Shown here piece by piece: positions 1-64,000 of a stretch of 64,000 nt of DNA (the first letter of the stretch is position 1; every line of letters begins with the position of its first letter). The notes beneath the pieces are model-generated. The model had not been told where the DNA came from. It searched no databases and saw only the letters and a list, made by a program, of their open reading frames with translations. This DNA is from Nocardioides sp. cx-173. Its GTDB lineage: Bacteria > Actinomycetota > Actinomycetes > Propionibacteriales > Nocardioidaceae. Location: positions 2,685,001 to 2,749,000 of the forward strand of contig NZ_CP088262.1 of assembly GCF_021117365.1 (NCBI RefSeq), given 5' to 3'. A program made the position numbers and the translations under genes.

Positions 1-737
1 ATGTAGCGGAAGGTGGCCCCGAACGGCCCGTCGTTGTTGAAGGACAGCGACAGGGTGCAGATCGCGCCGTTCTCGGCGCGGAGCTGGATCGACATGTCCA
101 TGGCGATCCCGAGCTCGCGATGGAGGGGGCCCTGCACGGCGTTCGCCTGCACCACGGGAGACCCCGTCTGGTAGGCGAACAGATCCACCGTGTGCGCGGC
201 GTGGTGCCACAACAGGTGGTCGGTCCACGAGCGCGGCTGCCCCAATGCGTTGAGGTTCTCGCGTCGCAGGAAGTAGGTCTGGACGTCCAGCTGCTGGATG
301 CAGAGCTCGCCGGCGGCCACCCGCTGATGCACCCACTGATGACTCGGGTTGAACCGCCGCGTGTGCCCGACCATCGCCACCAGGCCGGTGCGCTCCTGCT
401 CGACCAGGCACGCCTGCGCGTCTGCCAGCGAGTCGGCGAGCGGGATCTCGACCTGCACGTGCTTGCCGGCGCGCAAGCAGGCCAGGGTCTGCTCGGCGTG
501 CAACGGGGTCGGCGTGGCGAGGACGACCGCGTCCACGTCACGGTCGGCCAGCACCTCGTCGAGCGTGGCAACCCCGCGCCCGACGCCCTGCTCGGCGGCG
601 AACCGCCGGGCGGCCTCGAGGTCGGAGCTCACGACGGCGACGACCTCCACCCCCTCGATCCGCTTGAGCGCCGCGGCGTGCTTGGCGCCGAACGCGCCGC
701 CGCCGGCGAGGGCGATCCGCAGGGTCTGGTCGGTCAT
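1..737 (-). CDS. Gfo/Idh/MocA-family oxidoreductase, LigC-like (partial, C-terminus outside window)
   Basis: This is a NAD(P)-dependent oxidoreductase whose 3' end lies beyond the window start. About 245 residues are visible. The N-terminus (MTDQTLRIALAGGGAFGAKH) is a Rossmann dinucleotide-binding motif. The mid-part has EIPLADS, the conserved MVGHTRRFNPSHQ segment and SWTDHLLWHHAAHTVDLFAY. From memory these match 4-carboxy-2-hydroxymuconate-6-semialdehyde dehydrogenase (LigC) of the protocatechuate 4,5-cleavage pathway unusually well for this broad family. The ATG at 737 is preceded by GAAGGAG at 5 nt. It lies 84 nt downstream of an aldehyde dehydrogenase on the same strand, so the two probably share a transcript. 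The LigC assignment is an inference from motif similarity; family membership is secure. Confidence 0.85.
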   Translation of the reverse strand, partial: MTDQTLRIALAGGGAFGAKHAAALKRIEGVEVVAVVSSDLEAARRFAAEQGVGRGVATLDEVLADRDVDAVVLATPTPLHAEQTLACLRAGKHVQVEIPLADSLADAQACLVEQERTGLVAMVGHTRRFNPSHQWVHQRVAAGELCIQQLDVQTYFLRRENLNALGQPRSWTDHLLWHHAAHTVDLFAYQTGSPVVQANAVQGPLHRELGIAMDMSIQLRAENGAICTLSLSFNNDGPFGATFRY

Positions 738-821
738 GCCACTCCTTCGCGTCGAGGTCCGCGTCGCACGGCAGCGTAGTGCCGGGGCGGTCGCATGACG
801 GACCAGGTCCGCTCCCCTGGC

Positions 822-2330
822 TCAGTCGTCCCCGATCGACCACGTCACCGTGTGCGCCTCGGTGAACTCGAGCAGACCCTCCACCCCCAGCTCGCGGCCG
901 ATGCCGCTGCGCCGGAAGCCGCCGAACGGCGCCCGGTCGTCCTGGGCGACGGCGTTGTGGTTGTTGACCCAGGTCGTCCCGGTCCGCAGCCGGCGCGCGA
1001 GGTGGGCGGCGCGGTCGCGGTCGGCGGTCCACACCGACGAGCAGAGGCCGGCCCACTCGTCGTTGAGCCGGTCGACCACCTGCTCCGCGTCGTCGAACGG
1101 CAGGACCGGCAGGGCCGGCCCGAACTGCTCCTCGGTGACGATGCGTGCCTCCGGCCGCGGGTCCAGCACGAGCCGGGCCGGGAGGAAGAACCCGCCCTGC
1201 TCCACCGCGAGGGCGTCGATCGTGCCGAGGTCGCGCACCTCGGTCCCGGAGCCGCGCGCCTCGCCGACCATCTCCTCGACGATGTCTCGTTGCTTGGCGT
1301 TGTTGAGCGGCCCCATGGTGACGCCCTCCTCGAGGCCGTGCCCGATGCGGTAGTGCGCGAGGAGGTCGCTCATGCCGGTGACGACCTCGTCGTAGCGGCT
1401 GCGGTGCACGTAGAGCCGCTTCATGCCCATGCAGACCTGACCGGTCGTGAGGAAGGCCGCCGCCACCAGCCGGCGCAGGGCGGCGTCGTCGAGCTCGGCG
1501 TCCTCGAGGACCAGGGCCGGGTCGTTGCCGCCGAGCTCGAGGGTCACGCGGGTCATGTTCCGGGCGGCCGTCTGCATCATGAACTGCCCGGCCGGAGTGC
1601 TGCCGGTGAAGACGATGCGGGTGATGCGCGGGTCCTCGATGACCGGGGCCACCGCCTCGTTGTCACCGGTCACGACGTTCACCACGCCGGGCGGCAGAGC
1701 TCGAGCGAGGATCTCGAGCGTGGCGACCACCGCCAGCGGGCACGTCGGCGGCGGCTTGACCACCACCGGGCAGCCGGCGACCAGGGCGTAGGGCAGGCTC
1801 GCGGCAAGGATCGCGACCGGCCAGTTGTACGGGACGATGATCGTCACCGGACCTATCGGGAGCGACATCACCTCCGAGCGGAACGGCGGCAGCACCAGGT
1901 CCTCGCGTCCGGCGTGGCCCTCCGCCGGCTCGGGGCGACCGAGGTGCCGCACCCCGCCCAGCTCACCGGCGAGCGAGGCGGCCAGGCGGCACCGGGTCTC
2001 GAAGACCTGCAGCTCGACGCGGGCCTCGGCCAGCACCTTGCCGTTCTCGCGCACCAACAGCCGAGCCCGCTCCTCGCGCCCGTCGGCCAGACCCTCCAGG
2101 GCACGCACGAGCCGGTCGGCGCGCTCGGTCGGCTCCAGGGCGCTCCACTCCGGCCAGGCGTCGACGGCGGCCTGCACCGCCCGCTCGGCGTCCCCGCGCG
2201 TGGCTGCTGCGGCGTACCCCGCGGCCTGGTCCGGTGCGGCCGGGTCCAGCACCCGGCTCCTCCCACCGGTCGAGACGCTCTCGCCTGCGATCACCAGGCC
2301 GAGCGAGGGGGTGTCTGCGGTGGTCGTCAT
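822..2330 (-). CDS. NAD(P)-dependent aldehyde dehydrogenase
   Basis: 502-residue aldehyde dehydrogenase that oxidises an aldehyde to the acid. The sequence shows the VPYNWP segment, the nucleotide-binding FTGSTPAGQ motif, the ELGGNDPALV general-base glutamate motif and the catalytic cysteine in TTGQVCMG. The C-terminal APFGGFRRSGIGRELG block is typical of the family. I start at the ATG at 2330 because AAGGAG sits 7 nt upstream; an upstream in-frame start at 2387 would add 19 low-complexity residues without a ribosome site. Its neighbour downstream is LigC-like, which suggests an aromatic or lignin-derived aldehyde substrate, but the sequence does not show the substrate. Confidence 0.92.
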   Translation of the reverse strand: MTTTADTPSLGLVIAGESVSTGGRSRVLDPAAPDQAAGYAAAATRGDAERAVQAAVDAWPEWSALEPTERADRLVRALEGLADGREERARLLVRENGKVLAEARVELQVFETRCRLAASLAGELGGVRHLGRPEPAEGHAGREDLVLPPFRSEVMSLPIGPVTIIVPYNWPVAILAASLPYALVAGCPVVVKPPPTCPLAVVATLEILARALPPGVVNVVTGDNEAVAPVIEDPRITRIVFTGSTPAGQFMMQTAARNMTRVTLELGGNDPALVLEDAELDDAALRRLVAAAFLTTGQVCMGMKRLYVHRSRYDEVVTGMSDLLAHYRIGHGLEEGVTMGPLNNAKQRDIVEEMVGEARGSGTEVRDLGTIDALAVEQGGFFLPARLVLDPRPEARIVTEEQFGPALPVLPFDDAEQVVDRLNDEWAGLCSSVWTADRDRAAHLARRLRTGTTWVNNHNAVAQDDRAPFGGFRRSGIGRELGVEGLLEFTEAHTVTWSIGDD

Positions 2331-2462
2331 CGAGGGGCTCCTTGCGGCGGGTCCGAGGGGCCGTGCTGGTACCCCGCCGGTGCTCACCTACACGGCCGCG
2401 CACCGGCGCTGGCTCGACGGCGGGACCGGCGCATGTCCCGGCGATCGGGGTACCGGCGCCGC

Positions 2463-3152
2463 ATGGCCGGGCCGAACGTCAGACCGGGGCAGATCGTGGT
2501 CTTCACCGACGTGATGTGCGGCTGGGCCACGATCGCCCTCCACTTCCTCTACCGCGCCCGGGAGCGCGCCGGGCTCGAGGACCGGGTCTCGGTCGACCAT
2601 CGGCTCTTCCTCCTCGAGGACGTCAACGAGATGGCGCTGAACACGCGGACCATCGAGGGCGAGAAGCCGGTCGTCGGGCAGCTGGCCGAGGAGCTGGAGT
2701 TCAAGCCGTGGCAGCGCGACCCCTCCGAGTACCCCGTGACCAGCGCCCTGGCGAACGAGGCGGTGCACGCCGCGAAGGAGCAGTCGGCCCGGGCCGCCGA
2801 GCAGCTGGACATGGCGCTGCGTCTGGGCTTCTGGCGTGACAGCAGGTGCCTGAGCATGCGCCACGAGATCCTGGACATCGCCGCCGGCTGCCCGGACGTC
2901 GACCCGGACGTGCTGGCGGTCGCCCTGGACGACGGGCGCGCCCGTGGTCAGTTGATGCTCACCTACTTCGAGCACCGCGACGCCGTTCAGGGCAGCCCGC
3001 ACTTCTTCCTCGCCGACGGCTACGACGTGCACAACCCAGGGGTGCAGATGCACCAGGCCGGGGAGGCCGGGCGGGGCTTCCTAGTGCTGGACTCCCACGA
3101 CCCGTCGGTCTACGACGACCTGGTACGGCGCGCGGCCGCGACGGCGCCCTGA
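2463..3152 (+). CDS. DsbA-family thioredoxin-fold protein with degenerate active site
   Basis: 229-residue protein of the DsbA/FrnE/2-hydroxychromene-2-carboxylate isomerase superfamily. After a beta strand (QIVVFTDVMC) comes the position of the CxxC redox motif, here CGWA, so the second cysteine is missing. The helical insertion follows, then GSPHFFLADGYDVHNPG, which carries the cis-proline-type loop before the last strands. Loss of the second cysteine argues against disulfide oxidoreductase activity and for an isomerase or glutathione/mycothiol-transferase-like role. Start choice is uncertain: ATG at 2463 is used; an in-frame ATG at 2433 would add 10 residues and neither has a strong ribosome site. 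It is divergent from the aldehyde dehydrogenase. Confidence 0.8.
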   Translation: MAGPNVRPGQIVVFTDVMCGWATIALHFLYRARERAGLEDRVSVDHRLFLLEDVNEMALNTRTIEGEKPVVGQLAEELEFKPWQRDPSEYPVTSALANEAVHAAKEQSARAAEQLDMALRLGFWRDSRCLSMRHEILDIAAGCPDVDPDVLAVALDDGRARGQLMLTYFEHRDAVQGSPHFFLADGYDVHNPGVQMHQAGEAGRGFLVLDSHDPSVYDDLVRRAAATAP

Positions 3153-3173
3153 GGGCCGGTCAGCCGAGCGCCG

Positions 3174-4847
3174 TCAGCTGAGCAGACGCGCCACCTCGCG
3201 GCGCAGCACCTTGCCCATCGGGTTGGTCGGGAGCTCGTCGACGAAGACCACCCGCCGCGGCACCTTGTACGGCGTGAGGTCGCCGCGCGAGTGCGTGCGC
3301 AGCTCCTCCGGCAGCACCGGGACCCCCTCGACGAGGACCACCGCGGCCACGACCTCCTCGCCGCCGTCCTCGTGCGGGAGCCCCACCACGGCGACGTCGA
3401 GGACGCCGCCATGGGTGCGGATGACGGCCTCCACCTCCGAGGGGTAGACGTTGAACCCGCCGGTGATGATGATCTCCTTCACCCGGTCGACGATGGTCAG
3501 GAAGCCGTCGGGCGCCATGGTGACGATGTCCCCGGTGCGGAACCAGCCGTCGTGGAAGGCGGCCTCGGTCTCCTCCGGGGCGTTGCGGTAGCCCGAGAAC
3601 ACCTGCGGGCCGCGGACCAGCAGCTCGCCGCGCTCCCCCTGTGCCACGTCGCGGTCCAGGTCCTCGGCGTCGGCGATGCGGATCTCCACGTCGGGGAACG
3701 GCACGCCGATCGAGCCGGGCCGCCGTGCCTCCGTCATCGGGTTCCCCACGATCACCGGTGAGGTCTCGGTCAGTCCGTAGCCCTCGACGAGCAGGCCGCC
3801 GGTGGCGCTCTCCCAGCGCTCCACCAGCGAGCCCGGCAGTGGCATCGCCCCCGAGAGTCCGTAGCGGATGCCCCGGATCGAGACGCCCCGGCGCTCGGCC
3901 TCGTCGACGATCCGGTGGTACAGCGGCGGCACGGCGGGCACGAAGCTCGGCACCTGTCGCTTGATCGCGTCCATGATCAGCCCGACGTCGGGCTTGGGCA
4001 GCAGCACCAGCTTGGCCGCCAGTGCGACGCCCAGCAGCACGCTGACCGTCACGCCGTAGGCGTGGAAGAGCGGCAGGGCGACCAGGAACGACTCCTCGCC
4101 CTCCTTCAGCCCCGAGACCCAGACCCGGCCCTGGAGCACGTTGGCGACCAGGTTGCGATGGCGCAGCGGCACGCCCTTGGGGACCCCCGTGGTGCCGGAG
4201 GTGTAGAGCAGCAGCGCGACGTCGTCCTTGCCGGGGCGCGGGTGCGCGGCGTCCAGCGGAGGGGCCGAGGCCAGCTCGGTCCACGGCGTCGCGCCGGGCG
4301 CCGGCGAGGTGAGCTGGTCTCGCGACTCCCGCGCCTTCGCGATGGGCAGGCGCAGGGCCAGCCGCTTGGCCCACGGCAGCCGGGTGGTGAGGTCGACGGC
4401 GACGACGTGCTCCAGGGCGGAGCCGGCGCGCAGCTCCTCGACCACCGGCACGACCTTGTCCCACACGATCGCCACGCGGGCGCCGTGGTCGGCGAACGGC
4501 ACGCGCAGCTCGGCGGCGGTGTAGAGCGGGTTGTGCTCCACCACGGTGGCGCCCAGCCGCAGCACCGCGAAGAACGCGATCACGTTCTGCGGGCAGTTGG
4601 GCATCACCAGGGCGACGTTGTCGCCAGCGCGCACCCCGAGCCGGTGCAGGCCGCCGGCGACCCGACGTACCTCGTCGTCGACCTCGGCGTAGGTCGAGCT
4701 GCGCCCCAGGAAGTCGAGGGCCGGACGGTCGGCGTAGGCCTGCACCGAGCGCTCCCACAGGTCCCACACGGTGGTGTCGCCGTACTCGAGGTGCAACGGC
4801 ACACCGGGTCCGTAGGCGTCGGCCCACACGGGCTCCTGAGCTGGCAC
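3174..4847 (-). CDS. AMP-dependent acyl-CoA synthetase (FadD-like)
   Basis: 557-residue adenylate-forming enzyme that activates a carboxylic acid to its acyl-CoA through an acyl-AMP intermediate. Visible motifs in order: P-loop YTSGTTGVPKG, LFHAYG, GYGLTETSP, the WFRTGDI aspartate motif, the hinge DRVKEIIITGGFNVYP, and the C-terminal catalytic lysine in NPMGKVLRREV. Length and motif order match long-chain fatty-acid CoA ligases. The start is a GTG at 4847 preceded by GAGGGA. It ends 21 nt from the convergent DsbA-like gene. Substrate chain length cannot be read from the sequence; a medium- or long-chain acid is the family default. Confidence 0.92.
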   Translation of the reverse strand: MPAQEPVWADAYGPGVPLHLEYGDTTVWDLWERSVQAYADRPALDFLGRSSTYAEVDDEVRRVAGGLHRLGVRAGDNVALVMPNCPQNVIAFFAVLRLGATVVEHNPLYTAAELRVPFADHGARVAIVWDKVVPVVEELRAGSALEHVVAVDLTTRLPWAKRLALRLPIAKARESRDQLTSPAPGATPWTELASAPPLDAAHPRPGKDDVALLLYTSGTTGVPKGVPLRHRNLVANVLQGRVWVSGLKEGEESFLVALPLFHAYGVTVSVLLGVALAAKLVLLPKPDVGLIMDAIKRQVPSFVPAVPPLYHRIVDEAERRGVSIRGIRYGLSGAMPLPGSLVERWESATGGLLVEGYGLTETSPVIVGNPMTEARRPGSIGVPFPDVEIRIADAEDLDRDVAQGERGELLVRGPQVFSGYRNAPEETEAAFHDGWFRTGDIVTMAPDGFLTIVDRVKEIIITGGFNVYPSEVEAVIRTHGGVLDVAVVGLPHEDGGEEVVAAVVLVEGVPVLPEELRTHSRGDLTPYKVPRRVVFVDELPTNPMGKVLRREVARLLS

Positions 4848-4942
4848 GGCTTCCCTCGTCTTCCCCGCCCCGGACGTCGTGAGCGGGGCGACCTCTTAAC
4901 CTAATCGGCCCTCGGGCCGGTCACGCACGCACCCCGCTGCGG

Positions 4943-5845
4943 TCAGGCCGGGGCCGCCTCCAGCGTGCTGGTGGTCTCGACGAGCACCACCGGGCACACC
5001 GTCGTACGGAGCATCGCACGGGCCACCGCACCGACGTGCGAGCCGACCGGCAGCGCCCAGTGACGGCGACCGACGACGACGAGGTCGGACTCGACCGCCC
5101 CCTCGACCAGGCCGACGGCCGGCGGTGCGTGGACGACGACGATCTCCACGTCGACGTCGGGGAACTCGCGCTGCAGCGGCTCGAGGTGCGGCGCGATCTC
5201 GGAGCGGAAGTGCCGGTCGAAGTCGCGGCGCATCTCGTCGTCCACGACCACGACGTCGTACCCGCTGGCGAGCCACCACGCGTGCAGGACGCGCAGCCGC
5301 GCGCCCCGGCCCTGGGCGAGGTCGAACGCCGTGCGGAGCACCGCGTCGGCGCGCTCGGGGCTGCTGACGCCCACCGTCACCCGGCCGTGGGGCGGCTCGG
5401 CCGGCTGCCAGCCCTGCGGCACCGACGCGACCGGCGGGTGCGCGCGGGCGGCCACGCCGAGGGTGGTCGAGGTGGTGGTGAAGCGTTGCAGGCCCTCGAG
5501 GTGGCGGTGCTGCAGCACGACGAGGCGGGCCTCGCGCGAGCGGACGGCGAGGTCGGAGACCGCGCTGCCGCTGCGCTCGACCAGCTCGGTCGTGACCGCG
5601 ACGCGTCCGGCGACCAGCTCGGTCGCCACCTTCTCGGCGTGCTCCAGCAGCGTGACGGCGTACTGCCTGGCGCTCGTGTAGGCGATCGAGTAGGTCTCGG
5701 GCAGCATCACCCCGGGCAGGTACAGGACGTGGACGAGATGCAGGTCGGACCCGGTGCGGAGGGCCTCGTCGACTGCGAAGGTCATCATCGCCTCGACATC
5801 CTCGCTGGCGACGGCGACGATGATGCGGTTGCCGGACATGTTCAT
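4943..5845 (-). CDS. Tandem universal stress protein (two UspA domains)
   Basis: 300-residue cytoplasmic protein with two UspA domains (about 7-145 and 155-290). Domain 1 starts IIVAVASEDV; domain 2 starts VTVGVSSPERADAV and ends VVVGRRHWALPVGSHVGAVARAML, the place of the G-x2-G-x9-G(S/T) ATP-binding motif. Here the second glycine is replaced, so nucleotide binding may be altered. The ATG at 5845 is preceded by GGGAGG at 8 nt; a second ATG at 5839 is possible. It is divergent from acetate kinase, and the shared 126-bp intergenic region contains two DosR-like inverted repeats. Tandem USPs are classic members of mycobacterial DosR (hypoxia) regulons. Confidence 0.92.
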   Translation of the reverse strand: MNMSGNRIIVAVASEDVEAMMTFAVDEALRTGSDLHLVHVLYLPGVMLPETYSIAYTSARQYAVTLLEHAEKVATELVAGRVAVTTELVERSGSAVSDLAVRSREARLVVLQHRHLEGLQRFTTTSTTLGVAARAHPPVASVPQGWQPAEPPHGRVTVGVSSPERADAVLRTAFDLAQGRGARLRVLHAWWLASGYDVVVVDDEMRRDFDRHFRSEIAPHLEPLQREFPDVDVEIVVVHAPPAVGLVEGAVESDLVVVGRRHWALPVGSHVGAVARAMLRTTVCPVVLVETTSTLEAAPA

Positions 5846-5904
5846 CGGTGGTGCCTCCCTGTCGGTGTCACCTCCACTCAACTCCTGGTCGGCGGCCGAC
5901 CGCA

Positions 5905-5918
5905 GGGCCCAACGGCCA
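5905..5918. promoter_or_regulatory. Possible DosR/DevR-like box 1, usp/ackA intergenic region
   Basis: GGGCCCAACGGCCA matches the core GGGNCNNNNGNCCC at 7 of its 8 fixed positions. It lies in the divergent region between the stress protein and acetate kinase. One-mismatch matches to this core are common in GC-rich DNA, so alone this is weak; support comes from box 2 a few bases away and from boxes upstream of neighbouring genes. Confidence 0.3.
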
Positions 5919-5926
5919 CAGGCACC

Positions 5927-5940
5927 GGGACCTTCGGCCG
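5927..5940. promoter_or_regulatory. Possible DosR/DevR-like box 2, usp/ackA intergenic region
   Basis: GGGACCTTCGGCCG follows the mycobacterial DosR pattern GGGACYWWNGKCCC except for its last base. It is 32 nt upstream of the acetate kinase start. A 15-bp palindrome, GGTCGGCGGCCGACC, sits at 5887-5901 in the same gap. Confidence 0.4.
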
Positions 5941-5971
5941 GCGCTTCCTCCCGACGACGAAAGGCGCCACC

Positions 5972-7195
5972 GTGACCGACTCGGCCAAGCTCCTGGTGCT
6001 CAACTGCGGCTCGTCCTCGCTCAAGTACGACCTGTTCGCGCCGTGGGCCGGCGACGCCGAGCCGGTCCGCGTGGCGACGGGCTTCATCGAGGGCGTCGGC
6101 CCGGGGACCGCCAGGCTGCGCCACGACCCGCCCCTGACCGGGCATCGCGGTCCGGTGCAGGAGGTCGAGGCCCGCGACCACGAGGCCGCGCTGCACGTCG
6201 TACTCGACGTCCTGCGCGACGACTGGGCGGGGCTGGAGACGCTGGGCGCGGTCGCCCACCGCGTCGTCCACGGCGGTCCCGACCTGAGCCGCCCCGCCGT
6301 CGTCGACGACGCGGTGCTCGAGGCGATCGAGAGCGCCGCCGTGCTCGCCCCGTTGCACAATCCCGCGGCCCTGGCCGGGATCCGAGCCGTGGAGTCCCTG
6401 TGGCCGGGTCTCCCCCAGGTGGTGGTGTTCGACACGGCCTTCCACGCCACGCTGCCCGCCGCCGCCTCGACGTACGCCATCCCGCAGGAGCTGGCGCGCC
6501 GCCACCATCTGCGCCGCTGGGGCTTCCACGGGATCAGCCACCAGTACGTCTCAGCCCGTACGGCGGACGTCCTCGGCGTCCCGGCCGACCGGGTCAGCCT
6601 CGTCTCCTGCCACATCGGCAACGGCGTGTCCGTGACCGCGGTGCGCGAGGGCCGCAGCATCGACACCTCGATGGGTTTCACGCCCATGGACGGCGCGGTG
6701 ATGGGCACCCGCAGCGGCAGCATCGACCCGGGGGCCGTGCTCCACCTGGGCCGCACCGGCCTCTCCCCCGACGAGGTCGAGGACCTGCTGCAGCACCGCA
6801 GCGGGATGCTCGGCCTGTGCGGCGACTCCGACATGCGGCGCGTGCGCGAGCGGGCCGACGCCGGCGACGCCGAGACGGTGCTCGCCCTGGAGGTCTACTC
6901 CCACCGCCTGCGCTCACTGGTCTCCTCCTACCTCGGCCAGCTGCCCGACCTGCACGCCGTCGTGTTCACCGCCGGGGTCGGCGAGCACGATCCGGCGCTG
7001 CGCGCCGAGGTCATCGCGCCGCTGGCGCACCTCGGGCTCCAGCTGGACCCGGACGCCAACGCGGCCGCGGTCGGCGGCGACCGTCCGGCCCGGATCGACG
7101 CCGGAGGCACCCCGGTCCTCGTCGTCCCCACCGACGAGGGGGCCCAGGTCGCTCGCGAGGCGCACTCAGCCCTTTTCGGCCCAGTCCCCCAGTGA
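5972..7195 (+). CDS. ackA: Acetate kinase
   Basis: 407-residue acetate kinase, which interconverts acetyl phosphate + ADP with acetate + ATP. The ASKHA-type N-terminus LLVLNCGSSSLKYDLF, the FHGISHQYVS motif, the GNGVSVTAVREG phosphate loop and TSMGFTPMDGAVMGTRSGSIDPG are all present. The GTG at 5972 has AAAGG 8 nt upstream and no nearby ATG exists. The gene faces the phosphoketolase gene, which makes acetyl phosphate; their 3' ends overlap by 30 nt. Together they form the xfp-ackA route for ATP production from sugar phosphates, useful when respiration is limited. Confidence 0.96.
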   Translation: MTDSAKLLVLNCGSSSLKYDLFAPWAGDAEPVRVATGFIEGVGPGTARLRHDPPLTGHRGPVQEVEARDHEAALHVVLDVLRDDWAGLETLGAVAHRVVHGGPDLSRPAVVDDAVLEAIESAAVLAPLHNPAALAGIRAVESLWPGLPQVVVFDTAFHATLPAAASTYAIPQELARRHHLRRWGFHGISHQYVSARTADVLGVPADRVSLVSCHIGNGVSVTAVREGRSIDTSMGFTPMDGAVMGTRSGSIDPGAVLHLGRTGLSPDEVEDLLQHRSGMLGLCGDSDMRRVRERADAGDAETVLALEVYSHRLRSLVSSYLGQLPDLHAVVFTAGVGEHDPALRAEVIAPLAHLGLQLDPDANAAAVGGDRPARIDAGGTPVLVVPTDEGAQVAREAHSALFGPVPQ

Positions 7196-9570
7196 CCAGT
7201 CGCGCACCGCAGGCAGGTCCTCGAGGTGCTCGACGACGTAGGCATCGTGAAGAGCCAGCTGCTCACGGCACCAGTCCTTGAGCTCCGCGGCGCCGGCCGG
7301 CGTGCGGTTGGCGTTGTTGATGGCGTCCATCACCAGGTGGAACCGTGAGGCGCGGTTGCGCACCACCATGTCGAACGGCGTCGTGGTCGTGCCCTCCTCG
7401 ATGAACCCACGCACGTGGAAACGGTCCACGTCGGGCCGGCCGTGCACGAGCTGGTGCACCGCGCCCGGGTAGCCGTGGAACGCGAACACCACGTCGACGT
7501 GGTCGGTGAAGAGCTCGCGGAAGAGGGTGTTGCCCATGCCGTGTGGGTGGTCATTGGGTCGCGGCAGGGTCATCAGGTCCACGACGTTGACGACGCGGAC
7601 CTTGAGCTGCGGCAGCCGCTCACGCAGGATCGCCGCAGCGGCGACGGTCTCCATCGTCACCACGTCGCCGGCGCAGGCGAGCACGACATCGGGATCGCTC
7701 TCGCCGTCGTCGGTGCCGGCCCACTCCCAGATGCCGGCGCCGCGGGCGCAGTGCTCGATCGCCTCGTCGATCGAGAGCCACTGCAGCTGGGGCTGCTTGT
7801 CGATGACGATCAGGTTGACGTAGGAGCGCGAGCGCAGGGCGTGGTCGGCCACCGAGAGCAGGCAGTTGGCGTCCGGCGGCAGGTAGACGCGCGACACCGA
7901 GCCACGCTGGGTGATGACGTTCTGAATGAGCCCCGGGCCCTGGTGGGAGAAGCCGTTGTGGTCGTTGCGCCAGGCCGTCGACGTCAGCAGCACGTTCAGG
8001 CTGGGCGCCGGTCGCCGCCAGGAGAGATGCGCCCCCTCCTCGAGCCACTTGCTGTGCTGGATCGTCTGCGAGGCGCTGACCATCGCGAAGGCCTCGTACG
8101 TCGCGAACAGGCCGTGCCGCCCGGTGAGGGTGTACCCCTCGAGCCAACCGTGGCAGTTGTGCTCGCTGAGCACCTCCATGACGCGCCCGTCCCGGGAGAG
8201 CGCGACGTCGTCGGGCAGGACGGTCTCGGCGAAGCACCGGTCGGAGACCTCGAACACCGCGCCGAGGCGGTTGCTGTTGGTCTCGTCGGGACAGAACAGC
8301 CGAAAGTCGTGGGGGTTGAGCCGGTAGACGTCGGCGAGCATCGCGCCGAGCCGCCGCGTCGACTCCGCACGAAGCGTGGCCGGCTTCGTCACGTCGATGG
8401 CGTAGTCGCGGAAGGGGGGCAGGACCAGCTCTCCCGAGCCGCTGCCGGCGTTGGCGTGCGGGCTGGCGCTCATGCGGAGCCGCCCCTCGGGGTTGGCCGC
8501 CCGGACCTGGTCGCTCGGAGCGCCTGCGGCGTCGAACAGATCCTCGGGGCGGTAGGAGCGCAGCCACTCCTCCAGCAGCGCGAGGTGCTCGGGGTTGTCG
8601 CGCACACCCGAGAGCGGCACCTGGTGGGAGCGCCAGGTACCGGCGACCTGGACCCCGTCGACCTGGTCGGGCCCGGTCCAGCCCTTGGGGCTGCGCAGGA
8701 CGATCAGGGGCCAGCGCGGCCGGCGGCCGTCCCAGTCGCCGGAGCGGGCGGACTCCTGGATCGAGCGGATGCTCCCCAGCGCCCAGGACATCGCGGCCGC
8801 GACGCGGTGGTGCATCCCCGGCAGGTCGTCGCCCTCCACCTCGACCACCTCGTAGCCGTGGCCCTCGAGGAGGCTGCGGACCTCGGCGGGGTCCTTTCGT
8901 GCCAGGACGGTGGGCCCGGCGATCTTGGCGCCGTTGAGGTGCAGCACCGGCAGCACCGCGCCGTCCCGGGTCGGGTTGAGGAAGGAGATGCCCTTCCACG
9001 AGCCCTCCAAGGGCCCGGTCTCCGCCTCGCCGTCGCCGACCACGGCGAGCGCGACCAGGTCGGGGTTGTCCATGACCGCCCCGAACGCGTGGACCAGCAC
9101 GTAGCCCAGCTCTCCGCCCTCGTGGATGGAGCCGGGCGTGGTGACCGACACGTGGCTCGGGATGCCGCCGGGCGAGCTGAACTGGCGGAAGAGCCGGCGT
9201 AGGCCCTCCTCGTCCTGCGTGATGTGGGGGTAGACCTCGCTGTAGGTGCCCTCGAGGTAGCCGGCGGCCACCAGCGCCGGGCCGCCGTGGCCGGGACCGG
9301 CGAGGTAGATCATCTGTTGGCCGGTACGCCGGATCAGCCGGGAGGCGTGCGCGTAGAGCATCGCCAGTCCGGGGCTGGTGCCCCAGTGGCCCAGCAGTCG
9401 GGGCTTGATGTGCTCGGGGCGCAGGGGCTCGCGCAGCAGCGGGTTGGCCTGCAGGTAGATCTGCCCGACCGTGAGGTAGTTGTTGGCCCGCCACCAGGCG
9501 TCCACGGAGGCCAGCTCGTCCTCCGAGAGCCGCGCGAGCTCCTCCACGACGGCGGCGGTGTCGGCTTCGC

Positions 9571-9574
<4 letters not shown>
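7166..9574 (-). CDS. xfp: Xylulose-5-phosphate/fructose-6-phosphate phosphoketolase
   Basis: 802-residue thiamine-diphosphate enzyme that cleaves xylulose-5-P or fructose-6-P with phosphate to acetyl phosphate plus glyceraldehyde-3-P or erythrose-4-P. Both family signatures are visible: IHEGGELGYVL and MDNPDLVALAVVGDGEAE (ThDP/Mg site). Also seen are AGPGHGGPA and CPDETNSNRLG. The ATG at 9574 overlaps the TGA of the upstream ATPase gene (ATGA), which suggests translational coupling. Length matches the family (about 800). Its product feeds acetate kinase encoded convergently next door. Confidence 0.96.
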
Positions 9575-12102
<2,528 letters not shown>

Positions 12103-12168
12103 GACGCGCCTCCCTCCCTCGCCTGGACCGGCCCCTCCACCAAACGGCCCTGGACGGTCGCCCAGACG

Positions 12169-12182
12169 TGCCGTTCGACCCC
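12169..12182. promoter_or_regulatory. Possible DosR/DevR-like box upstream of ATPase-xfp
   Basis: On the minus strand this reads GGGTCGAACGGCAC, one mismatch from GGGNCNNNNGNCCC, and lies about 67 nt upstream of the ATPase start. It is the weakest of the boxes and is listed because of its position in front of the operon. Confidence 0.25.
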
Positions 12183-12231
12183 GAGGCTGCGGGCCTTTCG
12201 CCTCTCGGCACGGACGGGGACCTGGGCAGTC

Positions 12232-14907
12232 CTAGGGGCCAGCCGGACGACCCCGCAGCTGTCGCGGGATCCCGGAGTCCACACGGGCGGCGGGCTCGAG
12301 GCGCACCTTCACGTCCACGAGCGCGCAGCCCTCCTCGCCGACCATGACCGGGTTGAGGTCCATCTCGGCGAGGTAGGGCAGGTCCTCGGCCAGGCGGCCC
12401 AGGCGCACCAGCAGGTCCACGAGCCCGTCCACGTCGCCCTGCAGCAGGGAGCTCACGCGCAGCATCGACACCGCCCGTGCGGCGTCACCGGCGCTCACGG
12501 GTGGCAGCAGGAACACGCGGTCCGCCCACACCTCCGTCGCGACCCCGCCGGCGGCCACCATCACCAGTGGTCCGAACGCCGGGTCGCGCACCGCGCCGAG
12601 CGCCACCTCGACTCCCTTCGATAGGGCCTGCACGAGCAGCGTCGAGCTGCGGTGTCCCAGCTCCCGCTCGAAGTCCCGGACCGCCGCACGGAGCTCCTGG
12701 GCCGTCGTGATGCCCACCCGCACCAGCCCGCGCGCGGTCTTGTGGACGACGTCGCGGTCGGCGACCTTGAGCACCACGGGGTAGCCCACCTCGCGGGCGG
12801 CGCGCTCGGCGGAGCGCATCCCGTGAGCCACCCGGCCCGTGGGAGCCAACCCGTAGTCCGAGAGCAGGACCCCGAGCTCCTCCGCATCGAGCCAGTGGCC
12901 GCCCTCGCCCCTGGCGGTCAGGATCTCCTGCGCCGTACGCCGGGCGCGCTCCGCCCGGGCGGCGTCCACGGGCGGAGCCTGGTCCCGCGGGGCCCGGCGC
13001 CACTCGGCGTAACGGACGGCGCGCCCCAACGCCTCCGCCGCGGCCCGGATGCTGGGCAGCACGGTCACGCCGGGCAGGCCGGCGGGCACCTCGAGCCCGC
13101 CCATGGGGACCAGCACCAGCGGCCGGTCCGGATGCCCGGCACGGGCCTGGGCCACGGCCCGCAGCGCGGCGTCGGCGTCGCCGACGCCCGTGGCGACCAG
13201 CACCACCAGCACCACGTCCACCTCGTCCTCGGCGCGCAGCAGCTCCTCCGCGAGCGCGCCGAGCGCGGCGGCGGTCGCGGCCGCGCCGGCGTCCACCGGG
13301 TTGGCCGCGTCGGCGGCCCCCTGGACGTGGCGCGCCAGACGGCGACGCAGGCGGGCGCCCGCCTGGGCAACGACCAGGCCGCAGCCCTCCGCCGCCTCCG
13401 CGGCCAGGGCCCCCAGTCCCCCGCCGTTGCTGAGCACCGCCACGCGGCTTCCGGACGGCAGCGGCTGCTGGGTCAGGACCAGGGCCGCCTCGGCCATGTC
13501 CTCCGCGCCGGTGCAGTTCACGACGCCGGCCTGGGCGAAGAGCGCGGAGACGGCCACGGCCGGCGTGGCCGCCGCGGCGGTGTGCGACCCCCCGGTCCGC
13601 CGCTCGCCGCCGGACCGGCCGCCCACGACGGCCAGGAGGGGCTTGGCCTCCGAGAAGCGGCGCGCGAACCGTGCGAACTTCAGCGGGTTGCCGAACGACT
13701 CGAGGTACAGCGCCGCGGCGCTCACCCGCGGGTCGTCGCGCCAGGCCGCGAGGAGGTCGTTGCCGGAGACGTCGGCCTTGTCGCCGAGCGAGACGAAGGT
13801 GCCGACCCCGAGCCCGAGCCGGCGCGCCACGTCGGTCAGGACGATGCCCACGCCCCCGGACTGCGAGGCCACGGCGAGTCCGCCCGGGGGCGGGACGACG
13901 CCGCTGAAGGTCGCGTGCAGTCGAAGGTCGGCGTGGTTCACCAGGATGCCCAGGCAGTCGGGCCCCACGATCCGGATGCTGCTGCGGCGAGCCATGGCCA
14001 GCATCTGCCCCTCGGCCCGTGCGCCGTCCGGGCCCTCGAATCCGGACGAGACCACCACCGCGCTCGGGACACCGGCAGCGGCGGCGTCCTCCAGCGCCGC
14101 GACCACACCCGCCGCCGGGACGGCGACGACGAGCAGGTCCACGCCGCCGGGTACGTCGACGACGCGCGGGTGGGCGGGGACGCCCTCGATCTCGTGCGCC
14201 TGGGGGTGTACGGCGTGCACCGGACCCGAGAAGCCGCCCGCGACGATCGACCTGATGATGGCCGAGCCCACGCCCGTGCCGTCGCGACGGGCGCCGACGA
14301 CCGCCACGCTGCGGGGGTACAGCAGCGGGTGCAGCGACCGCGCCTCCGCCTCGGTCTCGCGCTCGTCGGCGGCCTCCACGGCGGCCGCGGAGGCGGTGGT
14401 GTCCATCTCCACGTGGGCGACACCGGACTCGAACTCGCGCCTCGCGGTGAAGCCGGCGTCGACGAAGACCCGCAGCATCGCGGTGTTGTCGCCCAGGACC
14501 TCCGCGACGAAGCGGCGCGTCCCGCGGTCCCGGCACGCCGCGGCCAGGTGCTCCAGGAGCAGGCTGCCCAGGCCCAGGCCGTGGAACTCCTCGGCGACCA
14601 GGAAGGCCACCTCGGCCACCTCCGGCTCGATCTGCTCGGCCGTGGCCAGGGCCGCCAGGCGCCCCTTCCGCTCCGCGACCAGCGCGAAGCAGGCGGGGTC
14701 CTCCAGCACGTGTGCGACGTACAGCTGTCCGGCCTTGCGGCCGGTCGAGAAGAAGCGGAACCGGAAGCTGGTGTCGGAGACGCCGTCGTGCAGGGCCCTC
14801 AGGGCGTCACGGTCCTCGGCGGCGGCGCGACGGATGACGGCGACGCTCCCGTCGCGGAGCAGCACGTCCGCGGGCGCCGGACCGTCACCGACAGCATCGA
14901 CGCTCAT
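12232..14907 (-). CDS. GNAT acetyltransferase fused to ADP-forming acyl-CoA synthetase (Pat-like)
   Basis: 891-residue fusion. Residues about 15-175 form a GNAT acetyltransferase (FLVAEEFHGLGLGSLLLEHL is the acetyl-CoA loop). Then come a CoA-binding domain (LLYPRSVAVVGARRDGTGVG), a succinyl-CoA-ligase-like domain (VASQSGGVGIVLTD) and a C-terminal ATP-grasp domain (GYPVVLKVADRDVVHKT). This is the actinobacterial order of Pat-type protein lysine acetyltransferases (GNAT first), which acetylate and inactivate acyl-CoA synthetases. The SHTAAAATP segment keeps the histidine used for phosphotransfer in ADP-forming acetyl-CoA synthetases, so the ligase half may be active. ATG 14907 follows AGGAGGA. 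It is divergent from the alcohol dehydrogenase. Confidence 0.88.
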   Translation of the reverse strand: MSVDAVGDGPAPADVLLRDGSVAVIRRAAAEDRDALRALHDGVSDTSFRFRFFSTGRKAGQLYVAHVLEDPACFALVAERKGRLAALATAEQIEPEVAEVAFLVAEEFHGLGLGSLLLEHLAAACRDRGTRRFVAEVLGDNTAMLRVFVDAGFTARREFESGVAHVEMDTTASAAAVEAADERETEAEARSLHPLLYPRSVAVVGARRDGTGVGSAIIRSIVAGGFSGPVHAVHPQAHEIEGVPAHPRVVDVPGGVDLLVVAVPAAGVVAALEDAAAAGVPSAVVVSSGFEGPDGARAEGQMLAMARRSSIRIVGPDCLGILVNHADLRLHATFSGVVPPPGGLAVASQSGGVGIVLTDVARRLGLGVGTFVSLGDKADVSGNDLLAAWRDDPRVSAAALYLESFGNPLKFARFARRFSEAKPLLAVVGGRSGGERRTGGSHTAAAATPAVAVSALFAQAGVVNCTGAEDMAEAALVLTQQPLPSGSRVAVLSNGGGLGALAAEAAEGCGLVVAQAGARLRRRLARHVQGAADAANPVDAGAAATAAALGALAEELLRAEDEVDVVLVVLVATGVGDADAALRAVAQARAGHPDRPLVLVPMGGLEVPAGLPGVTVLPSIRAAAEALGRAVRYAEWRRAPRDQAPPVDAARAERARRTAQEILTARGEGGHWLDAEELGVLLSDYGLAPTGRVAHGMRSAERAAREVGYPVVLKVADRDVVHKTARGLVRVGITTAQELRAAVRDFERELGHRSSTLLVQALSKGVEVALGAVRDPAFGPLVMVAAGGVATEVWADRVFLLPPVSAGDAARAVSMLRVSSLLQGDVDGLVDLLVRLGRLAEDLPYLAEMDLNPVMVGEEGCALVDVKVRLEPAARVDSGIPRQLRGRPAGP

Positions 14908-14969
14908 GGGTCCTCCTCCTGCACGCTCCATCGCACTCTGGCACGGCCGCGGGCCGGATGGCGGTCCGG

Positions 14970-14983
14970 GGGACCAAGGACCC
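14970..14983. promoter_or_regulatory. DosR/DevR-like box A, pat/adh intergenic region
   Basis: GGGACCAAGGACCC matches all eight fixed positions of GGGNCNNNNGNCCC and differs from GGGACYWWNGKCCC at one. It lies about 63 nt upstream of the Pat-like start and 110 nt upstream of the alcohol dehydrogenase start. Confidence 0.45.
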
Positions 14984-15008
14984 GGGTCCTCCGAGCCGGG
15001 CGAGGGGC

Positions 15009-15022
15009 GGGTCCTACGGCCC
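15009..15022. promoter_or_regulatory. DosR/DevR-like box B, pat/adh intergenic region
   Basis: GGGTCCTACGGCCC is a second full match to GGGNCNNNNGNCCC within 40 bp of box A. Paired boxes are usual at strong DosR promoters in mycobacteria. Confidence 0.45.
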
Positions 15023-15093
15023 TGCCGGGTGTCCGGACCCGGCACCAGACTGGAGTGCCCGAAGCAGCACTCCCCCGCGCAGGAGGCACCGCC

Positions 15094-16110
15094 ATGAAGG
15101 CCGCCGTCGTCACCAGCTTCACCGAGCCGCTCGAGATCCAGGACGTGCCGGTCCCCACTCCCGGCCCAGGACAGGTCCTGGTCCGCATCGAGGCCTCGGG
15201 TCTCTGCCACACCGACATCCACGCCGCCCACGGCGACTGGCCGGTGAAGCCGACCCCACCGTTCGTCCCCGGGCACGAGGGCGTCGGGATCGTCGAGGCC
15301 CTCGGCGAGGGCGTCACGAACCGGGCCGTGGGCGACCGCGTGGCGCTGCCCTGGCTCGGCCACGCCTGCGGGCACTGCCACTACTGCGTGAGCGGGTGGG
15401 AGACGCTGTGCGAGGAGCAGCTCAACACCGGGTACTCCATCGACGGCGGGTTCGCGGAGTACGCCGTGGCCGACGCCGCGTACGCCGTGGCGGTGCCGGA
15501 CGGCATCACGCCGCAAGACGCCGCGCCGCTCACCTGCGCCGGCGTGACGACGTACAAGGCGATCAAGGTCGCGCACATCCAGCCCACCGAGCGGGTCGCG
15601 ATCTTCGGCATCGGCGGGCTGGGCCACCTGGCGCTGCAGTACGCCAGGATCGTGGGAGGGACGGTCATCGCCGTCGACGTCGAGCAGTCCAAGCTCGACC
15701 TCGCCCGCGAGCTGGGCGCCGACTACGTCGTCAACGCGGCCGAGACCGACCCGGTCGCCGCCATCGAGGAGCTCGGCGGCGCCGATGTCGCGGTTGTGCT
15801 CGCGGTGATCCCCCGGGTCTTCGAGCAGGCCTTCGAGTCGCTCAGGCGCGGCGGACGCCTGGTGTGCGTGGGTCTCCCGCCCGAGTCCGACGGCCCGATG
15901 GCGCTGCCGATCTTTCCGACCGTCCTCAAGGGCATCTCGGTGATCGGCTCCATCGTGGGCACCCGGCAGGACCTCGCCGAGGTCTTCGACCTGCACGCGC
16001 TGGGGCGCACCCGGGTGATCGCGGAGAGCCGCCGCCTCGACGAGGTGAACGAGTGCGTGGCGGAGGTGCTCGCGGGCCGCGCACCCGCCCGGTTGGTGTT
16101 CGAGCTGTGA
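15094..16110 (+). CDS. Zinc-dependent alcohol dehydrogenase (AdhP-like)
   Basis: 338-residue medium-chain dehydrogenase interconverting alcohols and aldehydes with NAD. The catalytic zinc ligands are in GLCHTDIHAAHGDW and PGHEGVGIVEALG. The structural zinc site is the four-cysteine loop HACGHCHYC...C. The Rossmann motif is GIGGLGHLALQYA, with the NAD-selecting aspartate in IAVDVEQSKL. ATG 15094 follows AGGAGG. The gene sits in the putative hypoxia block, where it could regenerate NAD from acetaldehyde; that role is inferred. Confidence 0.94.
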   Translation: MKAAVVTSFTEPLEIQDVPVPTPGPGQVLVRIEASGLCHTDIHAAHGDWPVKPTPPFVPGHEGVGIVEALGEGVTNRAVGDRVALPWLGHACGHCHYCVSGWETLCEEQLNTGYSIDGGFAEYAVADAAYAVAVPDGITPQDAAPLTCAGVTTYKAIKVAHIQPTERVAIFGIGGLGHLALQYARIVGGTVIAVDVEQSKLDLARELGADYVVNAAETDPVAAIEELGGADVAVVLAVIPRVFEQAFESLRRGGRLVCVGLPPESDGPMALPIFPTVLKGISVIGSIVGTRQDLAEVFDLHALGRTRVIAESRRLDEVNECVAEVLAGRAPARLVFEL

Positions 16111-16146
16111 CGCCCCTGGGGGCGGTGACCTGAGGCCGTGCCCCTG

Positions 16147-16160
16147 AGGACCTTGGTCCC
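16147..16160. promoter_or_regulatory. DosR/DevR-like box upstream of CBS protein gene
   Basis: AGGACCTTGGTCCC matches GGGACYWWNGKCCC at every position except the first G. It is about 100 nt upstream of the CBS-domain gene start and downstream of the alcohol dehydrogenase stop. Confidence 0.45.
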
Positions 16161-16261
16161 TGTCCCGGCCACGGCGCGCGCACGAGGCTGGAGGCACGAA
16201 GAGTGTGGCTCCGCCACCGGCCGACGGCCGGATCGAGCGGCCACCGGGACGGAGAGCCGCC

Positions 16262-16861
16262 ATGTTGGTCCAGGACGTCATGACCCCCGAGCCGGTCACC
16301 GTGCGCATCGACAGCACCGTGAAGGGCGCGCTGATCCTGCTCGCCGACCACGGTGTCACCTCGCTGCCCGTGGTGGACGCAGCCGGCCGGATCCGCGGCG
16401 TGGTCAGCGAGGCGGACCTGATCCGCGAGGCCGTGGCCCGCGACCCCCGGCTCCGCGAGACCCCGCTGCCCCGCGACCGTACCGACGCCCCCGACTCGGT
16501 CGCCGACGTCTACACGCCGCACGCCGTGTCCGTGCGCGGCCGCGACGACCTCGCCGACGCCGTGGAGCTCATGACCTCGACCAGCGTCAAGAGCCTGCCG
16601 GTCGTCGACGCCGACGATCGGGTCGTGGGCATCGTCAGCCGCAGCGACGTCGTCCGCCTGCTCGCCCGGGCCGACAGCGCCATCGGGGCCGAGGTCGCCG
16701 ACCTGCTGCGCTCTCTGGGCCACGACAGCTGGCTGGTCGAGGTGCAGGACGGGGTCGTGGAGCTGAGCGGCCCCCGCGGGCACAGCGAGGCCGCCATCGC
16801 CCGGGTCACCGCCGGCAGCGTCGGGGGCGTCATCGAGGTCCGGGTGGACCAGCAGCCCTGA
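16262..16861 (+). CDS. CBS-pair protein with C-terminal BON-like domain
   Basis: 199-residue cytoplasmic protein. Two CBS motifs are clear: VQDVMTPEPVTVRIDSTVKGAL...SLPVVDAAGRIRGVVSEADL (about 2-60) and AVELMTSTSVKSLPVVDADDRVVGIVSRSDVVRLL (about 100-140). The tail (VQDGVVELSGPRGHSEAA...VGGVIEVRV) resembles a BON domain. CBS pairs sense adenine nucleotides or other ligands; the mycobacterial hypoxic response protein Hrp1 is a two-CBS member of the DosR regulon. ATG 16262 is preceded by a GGAG; an in-frame GTG or ATG near 16205 would add an unlikely proline/arginine-rich leader. Confidence 0.88.
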   Translation: MLVQDVMTPEPVTVRIDSTVKGALILLADHGVTSLPVVDAAGRIRGVVSEADLIREAVARDPRLRETPLPRDRTDAPDSVADVYTPHAVSVRGRDDLADAVELMTSTSVKSLPVVDADDRVVGIVSRSDVVRLLARADSAIGAEVADLLRSLGHDSWLVEVQDGVVELSGPRGHSEAAIARVTAGSVGGVIEVRVDQQP

Positions 16862-16896
16862 GCGGCGGGCGGCGCCTCTAGGCTGGCCGTACCGCC

Positions 16897-17946
16897 ATGC
16901 CGACCTCCGACCCTCCCGCCCCCGCGCCGCGGCTGCTGCTCGCCGTCGACGCCCCCTCCCTGCTCCACCGCAACCACCACGCCCGCGTGGCGAGCGGGCT
17001 GCGCGACCGGGGCGGCCGGCCCGCGTGGGCGCTGCACGGGATGGTGCGGCAGATCCTGGAGGTGATCGACCAGTTCGCCCCCGACGCGGTGGTCTTCGGC
17101 TTCGACGACCGAACCGCCTCGGTGCGGACCGAGACCTACCCGGCGTACAAGGCGGGCCGCCGCGTGAAGGACCCCGCCCTGGTGGACCAGCTCCAGCGCT
17201 CCGCCGCCCTCCTGGACGCGCTCGGCCTGCACACCGTCACACCGGCCGGCCTGGAGGCCGACGACGTCAGCGCCACCGCGGCGACCTGGGCCGAGGCCGC
17301 CGGCTGGGGCTGCGTGATCGTGACCTCCGACCGCGACTCCTTCGCCCACATCAGCGCGCGCACCCGCGTGCTGCGCCTGATCGACGGCGGCGTGAACGCC
17401 TCCCCGCTGCTCAACCCGGCCCGGCTGCGCACGCTGTACGGCATCGCGGCCGAGCACTACCTGGAGTACGCCGCCCTGCGCGGCGACACCAGCGACAACC
17501 TGCCCGGCGTGCCGGGGATCGGCGAGAAGACCGCCCCGGTCCTGCTCAGCCAGATGGGCTCGATGCGATCGGTATGGGCCGACATCGACCACTGCGCGGG
17601 CGCCAACCTCGTCGCCGCGCTCGACTCCTACTGCGAGGAGGAGGGCCTGCGGCGCATCGGTCCCGGGCTGCTCAAGCGGCTCACCGCGCCCGGGGCCCGG
17701 GAGCGCTTCGACTTCAACCTGTCGATCATGTCCGGGCGCACCGACCTCGACCTCGGCCTGACCCCCGACGTCCCCGGCACCCCCGGTCTGCTGCCGCTCG
17801 ACCCCGACCGTGTCTCCCAGGTCGTGGGCTACCTCGGGGTCCCCTCGACCACGGACCTCGCGCTGCGCGTTCTCACCGAGCCTCCGGCCTCCTACGACGA
17901 CGGCCCCCGGAGTGCTCCGGAGGCCGTCGTCGTACAGGAGAGGTGA
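16897..17946 (+). CDS. 5'-3' exonuclease (PolI N-terminal/FEN-like), stand-alone
   Basis: 349-residue protein of the 5' nuclease family, without a polymerase part. Metal-binding motifs are visible: LLAVDAPSLLHR, VVFGFDDRTASVRTETYPAYKAGR, GLEADDVSATAA, VIVTSDRDSFAHI, and the helix-hairpin-helix region GDTSDNLPGVPGIGEKTA. Such stand-alone copies in actinobacteria are thought to act on flap or RNA-DNA structures in repair and Okazaki-fragment maturation. The start follows the CBS gene by 35 nt. The last 18 codons encode a perfect hairpin (see 17893-17934), and the next base after its stop is the stop of the opposing gene. Confidence 0.9.
   Translation: MPTSDPPAPAPRLLLAVDAPSLLHRNHHARVASGLRDRGGRPAWALHGMVRQILEVIDQFAPDAVVFGFDDRTASVRTETYPAYKAGRRVKDPALVDQLQRSAALLDALGLHTVTPAGLEADDVSATAATWAEAAGWGCVIVTSDRDSFAHISARTRVLRLIDGGVNASPLLNPARLRTLYGIAAEHYLEYAALRGDTSDNLPGVPGIGEKTAPVLLSQMGSMRSVWADIDHCAGANLVAALDSYCEEEGLRRIGPGLLKRLTAPGARERFDFNLSIMSGRTDLDLGLTPDVPGTPGLLPLDPDRVSQVVGYLGVPSTTDLALRVLTEPPASYDDGPRSAPEAVVVQER
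17893..17934. terminator. Long inverted repeat within the exonuclease 3' end, possible bidirectional terminator
   Basis: A 13-nt perfect inverted repeat, TACGACGACGGCC (17893-17905) and its complement (17922-17934), encloses a second palindromic stem CCGGAG/CTCCGG. It lies in the last codons of the exonuclease and directly downstream of the convergent DUF2510 gene. No T-run follows on either strand, so it is either an actinobacterial-type non-canonical terminator or an mRNA 3'-end stabiliser. Confidence 0.6.
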
Positions 17947-18861
17947 CTAGCTGTCCTTTGAGACCAGCCAGTCGCCGTCCTCCTTGACCAGGGTCAGCGT
18001 GCCCTTCTCGGTGTTCTTGAGCTCGTCGGATCCGATGAGCTCCTTGAACTTCTCCTCGTCGTCTCCGGTGTACTCCAGGGTGGCGGTGTAGTCGACCGTC
18101 GCCTTGTCCCCGTCCTCCTTGGCGTCCTCGATCTCGAAGTCCGCGTCGATGTCCTCGAGGACCGCACGGAAGTCCCCGAAGTCCTCACCCTCCTCGATCT
18201 TCTTCGCGAGATCACCACAGTTGTCGACCTCGTAGAGCTCGAAGGTGCTCTCCATCAGGTCCTTGGTGCTGAGCTCGCAGACCTTCTGCTGGTCTCCGTC
18301 CGCCTGCGCGTTGAGGTAGTCCTCCGCCGCGCCCTGGGCACCGCTGCTGCCACCCAGGACGAGGAACAGCACCAGGCCGAGCACGACCACCAGTGCCACG
18401 CCACCGCCGATCAGGGCGATCAGCTTGCCCTTGCCCTTGCCGCCGCCGCCGGAGCCGCCCTGCGGCTGCGACTGCCAGGGCTGCTGGCTCGGGTAGCCCT
18501 GCTGCGGGTAACCCTGCTGGGGATAGCCCTGCTGGGCGTAGTCGGGCTGCTGAGGCGTCTGCCAACCCTGGGTCGGCGGCGCGGAGGGCGGCGGGCCGGA
18601 CGGGGGCGGGCTGGAAGGCGGGCTGGAAGGCGGGGGGCCCGAGGGCGCACCCGCGGGCGGGGTGGCGGGCTCGGGGTCACGCGGCGAGGCGACGACCGTC
18701 GCGCCCGGGTCCGGCTGCTGCGGGGGCGCGGACGCCGGCGGGGTCGCGTCCGGTGCCGGCATCGTGTGCTCGGTCCACCCGGTCCCGTCCCACCACCGTT
18801 GGTTGCCGTGGCCGTCGGGATACCACCCGGCCGGAGTGCTGGGCTGGTTCGGGTCGCTCAT
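17947..18861 (-). CDS. DUF2510 membrane protein with Pro/Gln-rich linker
   Basis: 304-residue protein. The N-terminus (PAGWYPDGHGNQRWWDGTGWTEH) is a DUF2510 domain. It is followed by a proline-rich segment with PQQGY repeats (about 30-145), a basic GKGKGK stretch, one membrane helix (LIALIGGGVALVVVLGLVLF), and an acidic extracellular domain of about 115 residues with two cysteines (VCELS, NCGDL) that resembles DUF4878/NTF2-like lipoprotein folds. ATG 18861 follows GAGGAG. Function unknown; the topology suggests a cytoplasmic DUF2510 head and an exposed C-terminal domain. Confidence 0.85.
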   Translation of the reverse strand: MSDPNQPSTPAGWYPDGHGNQRWWDGTGWTEHTMPAPDATPPASAPPQQPDPGATVVASPRDPEPATPPAGAPSGPPPSSPPSSPPPSGPPPSAPPTQGWQTPQQPDYAQQGYPQQGYPQQGYPSQQPWQSQPQGGSGGGGKGKGKLIALIGGGVALVVVLGLVLFLVLGGSSGAQGAAEDYLNAQADGDQQKVCELSTKDLMESTFELYEVDNCGDLAKKIEEGEDFGDFRAVLEDIDADFEIEDAKEDGDKATVDYTATLEYTGDDEEKFKELIGSDELKNTEKGTLTLVKEDGDWLVSKDS

Positions 18862-18966
18862 GGGCTTCTCCTCGACGGGCGGGACGACGACAGTGAGGCG
18901 CATCATCACATGCCCGGTGCGGTATCGCACCGGTGGGCCGGACGCCGGTGTGTCTCCGCGGGCAGG

Positions 18967-19431
18967 TCAGAGGGCGCCGCTGGCGGGCAGCCAGGTGCCG
19001 CAGCTGATCGTCTTGGAGTACTCCTCGGCGGTCCAGCCGCCGAGCTTGGTCACGATCGTGAGCCGGTACGTCGTGGCGCCGGCGTCGATGAGCTGCAGCC
19101 CGGTGCTGAGCGAGACCCGCTTGGTGGTCTCGGTGGCGACCGCCCGCTGGGTGTTGCCGCGGTACAGCGTGGACACGAAGGACACGCCCGCCGGCTGCCC
19201 CGGGTCGGCGAAGCCGGTGACGTTGACGTCCACGCCCTCGGTGAAGAACCCGATCCGGCAGGTGTAGGTGCCGGTCACGGCGGAGGGCTTCACCAGCTTG
19301 GCGGCGCCCACCGTCATCACCGGCGCGCTGCTGTCGGTGAAGCGGGCGAACGCCAGCTGGGGGACGACGAGCAGGCAGAGGACCGCCAGGGTCAGCGACA
19401 CTGCGCGGCGCAGGGTGTCGGACCGGGTCAT
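18967..19431 (-). CDS. Small secreted protein, probable SipW-type substrate
   Basis: 154 residues. It starts with a basic n-region (MTRSDTLRR) and a hydrophobic core (AVSLTLAVLCLLVVPQLAFA), followed by RFTDSSAPVMTVGAAKL. The FTDS...tVgAa pattern after the core resembles the cleavage region of camelysin/TasA-like proteins processed by SipW. Two cysteines (TYTCR and ISCGTW) could form a disulfide. A SipW-type peptidase and a second TasA-like protein are encoded 1.2-2.6 kb away. It is divergent from the response regulator gene. Precise function unknown. Confidence 0.75.
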   Translation of the reverse strand: MTRSDTLRRAVSLTLAVLCLLVVPQLAFARFTDSSAPVMTVGAAKLVKPSAVTGTYTCRIGFFTEGVDVNVTGFADPGQPAGVSFVSTLYRGNTQRAVATETTKRVSLSTGLQLIDAGATTYRLTIVTKLGGWTAEEYSKTISCGTWLPASGAL

Positions 19432-19505
19432 GGGTGAGCTCCAGGTGGATTCGGCAGGTCGTGCGGAGGTGCGGTGGTGGTGTTGGCTCTAGTCTGGCGA
19501 GCGAT

Positions 19506-19546
19506 GCTCAAGAGGCCCTGGGGCCCACCTCAAGGAGTCCTCAAGG
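19506..19546. promoter_or_regulatory. CTCAAG direct repeats upstream of response regulator gene
   Basis: CTCAAG occurs at 19507, 19529 and 19540 (the last two as CCTCAAGG), spaced 22 and 11 bp, on the same face of the helix. Direct repeats at 11-bp phasing are the usual target layout for OmpR/PhoB regulators, and this site lies 19 nt upstream of such a gene. It also serves the divergent small secreted protein gene. Autoregulation is inferred. Confidence 0.5.
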
Positions 19547-19564
19547 TCTGGCATAGTCCCGCCC

Positions 19565-20293
19565 ATGGATGACGCTCGGGGAGGCGAACGCAGGGCAGTC
19601 GTGGTCGAGGACGACGAGGACATCCGCTCGTTGATCGAGTTCACCTTGACCAGTCAGGGCTTCGAGGTGAGGTCCGTCGCCACCGGTCTCGACGGCGTCG
19701 AGGCCGTGCGTACCTTCGACCCCGACCTGGTCACGCTGGACCTCGGCCTGCCCGGCATCGACGGCATCGAGACCTGTCGCCGGATCCGCGAGACCAGCGA
19801 CGTCTACATCGTCATGATCACCGCCCGCGACGAGGAGATCGACCGGCTGATCGGGCTCGAGACGGGAGCCGACGACTTCCTGTCCAAGCCGTTCAGTCCG
19901 CGCGAGCTCCAGGCCCGGGTCAACGCTCTCTTCCGTCGGCCCCGGCGTAGGACCGCGGCTTCCGAGCCCACCGGCCAGGTACTGCCCGGCCCGGACAACG
20001 AGGTGCTCGGCCACGGTCCCCTCCGGGTCGACGTCGACGGCCGTCGTGCCTTCCACGGCGAGGCCGAGCTGCCGCTGACCCGCACCGAGTTCGACCTGCT
20101 CACCGAGCTGATGCGGACACCGGCCCGGGTCTGGACCCGCGAGGCCCTGCTGCGCTCAGTCTGGGGCACCGACTGGGCGACCGACACCCACCTCGTGGAG
20201 GTGCATGTCGGCAACCTGCGGCGCAAGCTCGGCGAGGCCGCCACGCTGGTCCGCACCGTCCGCGGCGTCGGCTACCGCATGGACACGCTGTAG
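19565..20293 (+). CDS. OmpR/PhoB-family response regulator (orphan)
   Basis: 242-residue two-component regulator. The receiver domain (about 11-125) has the acidic pocket VVEDDEDIRS, the phosphoacceptor in LVTLDLGLPGIDG, MITARDEE and the lysine in FLSKPFSP. The C-terminal winged helix (about 150-240) has LPLTRTEFDLLTELM and the recognition helix VEVHVGNLRRKLG, ending RTVRGVGYRM. No histidine kinase gene is adjacent. Its 3' end overlaps the opposing Hpt-like gene by 138 nt. It probably controls the flanking TasA/SipW genes, as CTCAAG-type repeats lie in front of itself and of the TasA-like gene. Confidence 0.93.
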   Translation: MDDARGGERRAVVVEDDEDIRSLIEFTLTSQGFEVRSVATGLDGVEAVRTFDPDLVTLDLGLPGIDGIETCRRIRETSDVYIVMITARDEEIDRLIGLETGADDFLSKPFSPRELQARVNALFRRPRRRTAASEPTGQVLPGPDNEVLGHGPLRVDVDGRRAFHGEAELPLTRTEFDLLTELMRTPARVWTREALLRSVWGTDWATDTHLVEVHVGNLRRKLGEAATLVRTVRGVGYRMDTL

Positions 20294-20653
20294 GCGAGAC
20301 GTCGTCACCGGCCCGCCCAGGTACGACGACAGGGCCAGCTCGGTGCGATCGGCGGTGGGCGGGATGAGCCGGGCGCGGGCGGCGGCGCCGACTAGGTCGC
20401 CCGTGCGGAGCCGGCCGGCGACGTGGGAGGCCAGGTCGAACAGCTCCTGCGCCCCGACGATGCCGGAGGAGACGCGCAGGCTCAGGGCCGCGTCGTGCGC
20501 CCCCTCGAGGTCTCCCTCGGCGATCGCGGCCACGAGCCGCCCCACGCGCTGCGGCAGGAGCCGGCGGTAGGTGTGCGCGAACCGCTCCATGAAGGGATGG
20601 TCCGCCACGTCCACCGCGAGCCGGTTGAGCGCGCTCGGGTCGAAGCCGCTCAT
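20156..20653 (-). CDS. Hpt-like domain protein lacking the phosphoacceptor histidine
   Basis: 165 residues, helical. The segment ALSLRVSSGIVGAQELFDLASHV aligns with the Hpt consensus AHxLKGSSxxxGAxxLxxL, but leucine stands where the phosphorylated histidine should be; the only nearby histidine is three residues earlier (GAHDAAL). The start ATG at 20653 overlaps the stop of sipW (ATGA). The last 46 codons run antisense to the response regulator's DNA-binding domain, an overlap of 138 nt. It may bind a receiver domain without transferring phosphate. The gene is supported by coupling to sipW and by the Hpt-like pattern; the exact C-terminus is less certain. Confidence 0.7.
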   Translation of the reverse strand: MSGFDPSALNRLAVDVADHPFMERFAHTYRRLLPQRVGRLVAAIAEGDLEGAHDAALSLRVSSGIVGAQELFDLASHVAGRLRTGDLVGAAARARLIPPTADRTELALSSYLGGPVTTSRLQRVHAVADAADGADQRGGLAELAPQVADMHLHEVGVGRPVGAPD

Positions 20654-21354
20654 GCGCCGACCGTCTCGTCCTTGTCGTCGGTGTCGTCGGTGTCGTCGTT
20701 GCGGCGACCCCAGATGCTGGTCAGGCCGAGGAGGATCAGGCCGCCGACGGCGACCCACTTCACGACATGGTGGACGACCGGTGACCGCATGGCGCGGATG
20801 ACATGGCCGACCTCGGGCACCACCGCCTGGAGCTCCCACACCGTGTCCTCCTCCAGGACTGCGGTCCAGGGGTCGACGTTCGGGTTGGCATCGCCCTTGG
20901 TGCGGATGGAGATGGTGCCGTCGGCGGCGCGGTCGACCTCGGTGATGCGGTGGGTCTCGACGCGGTGGTCCTCGATCGGGATCTGGTAGGAGATCACGTC
21001 GCCGACCTTGATGTCCGCGGCGGGGCGGGGCGCGGTCACCACGACGTCACCCGGCGAGATGCCGGGTTCCATGGAGCCGGTGAGCATCGTCGACGTGCGG
21101 TAGCCGAGCACGTGCGGCCCGATGGCCAGGAACAGGAACGCGACCAAGCTGACGACCATCAGCAGGCTGAGCAGCAGGCTCACCAGCCGGCGCAGCAGGC
21201 CCCGCCGGCGTGGGGGTTGGCTGCCCGCCCCCGACCCGTCCGATGACAGGGCCGAGGACGGGGGCTTGGGGACCGGGCGGGTGAACGGAGTGACGGCCGA
21301 GCGGGTGGTCGGGACCGCGCGGTGGCGGCCGCCGGCGGCGAGGGCGTGGCTCAT
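20650..21354 (-). CDS. sipW: Signal peptidase I, SipW (ER) type
   Basis: 234-residue membrane serine protease. A proline-rich N-terminus (about 1-50) is followed by one membrane helix (LVSLLLSLLMVVSLVAFLFLAI). The catalytic serine is in STMLTGSMEPGISPGDVV. The second catalytic residue is a histidine (RVETHRITEVDR) where classical bacterial signal peptidases have lysine, which defines the SipW/ER subtype. The conserved TKGDANPNVDPW motif is present. A second hydrophobic helix near the C-terminus (WVAVGGLILLGLTSIWG) is followed by an acidic DDTDDTDDKD tail. It is 73 nt downstream of the TasA-like gene, its likely substrate. Confidence 0.92.
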   Translation of the reverse strand: MSHALAAGGRHRAVPTTRSAVTPFTRPVPKPPSSALSSDGSGAGSQPPRRRGLLRRLVSLLLSLLMVVSLVAFLFLAIGPHVLGYRTSTMLTGSMEPGISPGDVVVTAPRPAADIKVGDVISYQIPIEDHRVETHRITEVDRAADGTISIRTKGDANPNVDPWTAVLEEDTVWELQAVVPEVGHVIRAMRSPVVHHVVKWVAVGGLILLGLTSIWGRRNDDTDDTDDKDETVGA

Positions 21355-21370
21355 GGTCTGCTCCTTCTCG

Positions 21371-21420
21371 GTCGGGCTCGGTCAGGCACTGTCAGGCCCT
21401 GTCAGGCCCGGTCGGTGGTG
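21371..21420. repeat. Five degenerate 10-bp tandem repeats between tasA-like gene and sipW
   Basis: Successive 10-mers gtcgggctcg, gtcaggcact, gtcaggccct, gtcaggcccg, gtcggtggtg fill most of the 73-bp gap. The three central copies share GTCAGGC. They could be a regulator site or a simple slippage product. Confidence 0.6.
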
Positions 21421-21427
21421 GGGCCGG

Positions 21428-22048
21428 TCACTTGTTGGCAGCGGCCCGCTGGGTCGCGTCGAAGGTGAAGGTGATGGCGTTGCTGAGGCCCTGGAAGGTG
21501 TTGTCCGCCGCGGTGGGCAGCGACAGCGTGATCCGCAGGTTCGCGGCCCGGCCGGCGGCGTTGAGAGCCGTGGTGGCCGCGCCGAGGTCGAGGTTGGTGC
21601 CGACCACGGGGCGGGCGGCGACGACGCTGCTGACGGTGCCGGTGCAGGTGAGCTCGTTGCTCGAGGGCGCCTTGACCCAGCCGGTGCCGCACAGGTCGAC
21701 GGCGAGCTGCAGGCCGTTGGCCTGGTCGCTGCTGAGCTTGTTGGCGGTGCCGGCGGTGGTGGTGAGCTTGACCGAGCCGAAGGCCTCGGTGTCGCTGGAG
21801 CGGTTCAGGACGACGGCGCGCTGGACGGTGTCGCCGGGGACCAGCTCGTTGGCGGCGACCGTGGTGCCGAGGGCGCTGTGCTGGGTGAGGTCGATATTGA
21901 CGTTGCCGGTGGCGACCGACTGGTTGGCCGTGGTCGTGTCGGTGAAGCCACCGAAGGTGCCCATGCCGGCGACGGAGGCGGCGCCGGCGACGAGGACGAC
22001 GGAGGCGAGGACCTTGGCGGAGGTGCCGTGGAGGGCGGGGGTGAACAT
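21428..22048 (-). CDS. TasA/camelysin (CalY)-like secreted protein
   Basis: 206-residue secreted protein. The signal region (VLASVVLVAGAASVAGMG) is followed by TFGGFTDTTTANQSVATGNVNIDL, the typical SipW-substrate N-terminus in which an FTD motif precedes the beta-sandwich. Two cysteines (VDLCGTGW, ELTCTG) may pair. In Bacillus, TasA/CalY proteins form biofilm fibres or surface metalloproteases after SipW cleavage; here the function is inferred from family and neighbours. ATG 22048 follows AAGGAG. A 284-bp leader region separates it from glnE upstream. Confidence 0.85.
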   Translation of the reverse strand: MFTPALHGTSAKVLASVVLVAGAASVAGMGTFGGFTDTTTANQSVATGNVNIDLTQHSALGTTVAANELVPGDTVQRAVVLNRSSDTEAFGSVKLTTTAGTANKLSSDQANGLQLAVDLCGTGWVKAPSSNELTCTGTVSSVVAARPVVGTNLDLGAATTALNAAGRAANLRITLSLPTAADNTFQGLSNAITFTFDATQRAAANK

Positions 22049-22138
22049 GAGGTGCTCCTTGGGGTTCTGGGTTGTGAGGGGGTTTCCCTGATGACCAGAA
22101 CTCTGCCGGGACCAGATCAAGGCTCCCGATGGCGAACT

Positions 22139-22155
22139 CCTCAGGTTTCCTCAAG
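22139..22155. promoter_or_regulatory. CTCAGG/CTCAAG repeats upstream of TasA-like gene
   Basis: CCTCAGG at 22139 and CCTCAAG at 22149 lie about 90 nt upstream of the TasA-like start, spaced 10 bp. They resemble the CTCAAG repeats in front of the response regulator gene, suggesting that the same regulator binds both places. Confidence 0.4.
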
Positions 22156-22246
22156 CAACCCGCAAGGATCCCGGCCCCGCTCGTGAGCCAGGCCACAGGC
22201 CGTCGGCGCCCGGGCGCCGTGTGGGCAAGGCCCAGACGCAAGCGAA

Positions 22247-22286
22247 CCAGGACGCGACCCCTGGGGGGCAGTCGGCCGCGTCCTGG
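22247..22286 (-). terminator. Hairpin downstream of glnE
   Basis: Perfect 10-bp arms CCAGGACGCG (22247-22256) and CGCGTCCTGG (22277-22286) with a 20-nt loop, about 47 nt past the glnE stop. On the minus strand it is followed by TTCGCTTG. A competing partner for one arm, GGTCGCGTCC at 22309-22318, could form an alternative helix with GGACGCGACC at 22250-22259. Confidence 0.55.
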
Positions 22287-22332
22287 CTCTGAGCCGATTC
22301 TCTCACAGGTCGCGTCCAGAAGCCCGATGTGC

Positions 22333-25308
22333 TCAGCTCCAGAAGACCCGCTCGACCACCCCACTCGCGCGGCGCATGCGGCGCAGGTAGTCGTTGACCA
22401 TCTCGTCCGTCGCCCCGGCCGGGTAGCCGAGCACCCGTGCGACGGCCGCCCGCTGCCGCGGGTCGCGGGGCAGCTCGTCTCCCGGCTTGCCGCGGACCAG
22501 CGTGACGGCGTTGCGCACCCGGCTCACCGAGCGCCAGCCCTCGGCGAGCACCGCGGCGTCCTCCTCGGAGATCAGCCCGGCCTCGCTCGCCCCCGCCAGC
22601 GCGCCGAGCGTCTGCGGCGTACGCAGCCCGGGGACCCGGCCGGCGTGCTGCATCTGCAGCAGCTGGACGGTCCACTCGATGTCGGCGAGGCCGCCGCGGC
22701 CCAGCTTGAGGTGGAGCTTCGGATCGGCGCCGCGCGGAAGCCGCTCGTGGTCGATGCGGGCCTTGATCCGGCGCACCTCGACGACGTCGTCCTGCGAGAT
22801 GCCCTCGGCAGGGAACCGCAGCGGGTCGATGAGCTCGGTGAAGCGCCGGCGCACGTCGGCGTCGCCCACGACCGCGTCGGCGCGCAGGAGCGCCTGCGCC
22901 TCCCACACCTTCGACCACTTCGCGTAGTAGGCGGCATAGGAGTCCAGCGTGCGCACCAGCGCACCCTGCTTGCCCTCGGGCCGCAGGTCGGCGTCGACCT
23001 GCAGCGGTGGGTCGCCGCCGGGAAGCGCGAGAAGGCGGCGGATCTCGTGGGCGACCGCCTGCGCGTACGACGTCGCCTGCTGCAGGTCGGCGCCCGGCAC
23101 CGGCTCGTGCACGAACAGCACGTCGGCGTCGCTGGAGTAGGAGAGCTCGAAGCCGCCGTAGCGGCCCATCGCGATGATGGCGATCCGCGTGGGGCTCTCC
23201 GCGAGCCCGCGCTGCTCGCGCACGGTGCGCGCGGCGACGTGCAGCGTCGCCTCGAGCGTGGCGTCGGTCAGCCGCGAGAGCCCCTGTCCCACGTCGGCGA
23301 CGTCGGTGAGGCCCAGCGCGTCGCCCGCCGCGATCCGGTAGAGCTCGCGGCGGCGTACGGCGCGGATGGCGCGCACCGCCTTCTCGAGGTCCTCGTGGCG
23401 CCCCGCGGCGGCCAGCATCTCCTGCGCGACCGGGTCCGCCGCCCGCGGGCTCAGGTCCTCCCCGAGCATCTGCACGCCGAGAGGCTCGCGCTCCAGCAGG
23501 CTGGTCACGTAGCGCGACGAGGACAGCAGGTGCGCCAGCCGCTCGGCCACCTGGCCCTCGTCGCGCAGGGTCTTGAGGTACCACGGGGTGCGGCCGAGGG
23601 CCTCGCTGATCCGCCGGAAGCCGAACAGGCCGGCGTCCGGGTCGGGTCCCTCGGCGAACCAGTCCAGCATCGCCGGCAGCAGCGCCCGCTGGATCGTGGC
23701 CGTCCGCGACACCCCGCTGGTGAGCGCCTCCAGGTGCCGCAGGGCCGCCTTGGGGTCGTCGTAGCCCAGCGCCGCGAGGCGCGCCCCGGCCGCCTCGGAG
23801 GACAGTCGCGCCTCGGGACCCGGGATGCTGGCGACCGCGGTGAGCAGCGGGCGGTAGAACAGCTTCTCGTGCAGGCGCCGCACCTCGCGGCGGTGGTGCT
23901 CCCAGGCGCGGTCGAGCGACTGGACCGGCTCCTTGAGGAAGCCCATGCTGCGCCCGAGCCGCCGCAGCGAGCGCTCGTCGGAGGGCACGACGTGGATGCG
24001 CCGCAGCTGGAAGAGCTGGATGCGGTGCTCGAGGGTCCGCAGGAACGAGTACGCCTCGTGCAGCGCCTCCCCGTCCTCGCGCCCGACGTACCCGCGCTCG
24101 GTCAGCGTCGCCAGGGCGCTGAGGGTCGTCGGCCGCCGGATCTCCTCGTCCATGCGGCCGTGCACGAGCTGCAGCAGCTGGACCGCGAACTCCACGTCGC
24201 GCAGCCCGCCGGAGCCGAGCTTGAGCTGGCGGTCGGCCTCGCGGGCCGGGATGTGCTCGACGACGCGGCGCCGCATCGCCTGCGCGTCGGCGACGAAGCC
24301 CTCCCGCTCGGCGGCACGCCAGACCATCGGCGAGACCATCTCGACGTACTCCCGACCCAGGGCCAGGTCGCCGGCGACCGGGCGGGCCTTGAGCAGCGCC
24401 TGGAACTCCCAGGTCTTGGCCCACCGCTCGTAGTAGCCCCGGTGGCTCGCCAGGGTCCGCACCAGCGGGCCGGCCTTGCCCTCGGGGCGCAGGGCGGCGT
24501 CGACCGGCCAGATCGTCCCCTCGCCGGTGTGGTCGGAGCAGACCCGGATCAGCTGGCTGGCCAGCTGGGTGGCGGCGCGCAACGCGGCCTGCTCGTCGGC
24601 GCCGTCGACCGGCTCGTAGACGAAGATGACGTCCACGTCGGAGACGTAGTTGAGCTCGTGGCCGCCCAGCTTGCCCATGGCGATGACGCCCAGGCGCGCG
24701 AGGGCGCTCGTCTCCCCCACGCGCTGCCGGGCGATCGCCAGCGCCGCCTCGAGGGTGGCGGCGGCCAGGTCGGAGAGCTCGGCGGCCGCGTCGTCGATGC
24801 CGACGTCGTGGGCCAGGTCGCGCGCCGCGAGCCGCAGGAGCACCCGGCGGTACTCCACGCGCAGGGCGTCGACCCCTTCTCCGTCGGGCAGCGTGGCCGT
24901 GGGCTGCTCGTCGCCCGGGTCCGCGCCGACGGCCGCCAGCAGCTGCTCCCGTACGGCGAACGCCGGCGGGCGGGTGGACCCCAGGAGGGGGTCGGTGAGC
25001 TCGCGCCACTGCTCCGGGTGTCGCACCAGGTGGTCGGCCAGCGCGGTGCTGGCCCCGAGCACCGAGAGCAGCCGCATGGCGGTGCCCTCGTCGTCGACGA
25101 GCGCCTCGAGCAGCTGGTCGGGGTCGTCGACGCTCTCGTGCAGCCTGACGAGCTCGTGCAGCGCGATGTCGGGGTCGGCCGTGCGGCCCATCAGCGCCAG
25201 GAGCGGGTCCGCCGCGCCACCGAGCACGGCAAGGTGGGCCAGCGCGGCGTCGGTGTCGATGAACCCGAGCCGCAGCAGGCTGCCCTTGGTCGTGCTCGCG
25301 CGGATCAC
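22333..25308 (-). CDS. glnE: Bifunctional glutamine synthetase adenylyltransferase/deadenylyltransferase
   Basis: 991-residue enzyme that adenylylates and deadenylylates glutamine synthetase in response to nitrogen status. Two nucleotidyltransferase domains are visible, each with a G-(S/D)xDxD site: GGHELNYVSDVDVIFVYEP in the N-terminal half and GGFELSYSSDADVLFVHEP in the C-terminal half. Each is followed by a helical GlnD-UR-UTase-like region (RQLKLGSGGLRDVEFAVQLLQL; LHLKLGRGGLADIEWTVQLLQM). The GTG at 25308 overlaps the TGA of the upstream amidotransferase gene (GTGA), and VIRASTTKGSLLRLGF is the usual N-terminus. The gene order glnA2-glnE is conserved in actinobacteria. Confidence 0.95.
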   Translation of the reverse strand: MIRASTTKGSLLRLGFIDTDAALAHLAVLGGAADPLLALMGRTADPDIALHELVRLHESVDDPDQLLEALVDDEGTAMRLLSVLGASTALADHLVRHPEQWRELTDPLLGSTRPPAFAVREQLLAAVGADPGDEQPTATLPDGEGVDALRVEYRRVLLRLAARDLAHDVGIDDAAAELSDLAAATLEAALAIARQRVGETSALARLGVIAMGKLGGHELNYVSDVDVIFVYEPVDGADEQAALRAATQLASQLIRVCSDHTGEGTIWPVDAALRPEGKAGPLVRTLASHRGYYERWAKTWEFQALLKARPVAGDLALGREYVEMVSPMVWRAAEREGFVADAQAMRRRVVEHIPAREADRQLKLGSGGLRDVEFAVQLLQLVHGRMDEEIRRPTTLSALATLTERGYVGREDGEALHEAYSFLRTLEHRIQLFQLRRIHVVPSDERSLRRLGRSMGFLKEPVQSLDRAWEHHRREVRRLHEKLFYRPLLTAVASIPGPEARLSSEAAGARLAALGYDDPKAALRHLEALTSGVSRTATIQRALLPAMLDWFAEGPDPDAGLFGFRRISEALGRTPWYLKTLRDEGQVAERLAHLLSSSRYVTSLLEREPLGVQMLGEDLSPRAADPVAQEMLAAAGRHEDLEKAVRAIRAVRRRELYRIAAGDALGLTDVADVGQGLSRLTDATLEATLHVAARTVREQRGLAESPTRIAIIAMGRYGGFELSYSSDADVLFVHEPVPGADLQQATSYAQAVAHEIRRLLALPGGDPPLQVDADLRPEGKQGALVRTLDSYAAYYAKWSKVWEAQALLRADAVVGDADVRRRFTELIDPLRFPAEGISQDDVVEVRRIKARIDHERLPRGADPKLHLKLGRGGLADIEWTVQLLQMQHAGRVPGLRTPQTLGALAGASEAGLISEEDAAVLAEGWRSVSRVRNAVTLVRGKPGDELPRDPRQRAAVARVLGYPAGATDEMVNDYLRRMRRASGVVERVFWS

Positions 25309-26033
25309 GCGCCACCGGACCGAGGGGCCCACGGAGCAACGATCTCGGCCCACGCGAAGGCCAGCGGACGCCAGGCCTGCGTGAGCTCGTCGGCGGCCGC
25401 CTCGACGGCGGACAGCAGTGCCTCCTGGTCCACGCCGCGCAGGACGTGGGCCTCGCGCTCGTCCTCGGCCCACGGGCGCAGGGTTTGCGCGTCGACCTCG
25501 GGGTGCAGCTGGAGGCCCCACATGCGGGGGCCGAACCGCGCCGCCTGGAGCTCACCGGCGGGGGTCTCGGCCAGGACGGCGGCGCCGTCGGGCAGCCGGG
25601 TGACCACGTCGTCGTTCCAGTGCACGCCCCGGCGCCACGAGGCGACGGGCGCCGTGAGCTCGTCGGCGGCCGCCTCGCGGGTCCAGCCGACCTCGAGCAG
25701 GCCCAGCTGCTGCCCTCGGGGGTTGCGCTCGACCCGGCCACCCAGGGCGGAGGCCACCAGCTGGTGGCCCAGACAGATCCCCAGGGTCGGCAGGCCCGTC
25801 TCTCGCGCCTCGCGCAGCCGCTCCTTGAGCGGAGCGAACCACGGCACCGAGTCGTCCTCAGCGGACTGCGGCCCGCCGAGGACCAGCAGCGCGTCGTACC
25901 CGGCCGGATCGGGCAGGGGCTCACCGGCGTAGGGCCGCGCGACCTCCAGGCTGCAGCCGGCCTCACGCAGCCAGTCGCCGACGAGCGCGGGCGGGCACTC
26001 GTCCTCGTGCTGGACGACCAGGACCGACGGCAT
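25305..26033 (-). CDS. Class I glutamine amidotransferase
   Basis: 242-residue protein with a triad glutaminase fold. The nucleophile elbow is in LGICLGHQLVASALGG (Cys), and the His-Glu pair is in WGLQLHPEVDAQ. The early VLGGPQSAEDDSVPW loop is typical of the stand-alone GMP-synthase-like class I family (YfeJ/GuaA-like). It hydrolyses glutamine or a gamma-glutamyl substrate; the acceptor is unknown. It lies 9 nt downstream of glnA2 and is coupled to glnE by GTGA, so a role linked to glutamine pools is likely. Confidence 0.87.
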   Translation of the reverse strand: MPSVLVVQHEDECPPALVGDWLREAGCSLEVARPYAGEPLPDPAGYDALLVLGGPQSAEDDSVPWFAPLKERLREARETGLPTLGICLGHQLVASALGGRVERNPRGQQLGLLEVGWTREAAADELTAPVASWRRGVHWNDDVVTRLPDGAAVLAETPAGELQAARFGPRMWGLQLHPEVDAQTLRPWAEDEREAHVLRGVDQEALLSAVEAAADELTQAWRPLAFAWAEIVAPWAPRSGGA

Positions 26034-26042
26034 GGCGACCGG

Positions 26043-27383
26043 TCAGATCACCGGCAGCATCTGGTCGCGCTCGAAGGTGGAGACCTGGCCGCGGTACTCG
26101 TCCCACTCGGCGCGCTTGTTGCGCAGGAAGAAGTCGAAGACATGCTCCCCCAGGGTCTCCGCCAGCAGCTCGGAATCCTCGGCGATCGCGATGGCGTTCT
26201 GCAGGCTCGTGGGCAGCGGCTCGATGCCGAGGCTGGTGCGCTCACGCTCCGTCAGCGACCAGACGTCGTCCTCGGCCTCACGCGGCAGCTCGTAGCCCTC
26301 CTCGATCCCCTTCATCCCGGCCGCGAGCACGGCGGCGTAGGCCAGGTAGGGGTTGCAGGCGGCGTCGAGGGTGCGCAGCTCGATCCGCGTCGACTGGCCC
26401 TTGAGGGGCTTGTACATCGGGACCCGGATCATCGCGGAGCGGTTGTTGTGGCCCCAGCAGATGTAGGACGGAGCCTCGCTGCCGAACATCATCCGCTTGT
26501 AGCTGTTGACCCACTGGTTGGTGACGACGCTGATCTCGCGCGCGTGGGTGAGGATGCCGGCGATGAACTGCCGGCCGATCTTGGAGAGCTGGTACTCCGC
26601 GCCGGGCTCGTAGAAGGCGTTCTCGTCGCCCTCGAAGAGCGAGACGTGGGTGTGCATGCCGGAGCCGGGGTGGGTCGTGAACGGCTTGGGCATGAACGTC
26701 GCCCAGACGCCCTGGCTCAGGGCGACCTCACGGATGACGGTGCGGAAGGTCATCACGTTGTCGGCCGTGGTGAGCGCGTCGGCGTAGCGCAGGTCGATCT
26801 CCTGCTGGCCCGGGCCGTGCTCGTGGTGGCTGAACTCCACGGAGATGCCCATCGACTCCAGCATGCTGATCGCCTCGCGGCGGAAGTCGGCCCCACGCGA
26901 CTGGGCGGTGTGGTCGAAGTAGCCGCTGCGGTCGACCGGCACCGGCTCGGCGCCGGGCACCGGGCTGTCCTTGAACAGGTAGAACTCGATCTCGGGGTGG
27001 GTGTAGAAGGTGAACCCCTTGTCGGCGGCCTTGCTCAGGGTGCGCTTGAGGACGTTGCGCGGGTCGGCGTACGACGGGGCGCCGTCGGGCATCACGATGT
27101 CGCAGAACATCCGCGCGGTCGACGGGCCGTCACCCTCGCGCCACGGCAGGATCTGGAAGGTCGAGGGGTCCGGCTTGGCCAGCATGTCGGACTCGTAGAC
27201 CCGCGCGAAGCCCTCGATCGAGGAGCCGTCGAAGCCGATCCCCTCGGAGAAGGCGCCCTCGAGCTCGGCCGGCGCGATCGCGACCGACTTCAGGGAGCCC
27301 AACACGTCGGTGAACCACAGCCGCACGAAGCGGACGTCACGCTCCTCGAGAGCGCGGAGTACGAAGTCCTCTTGCTTGCCCAT
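26043..27383 (-). CDS. glnA2: Type I glutamine synthetase, GlnA2 subtype
   Basis: 446-residue glutamine synthetase (glutamate + NH3 + ATP to glutamine). Signatures: GFDGSSIEGFARVYESDM, the ATP/metal region EFSHHEHGPGQQEIDLRYADAL, and KPFTTHPGSGMHTHVSL. Length and sequence fit the GlnA2 (GSI-alpha) subgroup rather than the 470-residue GlnA1. At the position of the adenylylated tyrosine (NLYDL in GlnA1) this protein has DVWSL, so it should not be adenylylated although glnE is in the same operon. The start is an ATG at 27383. Confidence 0.94.
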   Translation of the reverse strand: MGKQEDFVLRALEERDVRFVRLWFTDVLGSLKSVAIAPAELEGAFSEGIGFDGSSIEGFARVYESDMLAKPDPSTFQILPWREGDGPSTARMFCDIVMPDGAPSYADPRNVLKRTLSKAADKGFTFYTHPEIEFYLFKDSPVPGAEPVPVDRSGYFDHTAQSRGADFRREAISMLESMGISVEFSHHEHGPGQQEIDLRYADALTTADNVMTFRTVIREVALSQGVWATFMPKPFTTHPGSGMHTHVSLFEGDENAFYEPGAEYQLSKIGRQFIAGILTHAREISVVTNQWVNSYKRMMFGSEAPSYICWGHNNRSAMIRVPMYKPLKGQSTRIELRTLDAACNPYLAYAAVLAAGMKGIEEGYELPREAEDDVWSLTERERTSLGIEPLPTSLQNAIAIAEDSELLAETLGEHVFDFFLRNKRAEWDEYRGQVSTFERDQMLPVI

Positions 27384-27463
27384 GTGGCCAGCCTAGGGCC
27401 AGGCGCACCCGACCGGTGGCCAGGTGGGCCCTTGCGGACGCCGCCCCTCGTGGGGCCGGTGTG

Positions 27464-27847
27464 TCAACGAGTCAGTCTCGCGACGCAGACCTCTCCGCTG
27501 GCCGGCGTGGCGGTCACGATGAAGGTGTCGCTGCCGTTCTCGTCCCCGGCCACGTCGACGTCGAGCTCGGCGTCGGAGTCGGTACGTCGCTCGCCCTCGA
27601 GCAGGACGGCGTCCCCCTGCTCCACGACGATCCGCCAGGTCTCGTCCGGGGACTCGCTCGTCAGCTCGTAGGAGACCTCGAGTTGGCCGTCGTCCTTCTC
27701 CACGCTCAGCTCGTAGGAGACCGGTCCGCAGTCGCCGCGCTCGCGGGTGGTGCCGCCCGCGTCGTCGCGCAGGATCAACCAGCCGCCGATCACCACCGCC
27801 GCCACCACCACGACCACGCCGATCGCGATCAGGACCGTCCGATTCAT
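27464..27847 (-). CDS. Small membrane-anchored hypothetical protein
   Basis: 127 residues. One N-terminal membrane helix (VLIAIGVVVVVAAVVIGGWLIL) is followed by an acidic extracellular beta-rich domain with two cysteines (GDCGPVS, EVCVAR). It is not recognised as a named family. It lies upstream of glnA2 on the same strand with an 80-nt gap, so it may be transcribed separately. Confidence 0.7.
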   Translation of the reverse strand: MNRTVLIAIGVVVVVAAVVIGGWLILRDDAGGTTRERGDCGPVSYELSVEKDDGQLEVSYELTSESPDETWRIVVEQGDAVLLEGERRTDSDAELDVDVAGDENGSDTFIVTATPASGEVCVARLTR

Positions 27848-27937
27848 GCCGTCACCTCCGTCGCCCTTTCATAGTGACACAGGGTGACCAAGGTCACTCG
27901 CGGGCACGGGCCCGCCGGTGCCCCGGGAGCGCTCGGC

Positions 27938-28588
27938 TCAGCGGCGACCGCAGACGTTGACGTCCTGCGAGCCCAGCACGCCGTTGTGGGCGCGGCGCAT
28001 CGGCGCCATCGCCCGCTGCGTCGTGCGGACGAACGCCAGGGTCCCGGCGGTCGGTCCGTGCACGCCCGGCACGGTCACCTTGCGGGTGATCACGCGCAGC
28101 GTCGTACGGCGGTCCTCGGTGCCGGCCCAGCACGCCGAGGCCCACTGCTTGCGGCGCGCCTGAGCGACGGTGACCGCCTCCCCCACCGGCGCCTTGCGGT
28201 AGCGGAACGCCACGTGGGTGACGTAGTTGGTGCGTCCCTCCCACGGCGCGGCGACCGAGACCGAGAGGCCGCGCGTGCGCCCCTCGGGCACCCGGAAGCT
28301 CACCCGGCCGTCGACGACCCTCTTCGCCTTCGACGTCCAGACGTCCGGCTCACCGTCCTCGTCGAACACCGCGCTGTAGACGCGCAGCCGGCATCCCTCA
28401 CAGGCCGGGGCCCGCAACGTCACCCGCTGGGTCGCGGCGTGCTCGGTGCTCACACCGGCGGCCTCCGCCGGCGCCATCCCCTGCGCCGAGCCCGTTGCCG
28501 GGCCGATCAGACCCACGGCCAGCACGAGCGGCAGTGCCGCCATCGCGCCCAGGGTGGCCAGTCGTCGTACCCACGTCAGCCGAGTCAT
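27938..28588 (-). CDS. Secreted hypothetical protein
   Basis: 216 residues with a signal peptide (basic MTRLTWVRRLAT, hydrophobic LGAMAALPLVLAVGLIG, probable cleavage after an Ala-x-Ala such as AEAAG). The mature part has paired cysteines in APACEGCRLRVYS and single ones in SACWAG and VNVCGRR. A beta-rich domain follows the cysteine pair. No family is recognised. The gene stands alone between nadE and the small membrane protein. Confidence 0.72.
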   Translation of the reverse strand: MTRLTWVRRLATLGAMAALPLVLAVGLIGPATGSAQGMAPAEAAGVSTEHAATQRVTLRAPACEGCRLRVYSAVFDEDGEPDVWTSKAKRVVDGRVSFRVPEGRTRGLSVSVAAPWEGRTNYVTHVAFRYRKAPVGEAVTVAQARRKQWASACWAGTEDRRTTLRVITRKVTVPGVHGPTAGTLAFVRTTQRAMAPMRRAHNGVLGSQDVNVCGRR

Positions 28589-28661
28589 CGTGTCGTCTCC
28601 TTGGTCGGAAGGTGTTGTCCTCAGGGAGACGCCGCGTGCGAGGGAGAAGTTGTGGCCGAGA

Positions 28662-30701
28662 TCAGTCGGGGATGCTGCGCTCGATCTCGGCGAGCCAGCT
28701 GTCCGGCTTGGCGTCCGACGGCATCCGCCAGTCGCCGCGGGGTGACATGGTGCCCCCCGCGCTGACCTTGGGGCCGTTGGGCAGCGCCGAGCGCTTGAAC
28801 TGGCTCATGAAGAACCGCTTGGTGAAGACCACCAGCCACTGCTTGACCGTGGCCAGGTCGTAGGCGGCCCGGCGCTCCTCGGGGAAGCCGGGGGGCCACT
28901 CCCCCTTCGCGGCGTCTCGCCAGGCGTGCCAGGCCAGGAAGGCGATCTTGCTCGGCCGCTGGCCGTAGCGGATCGTGTGGAAGAGCGTGAAGTCCTGCAG
29001 CGAGTAGGGGCCGACGGTGTCCTCGGTGGCCTGGGGCTTCTTGCCCTCCTCGGTCGGCACCAGCTCGGGAGTGATCTCCTGCTCCAGGATGCCGCGCAGC
29101 AGCTCGTTGGTCTCCTCGTCGAACTGCCCCGAGTCGGCCACCCAGCGGATCAGGTGCTGCACGAGGGTCTTGGGCACGCCGACGTTGACGTTGTAGTGCG
29201 ACATCTGGTCGCCCACGCCGTAGGTGCACCAGCCGAGCGCCAGCTCGGACAGGTCCCCGGTGCCGACCACGATCCCCTTGCGGTGGTTGGCGATGCGGAA
29301 GAGGTAGTCGTAGCGCAGGCCGGCCTGAACGTTCTCGAACGTCACGTCGTAGACGGGCTCGCCCCCGGCGAAGGGGTGGTCGATGTCGGCCAGCATCTGC
29401 GTGGCCGCGGGGCGGATGTCGAGCTCCTCGAACGTCACGCCGAGGCTCTTGGCCAGCCGAGTGGCGTAGGACTTCGTGACGTCGCCGGTCGCGAAGCCCG
29501 GCATCGTGATCGCCTGGATGTCGCTGCGGGGGCGCCCGAGGCGGTCCATCGCCCGGGCGATGACGATCAGGGCGTGGGTGGAGTCCAGGCCGCCGCTGAC
29601 GCCGATGACCGGCTTGGGGTTCCCGATCGCCTGGATCCGCTGCTCCAGGCCGGAGACCTGGATGTTGTAGGCCTCGTAGCAGTCCAAGGCGAGGCGGGCG
29701 GGGTCGTCGGGCACGAACGGGAAGCGGTCGACCTTGCGCCGCAGCCCGAGGTCACCGGCCGGCGGCTGGAGCTCGAAGGTGATCCGGCGGAACTCCGCGA
29801 CGCGACCGGCCAGCGTGCGCCGGTTGTCGTCGACGGTGCCCTGCCGCATCCGCTCCTGGCGGATCCGGTCCAGGTCGACGTCGGCGACCGAGCGCCGCGC
29901 CTCGTCGGGGAACCGCTCGCTCTCGGCGAGCAGGTCGCCGCACTCGTAGATCATCGTCTGCCCGTCCCACGACAGGTCGGTGGTGGACTCGCCCTGTCCC
30001 GCGGCGGCGTAGAGGTAGGCCGCGGAGCACCGCGAGCTCTGGCTGCGCACGAGCAACCGTCGGTCCTCGGCGCGCGCGACGGTGATCGGGCTGCCCGAGA
30101 GGTTGGCGAGCACGGTCGCCCCGGCCAGCGAGGCCTCGGCACTCGGCGGCACCGGGACCCACAGGTCCTCGCAGATCTCGACGTGCAGCTCGAGGCCGCG
30201 CACATCGGTCGCGGAGAAGATCAGGTCCGGTCCGAACGGCACCCTCTCCCCGTTGAGCACGGTCGTGGAGCCGCGGGTGTCGTCGCCCGGCGCGAACCAG
30301 CGGCGCTCGTAGAACTCCCGGTACGTCGGCAGGTAGCTCTTCGGAGCGACCCCCAGGACCCGGCCGCGGTGGATGACGACGGCGCAGTTCATGACCCGCG
30401 ACCCGTGCACCAGCGGCGCCCCCACCACGATCACCGGCAGCAGGTCGCGCGACTCCCCGACGATCGTGGCGATCGCCGCCTCGGTCGCCTCGAGCAGCGT
30501 GTCCTGCAGGAACAGGTCGTCGACGGAGTACCCCGTCAGCCCCAGCTCGGGGAACAGCGCCACCGCCACGCCCTCGTCGTGGCACAGCCGCGCCTGTTCC
30601 AGCACCCGCCGGGCATTGGTGGCGGGGTCCACGATCGCCACGGGCAGCGTGCACGCCGCCACCCGCGCGAAGCCATGTGCGTACGCCGAGTAGAAGTCCA
30701 C
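28662..30701 (-). CDS. nadE: Glutamine-dependent NAD+ synthetase
   Basis: 679-residue two-domain enzyme that converts deamido-NAD to NAD using glutamine. The N-terminal nitrilase-type glutaminase has the triad Glu52 ([10 protein letters not shown]), Lys121 (GVAPKSYLP) and Cys177 (VEICEDLW), nearly at the same numbers as mycobacterial NadE. The C-terminal synthetase domain has the ATP pyrophosphatase loop [14 protein letters not shown] and [12 protein letters not shown]. The GTG at 30701 starts [11 protein letters not shown], the usual N-terminus. A TAGACT about 10 nt upstream could be a -10 box of a near-leaderless transcript. The promoter region abuts the palindrome array. Confidence 0.96.
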
Positions 30702-30758
30702 GCCCGCGAGTCTAGGGATCCCCGCCCGTCGAGGCGCAAAGACCGTGAGCGCCCTCCA

Positions 30759-30861
30759 GTGGTCCAGGCGCGAGGAGCCCCAGTGCCTCTCGGTGGTCGA
30801 GGTGCGAGGAGCCCGCGCAGCCGTCTCGGTGGTCGAGGCGCGAGGAGCGCCAGGGCCTCTC
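30759..30861. repeat. Three truncated repeat half-units preceding the array
   Basis: Copies of (G/A)TGGTC(C/G)AGGYGCGAGGAGC begin at 30759, 30792 and 30828, each broken off after about 35 bp. They are 5' half-units of the repeat that follows and mark the degenerate edge of the array close to the nadE promoter. Confidence 0.8.
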
Positions 30862-32884
30862 GGTGGTCGAGGTGCGAGGAGCGCCAGCGACGAGCCTCGA
30901 GACCCAGCGAGCCGACAAGCAGCCCCGGGGTACGACGGTCAGGCCGCGGAGGTCTCGACGCTCAGGCGCTGCACGCCTTCACACCTCGACCACCGAAGCC
31001 TTCCGGTGGTCCAGGCGCGAGGAGCGCCAGCGACAAGCCTCGAGACCCAGCGAGCCGACAAGCAGCCCCGGGGTACGACGGTCAGGCCGCGGAGGTCTCG
31101 ACGCTCAGGCGCTGCACGCCTTCACACCTCGACCACCGAAGCCTTCCGGTGGTCCAGGCGCGAGGAGCGCCAGCGACAAGCCTCGAGACCCAGCGAGCCG
31201 ACAAGCAGCCCCGGGGTACGACGGTCAGGCCGCGGAGGTCTCGAGGCTCAGGCGCTGCACGCCTTCACACCTCGACCACCGAAGCCTTCCGGTGGTCCAG
31301 GCGCGAGGAGCGCCAGCGACAAGCCTCGAGACCCAGCGAGCCGACAAGCAGCCCCGGGGTACGACGGTCAGGCCACGGAGGTCTCGAGGCTCAGGCGCTG
31401 CACGCCTTCACACCTCGACCACCGAAGCCCCTCCGGTGGTCGAGGTGCGAGGAGCGCCAGCGACGAGCCTCGAGACCCCGTGAGCCGAGAAGCAGCGTGG
31501 GGTACGGCGGTCAGGCCGCGGGGGTCTCGAGGCTCAGGCGCTGCACGCCTTCACACCTCGACCACCGAAGCCCCTCCGGTGGTCGAGGCGCGAGGAGCGC
31601 CAGCGACAAGCCTCGAGACCCCGGTGAGCCAACAAGCAGCCCCGGGGTACGGCGATCAGGCCACGGAGGTCTCGAGGCTCAGGCGCTGCACGCCTTCACA
31701 CCTCGACCACCGAAGCCCCTCCGGTGGTCGAGGCGCGAGGAGCGCCAGCGACAAGCCTCGAGACCCCGGTGAGCCAACAAGCAGCCCCGGGGTACGGCGA
31801 TCAGGTCACCGGGGTCTCGAGGCTCAGGCGCTGCACGCCTTCACACCTCGACCACCGAAGCCTTCGGGTGGTCGAGGCGCGAGGAGCGCCAGCGACAAGC
31901 CTCGAGACCCCGGTGAGCCAACAAGCAGCCCCGGGGTACGGCGGTCAGGTCACCGGGGTCTCGAGGCTCAGGCGCTGCACGCCTTCGCACCTCGACGACC
32001 GAAGCCTTCCGGTGGTCGAGGTGCGAGGAGCGCCAGCGACGAGCCTCGAGACCCAGTGAGCCAACAAGCAGCCCCGGGGTACGGCGGTCAGGCCGCGGGG
32101 GGTCTCGAGGCTCAGGCGCTGCACGCCTTCGCACCTCGACCACCGAACGGGGCGCGGTCCTCTCGGTGGTCGAGGCGCGAGGAGCGCCAGCGACAAGCCT
32201 CGAGACCCCGGTGAGCCAACAAGCAGCCCCGGGGTACGGCGATCAGGTCACCGGGGTCTCGAGGCTCAGGCGCTGCACGCCTTCACACCTCGACCACCGA
32301 AGCCTTCCGGTGGTCGAGGCGCGAGGAGCGCCAGCGACAAGCCTCGAGACCCCGGTGAGCCAACAAGCAGCCCCGGGGGTACGGCGGTCAGGCCGCGGAG
32401 GTCTCGAGGCTCAGGCGCTGCACGCCTTCACACCTCGACCACCGAAGCCTTCCGGTGGTCGAGGTGCGAGGAGCGCCAGCGACGAGCCTCGAGACCCCGG
32501 TGAGCCAACAAGCAGCCCCGGGGGTACGGCGGTCAGGCCGCGGAGGTCTCGAGGCTCAGGCGCTGCACGCCTTCACACCTCGACCACCGAAGCCTTCCGG
32601 TGGTCGAGGTGCGAGGAGCGCCAGCGACGAGCCTCGAGACCAGCGAGCCGAGAAGCAGCGTGGGGTACGGCGGTCAGGCCGCGGGGGTCTCGAGGCTCAG
32701 GCGCCAGGGCGCCTTCACACCTCGACCACCGAAGCCTTCCGGTGGTCGAGGTGCGAGGAGCGCCAGCGACGAGCCTCGAGACCCCGGTGAGCCAACAAGC
32801 AGCCCCGGGGGTACGGCTGTCAGGCCGCGGGGGGTCTCGAGGCTCAGGCGCTGCACGCCTTCGCACCTCGACCACCGAAGGGGT
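30862..32884. repeat. Tandem array of 14 palindromic units of about 143 bp
   Basis: Units begin (GGTGGTC) at 30862, 31005, 31148, 31291, 31435, 31578, 31723, 31867, 32011, 32165, 32309, 32454, 32599 and 32741. Periods are 142-145 bp, with one of 154. Each unit holds two inverted halves: one begins GGTGGTCGAGG and ends GAGCCTCGAGACC; the other begins GGTCTCGAGGCTC and ends CACCTCGACCACC. They are separated by about 45 bp with GCAGCCCCGGGGTACG. Units 2 and 3 differ at a single base, which points to recent expansion. The period is not a multiple of three, so the long open frames across it are artefacts. This array fills the 2.2 kb between nadE and the HNH gene. Confidence 0.92.
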
Positions 32885-32962
32885 CGAGAAGTGCTCAGAG
32901 CCCTGTGGACAAAGGGGATTCTCGGGCCCTCGACTGTCGGTGGCGGGTGCTTGAGTGGACCC

Positions 32963-34255
32963 ATGAGCGCCCCCGGACCCGACCAGAGCTGGCAGCTGCT
33001 CGACGGTGTCCGCGCCGAGACCCGAGCAGCCACCGACGCCGAGCTGCGACGCCTCCACCTCGTCCACGACTGGTGCTCACTGCACGAGACCCACGACGAA
33101 GACGACGCCGCGTTCGGCGACCACGGCATCCCGCTCGCCGGACCCGGGGCACCCATGGTCAGCGAGTTCGCGGTCATGGAGCTCGGCGCCGCCCTGGGCA
33201 TGTCGACCGACTCCGCCAAGCGGTACATCGGCGCCGCCCTCGAGATCAAGTACCGCCTGCCCAGGATCTGGGCAAGGGTCGAAGCCGGTCAGCTCGGGTT
33301 CTGGAAAGCCCGGTGGATCGCCGAGCACACCATGTGCCTACCCCTGGCCGGCGCGGCGTTCGTCGACGCCCGGGTCGCCTACTGCGCGCACAAGGTCTCC
33401 TACGCCGAGGTCGAACGACAGATCACCACCGCGATCGCCCGGTTCGACCCCGAGCAGGCCGAGAAGCTACGCCGCCAAGCCGCCGACGGACGCAAGCTCG
33501 ACATCCACACCGAGGCCATGTCCCTCGAAGGCACGATCGAGGTATCCGGGACTCTGGATGCGCAGGACGCCCTCGACCTCGATGCCGCGATCAACCGGCT
33601 CGCCGCCGACCGCAAGGCCGCCGGCTCCACCGAGTCACTGGATGTGCGACGCGCCCAGGCCGCCGGTGACCTCGCGCGTGGGCAGGACACGCTCCCGTTC
33701 GACGGAGCCAAGGGTGGTTTCGAGACAGGACTTCGTCCTTCCTCAACCACCGAGAAGAGCATCAAGATCACCCGGGTCATCGACCTGCACGTCCACGAGG
33801 CCGGCGTGTTCGGCGACCCGAACGCCACCGTCGGCAGAAGCGGCCGCAAGCCGGTGCTCGTCGAGACCATCCGCGAGTGGTGCGGCGCACCCGACACCGT
33901 CATCAACCTCAAGCCCGTGCGGGACCTCGCCGACCACGTCCACGTCGCCGGCTACGAGCACCCCGACCGGCTCATCGAGCAGGACGACCTCGTCGACCAC
34001 CACTGCGTGTTCCCCTGGTGCACCCGCCCAGCCGAACGCTGCGACCACGACCACGTCACCCCCTACAACAAGGGCGGACCAACGTGCTCGTGCAACTCCG
34101 CACCACTGTGTCGCGGGCACCATCGCTTGAAGACCCACGGCCGCTGGTCCTATGACGTCCTGGACCGCGGCACCTACCTGTGGCACTCACCCCACGCCCA
34201 CACCTACCGCCGCGACCACACCGGCACCGAGCCCGTCCTACGCCAGAGACCCTGA
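32963..34255 (+). CDS. DUF222/13E12-repeat family HNH endonuclease
   Basis: 430-residue protein. The N-terminal DUF222 domain spans about 30-300 (VSEFAVMELGAALGMSTDSAKRYIGAALEI...GQLGFWKARWIAEHT). The C-terminal HNH nuclease has zinc cysteines and catalytic residues in CVFPWCTRPAERCDHDHV, YNKGGPT and LCRGHHRLKT, all present. ATG 32963 is the first methionine after the array; longer frames read back through repeats and are rejected. Codons at 33712-33750 encode a palindrome of the same family as the array, within a poorly conserved linker (GGFETGLRPSSTTE). Related genes are multicopy in mycobacteria and Nocardioides. Function is unknown; DNA nicking or mobility is inferred. Confidence 0.9.
   Translation: MSAPGPDQSWQLLDGVRAETRAATDAELRRLHLVHDWCSLHETHDEDDAAFGDHGIPLAGPGAPMVSEFAVMELGAALGMSTDSAKRYIGAALEIKYRLPRIWARVEAGQLGFWKARWIAEHTMCLPLAGAAFVDARVAYCAHKVSYAEVERQITTAIARFDPEQAEKLRRQAADGRKLDIHTEAMSLEGTIEVSGTLDAQDALDLDAAINRLAADRKAAGSTESLDVRRAQAAGDLARGQDTLPFDGAKGGFETGLRPSSTTEKSIKITRVIDLHVHEAGVFGDPNATVGRSGRKPVLVETIREWCGAPDTVINLKPVRDLADHVHVAGYEHPDRLIEQDDLVDHHCVFPWCTRPAERCDHDHVTPYNKGGPTCSCNSAPLCRGHHRLKTHGRWSYDVLDRGTYLWHSPHAHTYRRDHTGTEPVLRQRP
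33712..33750. repeat. 39-bp palindrome inside the HNH gene
   Basis: It begins GGTGGTTTCGAG, ends CCTCAACCACC and has a central AGGAC-TTC-GTCCT hairpin. Outer arms and total length (39 bp) are identical to the reverse complement of the solitary palindrome at 47459-47497; the centres differ. Confidence 0.85.
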
Positions 34256-34391
34256 GCGCCCCACACCCCGCCACCGCGGGGCCACCGGCACGCGCCGACC
34301 GCTACTCCGGACGCGCGGCGGCCCACGGTCGATGAGTCCGGACGACCGGGCCGGTCTCCACGTCACAGCACCCACCCCGAGGGAGACCACC

Positions 34392-34853
34392 ATGACCACC
34401 ATCTCGCCCTGCCTGTGGTTCGACGACAACCTCGAGGAGGCCGCGACGTTCTACACGGGGATCTTCCCCAACTCCTCCGTGGGACGCCTCGCCCGCCTGC
34501 CCAGCGGGGATGCGATGGCGGGCGAGTTCGACCTGGACGGGTTGACGTTCCGCGGGATCAACGGGGGGCCGATGCACGCGCACTTCACCGAGGCGGTGTC
34601 GTTCAGCGTGACCTGCCGCGACCAGGCCGAGGTCGACCACTACTGGGACTCCCTGTGCGACGGCGGCGAGGAGTCGATGTGCGGCTGGCTCAAGGACCGG
34701 TTCGGGCTGTCCTGGCAGATCGTCCCGACCCGGCTCTACGAGCTCCTCTCCGACCCTGACCCCGCGCGCGCACATGCGGCCTCGGAGGCCATGCTGGGCA
34801 TGCAGAGGATCGTGGTCGCCGACCTCGAGGCGGCGGCGGACGCCGTCGGGTGA
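34392..34853 (+). CDS. VOC-superfamily protein (PhnB-like)
   Basis: 153 residues. The fold is read from ISPCLWFDDNLEEAATFYTGIFPNS, the typical first strand-helix of PhnB/3-demethylubiquinone methyltransferase-like VOC proteins. Later come EAVSFSVTCRDQAEVDHYWDSL and GWLKDRFGLSWQIVP. It lacks an obvious complete metal triad and its substrate is unknown. ATG 34392 is preceded by GGGAGA. It stands between the HNH gene and panB. Confidence 0.88.
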   Translation: MTTISPCLWFDDNLEEAATFYTGIFPNSSVGRLARLPSGDAMAGEFDLDGLTFRGINGGPMHAHFTEAVSFSVTCRDQAEVDHYWDSLCDGGEESMCGWLKDRFGLSWQIVPTRLYELLSDPDPARAHAASEAMLGMQRIVVADLEAAADAVG

Positions 34854-34952
34854 GCGGCCACCCAGCGCGCCCGACCGGGGCCCGGGCTAGCCTGGCTCAC
34901 GGTCCGTGGACTCCATCAGGGAGCCCTTCGAGATGACGCAAGGAGCTCGACG

Positions 34953-35825
34953 ATGAGCACTCCCACCCCGGAGGAGACCGCGCCCTACGGCAGCGGTCCG
35001 ACCAAGCCCGGTGCGCAGGCGGCCACCACGATCAAGCGGGTGCGCACCCACCACCTGCGCGAGCTCAAGGAGCGCGGTGAGCGATTCTCGATGCTGACCG
35101 CCTACGAGCAGTACGCCGCCCAGACCTTTGACGAGGCCGGCATCGAGGTGCTGCTCGTCGGCGACTCCGCCAGCAACAACGTCTACGGCAACGAGACCTC
35201 GCTCCCGGTCACGGTCGACGAGATGATCCCCCTGACCCGCGCCGTGACCCGCTCGGTTCACCGGGCGCTCGTGGTCGGCGATCTCCCCTTCGGCAGCTAC
35301 CAGGCCTCCCCCGAGCAGGCCTACCTGACCGCCGTCCGGTTCATGAAGGAGGGCGGCGCCCACGCGGTCAAGCTCGAGGGCGGCGTCGAGATGGTGCCGC
35401 AGATCGAGCGGCTCACCCGGGGCGGCGTCCCGGTGATGGCCCACATCGGCTTCACCCCCCAGTCCGAGCACGCCCTCGGCGGCTACCGCGTCCAGGGCCG
35501 CGGCGACACCGGCTCCCGCGTACTCGCCGACGCGCTCGCCGTCCAGGAGGCCGGGGCCTTCGCGGTCGTCATGGAGATGGTGCCCGGCGACGTCGCCGGC
35601 CAGGTCACCAAGGAGCTGTCGATCCCCACGATCGGCATCGGCGCCGGCGCCGACTGCGACGCCCAGGTCCTCGTCTGGCAGGACGCGTTCGGCCTGCGCA
35701 CCGGTCGAATGGCGAAGTTCGTGAAGCAGTACGCCGACCTGCACGGCGTCATGCTCGAGGCGGCGCGTGCGTACGACGCGGACGTCAAGGCGGGCACGTT
35801 CCCGGGGCCCGAGCACACGTTCTGA
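34953..35825 (+). CDS. panB: 3-methyl-2-oxobutanoate hydroxymethyltransferase
   Basis: 290-residue enzyme making ketopantoate from 2-oxoisovalerate and methylene-tetrahydrofolate, the first step of pantothenate synthesis. Motifs: [35 protein letters not shown] (metal aspartate), [27 protein letters not shown] and [20 protein letters not shown]. An N-terminal extension of about 25 residues precedes the barrel, as in other actinobacteria. ATG 34953 follows AAGGAG. It is monocistronic here. Confidence 0.96.
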
Positions 35826-35873
35826 CAGGCGAGACCTGCCAATGAGCCGGCGCCGACCGGTTACCTTCTGCCC

Positions 35874-37034
35874 ATGCGCCTGACCACTCTCGGAGTCCTG
35901 CTCAGCCTCCTGCTCGCGGGTGCTCCCGCCCTGGCCGCCCCCGCGCCTGACGACACCGGGAGCGCCGCGTCCGAGCGGCGCGCAGTGCCCCGCCTCGTCG
36001 TGACCAAGCGCGTGGTCGGGCTCAACAAGCCCTGGGACGTGAAGGTCCTGCCCGGCGGCGAGCTCCTCATCAGCGAGCGCAACACGGCCCGCATCATCGT
36101 CACGGGCAAGGGCGGCAAGCGGGTCGTGCGGTTCCCCTCGCGCCAGGTCTGGCGCTCGAACGAGACCGGCCTGTCCTCCCTCGAGGTCGACCCGGGCTTC
36201 GCCAAGAACCGGCGCTTCTACACCTGCTCCGGCGGCTTCCTCAAGGGCGGCGGTCACGACGTACGGGTCAACGTCTGGACGCTGAACAAGCAGCTGACGC
36301 GGGCGCGGTTCGTGCGCAAGCTGATCGGCGGCTTCCCGACCTCGACCGGCCGCCACGGCGGGTGCCGGCTGCTGATCACCGAGGACGGCTCGATGCTGAT
36401 CGGCACCGGCGACGCCGCGGTCGGCACCCACCCGCGCAACCTCGACTCCCTCGGCGGCAAGACCCTGCGCGTCGACCGCTTCTCCGGCAAGCCCTGGCCC
36501 ACGAACCCGTTCGCCGGCGCCGACACCCGCCGCCGGTTCGTCCACACGTTCGGCCACCGCAACGTCCAGGGCCTGGCCCAGCGCCGCGACGGCAGCCTGT
36601 GGTCGGTGGAGCACGGCTCCACCCGCGACGACGAGGTCAACAAGCTCGTCAACGGCGGCGACTACGGCTGGCACCCGGTCCCCGGCTACAACGAGTCGGT
36701 GCCCATGACCGACCAGAGCCTCCCCGGCCACCAGGTCGCCGCAAAGTGGCGCTCGGGCAGCCCGACCGTGGCCACCTCCGGGGCCGCGTTCGTGTACGGC
36801 GAGAAGTGGGGGGCGCTCAACGGCACCCTCGCCGTGGCGACGCTCAAGGCCTCCCGCGTGCTGTTCCTGACCTTTGACGCGACGGGCAAGCTCGTGCGCA
36901 AGCGCGTCCCCGCCGCCCTCACCCGCTTCGGCCGGCTGCGCTCGGTCACCGTCGCCCCCAACGGCGACCTGCTCATCACCACCGACGCCGACCGCGGGAA
37001 GGGCGCCGTCCTGCGCGTCCGTCCGGCGTCGTAG
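35874..37034 (+). CDS. Secreted PQQ-dependent sugar dehydrogenase-like protein
   Basis: 386 residues with a signal peptide (MRLTTLGVLLSLLLAGAPALAAPAP). The mature protein is a six-bladed beta-propeller of the soluble glucose/aldose sugar dehydrogenase family: LNKPWDVKVLPGGELLISERN, GLSSLEVDPGF, STGRHGGCRLLITEDGSMLIGTGD, FGHRNVQGLAQRRDGSLWSVEHG and LVNGGDYGWHPVPGYN. These contain the usual calcium/PQQ-site residues. The physiological sugar is unknown. It begins 48 nt after panB and ends 5 nt from the opposing small membrane protein. Confidence 0.9.
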   Translation: MRLTTLGVLLSLLLAGAPALAAPAPDDTGSAASERRAVPRLVVTKRVVGLNKPWDVKVLPGGELLISERNTARIIVTGKGGKRVVRFPSRQVWRSNETGLSSLEVDPGFAKNRRFYTCSGGFLKGGGHDVRVNVWTLNKQLTRARFVRKLIGGFPTSTGRHGGCRLLITEDGSMLIGTGDAAVGTHPRNLDSLGGKTLRVDRFSGKPWPTNPFAGADTRRRFVHTFGHRNVQGLAQRRDGSLWSVEHGSTRDDEVNKLVNGGDYGWHPVPGYNESVPMTDQSLPGHQVAAKWRSGSPTVATSGAAFVYGEKWGALNGTLAVATLKASRVLFLTFDATGKLVRKRVPAALTRFGRLRSVTVAPNGDLLITTDADRGKGAVLRVRPAS

Positions 37035-37039
37035 GTCGG

Positions 37040-37327
37040 CTAGGCGGTCCAGCCGAGGAACGCTCCCCCGGCGTTGAGCGCGGCGAACCAGAGCACCACC
37101 GAGAGCAGCCCCACCCACGGCAGGCGCTGCGGGTGCGGCGTCCACCACGCGAAGCAGACCAGCAGGAGCACCAGCCACACGAGCAGCAGCACGGCCACCC
37201 CCCACGGCGGCGCGAGCATCCCGCTGGCCGCGTACAGGAAGAACGACGCGGCCATGAGGCCCATCCCGACGAACGGCCACGGAGACACGGCCCGCGGCGG
37301 GGTCGAGCGTCGGCGGCGGGTGAACAC
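37040..37327 (-). CDS. Small three-helix membrane protein
   Basis: 95 residues from a GTG at 37327. After a basic start (MFTRRRRS) there are three hydrophobic helices (PFVGMGLMAASFFLYAASGML; VAVLLLVWLVLLLVCFAWW; WVGLLSVVLWFAALNAGGAFLG). It lies 8 nt downstream of the 61-residue protein on the same strand. Start position is tentative; function unknown. Confidence 0.65.
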   Translation of the reverse strand: MFTRRRRSTPPRAVSPWPFVGMGLMAASFFLYAASGMLAPPWGVAVLLLVWLVLLLVCFAWWTPHPQRLPWVGLLSVVLWFAALNAGGAFLGWTA

Positions 37328-37335
37328 CCGGATCG

Positions 37336-37521
37336 TCAGTCCTCGACCTTGTCGTCGTTCCACTCGGGGTCGTTGTCCCACTGCTCGGTGCGCTCGGCGG
37401 CCTTGTCCAGCGCCCGCGAGGCGTCGGCCTCGGTCTCGTAGGGACCGAGGCGGTCCTTGTTGGGACAGCCGTCCTCACCCTCGACGCGGCTGTGCTTGAG
37501 GCAGTACCAGAACTCGCTCAT
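37336..37521 (-). CDS. Small conserved acidic protein (SPOR-like segment)
   Basis: 61 residues: [19 protein letters not shown]...[24 protein letters not shown]. The [14 protein letters not shown] segment is like the SPOR/methionine aminopeptidase-associated small proteins found beside map in actinobacteria. It has two cysteines that might bind metal with a histidine (CLKHS, DGC). It is divergent from map, with a 25-bp gap. Function unknown. Confidence 0.75.
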
Positions 37522-37546
37522 GCGGCTGAAACTACACTCGTCGCCC

Positions 37547-38416
37547 GTGACCACCTCCGACCTCGGCCACCTCCGCGTTGCGCCGGGCGCGGTCTCGCCG
37601 CGCCGGCCCGTGCCGGCGCACATCGCGCGACCCGAGTACGTCGACCGGCCGGCGCCGACGGCGTTCACCGGCTCGGAGGTCAAGGACGCCGACACCATCG
37701 AGCGGATGCGCGCGGCCGGCCGGCTCGCCGCCCAGGCCCGCGACCTCGTGGGTGCCCACGTCGAGCCCGGCGTCACCACCGACGAGCTGGACCGGATCGG
37801 GCACGAGTTCCTGTGCGACCACGGGGCCTACCCCTCGACCCTGGGCTACCGGGGCTTCCCCAAGTCGCTGTGCTCGAGCGTCAACGAGGTCGTGTGCCAC
37901 GGGATCCCCGACGACCGGCGGGTGGCGGACGGCGACATCGTCAACATCGACGTCACCGCCTACCTCGACGGCGTCCACGGTGACACCAACGCGACCTTCC
38001 TCGCCGGCGACGTCGCCGAGGAGACCAGGTTGCTGGTGGAGCGGACCCGCGAGGCCCTCGACCGAGGCATCCGCGCGGTGCGGCCGGGCCGGCGGATCAA
38101 CGTCATCGGGCGGGTGATCGAGTCCTTCGCCCGGCGCCACGGCTACGGCGTGGTCCGCGAGTTCACCGGCCACGGCATCGGCACCGCCTTCCACAGCGGG
38201 CTGGTGGTCCCCCACTTCGACACCGACGCCTACGACGAGGTGATCGAGGTCGGGATGACGTTCACGATCGAGCCGATGCTCAACCTCGGCACCCACGAGT
38301 GGGAGATGTGGGACGACGGTTGGACGGTCGTCACCCGCGACCGGCGCCCCTCGGCGCAGTTCGAGCACACGCTGCTGGTGACCCCGACGGGCGCCGAAGT
38401 TCTGACGCTTCCCTGA
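37547..38416 (+). CDS. map: Type I methionine aminopeptidase
   Basis: 289-residue enzyme that removes the initiator methionine. Metal ligands are visible: two aspartates in [20 protein letters not shown], histidine in [13 protein letters not shown], and glutamates in [10 protein letters not shown] and [11 protein letters not shown]. An N-terminal extension of about 40 residues ([22 protein letters not shown]) matches the linker of the type 1c actinobacterial enzyme. The start is a GTG at 37547. Confidence 0.95.
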
Positions 38417-38479
38417 CCGGTGACGGCAAGCCGCGCGCCGCGACATCCCAGCGACACATGGTCTTTGTAGGTTGAGCCC

Positions 38480-40057
38480 ATGAACGCGATGTTCCAGGGG
38501 TACGGCTCGGGCGGGCCCGCGTACGACGAGATGTTCGACGGCGACGCCCTCCGCCCGCCGTACCTCCGGCTGCGCGAGTCGCTGCAGACCATGTCCACCC
38601 CGGACCTGGTCGCGCGCGTCGAGGCGCTGCAGGCCAGCTACCTCGACCAGGGCGTCACCTTCGACATCGGCGGGGAGGAGCGGGCCTTCCCGCTCGACAT
38701 CCTGCCGCGCGTGATCGAGATGGACACCTGGACCACCATCGAGAGCGGCGTGCAGCAGCGGGTGCGCTGCCTGGAGGCGTTCCTCGCCGACGTCTACGAC
38801 GCCGGGCAGGTCTTCGACGACGGCGTCATCCCGCGCCAGGTCATCGCCACGTCGTCGCACTACCACCGCGAGGCCGCCGGCGTACGCCCGGCCAACGGCG
38901 TGCGCGTGCACGTCTCCGGCATCGACCTGATCCGCGACAACGAGGGCGAGTTCCGCGTGCTCGAGGACAACGTGCGGGTCCCCTCGGGGGTCTCGTACGT
39001 GATGACCAACCGTCGCGCGATCTCCGCCGCGCTGCCTGAGACGATCACGGAGCACCGCATCCGGCCGGTCGCGGCGTACCCGCAGCGGCTGCTGGCCGCG
39101 CTGCGCGCCGCCGCTCCCGCCGGCGTCACCGATCCGACCGTCGTCGTTCTGACGCCCGGCGTCTACAACGGCGCCTACTTCGAGCACGCGCTGCTGGCGC
39201 GGACCATGGGCGTCGAGCTCGTCGAAGGTCGCGACCTGGAGTGCCAGCGCGGCCGTGTGATGATGCGGACCACCAAGGGCCCCGAGCCGGTGCACGTGAT
39301 CTACCGCCGGGTCGACGACGAGTTCCTGGACCCGGTGCACTTCCGCGCCGACTCGATGCTCGGCTGCCCGGGCATGATCGACGCCGCTCGCGCCGGCAAC
39401 GTCACGCTGGCCAACGCCGTCGGCAACGGCGTGGCCGACGACAAGCTCGTCTACACCTACCTGCCGGACCTGATCCGCTACTACCTCGGCGAGGAGCCGG
39501 TGCTCAAGAACGTCGACACCTGGCGCCTGGGTGACGCCGAGGCCCGCGAGGAGGTGCTCGACCGGCTCGACGAGCTCGTCTGCAAGCCCGTCGACGGCTC
39601 TGGCGGCAAGGGCATCGTGATCGGGCCGGCCGCGACCCGCGCGGAGCTCGACGAGCTGCGCGCCAAGGTGCTGGAGGACCCGCGCTCCTGGATCGCGCAG
39701 CCGGTGGTCCAGCTCTCGACGGTGCCGACGTTCGTCGACGGCAAGCTGGGGCCGCGCCACGTGGACCTGCGCCCGTTCGCCGTCAACGACGGCCACCGGG
39801 TCTGGGTGCTCCCGGGAGGCCTGACCCGGGTGGCGCTCGCGGAGGGCGAGCTGATCGTCAACTCCTCGCGCGGCGGTGGCTCCAAGGACACCTGGGTGCT
39901 GGCCGGACCCAAGGCCCCCGCGCCGCCGGCTCCGGCGGCCGACGAGGCCAGAGCACCGAGCCCGCCACCCTCGACCCCCTCCGACGAGGGCCCGGCGATG
40001 GTGGATCTCAAGAACCAGGCCGAGCAGCAGCAGCAGGGACGGGAGGCGTCGTGCTGA
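38480..40057 (+). CDS. Circularly permuted ATP-grasp protein
   Basis: 525-residue member of the CP-ATP-grasp type 2 family. Clear family stretches: MFQGYGSGGPAYDEMF, the DUF-type core (VHVSGIDLIRDNEGEFRVLEDNVRVPSGVSYV), TPGVYNGAYFEHALLAR, CKPVDGSGGKGIVIGP (ATP lysine loop) and RHVDLRPFAV. It presumably ligates an amine to a carboxylate, forming a peptide or amide, but no substrate is known for the family. The last 50 residues are a Pro/Ala-rich, then Gln-rich tail. It overlaps the alpha-E gene by 7 nt; with the transglutaminase gene it forms the conserved three-gene unit. Confidence 0.93.
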   Translation: MNAMFQGYGSGGPAYDEMFDGDALRPPYLRLRESLQTMSTPDLVARVEALQASYLDQGVTFDIGGEERAFPLDILPRVIEMDTWTTIESGVQQRVRCLEAFLADVYDAGQVFDDGVIPRQVIATSSHYHREAAGVRPANGVRVHVSGIDLIRDNEGEFRVLEDNVRVPSGVSYVMTNRRAISAALPETITEHRIRPVAAYPQRLLAALRAAAPAGVTDPTVVVLTPGVYNGAYFEHALLARTMGVELVEGRDLECQRGRVMMRTTKGPEPVHVIYRRVDDEFLDPVHFRADSMLGCPGMIDAARAGNVTLANAVGNGVADDKLVYTYLPDLIRYYLGEEPVLKNVDTWRLGDAEAREEVLDRLDELVCKPVDGSGGKGIVIGPAATRAELDELRAKVLEDPRSWIAQPVVQLSTVPTFVDGKLGPRHVDLRPFAVNDGHRVWVLPGGLTRVALAEGELIVNSSRGGGSKDTWVLAGPKAPAPPAPAADEARAPSPPPSTPSDEGPAMVDLKNQAEQQQQGREASC

Positions 40058-40974
40058 GCCGGATCGCGGAGTCGATGTTCTGGATCGGGCGGTACGTCGA
40101 GCGCGCGGAGGACACCGCCCGGATCCTCGACGTGCAGACCCAGCTGCTGCTGGAGGACAACTCCCTCGACGAGGACGCCACCTGCCGAGGGCTGCTCTCG
40201 ATCATGGGCGTCGATGACGAGCCCACCAGCGCCGTCGGGGTGACCCTGGTCCTGGACCAGCTGGCCTACAGCCCCTCCTCCCCCGTCTCGATCGCCTCCG
40301 CGCTGGCCGCGGCCCGCGAGAGCGCGCGTCGGGCGCGCGAGACCCTGTCGGTGCCGATGTGGGAGGCCATCAACACGACGTACCGGGCGATCCCCAGCGG
40401 CCAGTTCCACGCCCTGCGCCCGCCCGGCATCTTCCAGTGGGTGCGCGAGCGGGCGGCGCTGATCAACGGCACCGCCGACGCCACGATGACCCGCGACGAG
40501 GGCTGGCACTTCCTGATGCTCGGGCGCTGCGTCGAGCGCGCCGACATGACGTCGCGGCTGATCGCCACGGCCTCGCTCTCGCACGGGGCCCCGTGGGCGT
40601 CGACGCTGCGGGCCTGCGGGGCCTACGAGGCGTTCCTGCGGACCTACCGAGGCATGGAGACCGACCGCGGGGCGGCGGAGTTCCTGCTGCTGGACCGGCT
40701 GTTCCCGCGCTCGGTGGTGTTCTCGCTCAACCGGGCCGAGCAGTGCCTGGACAACCTGGAGTCCGCCGGCCCGCGAGCCGGCTTCCAGAACGAGGCGCAG
40801 CGGCTGCTCGGCCGCATGCGCGCGGAGCTGGAGTACCGCTCCCTCTCCGACGTGCTGCACGACCTGCCCACCGAGATGGAGCGGCTCCAGCGCGCGTGCG
40901 CGCTCGCCACCGAGGCCGTCACCCGTCGCTACTTCGCCGGCGCCGAGGCACTGACCTGGCAGGGAGTCGTCTGA
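40051..40974 (+). CDS. Alpha-E domain protein
   Basis: 307-residue all-helical protein starting MLSRIAESMFWIGRYVERAEDTARILD, the hallmark of the alpha-E family. Further on: WEAINTTYRAI, LMLGRCVERADMTSRLI and SVVFSLNRAEQCLDNLE. The family always accompanies CP-ATP-grasp proteins and is thought to be its partner or second subunit, though no activity is established. GTG start at 40051; its TGA shares one base with the ATG of the transglutaminase gene (TGATG). Confidence 0.93.
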   Translation: MLSRIAESMFWIGRYVERAEDTARILDVQTQLLLEDNSLDEDATCRGLLSIMGVDDEPTSAVGVTLVLDQLAYSPSSPVSIASALAAARESARRARETLSVPMWEAINTTYRAIPSGQFHALRPPGIFQWVRERAALINGTADATMTRDEGWHFLMLGRCVERADMTSRLIATASLSHGAPWASTLRACGAYEAFLRTYRGMETDRGAAEFLLLDRLFPRSVVFSLNRAEQCLDNLESAGPRAGFQNEAQRLLGRMRAELEYRSLSDVLHDLPTEMERLQRACALATEAVTRRYFAGAEALTWQGVV

Positions 40975-41813
40975 TGCAGATCCGGATCGCGCACACCACC
41001 ACCTTCGAGTACGACGGCAAGGCGGTCGCCTCCTACAACCAGGCCCGCCTCACGCCGCTGACCACGCCGGAGCAGATCGCGCTCCACACCCGGCTCGAGG
41101 TGTCGCCGAGCCCGTGGACCTACCAGTACCGCGACTACTTCGGCACGCTGGTCACCTCCTTCGAGGTGGTCGACCCGCACGACGCGATGACCGTCACCGC
41201 GACCTCGACCGTGCAGACCCAGCGACCGGTCCCGCCACCCCCCTCCCTCTCGTGGGCGGCACTCGGGGAGCGGGAGGTGGCCGACCGCTGGACCGAGTAC
41301 CTCACGCTGCCCGACATCGTCGAGCCGCCGGCCGACTTCGCCCAGCGGGCCAAGCAGATCGCCGCCGACCACGAGCTGCCCGGCGAGGCCGCGCGCGACC
41401 TGTGCGCGATGGTGCACGACGAGGTGGAGTACCTGCCGGGCGCGACCGACGTACAGACCCACGCGGCGACCGCCTGGCAGCAGCGCGCCGGCGTCTGCCA
41501 AGACATGGTGCACCTGGTCATCGGCGGGCTGCGCTCGGTCGGCATCCCGGCGCGCTACGTCTCCGGCTACTTCCACCCGATCGACGAGCCCGTCGTCGGC
41601 GACCACGTCACCGGCGAGTCGCACGCCTGGGTGGAGTGGTGGGACGACGGCTGGCATGCCTTCGACCCGACCAACGACACCACGCCCGGCAACCGGTACG
41701 TCGTCGTCGCCACCGGCCGCGACTACCGCGACGTCAAGCCGCTCAGCGGCATCTACTCCGGGGCGCAGACCTCGCGCATGACCGTCGAGGTGGACCTGAC
41801 CCGGCTGGCCTGA
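40974..41813 (+). CDS. Transglutaminase-like cysteine protease/amidase
   Basis: 279 residues. The N-terminal beta-sandwich (MQIRIAHTTTFEYDGKAVASYNQARLTP) is the bacterial transglutaminase N-terminal domain. The papain-like catalytic triad is intact: Cys in RAGVCQDMVHLVIGGLRS, His in GESHAWVEWW and Asp in AFDPTND. As the third gene of the ATP-grasp/alpha-E operon, it probably hydrolyses or transfers the isopeptide or peptide made by the other two. Substrate unknown. Confidence 0.93.
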   Translation: MQIRIAHTTTFEYDGKAVASYNQARLTPLTTPEQIALHTRLEVSPSPWTYQYRDYFGTLVTSFEVVDPHDAMTVTATSTVQTQRPVPPPPSLSWAALGEREVADRWTEYLTLPDIVEPPADFAQRAKQIAADHELPGEAARDLCAMVHDEVEYLPGATDVQTHAATAWQQRAGVCQDMVHLVIGGLRSVGIPARYVSGYFHPIDEPVVGDHVTGESHAWVEWWDDGWHAFDPTNDTTPGNRYVVVATGRDYRDVKPLSGIYSGAQTSRMTVEVDLTRLA

Positions 41814-41953
41814 CCGGTCGGTGGTCTCGCGCCTGCCCTCCCCAATCGTGGGGATAACGGGCGGGAACCTCCGGCACGGGACCGAGTCGAGACGTGCCCT
41901 GGGTGGGCGACCGCGTGCCACGCGGTCTTTCGCCCACTCGGAGGAGTCTCGCG

Positions 41954-42622
41954 ATGCGCACCACCGGTCCTGGTCCCCGGCCCCCGCGGGCCCTGCTCGG
42001 AGCTGCGCTGACCGCGCTGACGGCGCTGGTCGTCGGAGTCGTCTGGACGCTGTGGCCGCACTCGGCCTCCGCCCCGGAGCGCCGCGAGTCGGCTTCGTCG
42101 GCTACGTCCGGGGGCACCTCGTCGGAGGCTCCCGACCCCGCGACCCCCTCCACGCCCATGTCCCCGGCGCCGGACCCCGATCCCTCCTCGGGCTCCCTGG
42201 ACCCGGTCCCCTATGAGGAGGTCACCCCAGAGCCGGCGCTCCCGCTGTCGGCCACCGCCGACTTCGGCACCGGCCTGACCCTGGCGGTCCTCGAGTCCGA
42301 GGCGGTGCGCAGCAAGGCCAGCGGCCCCGGTGAGATCTCCGCCCCCGCGCTACGGCTGACCATGCGCCTGCGCAACGCCTCGGGCGAGCCGATCGACATC
42401 GAGGGGATGGTCGTGAGCCTCGAGTACGGCACCGCCCGCACCCCGGCGGTCGATGTGCACCAGCCCGGTGGCGCGCCGTTCGGCGGGGTGCTGGCGCCCG
42501 GAGCGACGACCCGCGGCGTCTACGTCTTCAACGTCCCCGTGAGCGAGCGCGACCAGGTCCGGGTCACCACCAGCTACACCGGCACGGCACCCACCGTGGT
42601 GCTCGCCGGCTCCCTGTCATGA
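41954..42622 (+). CDS. Anchored or secreted protein with DUF4352-like domain
   Basis: 222 residues. An N-terminal hydrophobic segment (LLGAALTALTALVVGVVWTLW) acts as signal or anchor. A Ser/Pro/Thr-rich linker (about 38-95) follows, then a beta-rich domain (TADFGTGLTLAVLESEAV...LRLTMRLRNASGEPIDIEGMVVSLEYG...GVLAPGATTRGVYVFNVP), which resembles DUF4352/telomeric-repeat-like immunoglobulin folds. ATG 41954 follows GGAGGAG. Its stop overlaps an ATG that opens the next reading frame, so the two may be co-translated. Confidence 0.78.
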   Translation: MRTTGPGPRPPRALLGAALTALTALVVGVVWTLWPHSASAPERRESASSATSGGTSSEAPDPATPSTPMSPAPDPDPSSGSLDPVPYEEVTPEPALPLSATADFGTGLTLAVLESEAVRSKASGPGEISAPALRLTMRLRNASGEPIDIEGMVVSLEYGTARTPAVDVHQPGGAPFGGVLAPGATTRGVYVFNVPVSERDQVRVTTSYTGTAPTVVLAGSLS

Positions 42623-42663
42623 CCACGAAGGTCGTCCGAGAACCGAATCAGAAGGATGAGCCG

Positions 42664-45600
42664 ATGACGCTGACTGCACTCGATCGCCGAGGGAGCCGTC
42701 GACCCGGGCTTCGGGTCCGACTCCTCGCCGCCGGTCTGGCGAGCGCGCTGGGCACCGCCGGACTCGGCGGTCTCGTCGGCCCGGCCGGTGCGGACTGGTC
42801 GCCGCAGGACCCCACCGACCCCGCCACCCCGACCACCGTCACCGCGGACGCGCTGCCGACCGTGCAGATCGACGGGGTCGTCTGGTCCCAGGCGATCGGC
42901 GGTGACGTCGTCTACGCGGGTGGCGACTTCGAGAACGCGCGCCCCGCGGGCAGCGGCGTGGAGGCCAACGTCCCCCGGGCGAACCTGGTCGCCTACGACG
43001 TGGCGACCGGCGAGATGACGGACTTCGCGCCCACCTTCAACCAGCAGATCCGCGCCGTGGCCGTCGCCGGCGACCGGCTGTACGTCGGCGGCGAGTTCAC
43101 CTCCGTCGACGGCGAGCCGCGCGGCCGGCTGGCCGCCTTCGACCTCACCACCGGCGACCTGGTCGAGGGCTTCGCCCCGCAGGTCAACGGTGCCGTCCAA
43201 GCGCTCACGGTGACCGACGACGCGGTCTACGTCGGAGGCGCCTTCGGGGGCGTCGGCAACCAGGACCGGGGCAACCTCGCGGCCTTCGACCTCGACGGCG
43301 AGCTCCTCGCGTGGGCGCCCACGGTCGGGGGCGGTGCCGTCACCGCGATCACCGCGAACCCCGACGGCAGCTCGGTCGCCGTGGGCGGCACGTTCCTCAC
43401 CGTCAACGGCGACCCCGGGCAGGACGACGTCCCGGGGGCCGCCGAGCCCGGCGATGGCCTGGCGCTGCTGGACGCGACCACCGGGGCCGCGCGGCCGCTG
43501 CCGGCAGGCCTGCACGTCTACAACGGCAACGGCGAGGCCGACGCCGACGGCGGCATCACCTCCCTGGCCGCGGACTCCGAGGCGTTCTACGGTGCCGGCT
43601 ACACCTTCTCCAGCATCGACGCCGGCACCATCGAGGGGGTCTTCGCCGTGAGCTGGGACGACGGCTCCCTCAAGTGGGTGGCGGACTGCCACGGGGACAG
43701 CTACTCGGTCCACCCGCAGGGGGATCTCGTCTACGCCGCCAACCACAGCCACTACTGCGAGAACATCGGTGGCGTCACGCAGGGGGCGGGCGGGGTCGGC
43801 GACTATCCGTACTACCGCGCCGTGGCCTTCGGCAAGCAGGCCACCGGGACGGTGACGTGGGAGCCGGACGGACGGCGCTACTACAACTTCGAGGGGCAGC
43901 CGGCGCCGTCCCTGCAGACTTGGTTCCCCTCGATCAACGTCGGCACGTTCACCGGGCAGAGCCAGGGCTCGTGGAGCGTGACCGGCAACGAGGACTACGT
44001 CGTCATGGGCGGTGAGTTCACCCGGGTCAACGGGCAGGAGCAGCAGGGCCTGGTCCGGTTCGCGCGGGCCGACCTCGCCCCGAAGCAGGAGGGCCCGACC
44101 CTCTTCGCCGACGCCTACCCCCTGAAGGTGGCCTCGACCGAGCCCCGCAAGGTTCGGATCAGCTGGGCCTCGAACCGCGACATCGACAACGGCTACCTCG
44201 AGTACCGCCTCTCCCGCCGGCTCCCCGGGGCGACGGCGGCCACCCTGGTCCACTCCCGCCGGGTCCGTGCCAACTTCTGGAACCCGCTCGGGATGACCTT
44301 CACCGACGCCGGGGTGACTCCCGGCGACTACGAGTACCGGCTGCAGGCCAGGGACGCCGGCGGGCTGACCGCCAACTCGCCGTGGACCCCCGTCACCGTG
44401 AGCTCCTCGGGTGCCGAGAGCGACTACCTCGAGGCCGTGCACGGTGACGAGCCGACGCACTGGTGGCGGTTCGGTGAGCCGGCCGGCTCGGCCGACCCCG
44501 GCGCCGACTCCGTGGGCTTCAACCCGCTGACGGTCGGGACCGGCGTGGCGCGGGGCACCTCCGGCGCCGTGCCCTCCGACTCGACCAACCTCGGCGCCAC
44601 CTTCACCGGGGTCGGGGCCGCCAGCCTCGCCACCTCGACCGTGCAGGACAGTCCGCCCGACCAGATGACGGTCGAGGCGTGGTTCCGCACCACGTCCACC
44701 GCGGGCGGCCGCATCGTCGGCCGCGACACCGCAGGGGCCCGTGGCGCCAAGGTAGACCGGCTGCTCTACCTGGACGCGGCCGGTCATGTGAGCTTCGGCG
44801 TCAAGCCGAACGCCACCCTGGCCACCCTGGCCAGCCCGGCGACGTACAACGACGGCGGGTGGCACCACGCCGCCGGCGTCCTGTCCCCCGCGGGCATGCA
44901 GCTGTACGTCGACGGCGAGCTCTCCGGAGCGAACCCCGACGTGACCGTGGGCGAGCACCTGGCCCTCGGCTACTGGCGGGTCGGTGGCGGCAGCGCCGTC
45001 GCCGGGCTGCCCGGCGACCTCGCGGGCTCCATCGACGAGGTGGCGGTCTACAAGCGGGCGCTGGCTCCGGCCGAGATCGCCGAGCACGTCGCCGCCGCCG
45101 GTCACGGGACCGCCACGCCGAACGTCGCGCCGACGGCGTCGTTCACGCAGTCGACCACCGCGCTGGCCGCCGCGTTCACGTCCACCTCGACGGACACCGA
45201 CGGCACCATCGGCTCCTACCTGTGGCAGTTCGGCGACGGCACGACGGCCAGCGAGGCGAGCCCGTCCCACGTCTACGCGAACGCCGGCACCTATGAGGTC
45301 ACCCTCACGGTGATCGACGATGACGGAGGCCAGAGCACGGTCACCGCCTCGGTGAGCGTCACCGACCCGACAAACGCGGCCCCGACTGCGGCGTTCGCGC
45401 TGCTGGCGCCGCTCGAGGTCGGGCTGCGGCCACGGTTCGACGCGAGCACCTCGACCGACGCCGACGGCACCGTCACGGGCTGGTCGTGGGACTTCGGCAA
45501 CGGGCGCACCAGCACCCAGGCCGCGGGCCGCGGCGACTACCGGACCTCCGGGCCGGGGACCTACCTGGTGACCCTCACCGTGACCGACAACGACGGCGCC

Positions 45601-46467
45601 ATGCACAAGGTCGCCCGCAACGTCACCGTCTCGGAGGCGGCCGTGCCCGTCCTCAGCGCGCCGGTGAACGCGCCGCCGACGCCGAGCTTCCAGGCCAGCC
45701 CCCGCGGTCTGACGGTCGACTTCACGTCGACCGCCACGGACACCGACGGCACCATCGACACCTACCTGTGGCAGTTCGGGGACGGGACGACGGCACGCGA
45801 GGCGAACCCCTCTCACGCCTACGCCGACGCCGGCACGTACGAGGTCGCCCTCACCGTGACCGACGACGCCGGGGCCCAGGGCACGACCACCGGCACGGTG
45901 ACCGTCACCGGCCCGAACCAGCCGCCCAGGGCGAGCTTCCAGGCCAGCTCGCGCGGCCTGACAGTCGACTTCATGTCGACCTCCACGGACCCCGACGGCA
46001 CCATCAGCAACGTGACCTGGAGCTTCGGCGACGGGCGGGTCGCGACCGGCACCGCGGCTCGACACGCCTACGCGAAGGCCGGCCGGTACTCGGTCGGCAT
46101 GACCGTGACCGACGACGGCGGCACCAGCCAGAGCACCACGCGGGTGGTGACGGTCAACCGCGCGGTCAGCCGGACGTCGCTCACGGTCAGCAAGAGGGTC
46201 CGCCAGGGGCGGCCGGTGCGACTGGCCATGACGGTGCGACCGGCGCTGGCGCTGCCCGTCACCGGCACCGTCCGCGTTTTCGACAAGGGCCGGGCGATCC
46301 GCACCCTCCGCCTTGTCGGTGCCAAGCCCGGGCCGCGCACGCTGCGGGTGGCGCTGCGCGGGATGTCCGTGGGCACGCACCGGCTGCGGGTCGTCTACTC
46401 GGGATCGACGACCGTCTCCGGCTCCACCTCCGGCGTCGTGGTCGTCCGGGTGGTCAGGCGGCGGTGA
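42664..46467 (+). CDS. Large secreted beta-propeller/LamG/PKD-repeat protein
   Basis: 1267 residues. The N-terminus has a long basic stretch (RRGSRRPGLRVR), a hydrophobic core and AGA|DWS cleavage region. Domains in order (rough): beta-propeller with repeated VYVGGxF/VxGxxR motifs (60-470), Fn3-like (475-585), LamG/concanavalin (590-780), four PKD domains recognised by (Y/W)xWxFGDG and HxYxxAGxYxVxLTVTD (785-1160), then an Ig-like C-terminal domain. There is no sorting motif or membrane anchor, so it is probably released or bound to the wall non-covalently. Start: ATG 42664 follows AAGGA; an ATG at 42619 would overlap the previous stop (ATGA) and add 15 residues. Likely an adhesin or polysaccharide-binding protein. 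Confidence 0.88.
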   Translation: MTLTALDRRGSRRPGLRVRLLAAGLASALGTAGLGGLVGPAGADWSPQDPTDPATPTTVTADALPTVQIDGVVWSQAIGGDVVYAGGDFENARPAGSGVEANVPRANLVAYDVATGEMTDFAPTFNQQIRAVAVAGDRLYVGGEFTSVDGEPRGRLAAFDLTTGDLVEGFAPQVNGAVQALTVTDDAVYVGGAFGGVGNQDRGNLAAFDLDGELLAWAPTVGGGAVTAITANPDGSSVAVGGTFLTVNGDPGQDDVPGAAEPGDGLALLDATTGAARPLPAGLHVYNGNGEADADGGITSLAADSEAFYGAGYTFSSIDAGTIEGVFAVSWDDGSLKWVADCHGDSYSVHPQGDLVYAANHSHYCENIGGVTQGAGGVGDYPYYRAVAFGKQATGTVTWEPDGRRYYNFEGQPAPSLQTWFPSINVGTFTGQSQGSWSVTGNEDYVVMGGEFTRVNGQEQQGLVRFARADLAPKQEGPTLFADAYPLKVASTEPRKVRISWASNRDIDNGYLEYRLSRRLPGATAATLVHSRRVRANFWNPLGMTFTDAGVTPGDYEYRLQARDAGGLTANSPWTPVTVSSSGAESDYLEAVHGDEPTHWWRFGEPAGSADPGADSVGFNPLTVGTGVARGTSGAVPSDSTNLGATFTGVGAASLATSTVQDSPPDQMTVEAWFRTTSTAGGRIVGRDTAGARGAKVDRLLYLDAAGHVSFGVKPNATLATLASPATYNDGGWHHAAGVLSPAGMQLYVDGELSGANPDVTVGEHLALGYWRVGGGSAVAGLPGDLAGSIDEVAVYKRALAPAEIAEHVAAAGHGTATPNVAPTASFTQSTTALAAAFTSTSTDTDGTIGSYLWQFGDGTTASEASPSHVYANAGTYEVTLTVIDDDGGQSTVTASVSVTDPTNAAPTAAFALLAPLEVGLRPRFDASTSTDADGTVTGWSWDFGNGRTSTQAAGRGDYRTSGPGTYLVTLTVTDNDGAMHKVARNVTVSEAAVPVLSAPVNAPPTPSFQASPRGLTVDFTSTATDTDGTIDTYLWQFGDGTTAREANPSHAYADAGTYEVALTVTDDAGAQGTTTGTVTVTGPNQPPRASFQASSRGLTVDFMSTSTDPDGTISNVTWSFGDGRVATGTAARHAYAKAGRYSVGMTVTDDGGTSQSTTRVVTVNRAVSRTSLTVSKRVRQGRPVRLAMTVRPALALPVTGTVRVFDKGRAIRTLRLVGAKPGPRTLRVALRGMSVGTHRLRVVYSGSTTVSGSTSGVVVVRVVRRR

Positions 46468-46488
46468 CGCGGGGCGCCGTACGACGGC

Positions 46489-46929
46489 TCAGCCGAGCTC
46501 GTCCCACGACAGCTCGCCGCGCTCGGCGAGCATCCGCTCGACGCGGAGGACGGCGAGCTCGTGCTCGGGGTCGCCGCTCATCACGGCGGCGAGCCGCAGG
46601 TGTGGCAGGGCCTCGGACAGGCGCGACTGACGCTCCAGGCTGCGCCCGAGCGCGTGGCGCGCCCACACGTCGTCCGGGTAGCGCTCGACCACCGCGAGCA
46701 GCTCCTGCTCGGCCTGGCGCAGCTGGGCGCGCAGCAGGTAGGCCCAGGCGCGCAGCAGCCGCAGCCCGGTGTTGTCCGGCTCGACCTCCAGGGCCGGCTC
46801 CAGGATCTCGAGCGCCTCACGCGGTGCGCGCCGCGACAGCAGGTCGTACGCCGTGCGGTAGGCCGACTCGTGACCCCGCTGACCCGGGAACACGACCGGA
46901 GGAGCCTTGAGCATGCTGTCCTCGTTCAT
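46489..46929 (-). CDS. Tetratricopeptide-repeat protein
   Basis: 146 residues. About three TPR units are visible: AYDLLSRRAPREALEILEPALEVEPDN, LRLLRAWAYLLRAQLRQAEQELLAVVERYPDD and WARHALGRSLERQSRLSEALPHLRLAA. No other domain is present. It is conserved beside rnpB in actinobacteria as far as I recall. Likely a cytoplasmic scaffold; partners unknown. It is divergent from rnpB. Confidence 0.85.
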   Translation of the reverse strand: MNEDSMLKAPPVVFPGQRGHESAYRTAYDLLSRRAPREALEILEPALEVEPDNTGLRLLRAWAYLLRAQLRQAEQELLAVVERYPDDVWARHALGRSLERQSRLSEALPHLRLAAVMSGDPEHELAVLRVERMLAERGELSWDELG

Positions 46930-47018
46930 GACTCCTCAACACTCGCACGGCACCCGCCATTCCGGGAGGAACCGGGCTCCGGGCGCGCCGGACGGCCTCA
47001 GGCCCTAGGCTGTCCCTG

Positions 47019-47393
47019 CGAACGGGCTGGCCGGGCGACCGCGTGGAGGAGACTCCCCGAGGAAGGTCCGGGCTCCGTAGAGCGAGGTGGTGGGTAACAC
47101 CCACCCGGGGCAACCCGCGGGAAAGTGCCACAGAGAACAGACCGCCGGCCCTCTCCTGAAGGGAGAGAGTCGGTAAGGGTGAAACGGTGGAGTAAGAGAC
47201 CACCAGCGACCCGGGCGACCGGGCCGGCTCGGCAAACCCCACCTGGAGCAAGATCAGACAGTGCACGTCCGAGGGCTGCTCGCCCGAGTGCACGGGTAGA
47301 TCGCTGGAGGCTGTCGGCAACGGCAGTCGTAGATGGATGGTCGCCCCTCGGTCCGCCGAGGACAGAACCCGGCCTACAGGCCAGCCCGTTCGC
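47019..47393 (+). ncRNA. rnpB: RNase P RNA (class A)
   Basis: The catalytic RNA of RNase P, which matures tRNA 5' ends. The P1 helix is a perfect 13-bp pairing of GCGAACGGGCTGG (47019) with CCAGCCCGTTCGC (47381-47393). The CR-I sequence GAGGAAGGTCCGGGCTCC, the P4 partner ACAGAACCCGGCCTACAGG near the 3' end, and internal GGTAAGGGTGAAACGGTG and GAGCAAGATCAGACAG are all present. The length of 375 nt fits actinobacteria. A 24-nt segment of its 3' end (47368-47391) recurs at 52360-52383. Confidence 0.95.
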
Positions 47394-47458
47394 AATATCG
47401 GCCTCACCTGCGGAACCGTGATCACGGCACCGCCAGCGACTTCAGTGGGGCGGAGCTC

Positions 47459-47497
47459 GGTGGTTGAGGTGCGAGCGAAGCGAGCCTCGAAACCACC
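47459..47497. repeat. Solitary 39-bp palindrome between rnpB and the IS element
   Basis: It begins GGTGGTTGAGGTGCGAGCG and ends CGAGCCTCGAAACCACC. The outer arms GGTGGTT/AACCACC and GAGG/CCTC pair. It is the same family as the 31-33 kb array units and as the palindrome inside the HNH gene, and is probably an interspersed repeat of this genome. Confidence 0.8.
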
Positions 47498-47560
47498 ACT
47501 GCGGGTGCCGGGGCGACCTGGTGCACATCGCCGCGTTACGCGCTGGCTACGAGGCGAGAC

Positions 47561-48958
47561 AGAGCCCCGCGGGGTGGTGGGCTTTGAGGTGATCCTCAGT
47601 GCCTACACGTCGCTGCTCTCGATGGCGGCGACGGAGTCAGTATCGCTGGTGTCGTAGAGCTTGGCCATAGACCCCTCGGACAGGTAGCGGCGGTCGCCGG
47701 CGATCCACTCGTCGTGCATGTCGATCAGCACCGCCCCGACAAGGCGGATGACCGCGGCGGCGTTGGGGAAGATGCCCACGACCCGGGAGCGGCGCTTGAT
47801 CTCCTTGTTGACCCGCTCGAGGGGGTTGGTGGACCAGATCTTGCGCCAGTGCTCGCGCGGGAACGCAGTGAACGCGAGCACCTCGGCCTTCGCGTCGTCC
47901 ATCAGGGGCCCGAGCTTGGGAAACCGGGCGGCGAGCTCGTCGCGGGTCTTGTCCCACGCCGCGTGGACGTCCTCGGCGGTGGGTTGGGCAAAGATCATCC
48001 GGAACGCAGTCGCCACCAGCTCGGCCTGGCCCTTGGGCACGTGCGCGAGCAGGTTGCGGGCGAAGTGGACCCGACACCTCTGGTGCGCGACACCCTGGAA
48101 GGCCCGCTTCAACGCCTTGACCAGGCCGGAGTGCTGGTCGCTGATCACCAGCCGCACCCCGGCCAGGCCGCGTTGCTTGAGGCTGAGCAGGAAGCTGCGC
48201 CAGAAGATCTCGTCCTCGCTGTCACCGACGTCCAGGCCGAGGATCTCTCGCTCGCCGGTCGCGGTGACGCCAGTGGCGACGATGACGGCCATCGACACGA
48301 CCTGGCCGCCCTTGCCCGGGGCGTTGCGGACGTGGAGGTAGGTCGCATCCAGGTAGATGTAGGGGAACTCGACGTGATCCAGAGTCCGGGTGCGGAACGC
48401 GCCGACGGTCTCGTCCAGGCCGGCGCAGATCCGCGAGACCTCGGACTTGCTGATCCCGGCCCCGCCCATCGCTTCGACCAGGTCGTCGACGCTGCGGGTG
48501 CTGATGCCGTGGACGTAGGCCTCCATCACCACCGCGTACAACGCTTGGTCGATGCGGCGGCGGGGCTCGAGGATGATCGGGAAGAACGACCCCTTGCGCA
48601 GCTTCGGGATCCGCAGCTCGACGTCGCCGGCCTTGGTGGTCAGCATCCGCGGCCGGTGGCCGTTGCGCTCAGTGACGCGGCCATCGGTGCGCTCATACGG
48701 TGCGGCACCGATCCGTTCGGCGGCTTCGAGCTCAATCAACTCCTGAAGCGCGACCCGGACCGAGTCGCGGACCAGATCGGCGCCATCACCGGCACGGAAC
48801 GCCTCGAGGAGTTCGGACAGGGCAGACTGTGGCAAGGCCATCGGTGGCTCTCCTTCAATGTGTCTCTTGGTCGATACACACCGAAGATCCCGCCGATGGC
48901 CGTCTACGTCTTCACGCCTCGCCGCCAGCCCTCAAACCCCACCACTCCCCGGGACTCT
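47561..48958. mobile_element. IS256-family insertion sequence
   Basis: About 1.4 kb with one intact transposase. Terminal inverted repeats of 29 bp are at 47561-47589 and 48930-48958: AGAGCCCCGCGGGGTGGTGGG.. against AGAGTCCCGGGGAGTGGTGGG.., 25 of 29 positions matching, both ending TTTGAGG. A 7-bp direct repeat GAGGCGA at 47551-47557 and 48963-48969 may be the target duplication, but the exact ends are off by a few bases. Confidence 0.8.
47603..48841 (-). CDS. IS256-family (mutator-type) transposase
   Basis: 412-residue DDE transposase. The catalytic residues are in YIYLDATYLH (D1), RLVISDQHSGL (D2) and STNPLERVNKEIKRR (E). The C/H signature region AHQRCRVHFARNLLAHVP is intact. Full length for the family with no frameshift, so it is likely functional. 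It lies between the two terminal inverted repeats. Confidence 0.95.
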   Translation of the reverse strand: MALPQSALSELLEAFRAGDGADLVRDSVRVALQELIELEAAERIGAAPYERTDGRVTERNGHRPRMLTTKAGDVELRIPKLRKGSFFPIILEPRRRIDQALYAVVMEAYVHGISTRSVDDLVEAMGGAGISKSEVSRICAGLDETVGAFRTRTLDHVEFPYIYLDATYLHVRNAPGKGGQVVSMAVIVATGVTATGEREILGLDVGDSEDEIFWRSFLLSLKQRGLAGVRLVISDQHSGLVKALKRAFQGVAHQRCRVHFARNLLAHVPKGQAELVATAFRMIFAQPTAEDVHAAWDKTRDELAARFPKLGPLMDDAKAEVLAFTAFPREHWRKIWSTNPLERVNKEIKRRSRVVGIFPNAAAVIRLVGAVLIDMHDEWIAGDRRYLSEGSMAKLYDTSDTDSVAAIESSDV

Positions 48959-49100
48959 CCTCGAGGCGACCCACAATGAATCGGGACAATTCGATGAGTG
49001 CCCTGCGCCTCACTGGTCGATACGCGGAACCCGATCTCGGACCGAAGGAGCACACCGTGGAGCAAGCCATCTCCAAGCCATCGCGCACAGGCCACCGTCG

Positions 49101-49937
49101 TTGAGCGCCGGGAGCTCGCTGGCTCGCAGAATGTTCGACCTCGTCGAGCCGATCGGGGTCATCCCTTACTCGGCTGACGAGCCCCACGAGGCGATGTTCG
49201 CCCTGGGTTTCACCAACTACTGGGACACCTACTTCGCCGGCCGAGCGGCACCGCTCGGCAGCTCTGTGCCAGCTGAGGTCATCCACGCACTCTTCTACAA
49301 CTTCGCCTCCGGGGAGGTAGCCCGCCACATCCCCAGCGTCTGGAGCACGACCACACCGGAGGCGGCGATCGCGGCCCGCCAGCAGGGCTGCGTCAACGCG
49401 CTGCGCCGGATCCTCGGCGAGCTCCTCGACACGTCGAGCTTCCCGCGCGCGGTCGGGCTGCTCACCAAGGCAGCGACCAGCGCCCCGCTCGAGGGCCGTC
49501 CCATGTACGCCGCGCTGCGCACGCTCCCCCTCCCGGAGGAGCCGTTGGCCCGGCTGTTTCACGCCGCATCGCTGCTGCGCGAGCACCGCGGCGACGGACA
49601 CATCGCGGCCCTCATGACTGAAGGCATCGGCGGGCTCGAGGCCCACGTGCTGCTCGCCCTCGACATGGGGATCCCGGCCACGAAGTTCGGCCGGATCCAT
49701 CATCTCCCCACTCCACAGTTGACCGGCCTGATTGAGAGCATGAAAGCTCGCGGACTCATCGAGGACGAGGAGACGTTCACCCCTGCCGGCCGGCAGACCA
49801 AGGACCGTGTCGAGGCGCTGACTGACGACCTCGCCGTCGTGCCGTACGAGGTCCTGGAGCCAGGCGAGCTCGATGAGCTCATCGCTGCCCTCACACCGCT
49901 CGCAGAGAAGCTGGTCGCCGCTCAGGACCGGGGCTGA
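49101..49937 (+). CDS. SCO6745-family protein (MarR-like fold)
   Basis: 278 residues. The sequence LARRMFDLVEPIGVIPYSADEPHEAMFALGFTNYWDTYFAGRAAPLGSV, the helical core, and the C-terminal winged-helix-like part (GLIESMKARGLIEDEETFTPAGRQTKDRVEALTD) match the actinobacterial SCO6745/SalK family of unknown function. I start at a TTG (49101) because the family fold begins before ARRM; ATG 49131 is the alternative. The TTG overlaps the TGA of a 15-codon frame that starts at a GTG (49057) with AAGGAG in front, which may couple translation. It lies directly after the IS element, within the putative island. Confidence 0.78.
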   Translation: MSAGSSLARRMFDLVEPIGVIPYSADEPHEAMFALGFTNYWDTYFAGRAAPLGSSVPAEVIHALFYNFASGEVARHIPSVWSTTTPEAAIAARQQGCVNALRRILGELLDTSSFPRAVGLLTKAATSAPLEGRPMYAALRTLPLPEEPLARLFHAASLLREHRGDGHIAALMTEGIGGLEAHVLLALDMGIPATKFGRIHHLPTPQLTGLIESMKARGLIEDEETFTPAGRQTKDRVEALTDDLAVVPYEVLEPGELDELIAALTPLAEKLVAAQDRG

Positions 49938-50088
49938 GCCGCGTGCTGGAAGATGTGCAGGCGGTGCCGCGCTCACACGGCCCCCTGCGTCATAGACGGG
50001 GGCCCGCGCGACCAGTTCTGTGACCAACAGACACGGTGGCGACTTCCGCCGCCCGTCTGCCGAGATGAGCGCAGCTTCTGCCATGTCT

Positions 50089-50136
50089 CGCCCCGCTCCG
50101 GGACGAGGCGCAATCCACCTCATCCCGGAGCGGGCG
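50089..50136. terminator. Stem-loop between convergent genes
   Basis: CGCCCCGCTCCGGGACGAGG (50089-50108) pairs with the segment at 50118-50136 over about 19 bp with two mismatches. It lies 10 nt past the stop of the DUF1801 gene and 150 nt past the SCO6745-like gene, where a bidirectional terminator is expected. No T-run. Confidence 0.6.
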
Positions 50137-50145
50137 CGAACATCC

Positions 50146-50499
50146 TCAGTCGACTACCGAGCGGACGATCTCGGCGATGCGCTTCTCAGTGACGGCGTCC
50201 ACCGTCTCGAGATACCACGCGGCCGGCATCAGCCCTCCGTCCACGCCGCCTGCCGCGCGGAAGGCTGCCTTCTCGGTGATCGCGAGATTCACTCGTTCGT
50301 CGTTGCGCAGCGTGACGAGCGCGGGCGTGCTCGCCGACTCCGCGTAGGCGGGCATCCCGTACCAGATTCGCGGCTTCAGGGTGGGGGCCGCAGCCATGAT
50401 GACGTCGTGCACCTGCTGCATGGTCGAACGCTGCGGCTCTTCCATCTTCGAGATCTTCTCGGTCACCTGCGTCAGGTTCTTCTCGTCCTTCGACGACAT
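50146..50499 (-). CDS. DUF1801 (YdhG-like) protein
   Basis: 117 residues. The core is VHDVIMAAAPTLKPRIWYGMPAYAE, followed by NLAITEKAAFRAAGG and the C-terminal helix VTEKRIAEIVRSVVD, typical of DUF1801 proteins of the frataxin-like fold; their biochemical role is not settled. ATG 50499 follows AAAGGA at 6 nt; an upstream start at 50565 is less likely. It sits in the putative island. Confidence 0.82.
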   Translation of the reverse strand: MSSKDEKNLTQVTEKISKMEEPQRSTMQQVHDVIMAAAPTLKPRIWYGMPAYAESASTPALVTLRNDERVNLAITEKAAFRAAGGVDGGLMPAAWYLETVDAVTEKRIAEIVRSVVD

Positions 50500-50910
50500 G
50501 TCGTGTCCTTTCGCCTGCCGATGTCGGGCCACCGGCGGATTGAAGTCGGCGCAAGAGCGCCGCACCCCATCCGGACATGTCCTGAGCTGCTCAGGCCTCT
50601 CCGCGATGATTCACGTGGTCTGTCACGTGGAAGCGCAGTCGGTGGCGTGTACCACCGCACTCAGACTAACGGATCTGCCGCGACGGGGTCGTCCGCATTG
50701 CCGCGCTACGTGCGATCGGGAGTGACCCATTCCGCGGCTAGGTGTAGGCATGCTTCTCATCTCAGTCACTTAGCCGCGCGAGCCGATAATGAGAAACACC
50801 GTCGAGATCCAGCCACGTGAAAACTGGATCTTCACAGATGAGGGGTGTGGATCTGCGATCACCACCCGGTAGACCCTGGGACGGTCACCCTGGCGGTCTG
50901 GTCAGCCGGG
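50500..50910. other. 411-bp non-coding stretch with TCACGTGG motifs
   Basis: No gene is supported here. It contains the DUF1801 promoter side, two direct TCACGTGG copies (50611-50618, 50623-50630), and a stem-loop at 50806-50830 whose loop carries the complement CCACGTGA. It appears less GC-rich than its surroundings. Confidence 0.6.
50806..50830. repeat. Stem-loop copy 1 with CCACGTGAAAA loop
   Basis: GATCCAG and CTGGATC flank the 11-nt loop CCACGTGAAAA. A second copy at 52338-52360 has the same loop but a different, still complementary stem. Confidence 0.7.
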
Positions 50911-51642
50911 TCAGTTACCTGCATTCCCGGTGGTGGGTCGCATACTCGGGCGCTGTGCCCCGTCGGGTACCGGATACTCCTCCTGGCCGCCACCGCCGTA
51001 GTTGGCGCCGTTGCCGACGTGGACGCTGGCAGTGAAGGCGATCATCGTGTCCTCGGTCCAGCCCGTGTCGTTGGGATACTGGAGCCGCACCGCGCCCTCG
51101 GGCTCACCTGCCGTCGTCCACGTGGAGATCGTGGTGTAACCGGAGTCGCCGGTGATCCACAACCTGCGACCGTCCACCTCTACCTCCCGCCCGCCGGGCG
51201 GGCGGGACTCGAACATGATCACCAGCTTGCCCTCGAAGTCGTCGCGGTAGCCGGTGGTCGAGCCGTCGGGCGCGATCGTCACGAGAGAGGCGTTCTGCCC
51301 CTGGACCGACCATCCCTGTGGCGTCAGGTCGAAGGTGTACGGCGACGCGTCGAGCGTCGCTGCGACGAGCCGCACGCCGTTCACCGTGTCCGACCCGGGC
51401 GGCGCGGGGTTGGCGCCGCTGCCTGCCGAGGGCTGCGCCGGGGCGTCCTGCCCGGTGACGACGACGGTCGCCCCGACCCCGACGACGGCTGTCATGGCCA
51501 GGCTGGAGATCCCGATGCGGACCCGCTGACGGGTGCGGACGGTGCGCGCCGTACGGGCCCGGGCGAGGTCGTCGGCCGGGTCGGGCGCGGGTCGTTCGGA
51601 CGCCGCGAGGCTCAAGGCGTACTTCAGGTCAGGTTCGGTCAC
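50911..51642 (-). CDS. Putative anti-sigma-type membrane protein
   Basis: 243 residues. A cytoplasmic N-terminus of about 40 residues (MTEPDLKYALSLAASERPAPDPADDLARART) is followed by one membrane helix (IGISSLAMTAVVGVGATVVVTG) and an extracellular beta-rich domain. The GTG start at 51642 overlaps the stop of the sigma-factor gene (GTGA). Position and topology suggest a regulator of that sigma factor; no canonical zinc anti-sigma motif is visible, so the assignment rests on context. Confidence 0.65.
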   Translation of the reverse strand: MTEPDLKYALSLAASERPAPDPADDLARARTARTVRTRQRVRIGISSLAMTAVVGVGATVVVTGQDAPAQPSAGSGANPAPPGSDTVNGVRLVAATLDASPYTFDLTPQGWSVQGQNASLVTIAPDGSTTGYRDDFEGKLVIMFESRPPGGREVEVDGRRLWITGDSGYTTISTWTTAGEPEGAVRLQYPNDTGWTEDTMIAFTASVHVGNGANYGGGGQEEYPVPDGAQRPSMRPTTGNAGN

Positions 51643-52174
51643 GGGGTGTCCTCCAGGATCAGGTGATAGTTGGTGGTGTCGAGGTGGGCCCTGAGGTGAC
51701 TCAGGCCCCGCGCGTTCTGGGACTTCACGGTGCCGGTGCTGCAGCCGAGGATTCGAGCGGTCTCTGCGACGTCGAGATCGAGCCAGTGCCGCAGCACCAC
51801 GACCGCGCGCTGCCGTGGGCCGAGCGACGACAGCGCCGCTAGCATCACCTCTCTCAGTCGAGGTCGGTGCCGACGGACACCGGATCGCTCGTCAGGGCCC
51901 TTTCAGGCTCCGCAGAGGTGGATTCGCGTCGTCGGTGTGCTCGCCGGGTCTCGTCGATGAAGAGGTGGGTGAGGCTCCTGCGCGCATAGGCCAGCGGGCT
52001 GTCGGCGCGTCGCACCTGTGACCACGCCAGGTAGAGCTTGGTCAGCGTCGTCTGCACCAGGTCCTCGGCGTGGGCCTCGTCGCCAGCACACAGCAGTGAG
52101 GCCGTCCGCATCAGGTCCCGCCGATGAGCACGGATGAACTCCACGAACTCGGCCGACTGGTCGTCGTCTCTCAC
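51639..52174 (-). pseudogene. SigE-type ECF sigma factor gene, frameshifted
   Basis: Two consecutive frames together encode an ECF (SigE70-type) sigma factor. Sigma-2 is in the first (FIRAHRRDLMRTASLLCAGD, EDLVQTTLTKLYLAW; stop at 51854) and sigma-4 in the second (ALSSLGPRQRAVVVLRHWLDL, TARILGCSTGTVKSQNARGL; starting near 51848). Adding one G in GACTG|AGAGAGG would fuse them as ..TDLDWREVMLAALSS.., the family's normal sequence, so a one-base deletion is the simplest explanation (mutation or sequencing error). The GTG start at 52174 follows AAAGGAG. A GAGAGG in front of the second frame could allow reinitiation and two separate proteins. Confidence 0.8.
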
Positions 52175-52337
52175 GTTGACTCCTTTCACCCACCTGACCG
52201 GTGCGGGCACCGGTGAGGTTGCATGTGACCTGAGGATCGTCCGCGCTCCGAGGATCAGGGGTTCAGACGAGCACGTCGCCAGTTCACTGCTCGAGTGCGA
52301 AGGTTTCAGACCGCGCCCACACCCTGGATCGCGAAGA

Positions 52338-52360
52338 GCCCAGCCACGTGAAAACTGGGC
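52338..52360. repeat. Stem-loop copy 2 with CCACGTGAAAA loop
   Basis: GCCCAG and CTGGGC enclose the identical 11-nt loop found at 50806-50830. Stem base pairs changed in compensating fashion. It directly abuts the rnpB-like fragment at 52360. Confidence 0.7.
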
Positions 52361-52383
52361 CCGACCTACACGCCAGCCCGTTC
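52360..52383 (+). other. Duplicated 3' end of rnpB, putative attachment-site half
   Basis: CCCGACCTACACGCCAGCCC.. matches rnpB 47368-47391 at 22 of 24 positions in the same orientation, including an uninterrupted GCCAGCCCGTTC. Such 3'-end duplications are left by site-specific integration at the end of an RNA gene. Confidence 0.6.
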
Positions 52384-52405
52384 CCCTCGGCCCTGTGGCC
52401 GACCC

Positions 52406-53629
52406 TCAGCCGGGTCCGATCTCGCGCAGGAACCCCGGCGCGAACACCACCGACGACTCGACCGGGAGGTGAGTGGCGCTGACGACCGACAGCTCACCGG
52501 TGGTGGGCTCCCACGCCACCAGACGGAACCCGTCGACCCGGCGGGCGATGGCCGCGACCCGGAGCAGGACCGTGCCGTCGTCGGCGATCGCGACAGTTCC
52601 GAGGCCCCAGTTGCTGTAGTTGCCCTCGAAGTCGAGCACGGGCAGGCGGTACCGCGGGGTGAGCGTCCGACGGTCGGCGACCACGACCTGGAACGGCCGG
52701 CGGTCGTACGACGTGCCGACGACGGTGTCGGCGTCGGCCTGAATCCCCAACAGGCGACCGGTCCGCACCATGCTGACCTCACGCGGCGTCCCGCCGGCGT
52801 AGTCGGTGAGCACGTTCGGCTCGGTCCAGTCCGCGCTGACGAGCCAGCCACCCTCTGGGTCGCTCGTCTTCGAGATCCCGGCCGGCACAGTCATCTGCTC
52901 CGTCTCGCCCGAGCCGATCACGACCTCGTAGGCCTGGGGACCGCTGGTGAACAGCAGCGTCTCCTCGTCGAGGAACGACCAGCCCGCGCTGTCCCATGGC
53001 TCGAAGCCCGCGGGTGGGTCGAGCTGGGATGTCTCGCCCGTCGCGAGGTGGTGCAGGGCCACGCCGTAGTCGTGCGGGAGATCCCTGGTGTCGTAGTCGT
53101 AGAAGACCGCGAGCCGGGTGCCGTCCGGGCTGAGCGAGACGATGGGATACCTGCCGTCGAGCGGCACGGTGCGCCACTCGCCGTCCGTGCCGAGCACCTG
53201 CGCGACGCCGGACTGCTCCACGGCGAGGACCGCCGCCTCGACCGGGTCATCGGACAGGAGCGGTGACGTGTCCGGCGGGTCGATGACGTCCGGCAGGGCC
53301 GGCGCAAACCTGGCCGGGGCGGCGGGCAGGCCGTCGACCTTGCGTGGATCCCAGCGCGGCCACACTTTCACTGTGGCCTCCGGCGGGGCGCTGGTCGGGG
53401 GTGCGGCGGGCGTCTCGCTCGGCCCGGCCGGCGGAAGGCCACCGGTGCGGTCGCCACCCACCTGGGTGCCGACGACGACGGCCACCACGAGCGCCGACGC
53501 CACCACCGCGGCCGCCGCGCCCCGGCTGGCGGTCCGGCGGCGCCGCGCGGTCTGCAGCGCCACCTGCTCCAGCCGGGGGCTCTCGATGCCGTCGGTGGCC
53601 CGGTCCAACAGGTCGTGGAGCTCAGTCAT
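52406..53629 (-). CDS. Membrane protein with extracytoplasmic TolB-like propeller, putative anti-sigma partner
   Basis: 407 residues. A cytoplasmic N-terminus (MTELHDLLDRATDGIESPRLEQVALQTARRRR) is followed by one membrane helix (GAAAAVVASALVVAVVVGTQVG), a Pro/Ala/Thr-rich linker, and a long beta-rich domain with WD40/TolB-like phrases (IVSLSPDGTRLAVFYDY, WSFLDEETLLFTSG). Its ATG overlaps the end of the sigma-factor gene by 8 nt. The arrangement copies that of the neighbouring pair at 50911-52174. Role as sigma regulator is inferred. Confidence 0.72.
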   Translation of the reverse strand: MTELHDLLDRATDGIESPRLEQVALQTARRRRTASRGAAAAVVASALVVAVVVGTQVGGDRTGGLPPAGPSETPAAPPTSAPPEATVKVWPRWDPRKVDGLPAAPARFAPALPDVIDPPDTSPLLSDDPVEAAVLAVEQSGVAQVLGTDGEWRTVPLDGRYPIVSLSPDGTRLAVFYDYDTRDLPHDYGVALHHLATGETSQLDPPAGFEPWDSAGWSFLDEETLLFTSGPQAYEVVIGSGETEQMTVPAGISKTSDPEGGWLVSADWTEPNVLTDYAGGTPREVSMVRTGRLLGIQADADTVVGTSYDRRPFQVVVADRRTLTPRYRLPVLDFEGNYSNWGLGTVAIADDGTVLLRVAAIARRVDGFRLVAWEPTTGELSVVSATHLPVESSVVFAPGFLREIGPG

Positions 53630-54119
53630 GGGGTCCTCCGATGAGGTCGAGCAGCTCGGGCGCGCCGGTGCGGAGCCGGGCGAGGGCGGCGGCGTTCTGG
53701 CTCTTGACCGTCCCGATGCTCACACCGAGCACCTCGGCGGTCTCGCGCTCGGACAGGTCGTCGAAGTGCCGCAGCACCAGCACCGAGCGCTGCGCCGGCG
53801 TCAGGCGCATCAGGGCGCGGCGTACTACCAGCGCCGTCACGGGGTCGCTGCTGAGCCCTTCCGGAACCGAGTCATCCGACTCCACACCGGGCGTCTCCCG
53901 GCGACGTCGCCACCAGCTCACGTTGTCGTTGACGACGACCCTGCGGGCGTACGCCGTGGGGTTGCCCTCGCGCAGCCGCGACCAGCGCAGCGCCACCTTG
54001 ACCAGCGCCTCCTGGACCAGGTCCTGGGCGCGGTGCAGGTCTCCGGTCAGCAGGTACGCCGAGCGCAGCAAGGATCGCTGGCACCCGGCCGCCCAGTCGG
54101 TGAACTCCTGCTCATCCAC
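53622..54119 (-). CDS. SigE-type ECF RNA polymerase sigma factor
   Basis: 165 residues. Sigma-2 (FTDWAAGCQRSLLRSAYLLTGDLHRAQDLVQEALVKVALRW) and sigma-4 (ALMRLTPAQRSVLVLRHFDDLSERETAEVLGVSIGTVKSQNAAALARLR) are complete, unlike the frameshifted relative at 51639. The start is a GTG at 54119. It probably directs transcription of an extracytoplasmic-response regulon together with the downstream membrane protein. Confidence 0.92.
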   Translation of the reverse strand: MDEQEFTDWAAGCQRSLLRSAYLLTGDLHRAQDLVQEALVKVALRWSRLREGNPTAYARRVVVNDNVSWWRRRRETPGVESDDSVPEGLSSDPVTALVVRRALMRLTPAQRSVLVLRHFDDLSERETAEVLGVSIGTVKSQNAAALARLRTGAPELLDLIGGPHD

Positions 54120-54217
54120 GCGGGGTCCTCATCGTCGGGAGATGGTCTCACCCAGGGAACGCCTGCGGCACCTGCGCAGGTTGGCACGACTTGCGCGGAC
54201 GCCGACCGCGAGCGACG

Positions 54218-55387
54218 TCAGGCGGACTGCTCGGGCGGGCGCCGCACCACGAGCAGGGCCACGTCGTCCTCGACGCTGTCGTCGCCGAGGCCCTCGGCGA
54301 TGATCCGGCTGCACGCCGTTTCGGCGTTGTCGCCGGCCCGGAACGCGCGGCGTACGAGCTCCAGCCGGTCGACGGAGTGGTCCAGGTGAGCGGCGGGTCC
54401 GCCGCGGCGCTCGACCAGGCCGTCGGTGTAGAAGGCCAGGGCGTCGCCCGGGGCGAGTGCGATCGTCTCGCTCTGGCGTCGGTGCTCGGCGTCGACGCCG
54501 AGCAGCAGGCCGGCCGAGAGGCCGACCACCTCGGCGAAGGGCTGGGAGGACCGGGCGACCAGCGGGGCCGGGTGACCGGCGCGGCAGACCGTGACGACGT
54601 CGAAGGGCGGCTCGCTGACGGCGTAGACGACGGTGGCGCAGATGTCGCTCTCGAAGTAGCAGAGCTTGCGGTCGAGCCGGTGCAGCACCTCCTCGGGGTC
54701 CTCGTAGTCGAGGGCATAGGCGCGCAGGGCGCTGCGCAGACGGCCCATGGCGATCGCCGAGCGCAGGCCATGTCCCTCCACGTCGCCCATCACCAGCCCG
54801 ACCATCCCGCTGGGCAGCGTGAAGATGTCGTACCAGTCGCCGCCGAGGTCTCCCTCCGCGGGCAGGTAGCGCACCGCGAGGTCGAGCCCGTCGATCGCCG
54901 GAGGCGCGGCCGGCAGCAGGCTGCGCTGCAGCGCGAGGGCCGCGAGGTGGGCGTCGTCCTCGGCCCGCTCGGAGAGGCGCCAGGCGATCTCCGCGGCGGC
55001 GCCCTCGAGGCGCTCGACGTCCTGAGCGGTGAACGTGCGCCGCATCAGGCAGCCGACGTGCAGCACCCCGAGCAGGCCGGCGGTCCCGACCACGGGCACG
55101 CCCAGGAGTGCCTGCACGCCGAAGTCCCGCAGGATCGGGTTCAGGACCGAGACCTCGTTGATCTCGTCGAGCATGACCGGTGACCGCTCCGCGGCCACGC
55201 GTCCGGCGAAGCCGGACCCGACCGGCACGTGCGTCGCTCCGCGCCACCGGCGGCCGAGGCCGGAGGAGGCGGCGGGCTCCAGGACGGTGCCCGTCTCGTC
55301 CAGCAGCAGCAGGGTGGCGGTGTCCGAGCCCATGACCACCCGCACGCTGTCGAGCATGCCCTGCACCGATCCCACGTCGGCGATCAC
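54218..55387 (-). CDS. GAF domain PP2C-type (SpoIIE) serine phosphatase
   Basis: 389 residues. The N-terminal GAF sensor domain (about 1-145) is followed by a linker (ALALQRSLLPAAPPAIDGLDLAVRYLPA, the usual LQ-LLP signature) and a SpoIIE/PP2C domain with metal-binding aspartates in GGDWYDIFTLP, VMGDVEGHG and the C-terminal EDDVALLVV. These proteins dephosphorylate anti-anti-sigma factors in partner-switching cascades. No STAS or RsbW gene is adjacent. GTG start at 55387. Confidence 0.9.
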   Translation of the reverse strand: MIADVGSVQGMLDSVRVVMGSDTATLLLLDETGTVLEPAASSGLGRRWRGATHVPVGSGFAGRVAAERSPVMLDEINEVSVLNPILRDFGVQALLGVPVVGTAGLLGVLHVGCLMRRTFTAQDVERLEGAAAEIAWRLSERAEDDAHLAALALQRSLLPAAPPAIDGLDLAVRYLPAEGDLGGDWYDIFTLPSGMVGLVMGDVEGHGLRSAIAMGRLRSALRAYALDYEDPEEVLHRLDRKLCYFESDICATVVYAVSEPPFDVVTVCRAGHPAPLVARSSQPFAEVVGLSAGLLLGVDAEHRRQSETIALAPGDALAFYTDGLVERRGGPAAHLDHSVDRLELVRRAFRAGDNAETACSRIIAEGLGDDSVEDDVALLVVRRPPEQSA

Positions 55388-55456
55388 GGTCGTCCTCCCT
55401 GCTCCGGCACGGCCCAGAGCCTAGAGGGCGAGCCCGCCCCGCGAGCCTCCGACCGG

Positions 55457-56368
55457 TCAAACGCTGGCCAGCGCCGGCAGGAGGTCGGTCATCCCCATGC
55501 GGCGGAAGAACTCCACGCGCAGTCGGTCGTAGACCGCCGAGACCACCTCGCTGCCGTCCTGGCTGGGGTCGACGTGGGTGCGGAACGGCCGCTGCCCGGC
55601 AGGGAGCCCGACGACGCGGGCGATCTCGTCGGCGACCGACTGGGCGTCCGCGTCGGGCGGCGTGAGGGCGCTCAGCCGGCTCGGCAGGTCCTCGCGCAGC
55701 TCGCCGTACTCCGCGTCGTAGGCGCGCTCCACCTCGGTGTCGGAGGGGCTCCCCGAGTGCGCGAAGTGGTTGGTCCCCGAGGTGAAGGCCCCCGGCGCGA
55801 CGATGGTGGTGTCGATGCCGAACCTGATCAGCTCGGCCGCGTAGCTCTCCGCGAGCGCGTCCATCCCCGCCTTGGCCGCGAAGTACGGCGCGAGGAACGG
55901 CGGGTGCCCGCCCCGGGTCGACGACGAGCCGACCCAGACCAGCAGGCCGGAGCGCCGCTCCCGCAGGTGCGGCAGCGCGGCCCGGTTGACCCGCTGGGTG
56001 CTCAGCACGTTGACGTCGTACTGCTCGGCGAGCTGCTCGGGGGTGAAGGCCTCCGTGGGCCCGAGCACCATGTGGCCGGCGTTGTGTACGACGACGTCGA
56101 GGTGCCCGTGGCGCGCGATGACGTCCGCGACCCCGGCGGTGACCGAGCCGTCGTCCTGGACGTCGAGCTCGACGGCCCCGAGGGCGATGCCCTCGGCCGC
56201 GGCCAGCTCGGCGAGCGCCGTGACGTGGGTGGCGTTGCGCCCCTCGGTCTCCCGCATGCCGGCGACCACCGTGTGGCCGGACCGGGCGAGGGTCTCGGCA
56301 GTCAGCCGGCCGAAGCCGCTGGAGGCACCGGTGACGAGGACGACCTGAGGGCTCGTGGCGATCGACAT
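55457..56368 (-). CDS. Short-chain dehydrogenase/reductase
   Basis: 303 residues. NAD(P) motif VLVTGASSGFGRLTAETLA, the NAG motif VVVHNAGHMV, and the catalytic Ser (VWVGSSSTRG) and YxxxK (APYFAAKAGM) are all present. The longer C-terminal part is typical of classical SDRs acting on larger substrates. Its ATG shares a base with the upstream SDR stop (TGATG), so the two SDR genes form an operon. Substrate unknown. Confidence 0.92.
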   Translation of the reverse strand: MSIATSPQVVLVTGASSGFGRLTAETLARSGHTVVAGMRETEGRNATHVTALAELAAAEGIALGAVELDVQDDGSVTAGVADVIARHGHLDVVVHNAGHMVLGPTEAFTPEQLAEQYDVNVLSTQRVNRAALPHLRERRSGLLVWVGSSSTRGGHPPFLAPYFAAKAGMDALAESYAAELIRFGIDTTIVAPGAFTSGTNHFAHSGSPSDTEVERAYDAEYGELREDLPSRLSALTPPDADAQSVADEIARVVGLPAGQRPFRTHVDPSQDGSEVVSAVYDRLRVEFFRRMGMTDLLPALASV

Positions 56369-57126
56369 CAGATCATCCCTCCGTTCGCACGCAGGACCTG
56401 GCCGTTGACCCAGTGGCCGGAGGGGCTCGCGAGGAAGGCGACCACGCCGGCGATGTCGTCGGGCGTGCCGAGCCGCTCCAGCGGCGGCACCTTGGCCAGG
56501 CGCTCGATCTCCTCGTCGGTCTTGCCGTCGAGGAACAGTGCGGTGCCCGTGGGGCCGGGCGCGACCGCGTTGACGCTGATGTCGCGCCCGCGCAGCTCGC
56601 GGGCCAGGATCATGGTCATGCCCTCGACGGCGGCCTTGCTGGCGGCGTAGGGGCCGTAGGTGGGGAACGCCGTGCCGACGACCGAGGTCGAGAACCCCAC
56701 GAACGAGCCGCCGTCGCGCAGGCGGCGGGCGGCCTGCTGCGCGACGACGAAGCTGCCGCGGATGTTCGTGCGGTGCAGCGCGTCGAGGTCGGCCAGGTCG
56801 ACGTCGGCGATCGGGGCGAGGACCATGCGCCCGGCCGCGTTGACGACCACGTCGACGCCGCCCAGCTCGGACTCGGCTCTGTCGAAGAGCGCGGCGACCG
56901 CGTCCTCGTCGGCGACGTCGGCCTGCACGGCGATGGCCGTGCCGCCGGCCGAGGTGATGGAGTCGACGGTCTCATCGGCGGCTGCGGTGCCGCCGGCGTA
57001 GTTGACGACGACGCAGAAGTCGTCGCCGGCGAGCCTCTGGGCGACGGCGCGGCCGATGCCGCCCGAGCCGCCGGTCACGATGGCGACGCGTCCGGTCGCC
57101 CTGGCAGTGGTGGGTGTGGTGGTCAT
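56368..57126 (-). CDS. Short-chain dehydrogenase/reductase
   Basis: 252 residues. TGxxxGxG is in VAIVTGGSGGIGRAVA, NNAG is NAAG in VVVNAAGRMV, and the catalytic Ser-Tyr-Lys are in GFSTSVVGTAFPTYGPYAASKAAVEGM. The PGPTGTALF segment and a C-terminal GHWVNGQVLRANGGMI are typical of FabG-like SDRs. ATG 57126 is used (GGATGG in front); an ATG at 57138 is possible. It is divergent from the XRE regulator, its likely controller. Confidence 0.92.
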   Translation of the reverse strand: MTTTPTTARATGRVAIVTGGSGGIGRAVAQRLAGDDFCVVVNYAGGTAAADETVDSITSAGGTAIAVQADVADEDAVAALFDRAESELGGVDVVVNAAGRMVLAPIADVDLADLDALHRTNIRGSFVVAQQAARRLRDGGSFVGFSTSVVGTAFPTYGPYAASKAAVEGMTMILARELRGRDISVNAVAPGPTGTALFLDGKTDEEIERLAKVPPLERLGTPDDIAGVVAFLASPSGHWVNGQVLRANGGMI

Positions 57127-57213
57127 GTCATCGACCATCCACGAGGTGCCTGCGCTCAGCCAGGGGATGTCATCCCCTGGGTCCCGACCCCCTGCTGCCG
57201 CAGACTGGTGGCC

Positions 57214-58071
57214 ATGAGCTCCCAGAGGTACGCCGAGCTGGCCGCGTTCCTGCGCTCGCGGCGCGACCGCATCCGACCCGAGGACGTGGGGCTGGTCCGG
57301 GGACCGCGGCGCCGGGTGCCGGGGCTGCGCCGCGACGAGGTCGCCCTGCTCGCGGGCGCCTCGGTCGACTACTACAACGAGCTCGAGCGCGGCGCCGGCT
57401 CGCAGCCCTCGGAGCAGATGCTGGCCGCGCTGGCGCGGGCGCTGCGGCTCTCGCGTGACGAGCGCGACCACCTCTTCCACCTGGCCGAGCGCCCGGTGCC
57501 CCGCGACGTGGGGGCCGCCTCCCACGTCCATCCCGGGATGCTCGATCTCCTGATGCGGCTGACCTCGACACCCGCGCAGGTGATCACCGACCTGCACGTC
57601 ACCCTGGTCCAGAACCCGCTCGCCGTGGCCCTGGTCGGCGACGAGACCCGCTACAGCGGGCCTGACGCGAGCCTCGTCCATCGGTGGTTCACCGACCCCG
57701 ATGCCCGCGGGCACTACCCCGAGGAGGACCACGCGGGGCAGACGCGGGCGCTGGTCGCCGACCTGCGCGCGGCCGCCGCGCGGCGCGACGCCAAGGACAC
57801 CGAGGCCGCCGCCCTGATCGCCGATCTGCTCGCCTGCTCCCCCGAGTTCGCGCAGGCCTGGGCGGCCCACGACGTCGCGTTCCGGCGCCACGACCGCAAG
57901 CGCCTGGTCCACCCCTCCCTCGGCGTCCTGGAGGTCAACTGCCTCAACCTCGTCAGCGAAGACGGGCGCCAGCGGCTGCTGTGGTTCACACCGGCGGTCG
58001 GCACCGACAGCGCCGACAAGCTCAGGCTGCTCGAGGTCGTCGGCTCGCAGCAGGTGTCCCCCCAGCAGTGA
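57214..58071 (+). CDS. XRE-family regulator with MmyB-like ligand domain
   Basis: 285 residues. The N-terminal helix-turn-helix (FLRSRRDRIRPEDVGLV...VPGLRRDEVALLAGASVDYYNELERG) is followed by the MmyB-type C-terminal domain (TPAQVITDLHVTLVQNPLAVALVG...RWFTDPDAR...HDVAFRRHDRKRLVHPSLG). These proteins bind small ligands, often fatty acids, and regulate adjacent SDR genes. The gap to the divergent SDR is 87 bp. Its 3' end overlaps the opposing membrane protein gene by 50 nt. Confidence 0.92.
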   Translation: MSSQRYAELAAFLRSRRDRIRPEDVGLVRGPRRRVPGLRRDEVALLAGASVDYYNELERGAGSQPSEQMLAALARALRLSRDERDHLFHLAERPVPRDVGAASHVHPGMLDLLMRLTSTPAQVITDLHVTLVQNPLAVALVGDETRYSGPDASLVHRWFTDPDARGHYPEEDHAGQTRALVADLRAAAARRDAKDTEAAALIADLLACSPEFAQAWAAHDVAFRRHDRKRLVHPSLGVLEVNCLNLVSEDGRQRLLWFTPAVGTDSADKLRLLEVVGSQQVSPQQ

Positions 58072-58870
58072 CCCCGAGCGCCACCATCCAGACGCTTGCG
58101 ACGCCGATCGCCAGCAGGCCCAGCCCGTAGCCGACCGCGGCCGGCCCCCACTCCAGGACGCTGCCGTGACGGGCGAGGGCGACGCACTGCAGCACCACGA
58201 AGGTCACCCCGGTCAGCCCGACGGGGGTCACGGCGGCGGTGTCGTCGACCAGGCCGGCGTGGCCCGCCGCCCAGCCGAGCCCGACCAGCCACGCCCCCAC
58301 CGCCCGCGCCGTCAGCGGGGTGAGGGGCCACGACCACAGCGTGTCCGCGGTACCGGGCGCGATCAGCAGCACGACGCCCGTCGCCACCAGCACCAGGCCC
58401 AGGGCCAGGAGGAGGACCCGCAGCGGCGATGGCAACGGGGTGCGCCAGGCACGATCGATGGGCTCGGCCCGGCGCAGCTCGCGCCAGCCCACGAGCGCGA
58501 GCATCAGCGGGACCGCGGTGTAGATCGCCAGCCAGCCGAAGGTGATCGCTCGCGCGGTCTCGGGGTGATCGGCCCCGAGATGGAACCGATCCAGGTGGAG
58601 CAGCGTCACGCCCAGCGTCAGGGTCGTGAAGACGAGCACGCTGCCGACCGCCAGGCGGGCGCGATGCCAGTCCCCGGCGCGGGCGCCGGCGAGCTCCAGC
58701 ACCGCGCTCGACCAGTACGCCGCCCCCAGGAAGACGGCGGTCATCGGCGGCTCGATGGTCCAGGCGAACCAGTCCTCGGTACGACGAGGGAAGACGAAGA
58801 GCTGCAGGCCCGCGAGGAAGACCAGGACCGCCGCGATCAGCAGCAGCCGGCGCAGCGCCGGCGAGGTCAC
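58022..58870 (-). CDS. Multi-pass membrane protein of unknown function
   Basis: 282 residues with about seven or eight hydrophobic helices (for example [75 protein letters not shown]). No known motif is seen. The GTG start overlaps the TGA of the flavoprotein gene upstream (GTGA), so translation is coupled. Confidence 0.75.
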
Positions 58871-60534
58871 GTGGCCGTCACGGCGGGCGAGGGGTGCTCG
58901 GCCAGATACCCGTGCAGCACGGAGACGACGGTCGCGCCGTCGCCGACCGCGGTCGCGACCCGCTTGATGGACTCGGCCCGGACGTCGCCGATCGCGAAGA
59001 TGCCCGGCACGCTCGTCTCCAGGGGCAGACCACCGCCGGTGCGTACGAAGCCGGACTCGTCGCGCTCCACGGCCTCGGGCAGCCAGCCGGTCCGCGGCAC
59101 CGAGCCGATGAGCACGAACAGACCGGGGGCCTCCAGCTCCTCGCGCGCGTCGTGGCCGGGCCGGGTGTCGGCGACGGTCAGCGCCACCAGGCAGCCGTCG
59201 ACGGCGCGCCCGCCCACCACCGCGCCGTGGTAGCGGATCGTGAGGTTGCGGGTGGCCTCCAGCTGGCCGATCAGGTAGTCGGACATGCTCGCGGCCAGGC
59301 TCGGCCCGCGCACCAGCAGCGTGACGTGCCGGGCATAGCGCGCCAGGTGGAGGGCGGCCTGTCCGGCGGAGTTGCCGCCGCCAACCACGCACACGTCCTG
59401 CCCGGCCATCGAGGGCGCCTCGGAGACCGCGGCGCCGTAGAAGACCCCCCGGCCAAGCAGCTCCTCGAGCTCGGGGACGCCGAGTCGCCGGTAGTCGACC
59501 CCGCTCGCCACCACGACGCTGCGGGCGCAGACCTCGCTGCCGTCGGACAGCCCGACCCGGTGCACGTCCCCGCCGGGCTGGAGGCGCTCGGCCCGGCGCA
59601 TGAAGGAGTACTCGGTGCCGAACATCCAGGCCTGCTGGAACGCGCGGAACGCCAGGTGCGCCCCGCTCACGCCGCGGGAGAAGCCGGGGTAGTTGCGGAT
59701 CAGGGAGCTGGTGCCGGCCTGCCCGCCGACGGCCTGCTGCTCGACGACCAGGGTGGAGAGGCCTTCGGAGGAGGCGTAGACCGCGGCCGCCAGGCCGGAC
59801 GGGCCGGCGCCGACCACCACCACGTCGAAGACCTGGCCGGCTGGGAGCGGCTTCATGAGGCCGAAGGCGTCGGCGATCTCCAGGTCCGTCGGGTCGACCA
59901 GGGTCGTCGGCGGACTGGTGAAGGCGAGGACGACCACCGGCAGCGCGGGCTCGTGGAGGTCCAGGGACTCCAGCATCCGGTGTGCCGCGTCGGTGCCGAC
60001 CTGGTGGAAGCCCACGGGGATGTGGTTGCGCGCGAAGGAGTCGCGCAGGACATGGGTCCGCTCGTCACGCGCCTCGCCGATGACCCGCACCGCTTCGAAG
60101 CCCACGCCCTGGGCGAGGTGCCAGTCGTCGAGGGCGTCGGTGAGCGCGCCGTGGAACTCCTCGTCGCGCGGCCGCTCCGGGCGCACCAGGGAGAGCTCCG
60201 CGTGGCCCCGGGCGATGGCGTCGAACACCGGCGCGGAGCTGGCGAAGTCGCCCCAGGTGACCGCCACCGCCCGCTTCGCCGACGGCGCGAGCGGGTACGC
60301 CCGGCGCAGGAAGGCGAGGCCCTCGCGGTCGTCGGGTCCGTAGTAGCCGATGACCAGGGCGACGTCGCGCCCCCAGCGCCTCAGCCCCTCGAGGATCGCC
60401 CGGGCGTGCGCGTAGTCGGCGCACACGACGACCTCGTAGTCGGCCCCGTAGCGACGGCGCAGCTCGCCACCCATCACCTCGCGCGAGACGGGGTCGGCCG
60501 TGGCCAGCATGATGACCGGGTCGGTGTCGTCCAT
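58867..60534 (-). CDS. Thioredoxin-reductase-like flavoprotein with N-terminal receiver-like and thioredoxin-like regions
   Basis: 555 residues. Residues 1-130 resemble a response-regulator fold ([15 protein letters not shown]). Residues about 150-230 are thioredoxin/glutaredoxin-like. From about 240 comes a FAD-binding domain ([20 protein letters not shown]) and a NADPH domain ([23 protein letters not shown]), ending with the FAD motif [23 protein letters not shown]. Where thioredoxin reductases have CxxC, this has [10 protein letters not shown], so disulfide exchange by that pair is absent. ATG 60534 follows GGAGGT. Probably a redox sensor or an oxidoreductase of another type. Confidence 0.88.
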
Positions 60535-60586
60535 GTCCCGCACCTCCAAGGAGCGCGCTGTCCTTGCGCGGCAACGCTACTCCCAG

Positions 60587-62476
60587 TCACCCGGCGGGGG
60601 TGAAGTCCTTTTTCTCGGTACTCGCCTCGCCGCTCAGCGTGGGACGGGGCTCCCCCAGCAGGAAGCCCTGTCCGAGCACGCCGGGCGGGAGCGCCTCGAG
60701 CTGAGCCTGCGTCTCGATCCCCTCGACGATGCAGGTCAGACCGAGCTCGGCCGCGAGCGCGGCCACCGCCCGGATGATCGCCGCGCTCGTCGGGTCGGTG
60801 CTGAGCTTCTGGGTGAAGCTGCGGTCGATCTTGAGGGCATCGACCGGCAGGGTCGTGAGGTACTGGAGACTCGCGTAGCCGGTCCCGAAGTCGTCGATCG
60901 CCACCGCGACGCCGAGATCGTGGAGCTCCCGGAGCTGGCCCAGCGTGGACGAGCCCAGACCGAGCAGCACGCTCTCGGTGACCTCGACGACGAGGCTCGA
61001 GGCTGGGATACCGTGCCGCTCGAGTGCGGAGCGGATCACCGTGGTGAGGTTCACCCGGTGCACCTGGCTGGCGCTGACGTTCACGGCCATCGTGAGCGGT
61101 CCCGCGGCAGGGTGAGCGACGGTCCACTCGCGCAGCGCCGTCAAGGACAGCTCGAGGACCTCCTGGTCGAGCAGGTGCACCACGCCCAGGTCCTCGGCGA
61201 CCGGGATGAACTGGTCGGGAGCGATCGCCTTCCCCTCCTGGTCGGTCAGGCGGGCCAACGCCTCCCACCCCATCAGCCGGAGCCCCCGGAGGTCGAGGAC
61301 GGGTTGGTAGACGACGCTCAGCCGGGCCAGGCCCTCGGGTGTGGGGGCCAGCGCGTGAGCGAGGGCGGTGGCGACGCGCAGACGCGACTCCCGCTCGGTC
61401 CGCAGCGCCTCGTCGAACATCGACACCCGGCCACGGCCGGATCGCTTGGCGCGGTACATGGCGTCGTCCGCGTCGCGCAGGGCGTCGGCCGCGGCGGCCC
61501 CCCGGGACACGGTCGCGATGCCCACGCTGAAGGTGACCTCCAGCTCGTTGCCGGCGTGCTCGATCGGGCCGGAGACCCGGTCCTGGATCCGGCGCGCGAG
61601 CGACTCCAACGCCGAGGAGCGCTCGGCGGGGCTCTGCGGCGGCCCGCCGGAGCCACGAGTCGGGGCGAGCAGGGCCACGAACTCGTCACCGCCCACCCGC
61701 GCTACCGAGTCTCCCGCTCGCAGCGCCCCCTGCAGGCGGCGCCCGACCTCGACCAGGACCGCGTCGCCGGCCGCGTGACCGTAGGTGTCGTTGATGTGCT
61801 TGAAGCGGTCCAGGTCGCAGAACATCAGCGCCAGGTCCCCCGCGTCGTCGCCCTGCTGCTCGGCGGTCGTGATCAGCTCGACCAGGCGACTGCGGTTCGG
61901 GAGGCCGGTCAGTGGGTCGTGGAGCGCGGAGTGTTGCAAGCGCGCGTCGAGCTCGGCGATCTCGGTGACGTCGCGCAGCACCGCCAGGGCCCGAGGCCGC
62001 CCTGAGCCTCGTGCGAACGGCGTGGCCCGGCCCAGGATCCAGCGCGGAGGGCCACCGGGGCGCCGCAGGCGGAACCGAATCATGACGGACTCACCGTCAG
62101 GCAGCGTCGCCAACCTGGCCATCGTCTCGTAGACCAGAGCCCGGTCCTCCTCGACGAGGTGCCGCAGGATGCCCGCGGGGGCCTCCGCGGTACTGGCGGC
62201 GTACTCCCCCAGCGCCTCCCAGACATTGCGGGAGGTCCACTCCCAGTCCCCGGAGACCAGGTCGAGGACCACCATGACGTCCGGTGACGCGGCGAGGACG
62301 GCCTCGTTGAACACCTGGGCCTCGTGCAGGGCCTCGAACGCCTGGCGGTGCTCGGCGACGAGCGCCGGCCCCGGAGTCCGACCTCCCCCGATCCGGCGGC
62401 GGCGTGCCACCGGCAGCGCGGCCACGAGCCCGACGACGAGCACGACGCCCAGCGCGAACGTCAGCCATGGCCACAT
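60587..62476 (-). CDS. PAS-GGDEF-EAL cyclic-di-GMP enzyme
   Basis: 629 residues. One N-terminal membrane helix (LTFALGVVLVVGLVAALPVA) precedes a PAS domain (about 60-170). A GGDEF domain (about 175-345) has intact VGGDEF and the inhibitory RxxD site (RAGDSVAR) five residues ahead. The EAL domain (about 365-610) has WEAL, NVSASQ, EVTES, DDFGTGYASL, KIDRSF and EGIET, all the catalytic residues. Both synthesis and hydrolysis of c-di-GMP are therefore possible. It is divergent from a processive glycosyltransferase gene, 84 bp away. Confidence 0.93.
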   Translation of the reverse strand: MWPWLTFALGVVLVVGLVAALPVARRRRIGGGRTPGPALVAEHRQAFEALHEAQVFNEAVLAASPDVMVVLDLVSGDWEWTSRNVWEALGEYAASTAEAPAGILRHLVEEDRALVYETMARLATLPDGESVMIRFRLRRPGGPPRWILGRATPFARGSGRPRALAVLRDVTEIAELDARLQHSALHDPLTGLPNRSRLVELITTAEQQGDDAGDLALMFCDLDRFKHINDTYGHAAGDAVLVEVGRRLQGALRAGDSVARVGGDEFVALLAPTRGSGGPPQSPAERSSALESLARRIQDRVSGPIEHAGNELEVTFSVGIATVSRGAAAADALRDADDAMYRAKRSGRGRVSMFDEALRTERESRLRVATALAHALAPTPEGLARLSVVYQPVLDLRGLRLMGWEALARLTDQEGKAIAPDQFIPVAEDLGVVHLLDQEVLELSLTALREWTVAHPAAGPLTMAVNVSASQVHRVNLTTVIRSALERHGIPASSLVVEVTESVLLGLGSSTLGQLRELHDLGVAVAIDDFGTGYASLQYLTTLPVDALKIDRSFTQKLSTDPTSAAIIRAVAALAAELGLTCIVEGIETQAQLEALPPGVLGQGFLLGEPRPTLSGEASTEKKDFTPAG

Positions 62477-62560
62477 CGCATCAGCGTCGCACGCACCCGG
62501 TGCGCCGCCGTCACCGCTCCTCGCGGGACGTACAGTCGAGGTCTATCGAGGTGGACGCCC

Positions 62561-64000
62561 ATGGGGGACTTTCGGTTCTCACGCATGATCGGCTTCGTGA
62601 TCCTCGGAGCCGCCGCAGGTGCCGCGACGCTTCTCTGGCTCGCGGTCAGCGCCGTTGGTCCGGCCTCCGGTCGGGCGCCAGAGGACGGCCTGATCTTCGG
62701 GGTGTGGGACGTCCTCTACGACACCCAGTCGCCCAGCCCTCGTGCGGTCACCGCGGCCATCGGGCTGGCCATGGCGTTCGGCGTCGCCGTGGCCATGGTC
62801 GAGCGACGCCTCACCACCAGGTCGCGACGCTCCTTCGCCCCCCGCTCCGCGCCCTTGGCACCTCGGGTGGTGATGGCGGCCACCCGGGGGGTTGACGCCG
62901 GGCCGGTGACCGTGACGGTGCTGGTGCCCGCGCACAACGAGGCCGGCTGCCTGACCGCGACCATCGCCTCGCTCCTCTCCCAGTCCCACCCGCCGGAGCG
63001 GGTCGTCGTGGTCGCCGACAACTGCACGGATGCGACCGTCGCCGTAGCCGTGCGGTGCGGTGTGGAGGTCGTCGAGTCCGTCGGCAACGCCCACAAGAAG
63101 GCCGGGGCCCTCAACCAGGCCCTCGCCCGCCTGCTGCCACTCCAGGGTGACAACGACGTCGTCATGGTGATGGACGCCGACACGCGCCTTGACCCCGGCT
63201 TCCTTGCGCACGCCGTCCGGCGCTTCACCGACGACAGGGCGCTCATGGCCGTCGGCGGCCTTTTCTACGGCGAGGAGCGCCCCGGGCTGCTCGCCCAGCT
63301 GCAACGCAACGAGTACATCCGCTACGCCCGCGACCTGAAGCGGCGCCGGGGGCGGGTGTTCGTGCTCACCGGCACGGCATCCCTGTTCCGCCCACATGCA
63401 CTGCGTACCGTGGCCGCCAGCCGTGGCACCTCGCTTCCCGGCACCCCGGGCGACGTCTACGACACGGTGGCCCTGACCGAGGACAACGAGCTCACGATCG
63501 CGCTGAAGTCGCTCGGCGCGCTGATGGTCTCGCCCGCGCAGTGCACGGTCGTGACCGAGTTGATGCCGACGTGGCGCGCCCTGTGGGCCCAGCGGCTGCG
63601 CTGGCAGCGGGGGGCGCTGGAGAACCTCGGTGCCTACGGCACCACGCCGCAGACCTTCCGCTACTGGGCCCAGCAGCTGGGCATCGGCTACGGGGTCATC
63701 GCCCTCGCCGCGTACTTCGTGCTCATGCTGGTGATGGCCCTGTCCCTCGACGAGTGGGTCTGGTTTCCCTTCTGGCTGGGCGTGGGGTTGCTGTTCGTCC
63801 TCGACCGCGTCGTCACCGCGTGGAAGGGCGGGTGGCGTGCGCGGCTGCTCGGTGCGGCGCTCTTCCCCGAGCTCCTCTTCGCCGCCTTCCTCTGCGCCGT
63901 CTTCACCCGCGGCGTGCTCGACATCTCCCTCGGCCGACAGGCCAGCTGGAAGCACCTGTCGGCGCGCGACGCCGTGACCACCGGGGCGGGACCCCGATGA
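62561..64000 (+). CDS. Processive family-2 glycosyltransferase (membrane)
   Basis: 479 residues, complete; the stop is the last codon in the window. Two N-terminal helices (MIGFVILGAAAGAATLLWLAVSAV; AVTAAIGLAMAFGVAVAM) precede the GT-A domain (VTVLVPAHNEAG, VMVMDADTRLD, LTEDNELT) with the processivity motif QRLRWQRG. Three C-terminal helices follow (YGVIALAAYFVLMLVMAL, FWLGVGLLFVLDRVV, LLFAAFLCAVFT). This fits synthases of cellulose/chitin/hyaluronan-like or poly-N-acetylglucosamine polymers; the product is unknown. It may be regulated by the adjacent c-di-GMP enzyme. GAGGTGG lies 7 nt before the ATG. Confidence 0.92.
   Translation: MGDFRFSRMIGFVILGAAAGAATLLWLAVSAVGPASGRAPEDGLIFGVWDVLYDTQSPSPRAVTAAIGLAMAFGVAVAMVERRLTTRSRRSFAPRSAPLAPRVVMAATRGVDAGPVTVTVLVPAHNEAGCLTATIASLLSQSHPPERVVVVADNCTDATVAVAVRCGVEVVESVGNAHKKAGALNQALARLLPLQGDNDVVMVMDADTRLDPGFLAHAVRRFTDDRALMAVGGLFYGEERPGLLAQLQRNEYIRYARDLKRRRGRVFVLTGTASLFRPHALRTVAASRGTSLPGTPGDVYDTVALTEDNELTIALKSLGALMVSPAQCTVVTELMPTWRALWAQRLRWQRGALENLGAYGTTPQTFRYWAQQLGIGYGVIALAAYFVLMLVMALSLDEWVWFPFWLGVGLLFVLDRVVTAWKGGWRARLLGAALFPELLFAAFLCAVFTRGVLDISLGRQASWKHLSARDAVTTGAGPR

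Follow-up and report, generated by a model that had tools for sequence, protein, structure and literature searches.

One family of REP-like palindromes is tied to two kinds of nuclease gene in Nocardioides sp. cx-173 and other genomes of its family, which is a more general observation than that of the original prediction, where the DUF222-HNH protein was suggested to recognise, spread or protect the palindromes as RAYT transposases do for REP elements. We consider it probable that the palindromes are a REP-like repeat family that has a GIY-YIG nuclease as its partner and that also forms the left end of mobile DUF222-HNH units. The GIY-YIG gene is the better RAYT-like candidate because it is bracketed by palindromes in 25 of 30 genomes and is present in all 19 genomes with at least 50 palindromes. 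A DUF222-HNH partner fits less well, DUF222 occurring in 194 of the 198 family genomes and the palindrome type of cx-173 (G000, hereafter the own genome) in 95.

The locus in the window

The window (the whole stretch of 64,000 nucleotides that was analysed) contains the following features.

30719..34329, no strand: block of about 3.6 kb made up of array and DUF222-HNH unit, missing in the closest relative searched (G129); its edges are the ends of the flanking alignments, not exact junctions
30759..30887, + strand: tandem repeat of left-half, truncated palindromes (period 34 bp, 3.7 copies) where the array has its outer end
30861..32880, no strand: array of 14.0 copies of about 143 bp, REP pairs, BIME-like
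32833..32876, - strand: palindrome closest to the gene, its end 86 bp ahead of the start codon
32877..32962, + strand: leader from palindrome to start codon, conserved among paralogs
32963..34255, + strand: DUF222-HNH gene, 430 amino acids
33176..33676, + strand: DUF222 domain, residues 72-238 (PF02720, E 1.1e-12)
33713..33751, - strand: in-gene palindrome (codons 251-263), located in the linker, predicted to be disordered, that joins the DUF222 part to the HNH part
34004..34138, + strand: HNH nuclease region (residues 348-392), in which Cys, Asp-His, Asn and His-His are invariant in a nine-sequence alignment (A1)
34256..34299, + strand: right end conserved in the DUF222 subfamily of the window, beyond which paralogs diverge
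47459..47497, + strand: solitary palindrome, whose first 36 bp equal the palindrome 3' of the GIY-YIG gene of the own genome (G000:C1:3673683-3673718)

The 14-unit array of the same family that had been described upstream of the gene is indeed there, and its palindromes are mostly 43- and 44-mers of alternating orientation, two per 143-bp unit. The leader is also conserved in L030, a copy of the gene without palindrome. The window protein scores 48.4 bits against PF02720, above the cut-off of 24.4. The Pfam HNH model left the window protein itself unmatched; PF01844 is precomputed for several of its homologs, and the Cys, Asp-His, Asn and His-His of residues 348-392 are presumably the HNH metal-site residues. 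Searches of NCBIfam and PHROGs returned no informative name, a structure model of the protein (pLDDT 78.6, pTM 0.55) had no match in the PDB at E <= 0.001, and the PADLOC models of anti-phage defence gave 0 families for both the DUF222-HNH and the GIY-YIG protein. The solitary palindrome adjoins an RNase P RNA (RF00010, 295 bits) at 47023-47392, and the similarity of the window to G129, which is presumably Nocardioides szechwanensis, ends at 47394, just beside it.

Sequence and folding of the palindromes

The arm pattern GGTGGTYGAG-N8-38-CTCGARACC has 163 exact matches in the own genome (4.45 Mb) and its reversed control has 0, so the palindromes are not due to chance. In single-stranded folding, the in-gene palindrome (z -3.9) and the solitary one (z -3.8) were each better than 200 of 200 shuffles, and the array 44-mer reached z -3.05, with 2 of 200 shuffles equally good; the 43-mer was unremarkable (z -0.6, 52 of 200). 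Inverted pairs do not predominate in every genome: close neighbours are inverted in 8 of 12 cases in G114 and in only 3 of 18 in G133. None of nine T/A-type forms from the own genome contains GTAG; five of them contain CGTC or the complementary GACG, always internally and never at an end.

Two further arrangements were seen. Truncated left-half palindromes of about 25-30 bp form ladders upstream of DUF222 genes (L206, L145, L127, L267, L268 and L274), and in several genomes these ladders end with a complete palindrome close to the gene. In addition, a short variant almost without centre (GGTYGAG..TCGARAC) was found by eye upstream of some DUF222 genes (L240-L244, in G181 and G182) and around a GIY-YIG gene (L355, in G049).

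Palindromes ahead of DUF222-HNH genes

The own genome has 22 DUF222 genes (23 profile rows, two of which are one gene), and the genome-wide count of the arm pattern that had been proposed as a check bears out the predicted enrichment, 118 of the 163 palindromes lying within 3 kb of these genes against 5.4 expected. A palindrome lies at most 3 kb upstream of 16 of the 22 genes. When palindromes are counted as clusters, so that tandem amplification has no effect, the first 2.87 Mb of the own genome (17 DUF222 genes or fragments) have 30 clusters, of which 13 are near a DUF222 gene or fragment, compared to a circular-shift mean of 1.27; 135 of 100,000 shifts reach 13, about the number expected from trivial shifts of less than 3 kb. 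The enrichment is 3- to 13-fold in five of seven relatives, with 53 of 220 palindromes within 3 kb of DUF222 genes in G191 (4.5 expected), 31 of 135 in G179 (2.5 expected) and 19 of 129 in G093 (2.6 expected).

Such strong enrichment in the own genome, G191, G179 and G093 speaks for a rival reading in which DUF222-HNH, acting alone as the RAYT-like enzyme, is responsible for recognition and spread of the palindromes and the GIY-YIG gene is a frequent landing site, a reading that we regard as unlikely. Several counts go against it: six of the 22 own genes have no palindrome within 3 kb upstream, the enrichment is weak in G069 (5 of 71, 1.4 expected; 3.5-fold) and G127 (3 of 71, 1.0 expected; 3.1-fold), and in G114 0 of 74 palindromes come within 3 kb of the single PF02720 gene, a count that covers this gene and has three further window-type DUF222 matches outside it. 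The corresponding figure around the sole PF02720 gene of G133 was 0 of 38; G133 was dropped as a counterexample, since window-type genes missed by PF02720 do have palindromes nearby. For the two of these genes that were measured to the start codon, the gap between palindrome and ATG is 79 and 81 bp (86 bp in the window), and for two more it lies 109 and 155 bp before the matched part. Six own DUF222 genes (L022, L024, L025, L035, L036 and L039) were observed to have other C-terminal tails and no upstream palindrome array, and L036 has one solitary palindrome 1.4 kb upstream.

The position of the palindrome was followed in 40 DUF222 loci from ten genomes of the genus. The strict core TGGTYGAG..TCGARACC occurs within 400 bp upstream of the start codon in 19 of them, and with at most one core mismatch in 25, of which 22 end 83-135 bp before the start codon; at least one locus with an upstream core is present in nine of the ten genomes, and the centres vary by genome. 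When one best DUF222 locus was taken per genome and 400 bp on either side were considered, the strict core was upstream in 11 of 24 loci and downstream in 2 of 24. An unguided hairpin search near DUF222 genes was uninformative, being too noisy in GC-rich DNA. The original prediction had named a distribution independent of DUF222 genes as the result that would tell against it; instead, the spacing between palindrome and start codon is kept across divergent species, even at 36% protein identity, and this conserved distance is again a point for DUF222-HNH acting alone. G181 and G182 point the same way: DUF222 is present there in many copies, a GIY-YIG gene was not detected and own-type palindromes are missing, with a short core seen by eye upstream of several copies (1 of 8 within one mismatch of the full core).

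Signs that the DUF222-HNH unit is mobile

Judging from sequence comparison, the DUF222-HNH unit appears to be mobile. The sequence that paralogs within a genome have in common extends from the palindromes, at their outermost GGTGG, to a point shortly past the stop codon. At the left end, identity outside is 0.58 in G093 (shuffled 0.56), 0.58 in G179 (0.57) and 0.61 in G225 (0.58), and over the first 40 bp inside it is 0.80, 0.78 and 0.84, respectively. The measure was uninformative for the two groups of the own genome, where the motif chain stopped inside arrays, and the left edge in G191 (0.66 compared to 0.56 shuffled) is blurred by other repeats outside. At the right end, paralog similarity is at background within 0-80 bp past the stop codon in all six groups. 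That the left end of the unit is a palindrome in three genomes would suit DUF222-HNH as sole enzyme; it counts against that reading that the palindrome is mostly on one side of the unit, with the exception of G179, where similarity rises again downstream and palindromes are present there too.

The difference in site occupancy at the window locus is consistent with this mobility. The NadE protein of G129 is 90% identical to that of the window, and the distance from NadE to the next gene is 106 bp in G129 compared to 3.69 kb in the window, a difference for which the array and the DUF222-HNH gene account. The flanking alignments place window position 30718 at L307:1836 and 34330 at L307:1865, with identities of 87.8% and 86.6% on the two sides. 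NadE and the next gene are as closely spaced in 9 of 29 foreign loci, including G129, and the number of empty sites is the one point that favours gain in the window over loss elsewhere. The junctions of the window and the empty site of G129 are too diverged for a target-site duplication to be readable.

The palindrome within the gene

The palindrome inside the HNH gene is real and lies in the coding sequence, as had been claimed, and its position is to be corrected from 33712-33750 to 33713-33751, where it reads GGTGGTTTCGAGACAGGACTTCGTCCTTCCTCAACCACC and is in frame. The solitary element to which it had been compared was placed exactly at 47459-47497, and its reverse complement does have the same length and outer arms with another centre. 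Among the nine intact family-A genes of the own genome, six carry the form of the window (W, L033, L038, L040, L041 and L042), L034 agrees in its arms and matches the solitary element over its whole sequence, the centre of L037 is enlarged, and L030 has no palindrome. A seventh copy of the window's form is found at C1:1846133 in a DUF222 fragment, a truncated DUF222-HNH copy (G000:C1:1845656-1846573) that retains the in-gene palindrome. Nocardioides sp. 503 (L076) has a close variant, and the N. szechwanensis loci L077 and L079 have none at this position.

The disordered linker that holds the window's palindrome has block pLDDT values of 40-46 in the predicted structure. The in-gene palindrome is of type GA..TC and the DUF222 and GIY-YIG loci of the own genome are of type GT..CC; given this difference, the in-gene copy may be older or may have come with the gene. 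In G133 the in-gene palindromes are imperfect (two core mismatches), have another centre, lie on the other strand, in frame and further along the gene, and occur twice in L206, and their other centre and orientation are among the points in favour of DUF222-HNH as the enzyme that spreads them. Intragenic REPs are already known (PMC3733652).

A GIY-YIG gene bracketed by palindromes

Inspection of the palindromes of G133 revealed a small gene with two inverted arrays around it, which encodes a GIY-YIG protein of the UPF0213 group. Its counterpart in the own genome (G000:C1:3673362-3673655) scores 60.1 bits against PF01541 (cut-off 22.6) and matches the UPF0213 proteins 1zg2 and 1ywl of the PDB with E 2.7e-22 and 2.6e-17. 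In a first sample of ten genomes, palindromes were near 11 of 13 such genes, on both sides of ten and upstream only of one; this number was read by eye and includes one locus truncated at a contig end, which the scripted count (10 of 13) left out. As controls, palindromes were present at 0 of 17 GIY-YIG loci of the UvrC or exonuclease type and in the region upstream of NadE at 0 of 29 foreign loci.

A profile of the gene (A2) found it in 105 of the 198 family genomes, with one or two matches in 99 of the 105. Taking the best locus per genome in 30 genomes of six genera, the core palindrome is on both sides in 25, a proportion that is not fully independent because nine of the 11 loci behind the profile are bracketed, and that was counted per side irrespective of strand. 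Orientation, taken from the locus listing, is regular: each of the 25 bracketed loci has an upstream copy on the strand of the gene and a downstream copy on the other strand, and in 20 of them the two copies closest to the gene are inverted. The five genomes without the strict core on both sides are G105, G113 (contig edge), G114, G146 and G092; with a looser core, G146 and G092 do have it on both sides, and in G114 it is present but not inverted. This two-sided bracketing, far more regular here than at DUF222 units, argues against the GIY-YIG gene being a mere landing site for palindromes spread by DUF222-HNH. Two tandem GIY-YIG genes 445 bp apart were observed in G013 (L364), with palindromes around and between them.

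The two sides of the gene also agree in palindrome type. In 50 of 50 palindromes of GIY-YIG loci, the pair next to the conserved loop is complementary (G-C 22, C-G 16, T-A 12), compared to a mean of 17.7 and a maximum of 32 in 20,000 shuffles. The type is equal on both sides in 24 of 25 loci (shuffled mean 4.0, maximum 11), with identical cores on the two sides in only 4 of 25. Furthermore, GIY-YIG and DUF222 palindromes have a type in common in nine of nine genomes, and it is the main type in eight; in G129 the common type is tied with another, one copy each. This comparison used preselected DUF222 loci, mostly palindrome-bearing, and G127 and G105, which gave no GIY-YIG type, are not among the nine.

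Presence of the gene follows the number of palindromes. It was found in all 19 genomes with at least 50 own-type palindromes, in 36 of 41 with at least ten and in 69 of 157 with fewer (Fisher 3.4e-7; within genus, 26 of 27 vs 26 of 45, p 3e-4; shared ancestry uncorrected). Five genomes (G177, G028, G065, G116 and G151) have at least ten palindromes and no detected GIY-YIG gene. Among the 103 genomes without the own-type pattern, 36 have the gene, and in nine of these 36 the core is on both sides of it. The GIY-YIG units of the own genome and G129 have the gene and the palindromes in common and not the flanks, which fits movement of the unit.

The nearest downstream opposite-strand palindrome starts 2-21 bp past the GIY-YIG stop codon in 17 of the 22 loci listed. 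This near-fixed position, together with that upstream of start codons, is what would be expected if the palindromes were regulatory or insulating hairpins of nuclease genes (operators, terminators or transcript stabilisers), spread together with these genes through normal duplication and recombination and not acted on by any nuclease, and REPs have been proposed as RNA hairpins (PMC3733652). We nevertheless think this rather improbable, somewhat more so than DUF222-HNH acting alone, since 45 of the 163 own-genome palindromes are more than 3 kb from any of the 22 DUF222 genes (a few of these 45 adjoin a DUF222 fragment or the GIY-YIG gene), the sites in G114 are scattered, copies lie in frame within coding sequence, and the centres differ from copy to copy while the arms stay constant.

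Proposed mechanism and known systems

In the explanation that we prefer, with the GIY-YIG nuclease as partner, this enzyme would recognise the extruded palindrome hairpin by its invariant core, a TGGTY stem and an asymmetric GAG/TCGA loop, and would nick it. Nicking could lead to movement or exchange of single palindromes, of pairs, or of the whole palindrome-gene-palindrome unit. DUF222-HNH genes would be multi-copy mobile units with a palindrome at the left end and sometimes also within the gene, and may use the same palindrome ends either in trans or by means of the HNH nuclease that they encode. The palindrome within the gene would be a tolerated insertion of such an element and not the cause of the system. 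A bolder proposal, to which we give somewhat less than even chances, is a transposase-free class of mobile DNA in which a dedicated GIY-YIG nuclease of a single domain mobilises REP-like palindromes and coevolves with them, and in which multi-copy DUF222-HNH units have the same palindromes as their left end, so that two unrelated homing-type nucleases would act on one hairpin family.

The known systems closest in anatomy are REPtrons, the combination of REPs or REPINs with RAYT. The likeness extends to short (20-60 bp), imperfect, dispersed palindromes that occur as singlets, pairs and arrays, to a low-copy nuclease gene bracketed by palindromes that agree in type on both sides, and to intragenic copies, which are found there too (PMC3733652). 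In contrast to REPtrons, the bracketed gene here encodes a GIY-YIG nuclease and not a Y1/HUH tyrosine transposase, the palindromes have neither of the GTAG and CGTC end tags described for REPs in the same source, and a second, multi-copy nuclease gene (DUF222-HNH) bears the same palindromes. The Nocardioides system is REPtron-like by anatomy but not a REPtron, since it has neither the Y1 transposase nor the GTAG/CGTC end tags. It is very improbable that the palindromes owe their movement to a classical RAYT (Y1 tyrosine transposase) encoded at another place in the genome: the anatomy resembles that of REPs and REPtrons (PMC3733652), yet PF01797 has no match in the own genome and in 196 of the 198 family genomes, and the two that bear it (G003 and G010) have 0 own-type palindromes, and RAYT was rejected as partner.

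The array unit of the window resembles BIMEs in consisting of two palindromes in opposite orientation and differs from them in sequence and in that the arrays sit at DUF222-HNH genes. The small nuclease matches in sequence the single-domain GIY-YIG proteins of UPF0213 (1zg2 and 1ywl). Repetitive DUF222-HNH genes are also known from Mycobacterium, where the REP13E12 genes are taken by us to be of the DUF222-HNH protein family. Consistent with this, REP13E12/HNH endonuclease/DUF222 repeats are a category of repetitive element in PMC10589994. Unlike the Mycobacterium repeats and the UPF0213 proteins, for which no link to palindromic repeats was found in the literature searched, the DUF222-HNH units here have a REP-like palindrome as their left end; this search, which lay mostly outside subscription papers, gave no publication in which palindromic repeats are linked to DUF222 or GIY-YIG proteins.

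REP elements are widespread in bacteria, and only some of them have a known dedicated enzyme; of the two superfamilies distinguished in PMC3733652, one apparently has no dedicated transposase. A GIY-YIG gene with matching palindromes on both sides is a specific and testable partner for REP-like repeats in genomes that lack RAYT, and a possible role is suggested both for the small nucleases of the UPF0213 group and for the DUF222-HNH genes, which are numerous in these bacteria.
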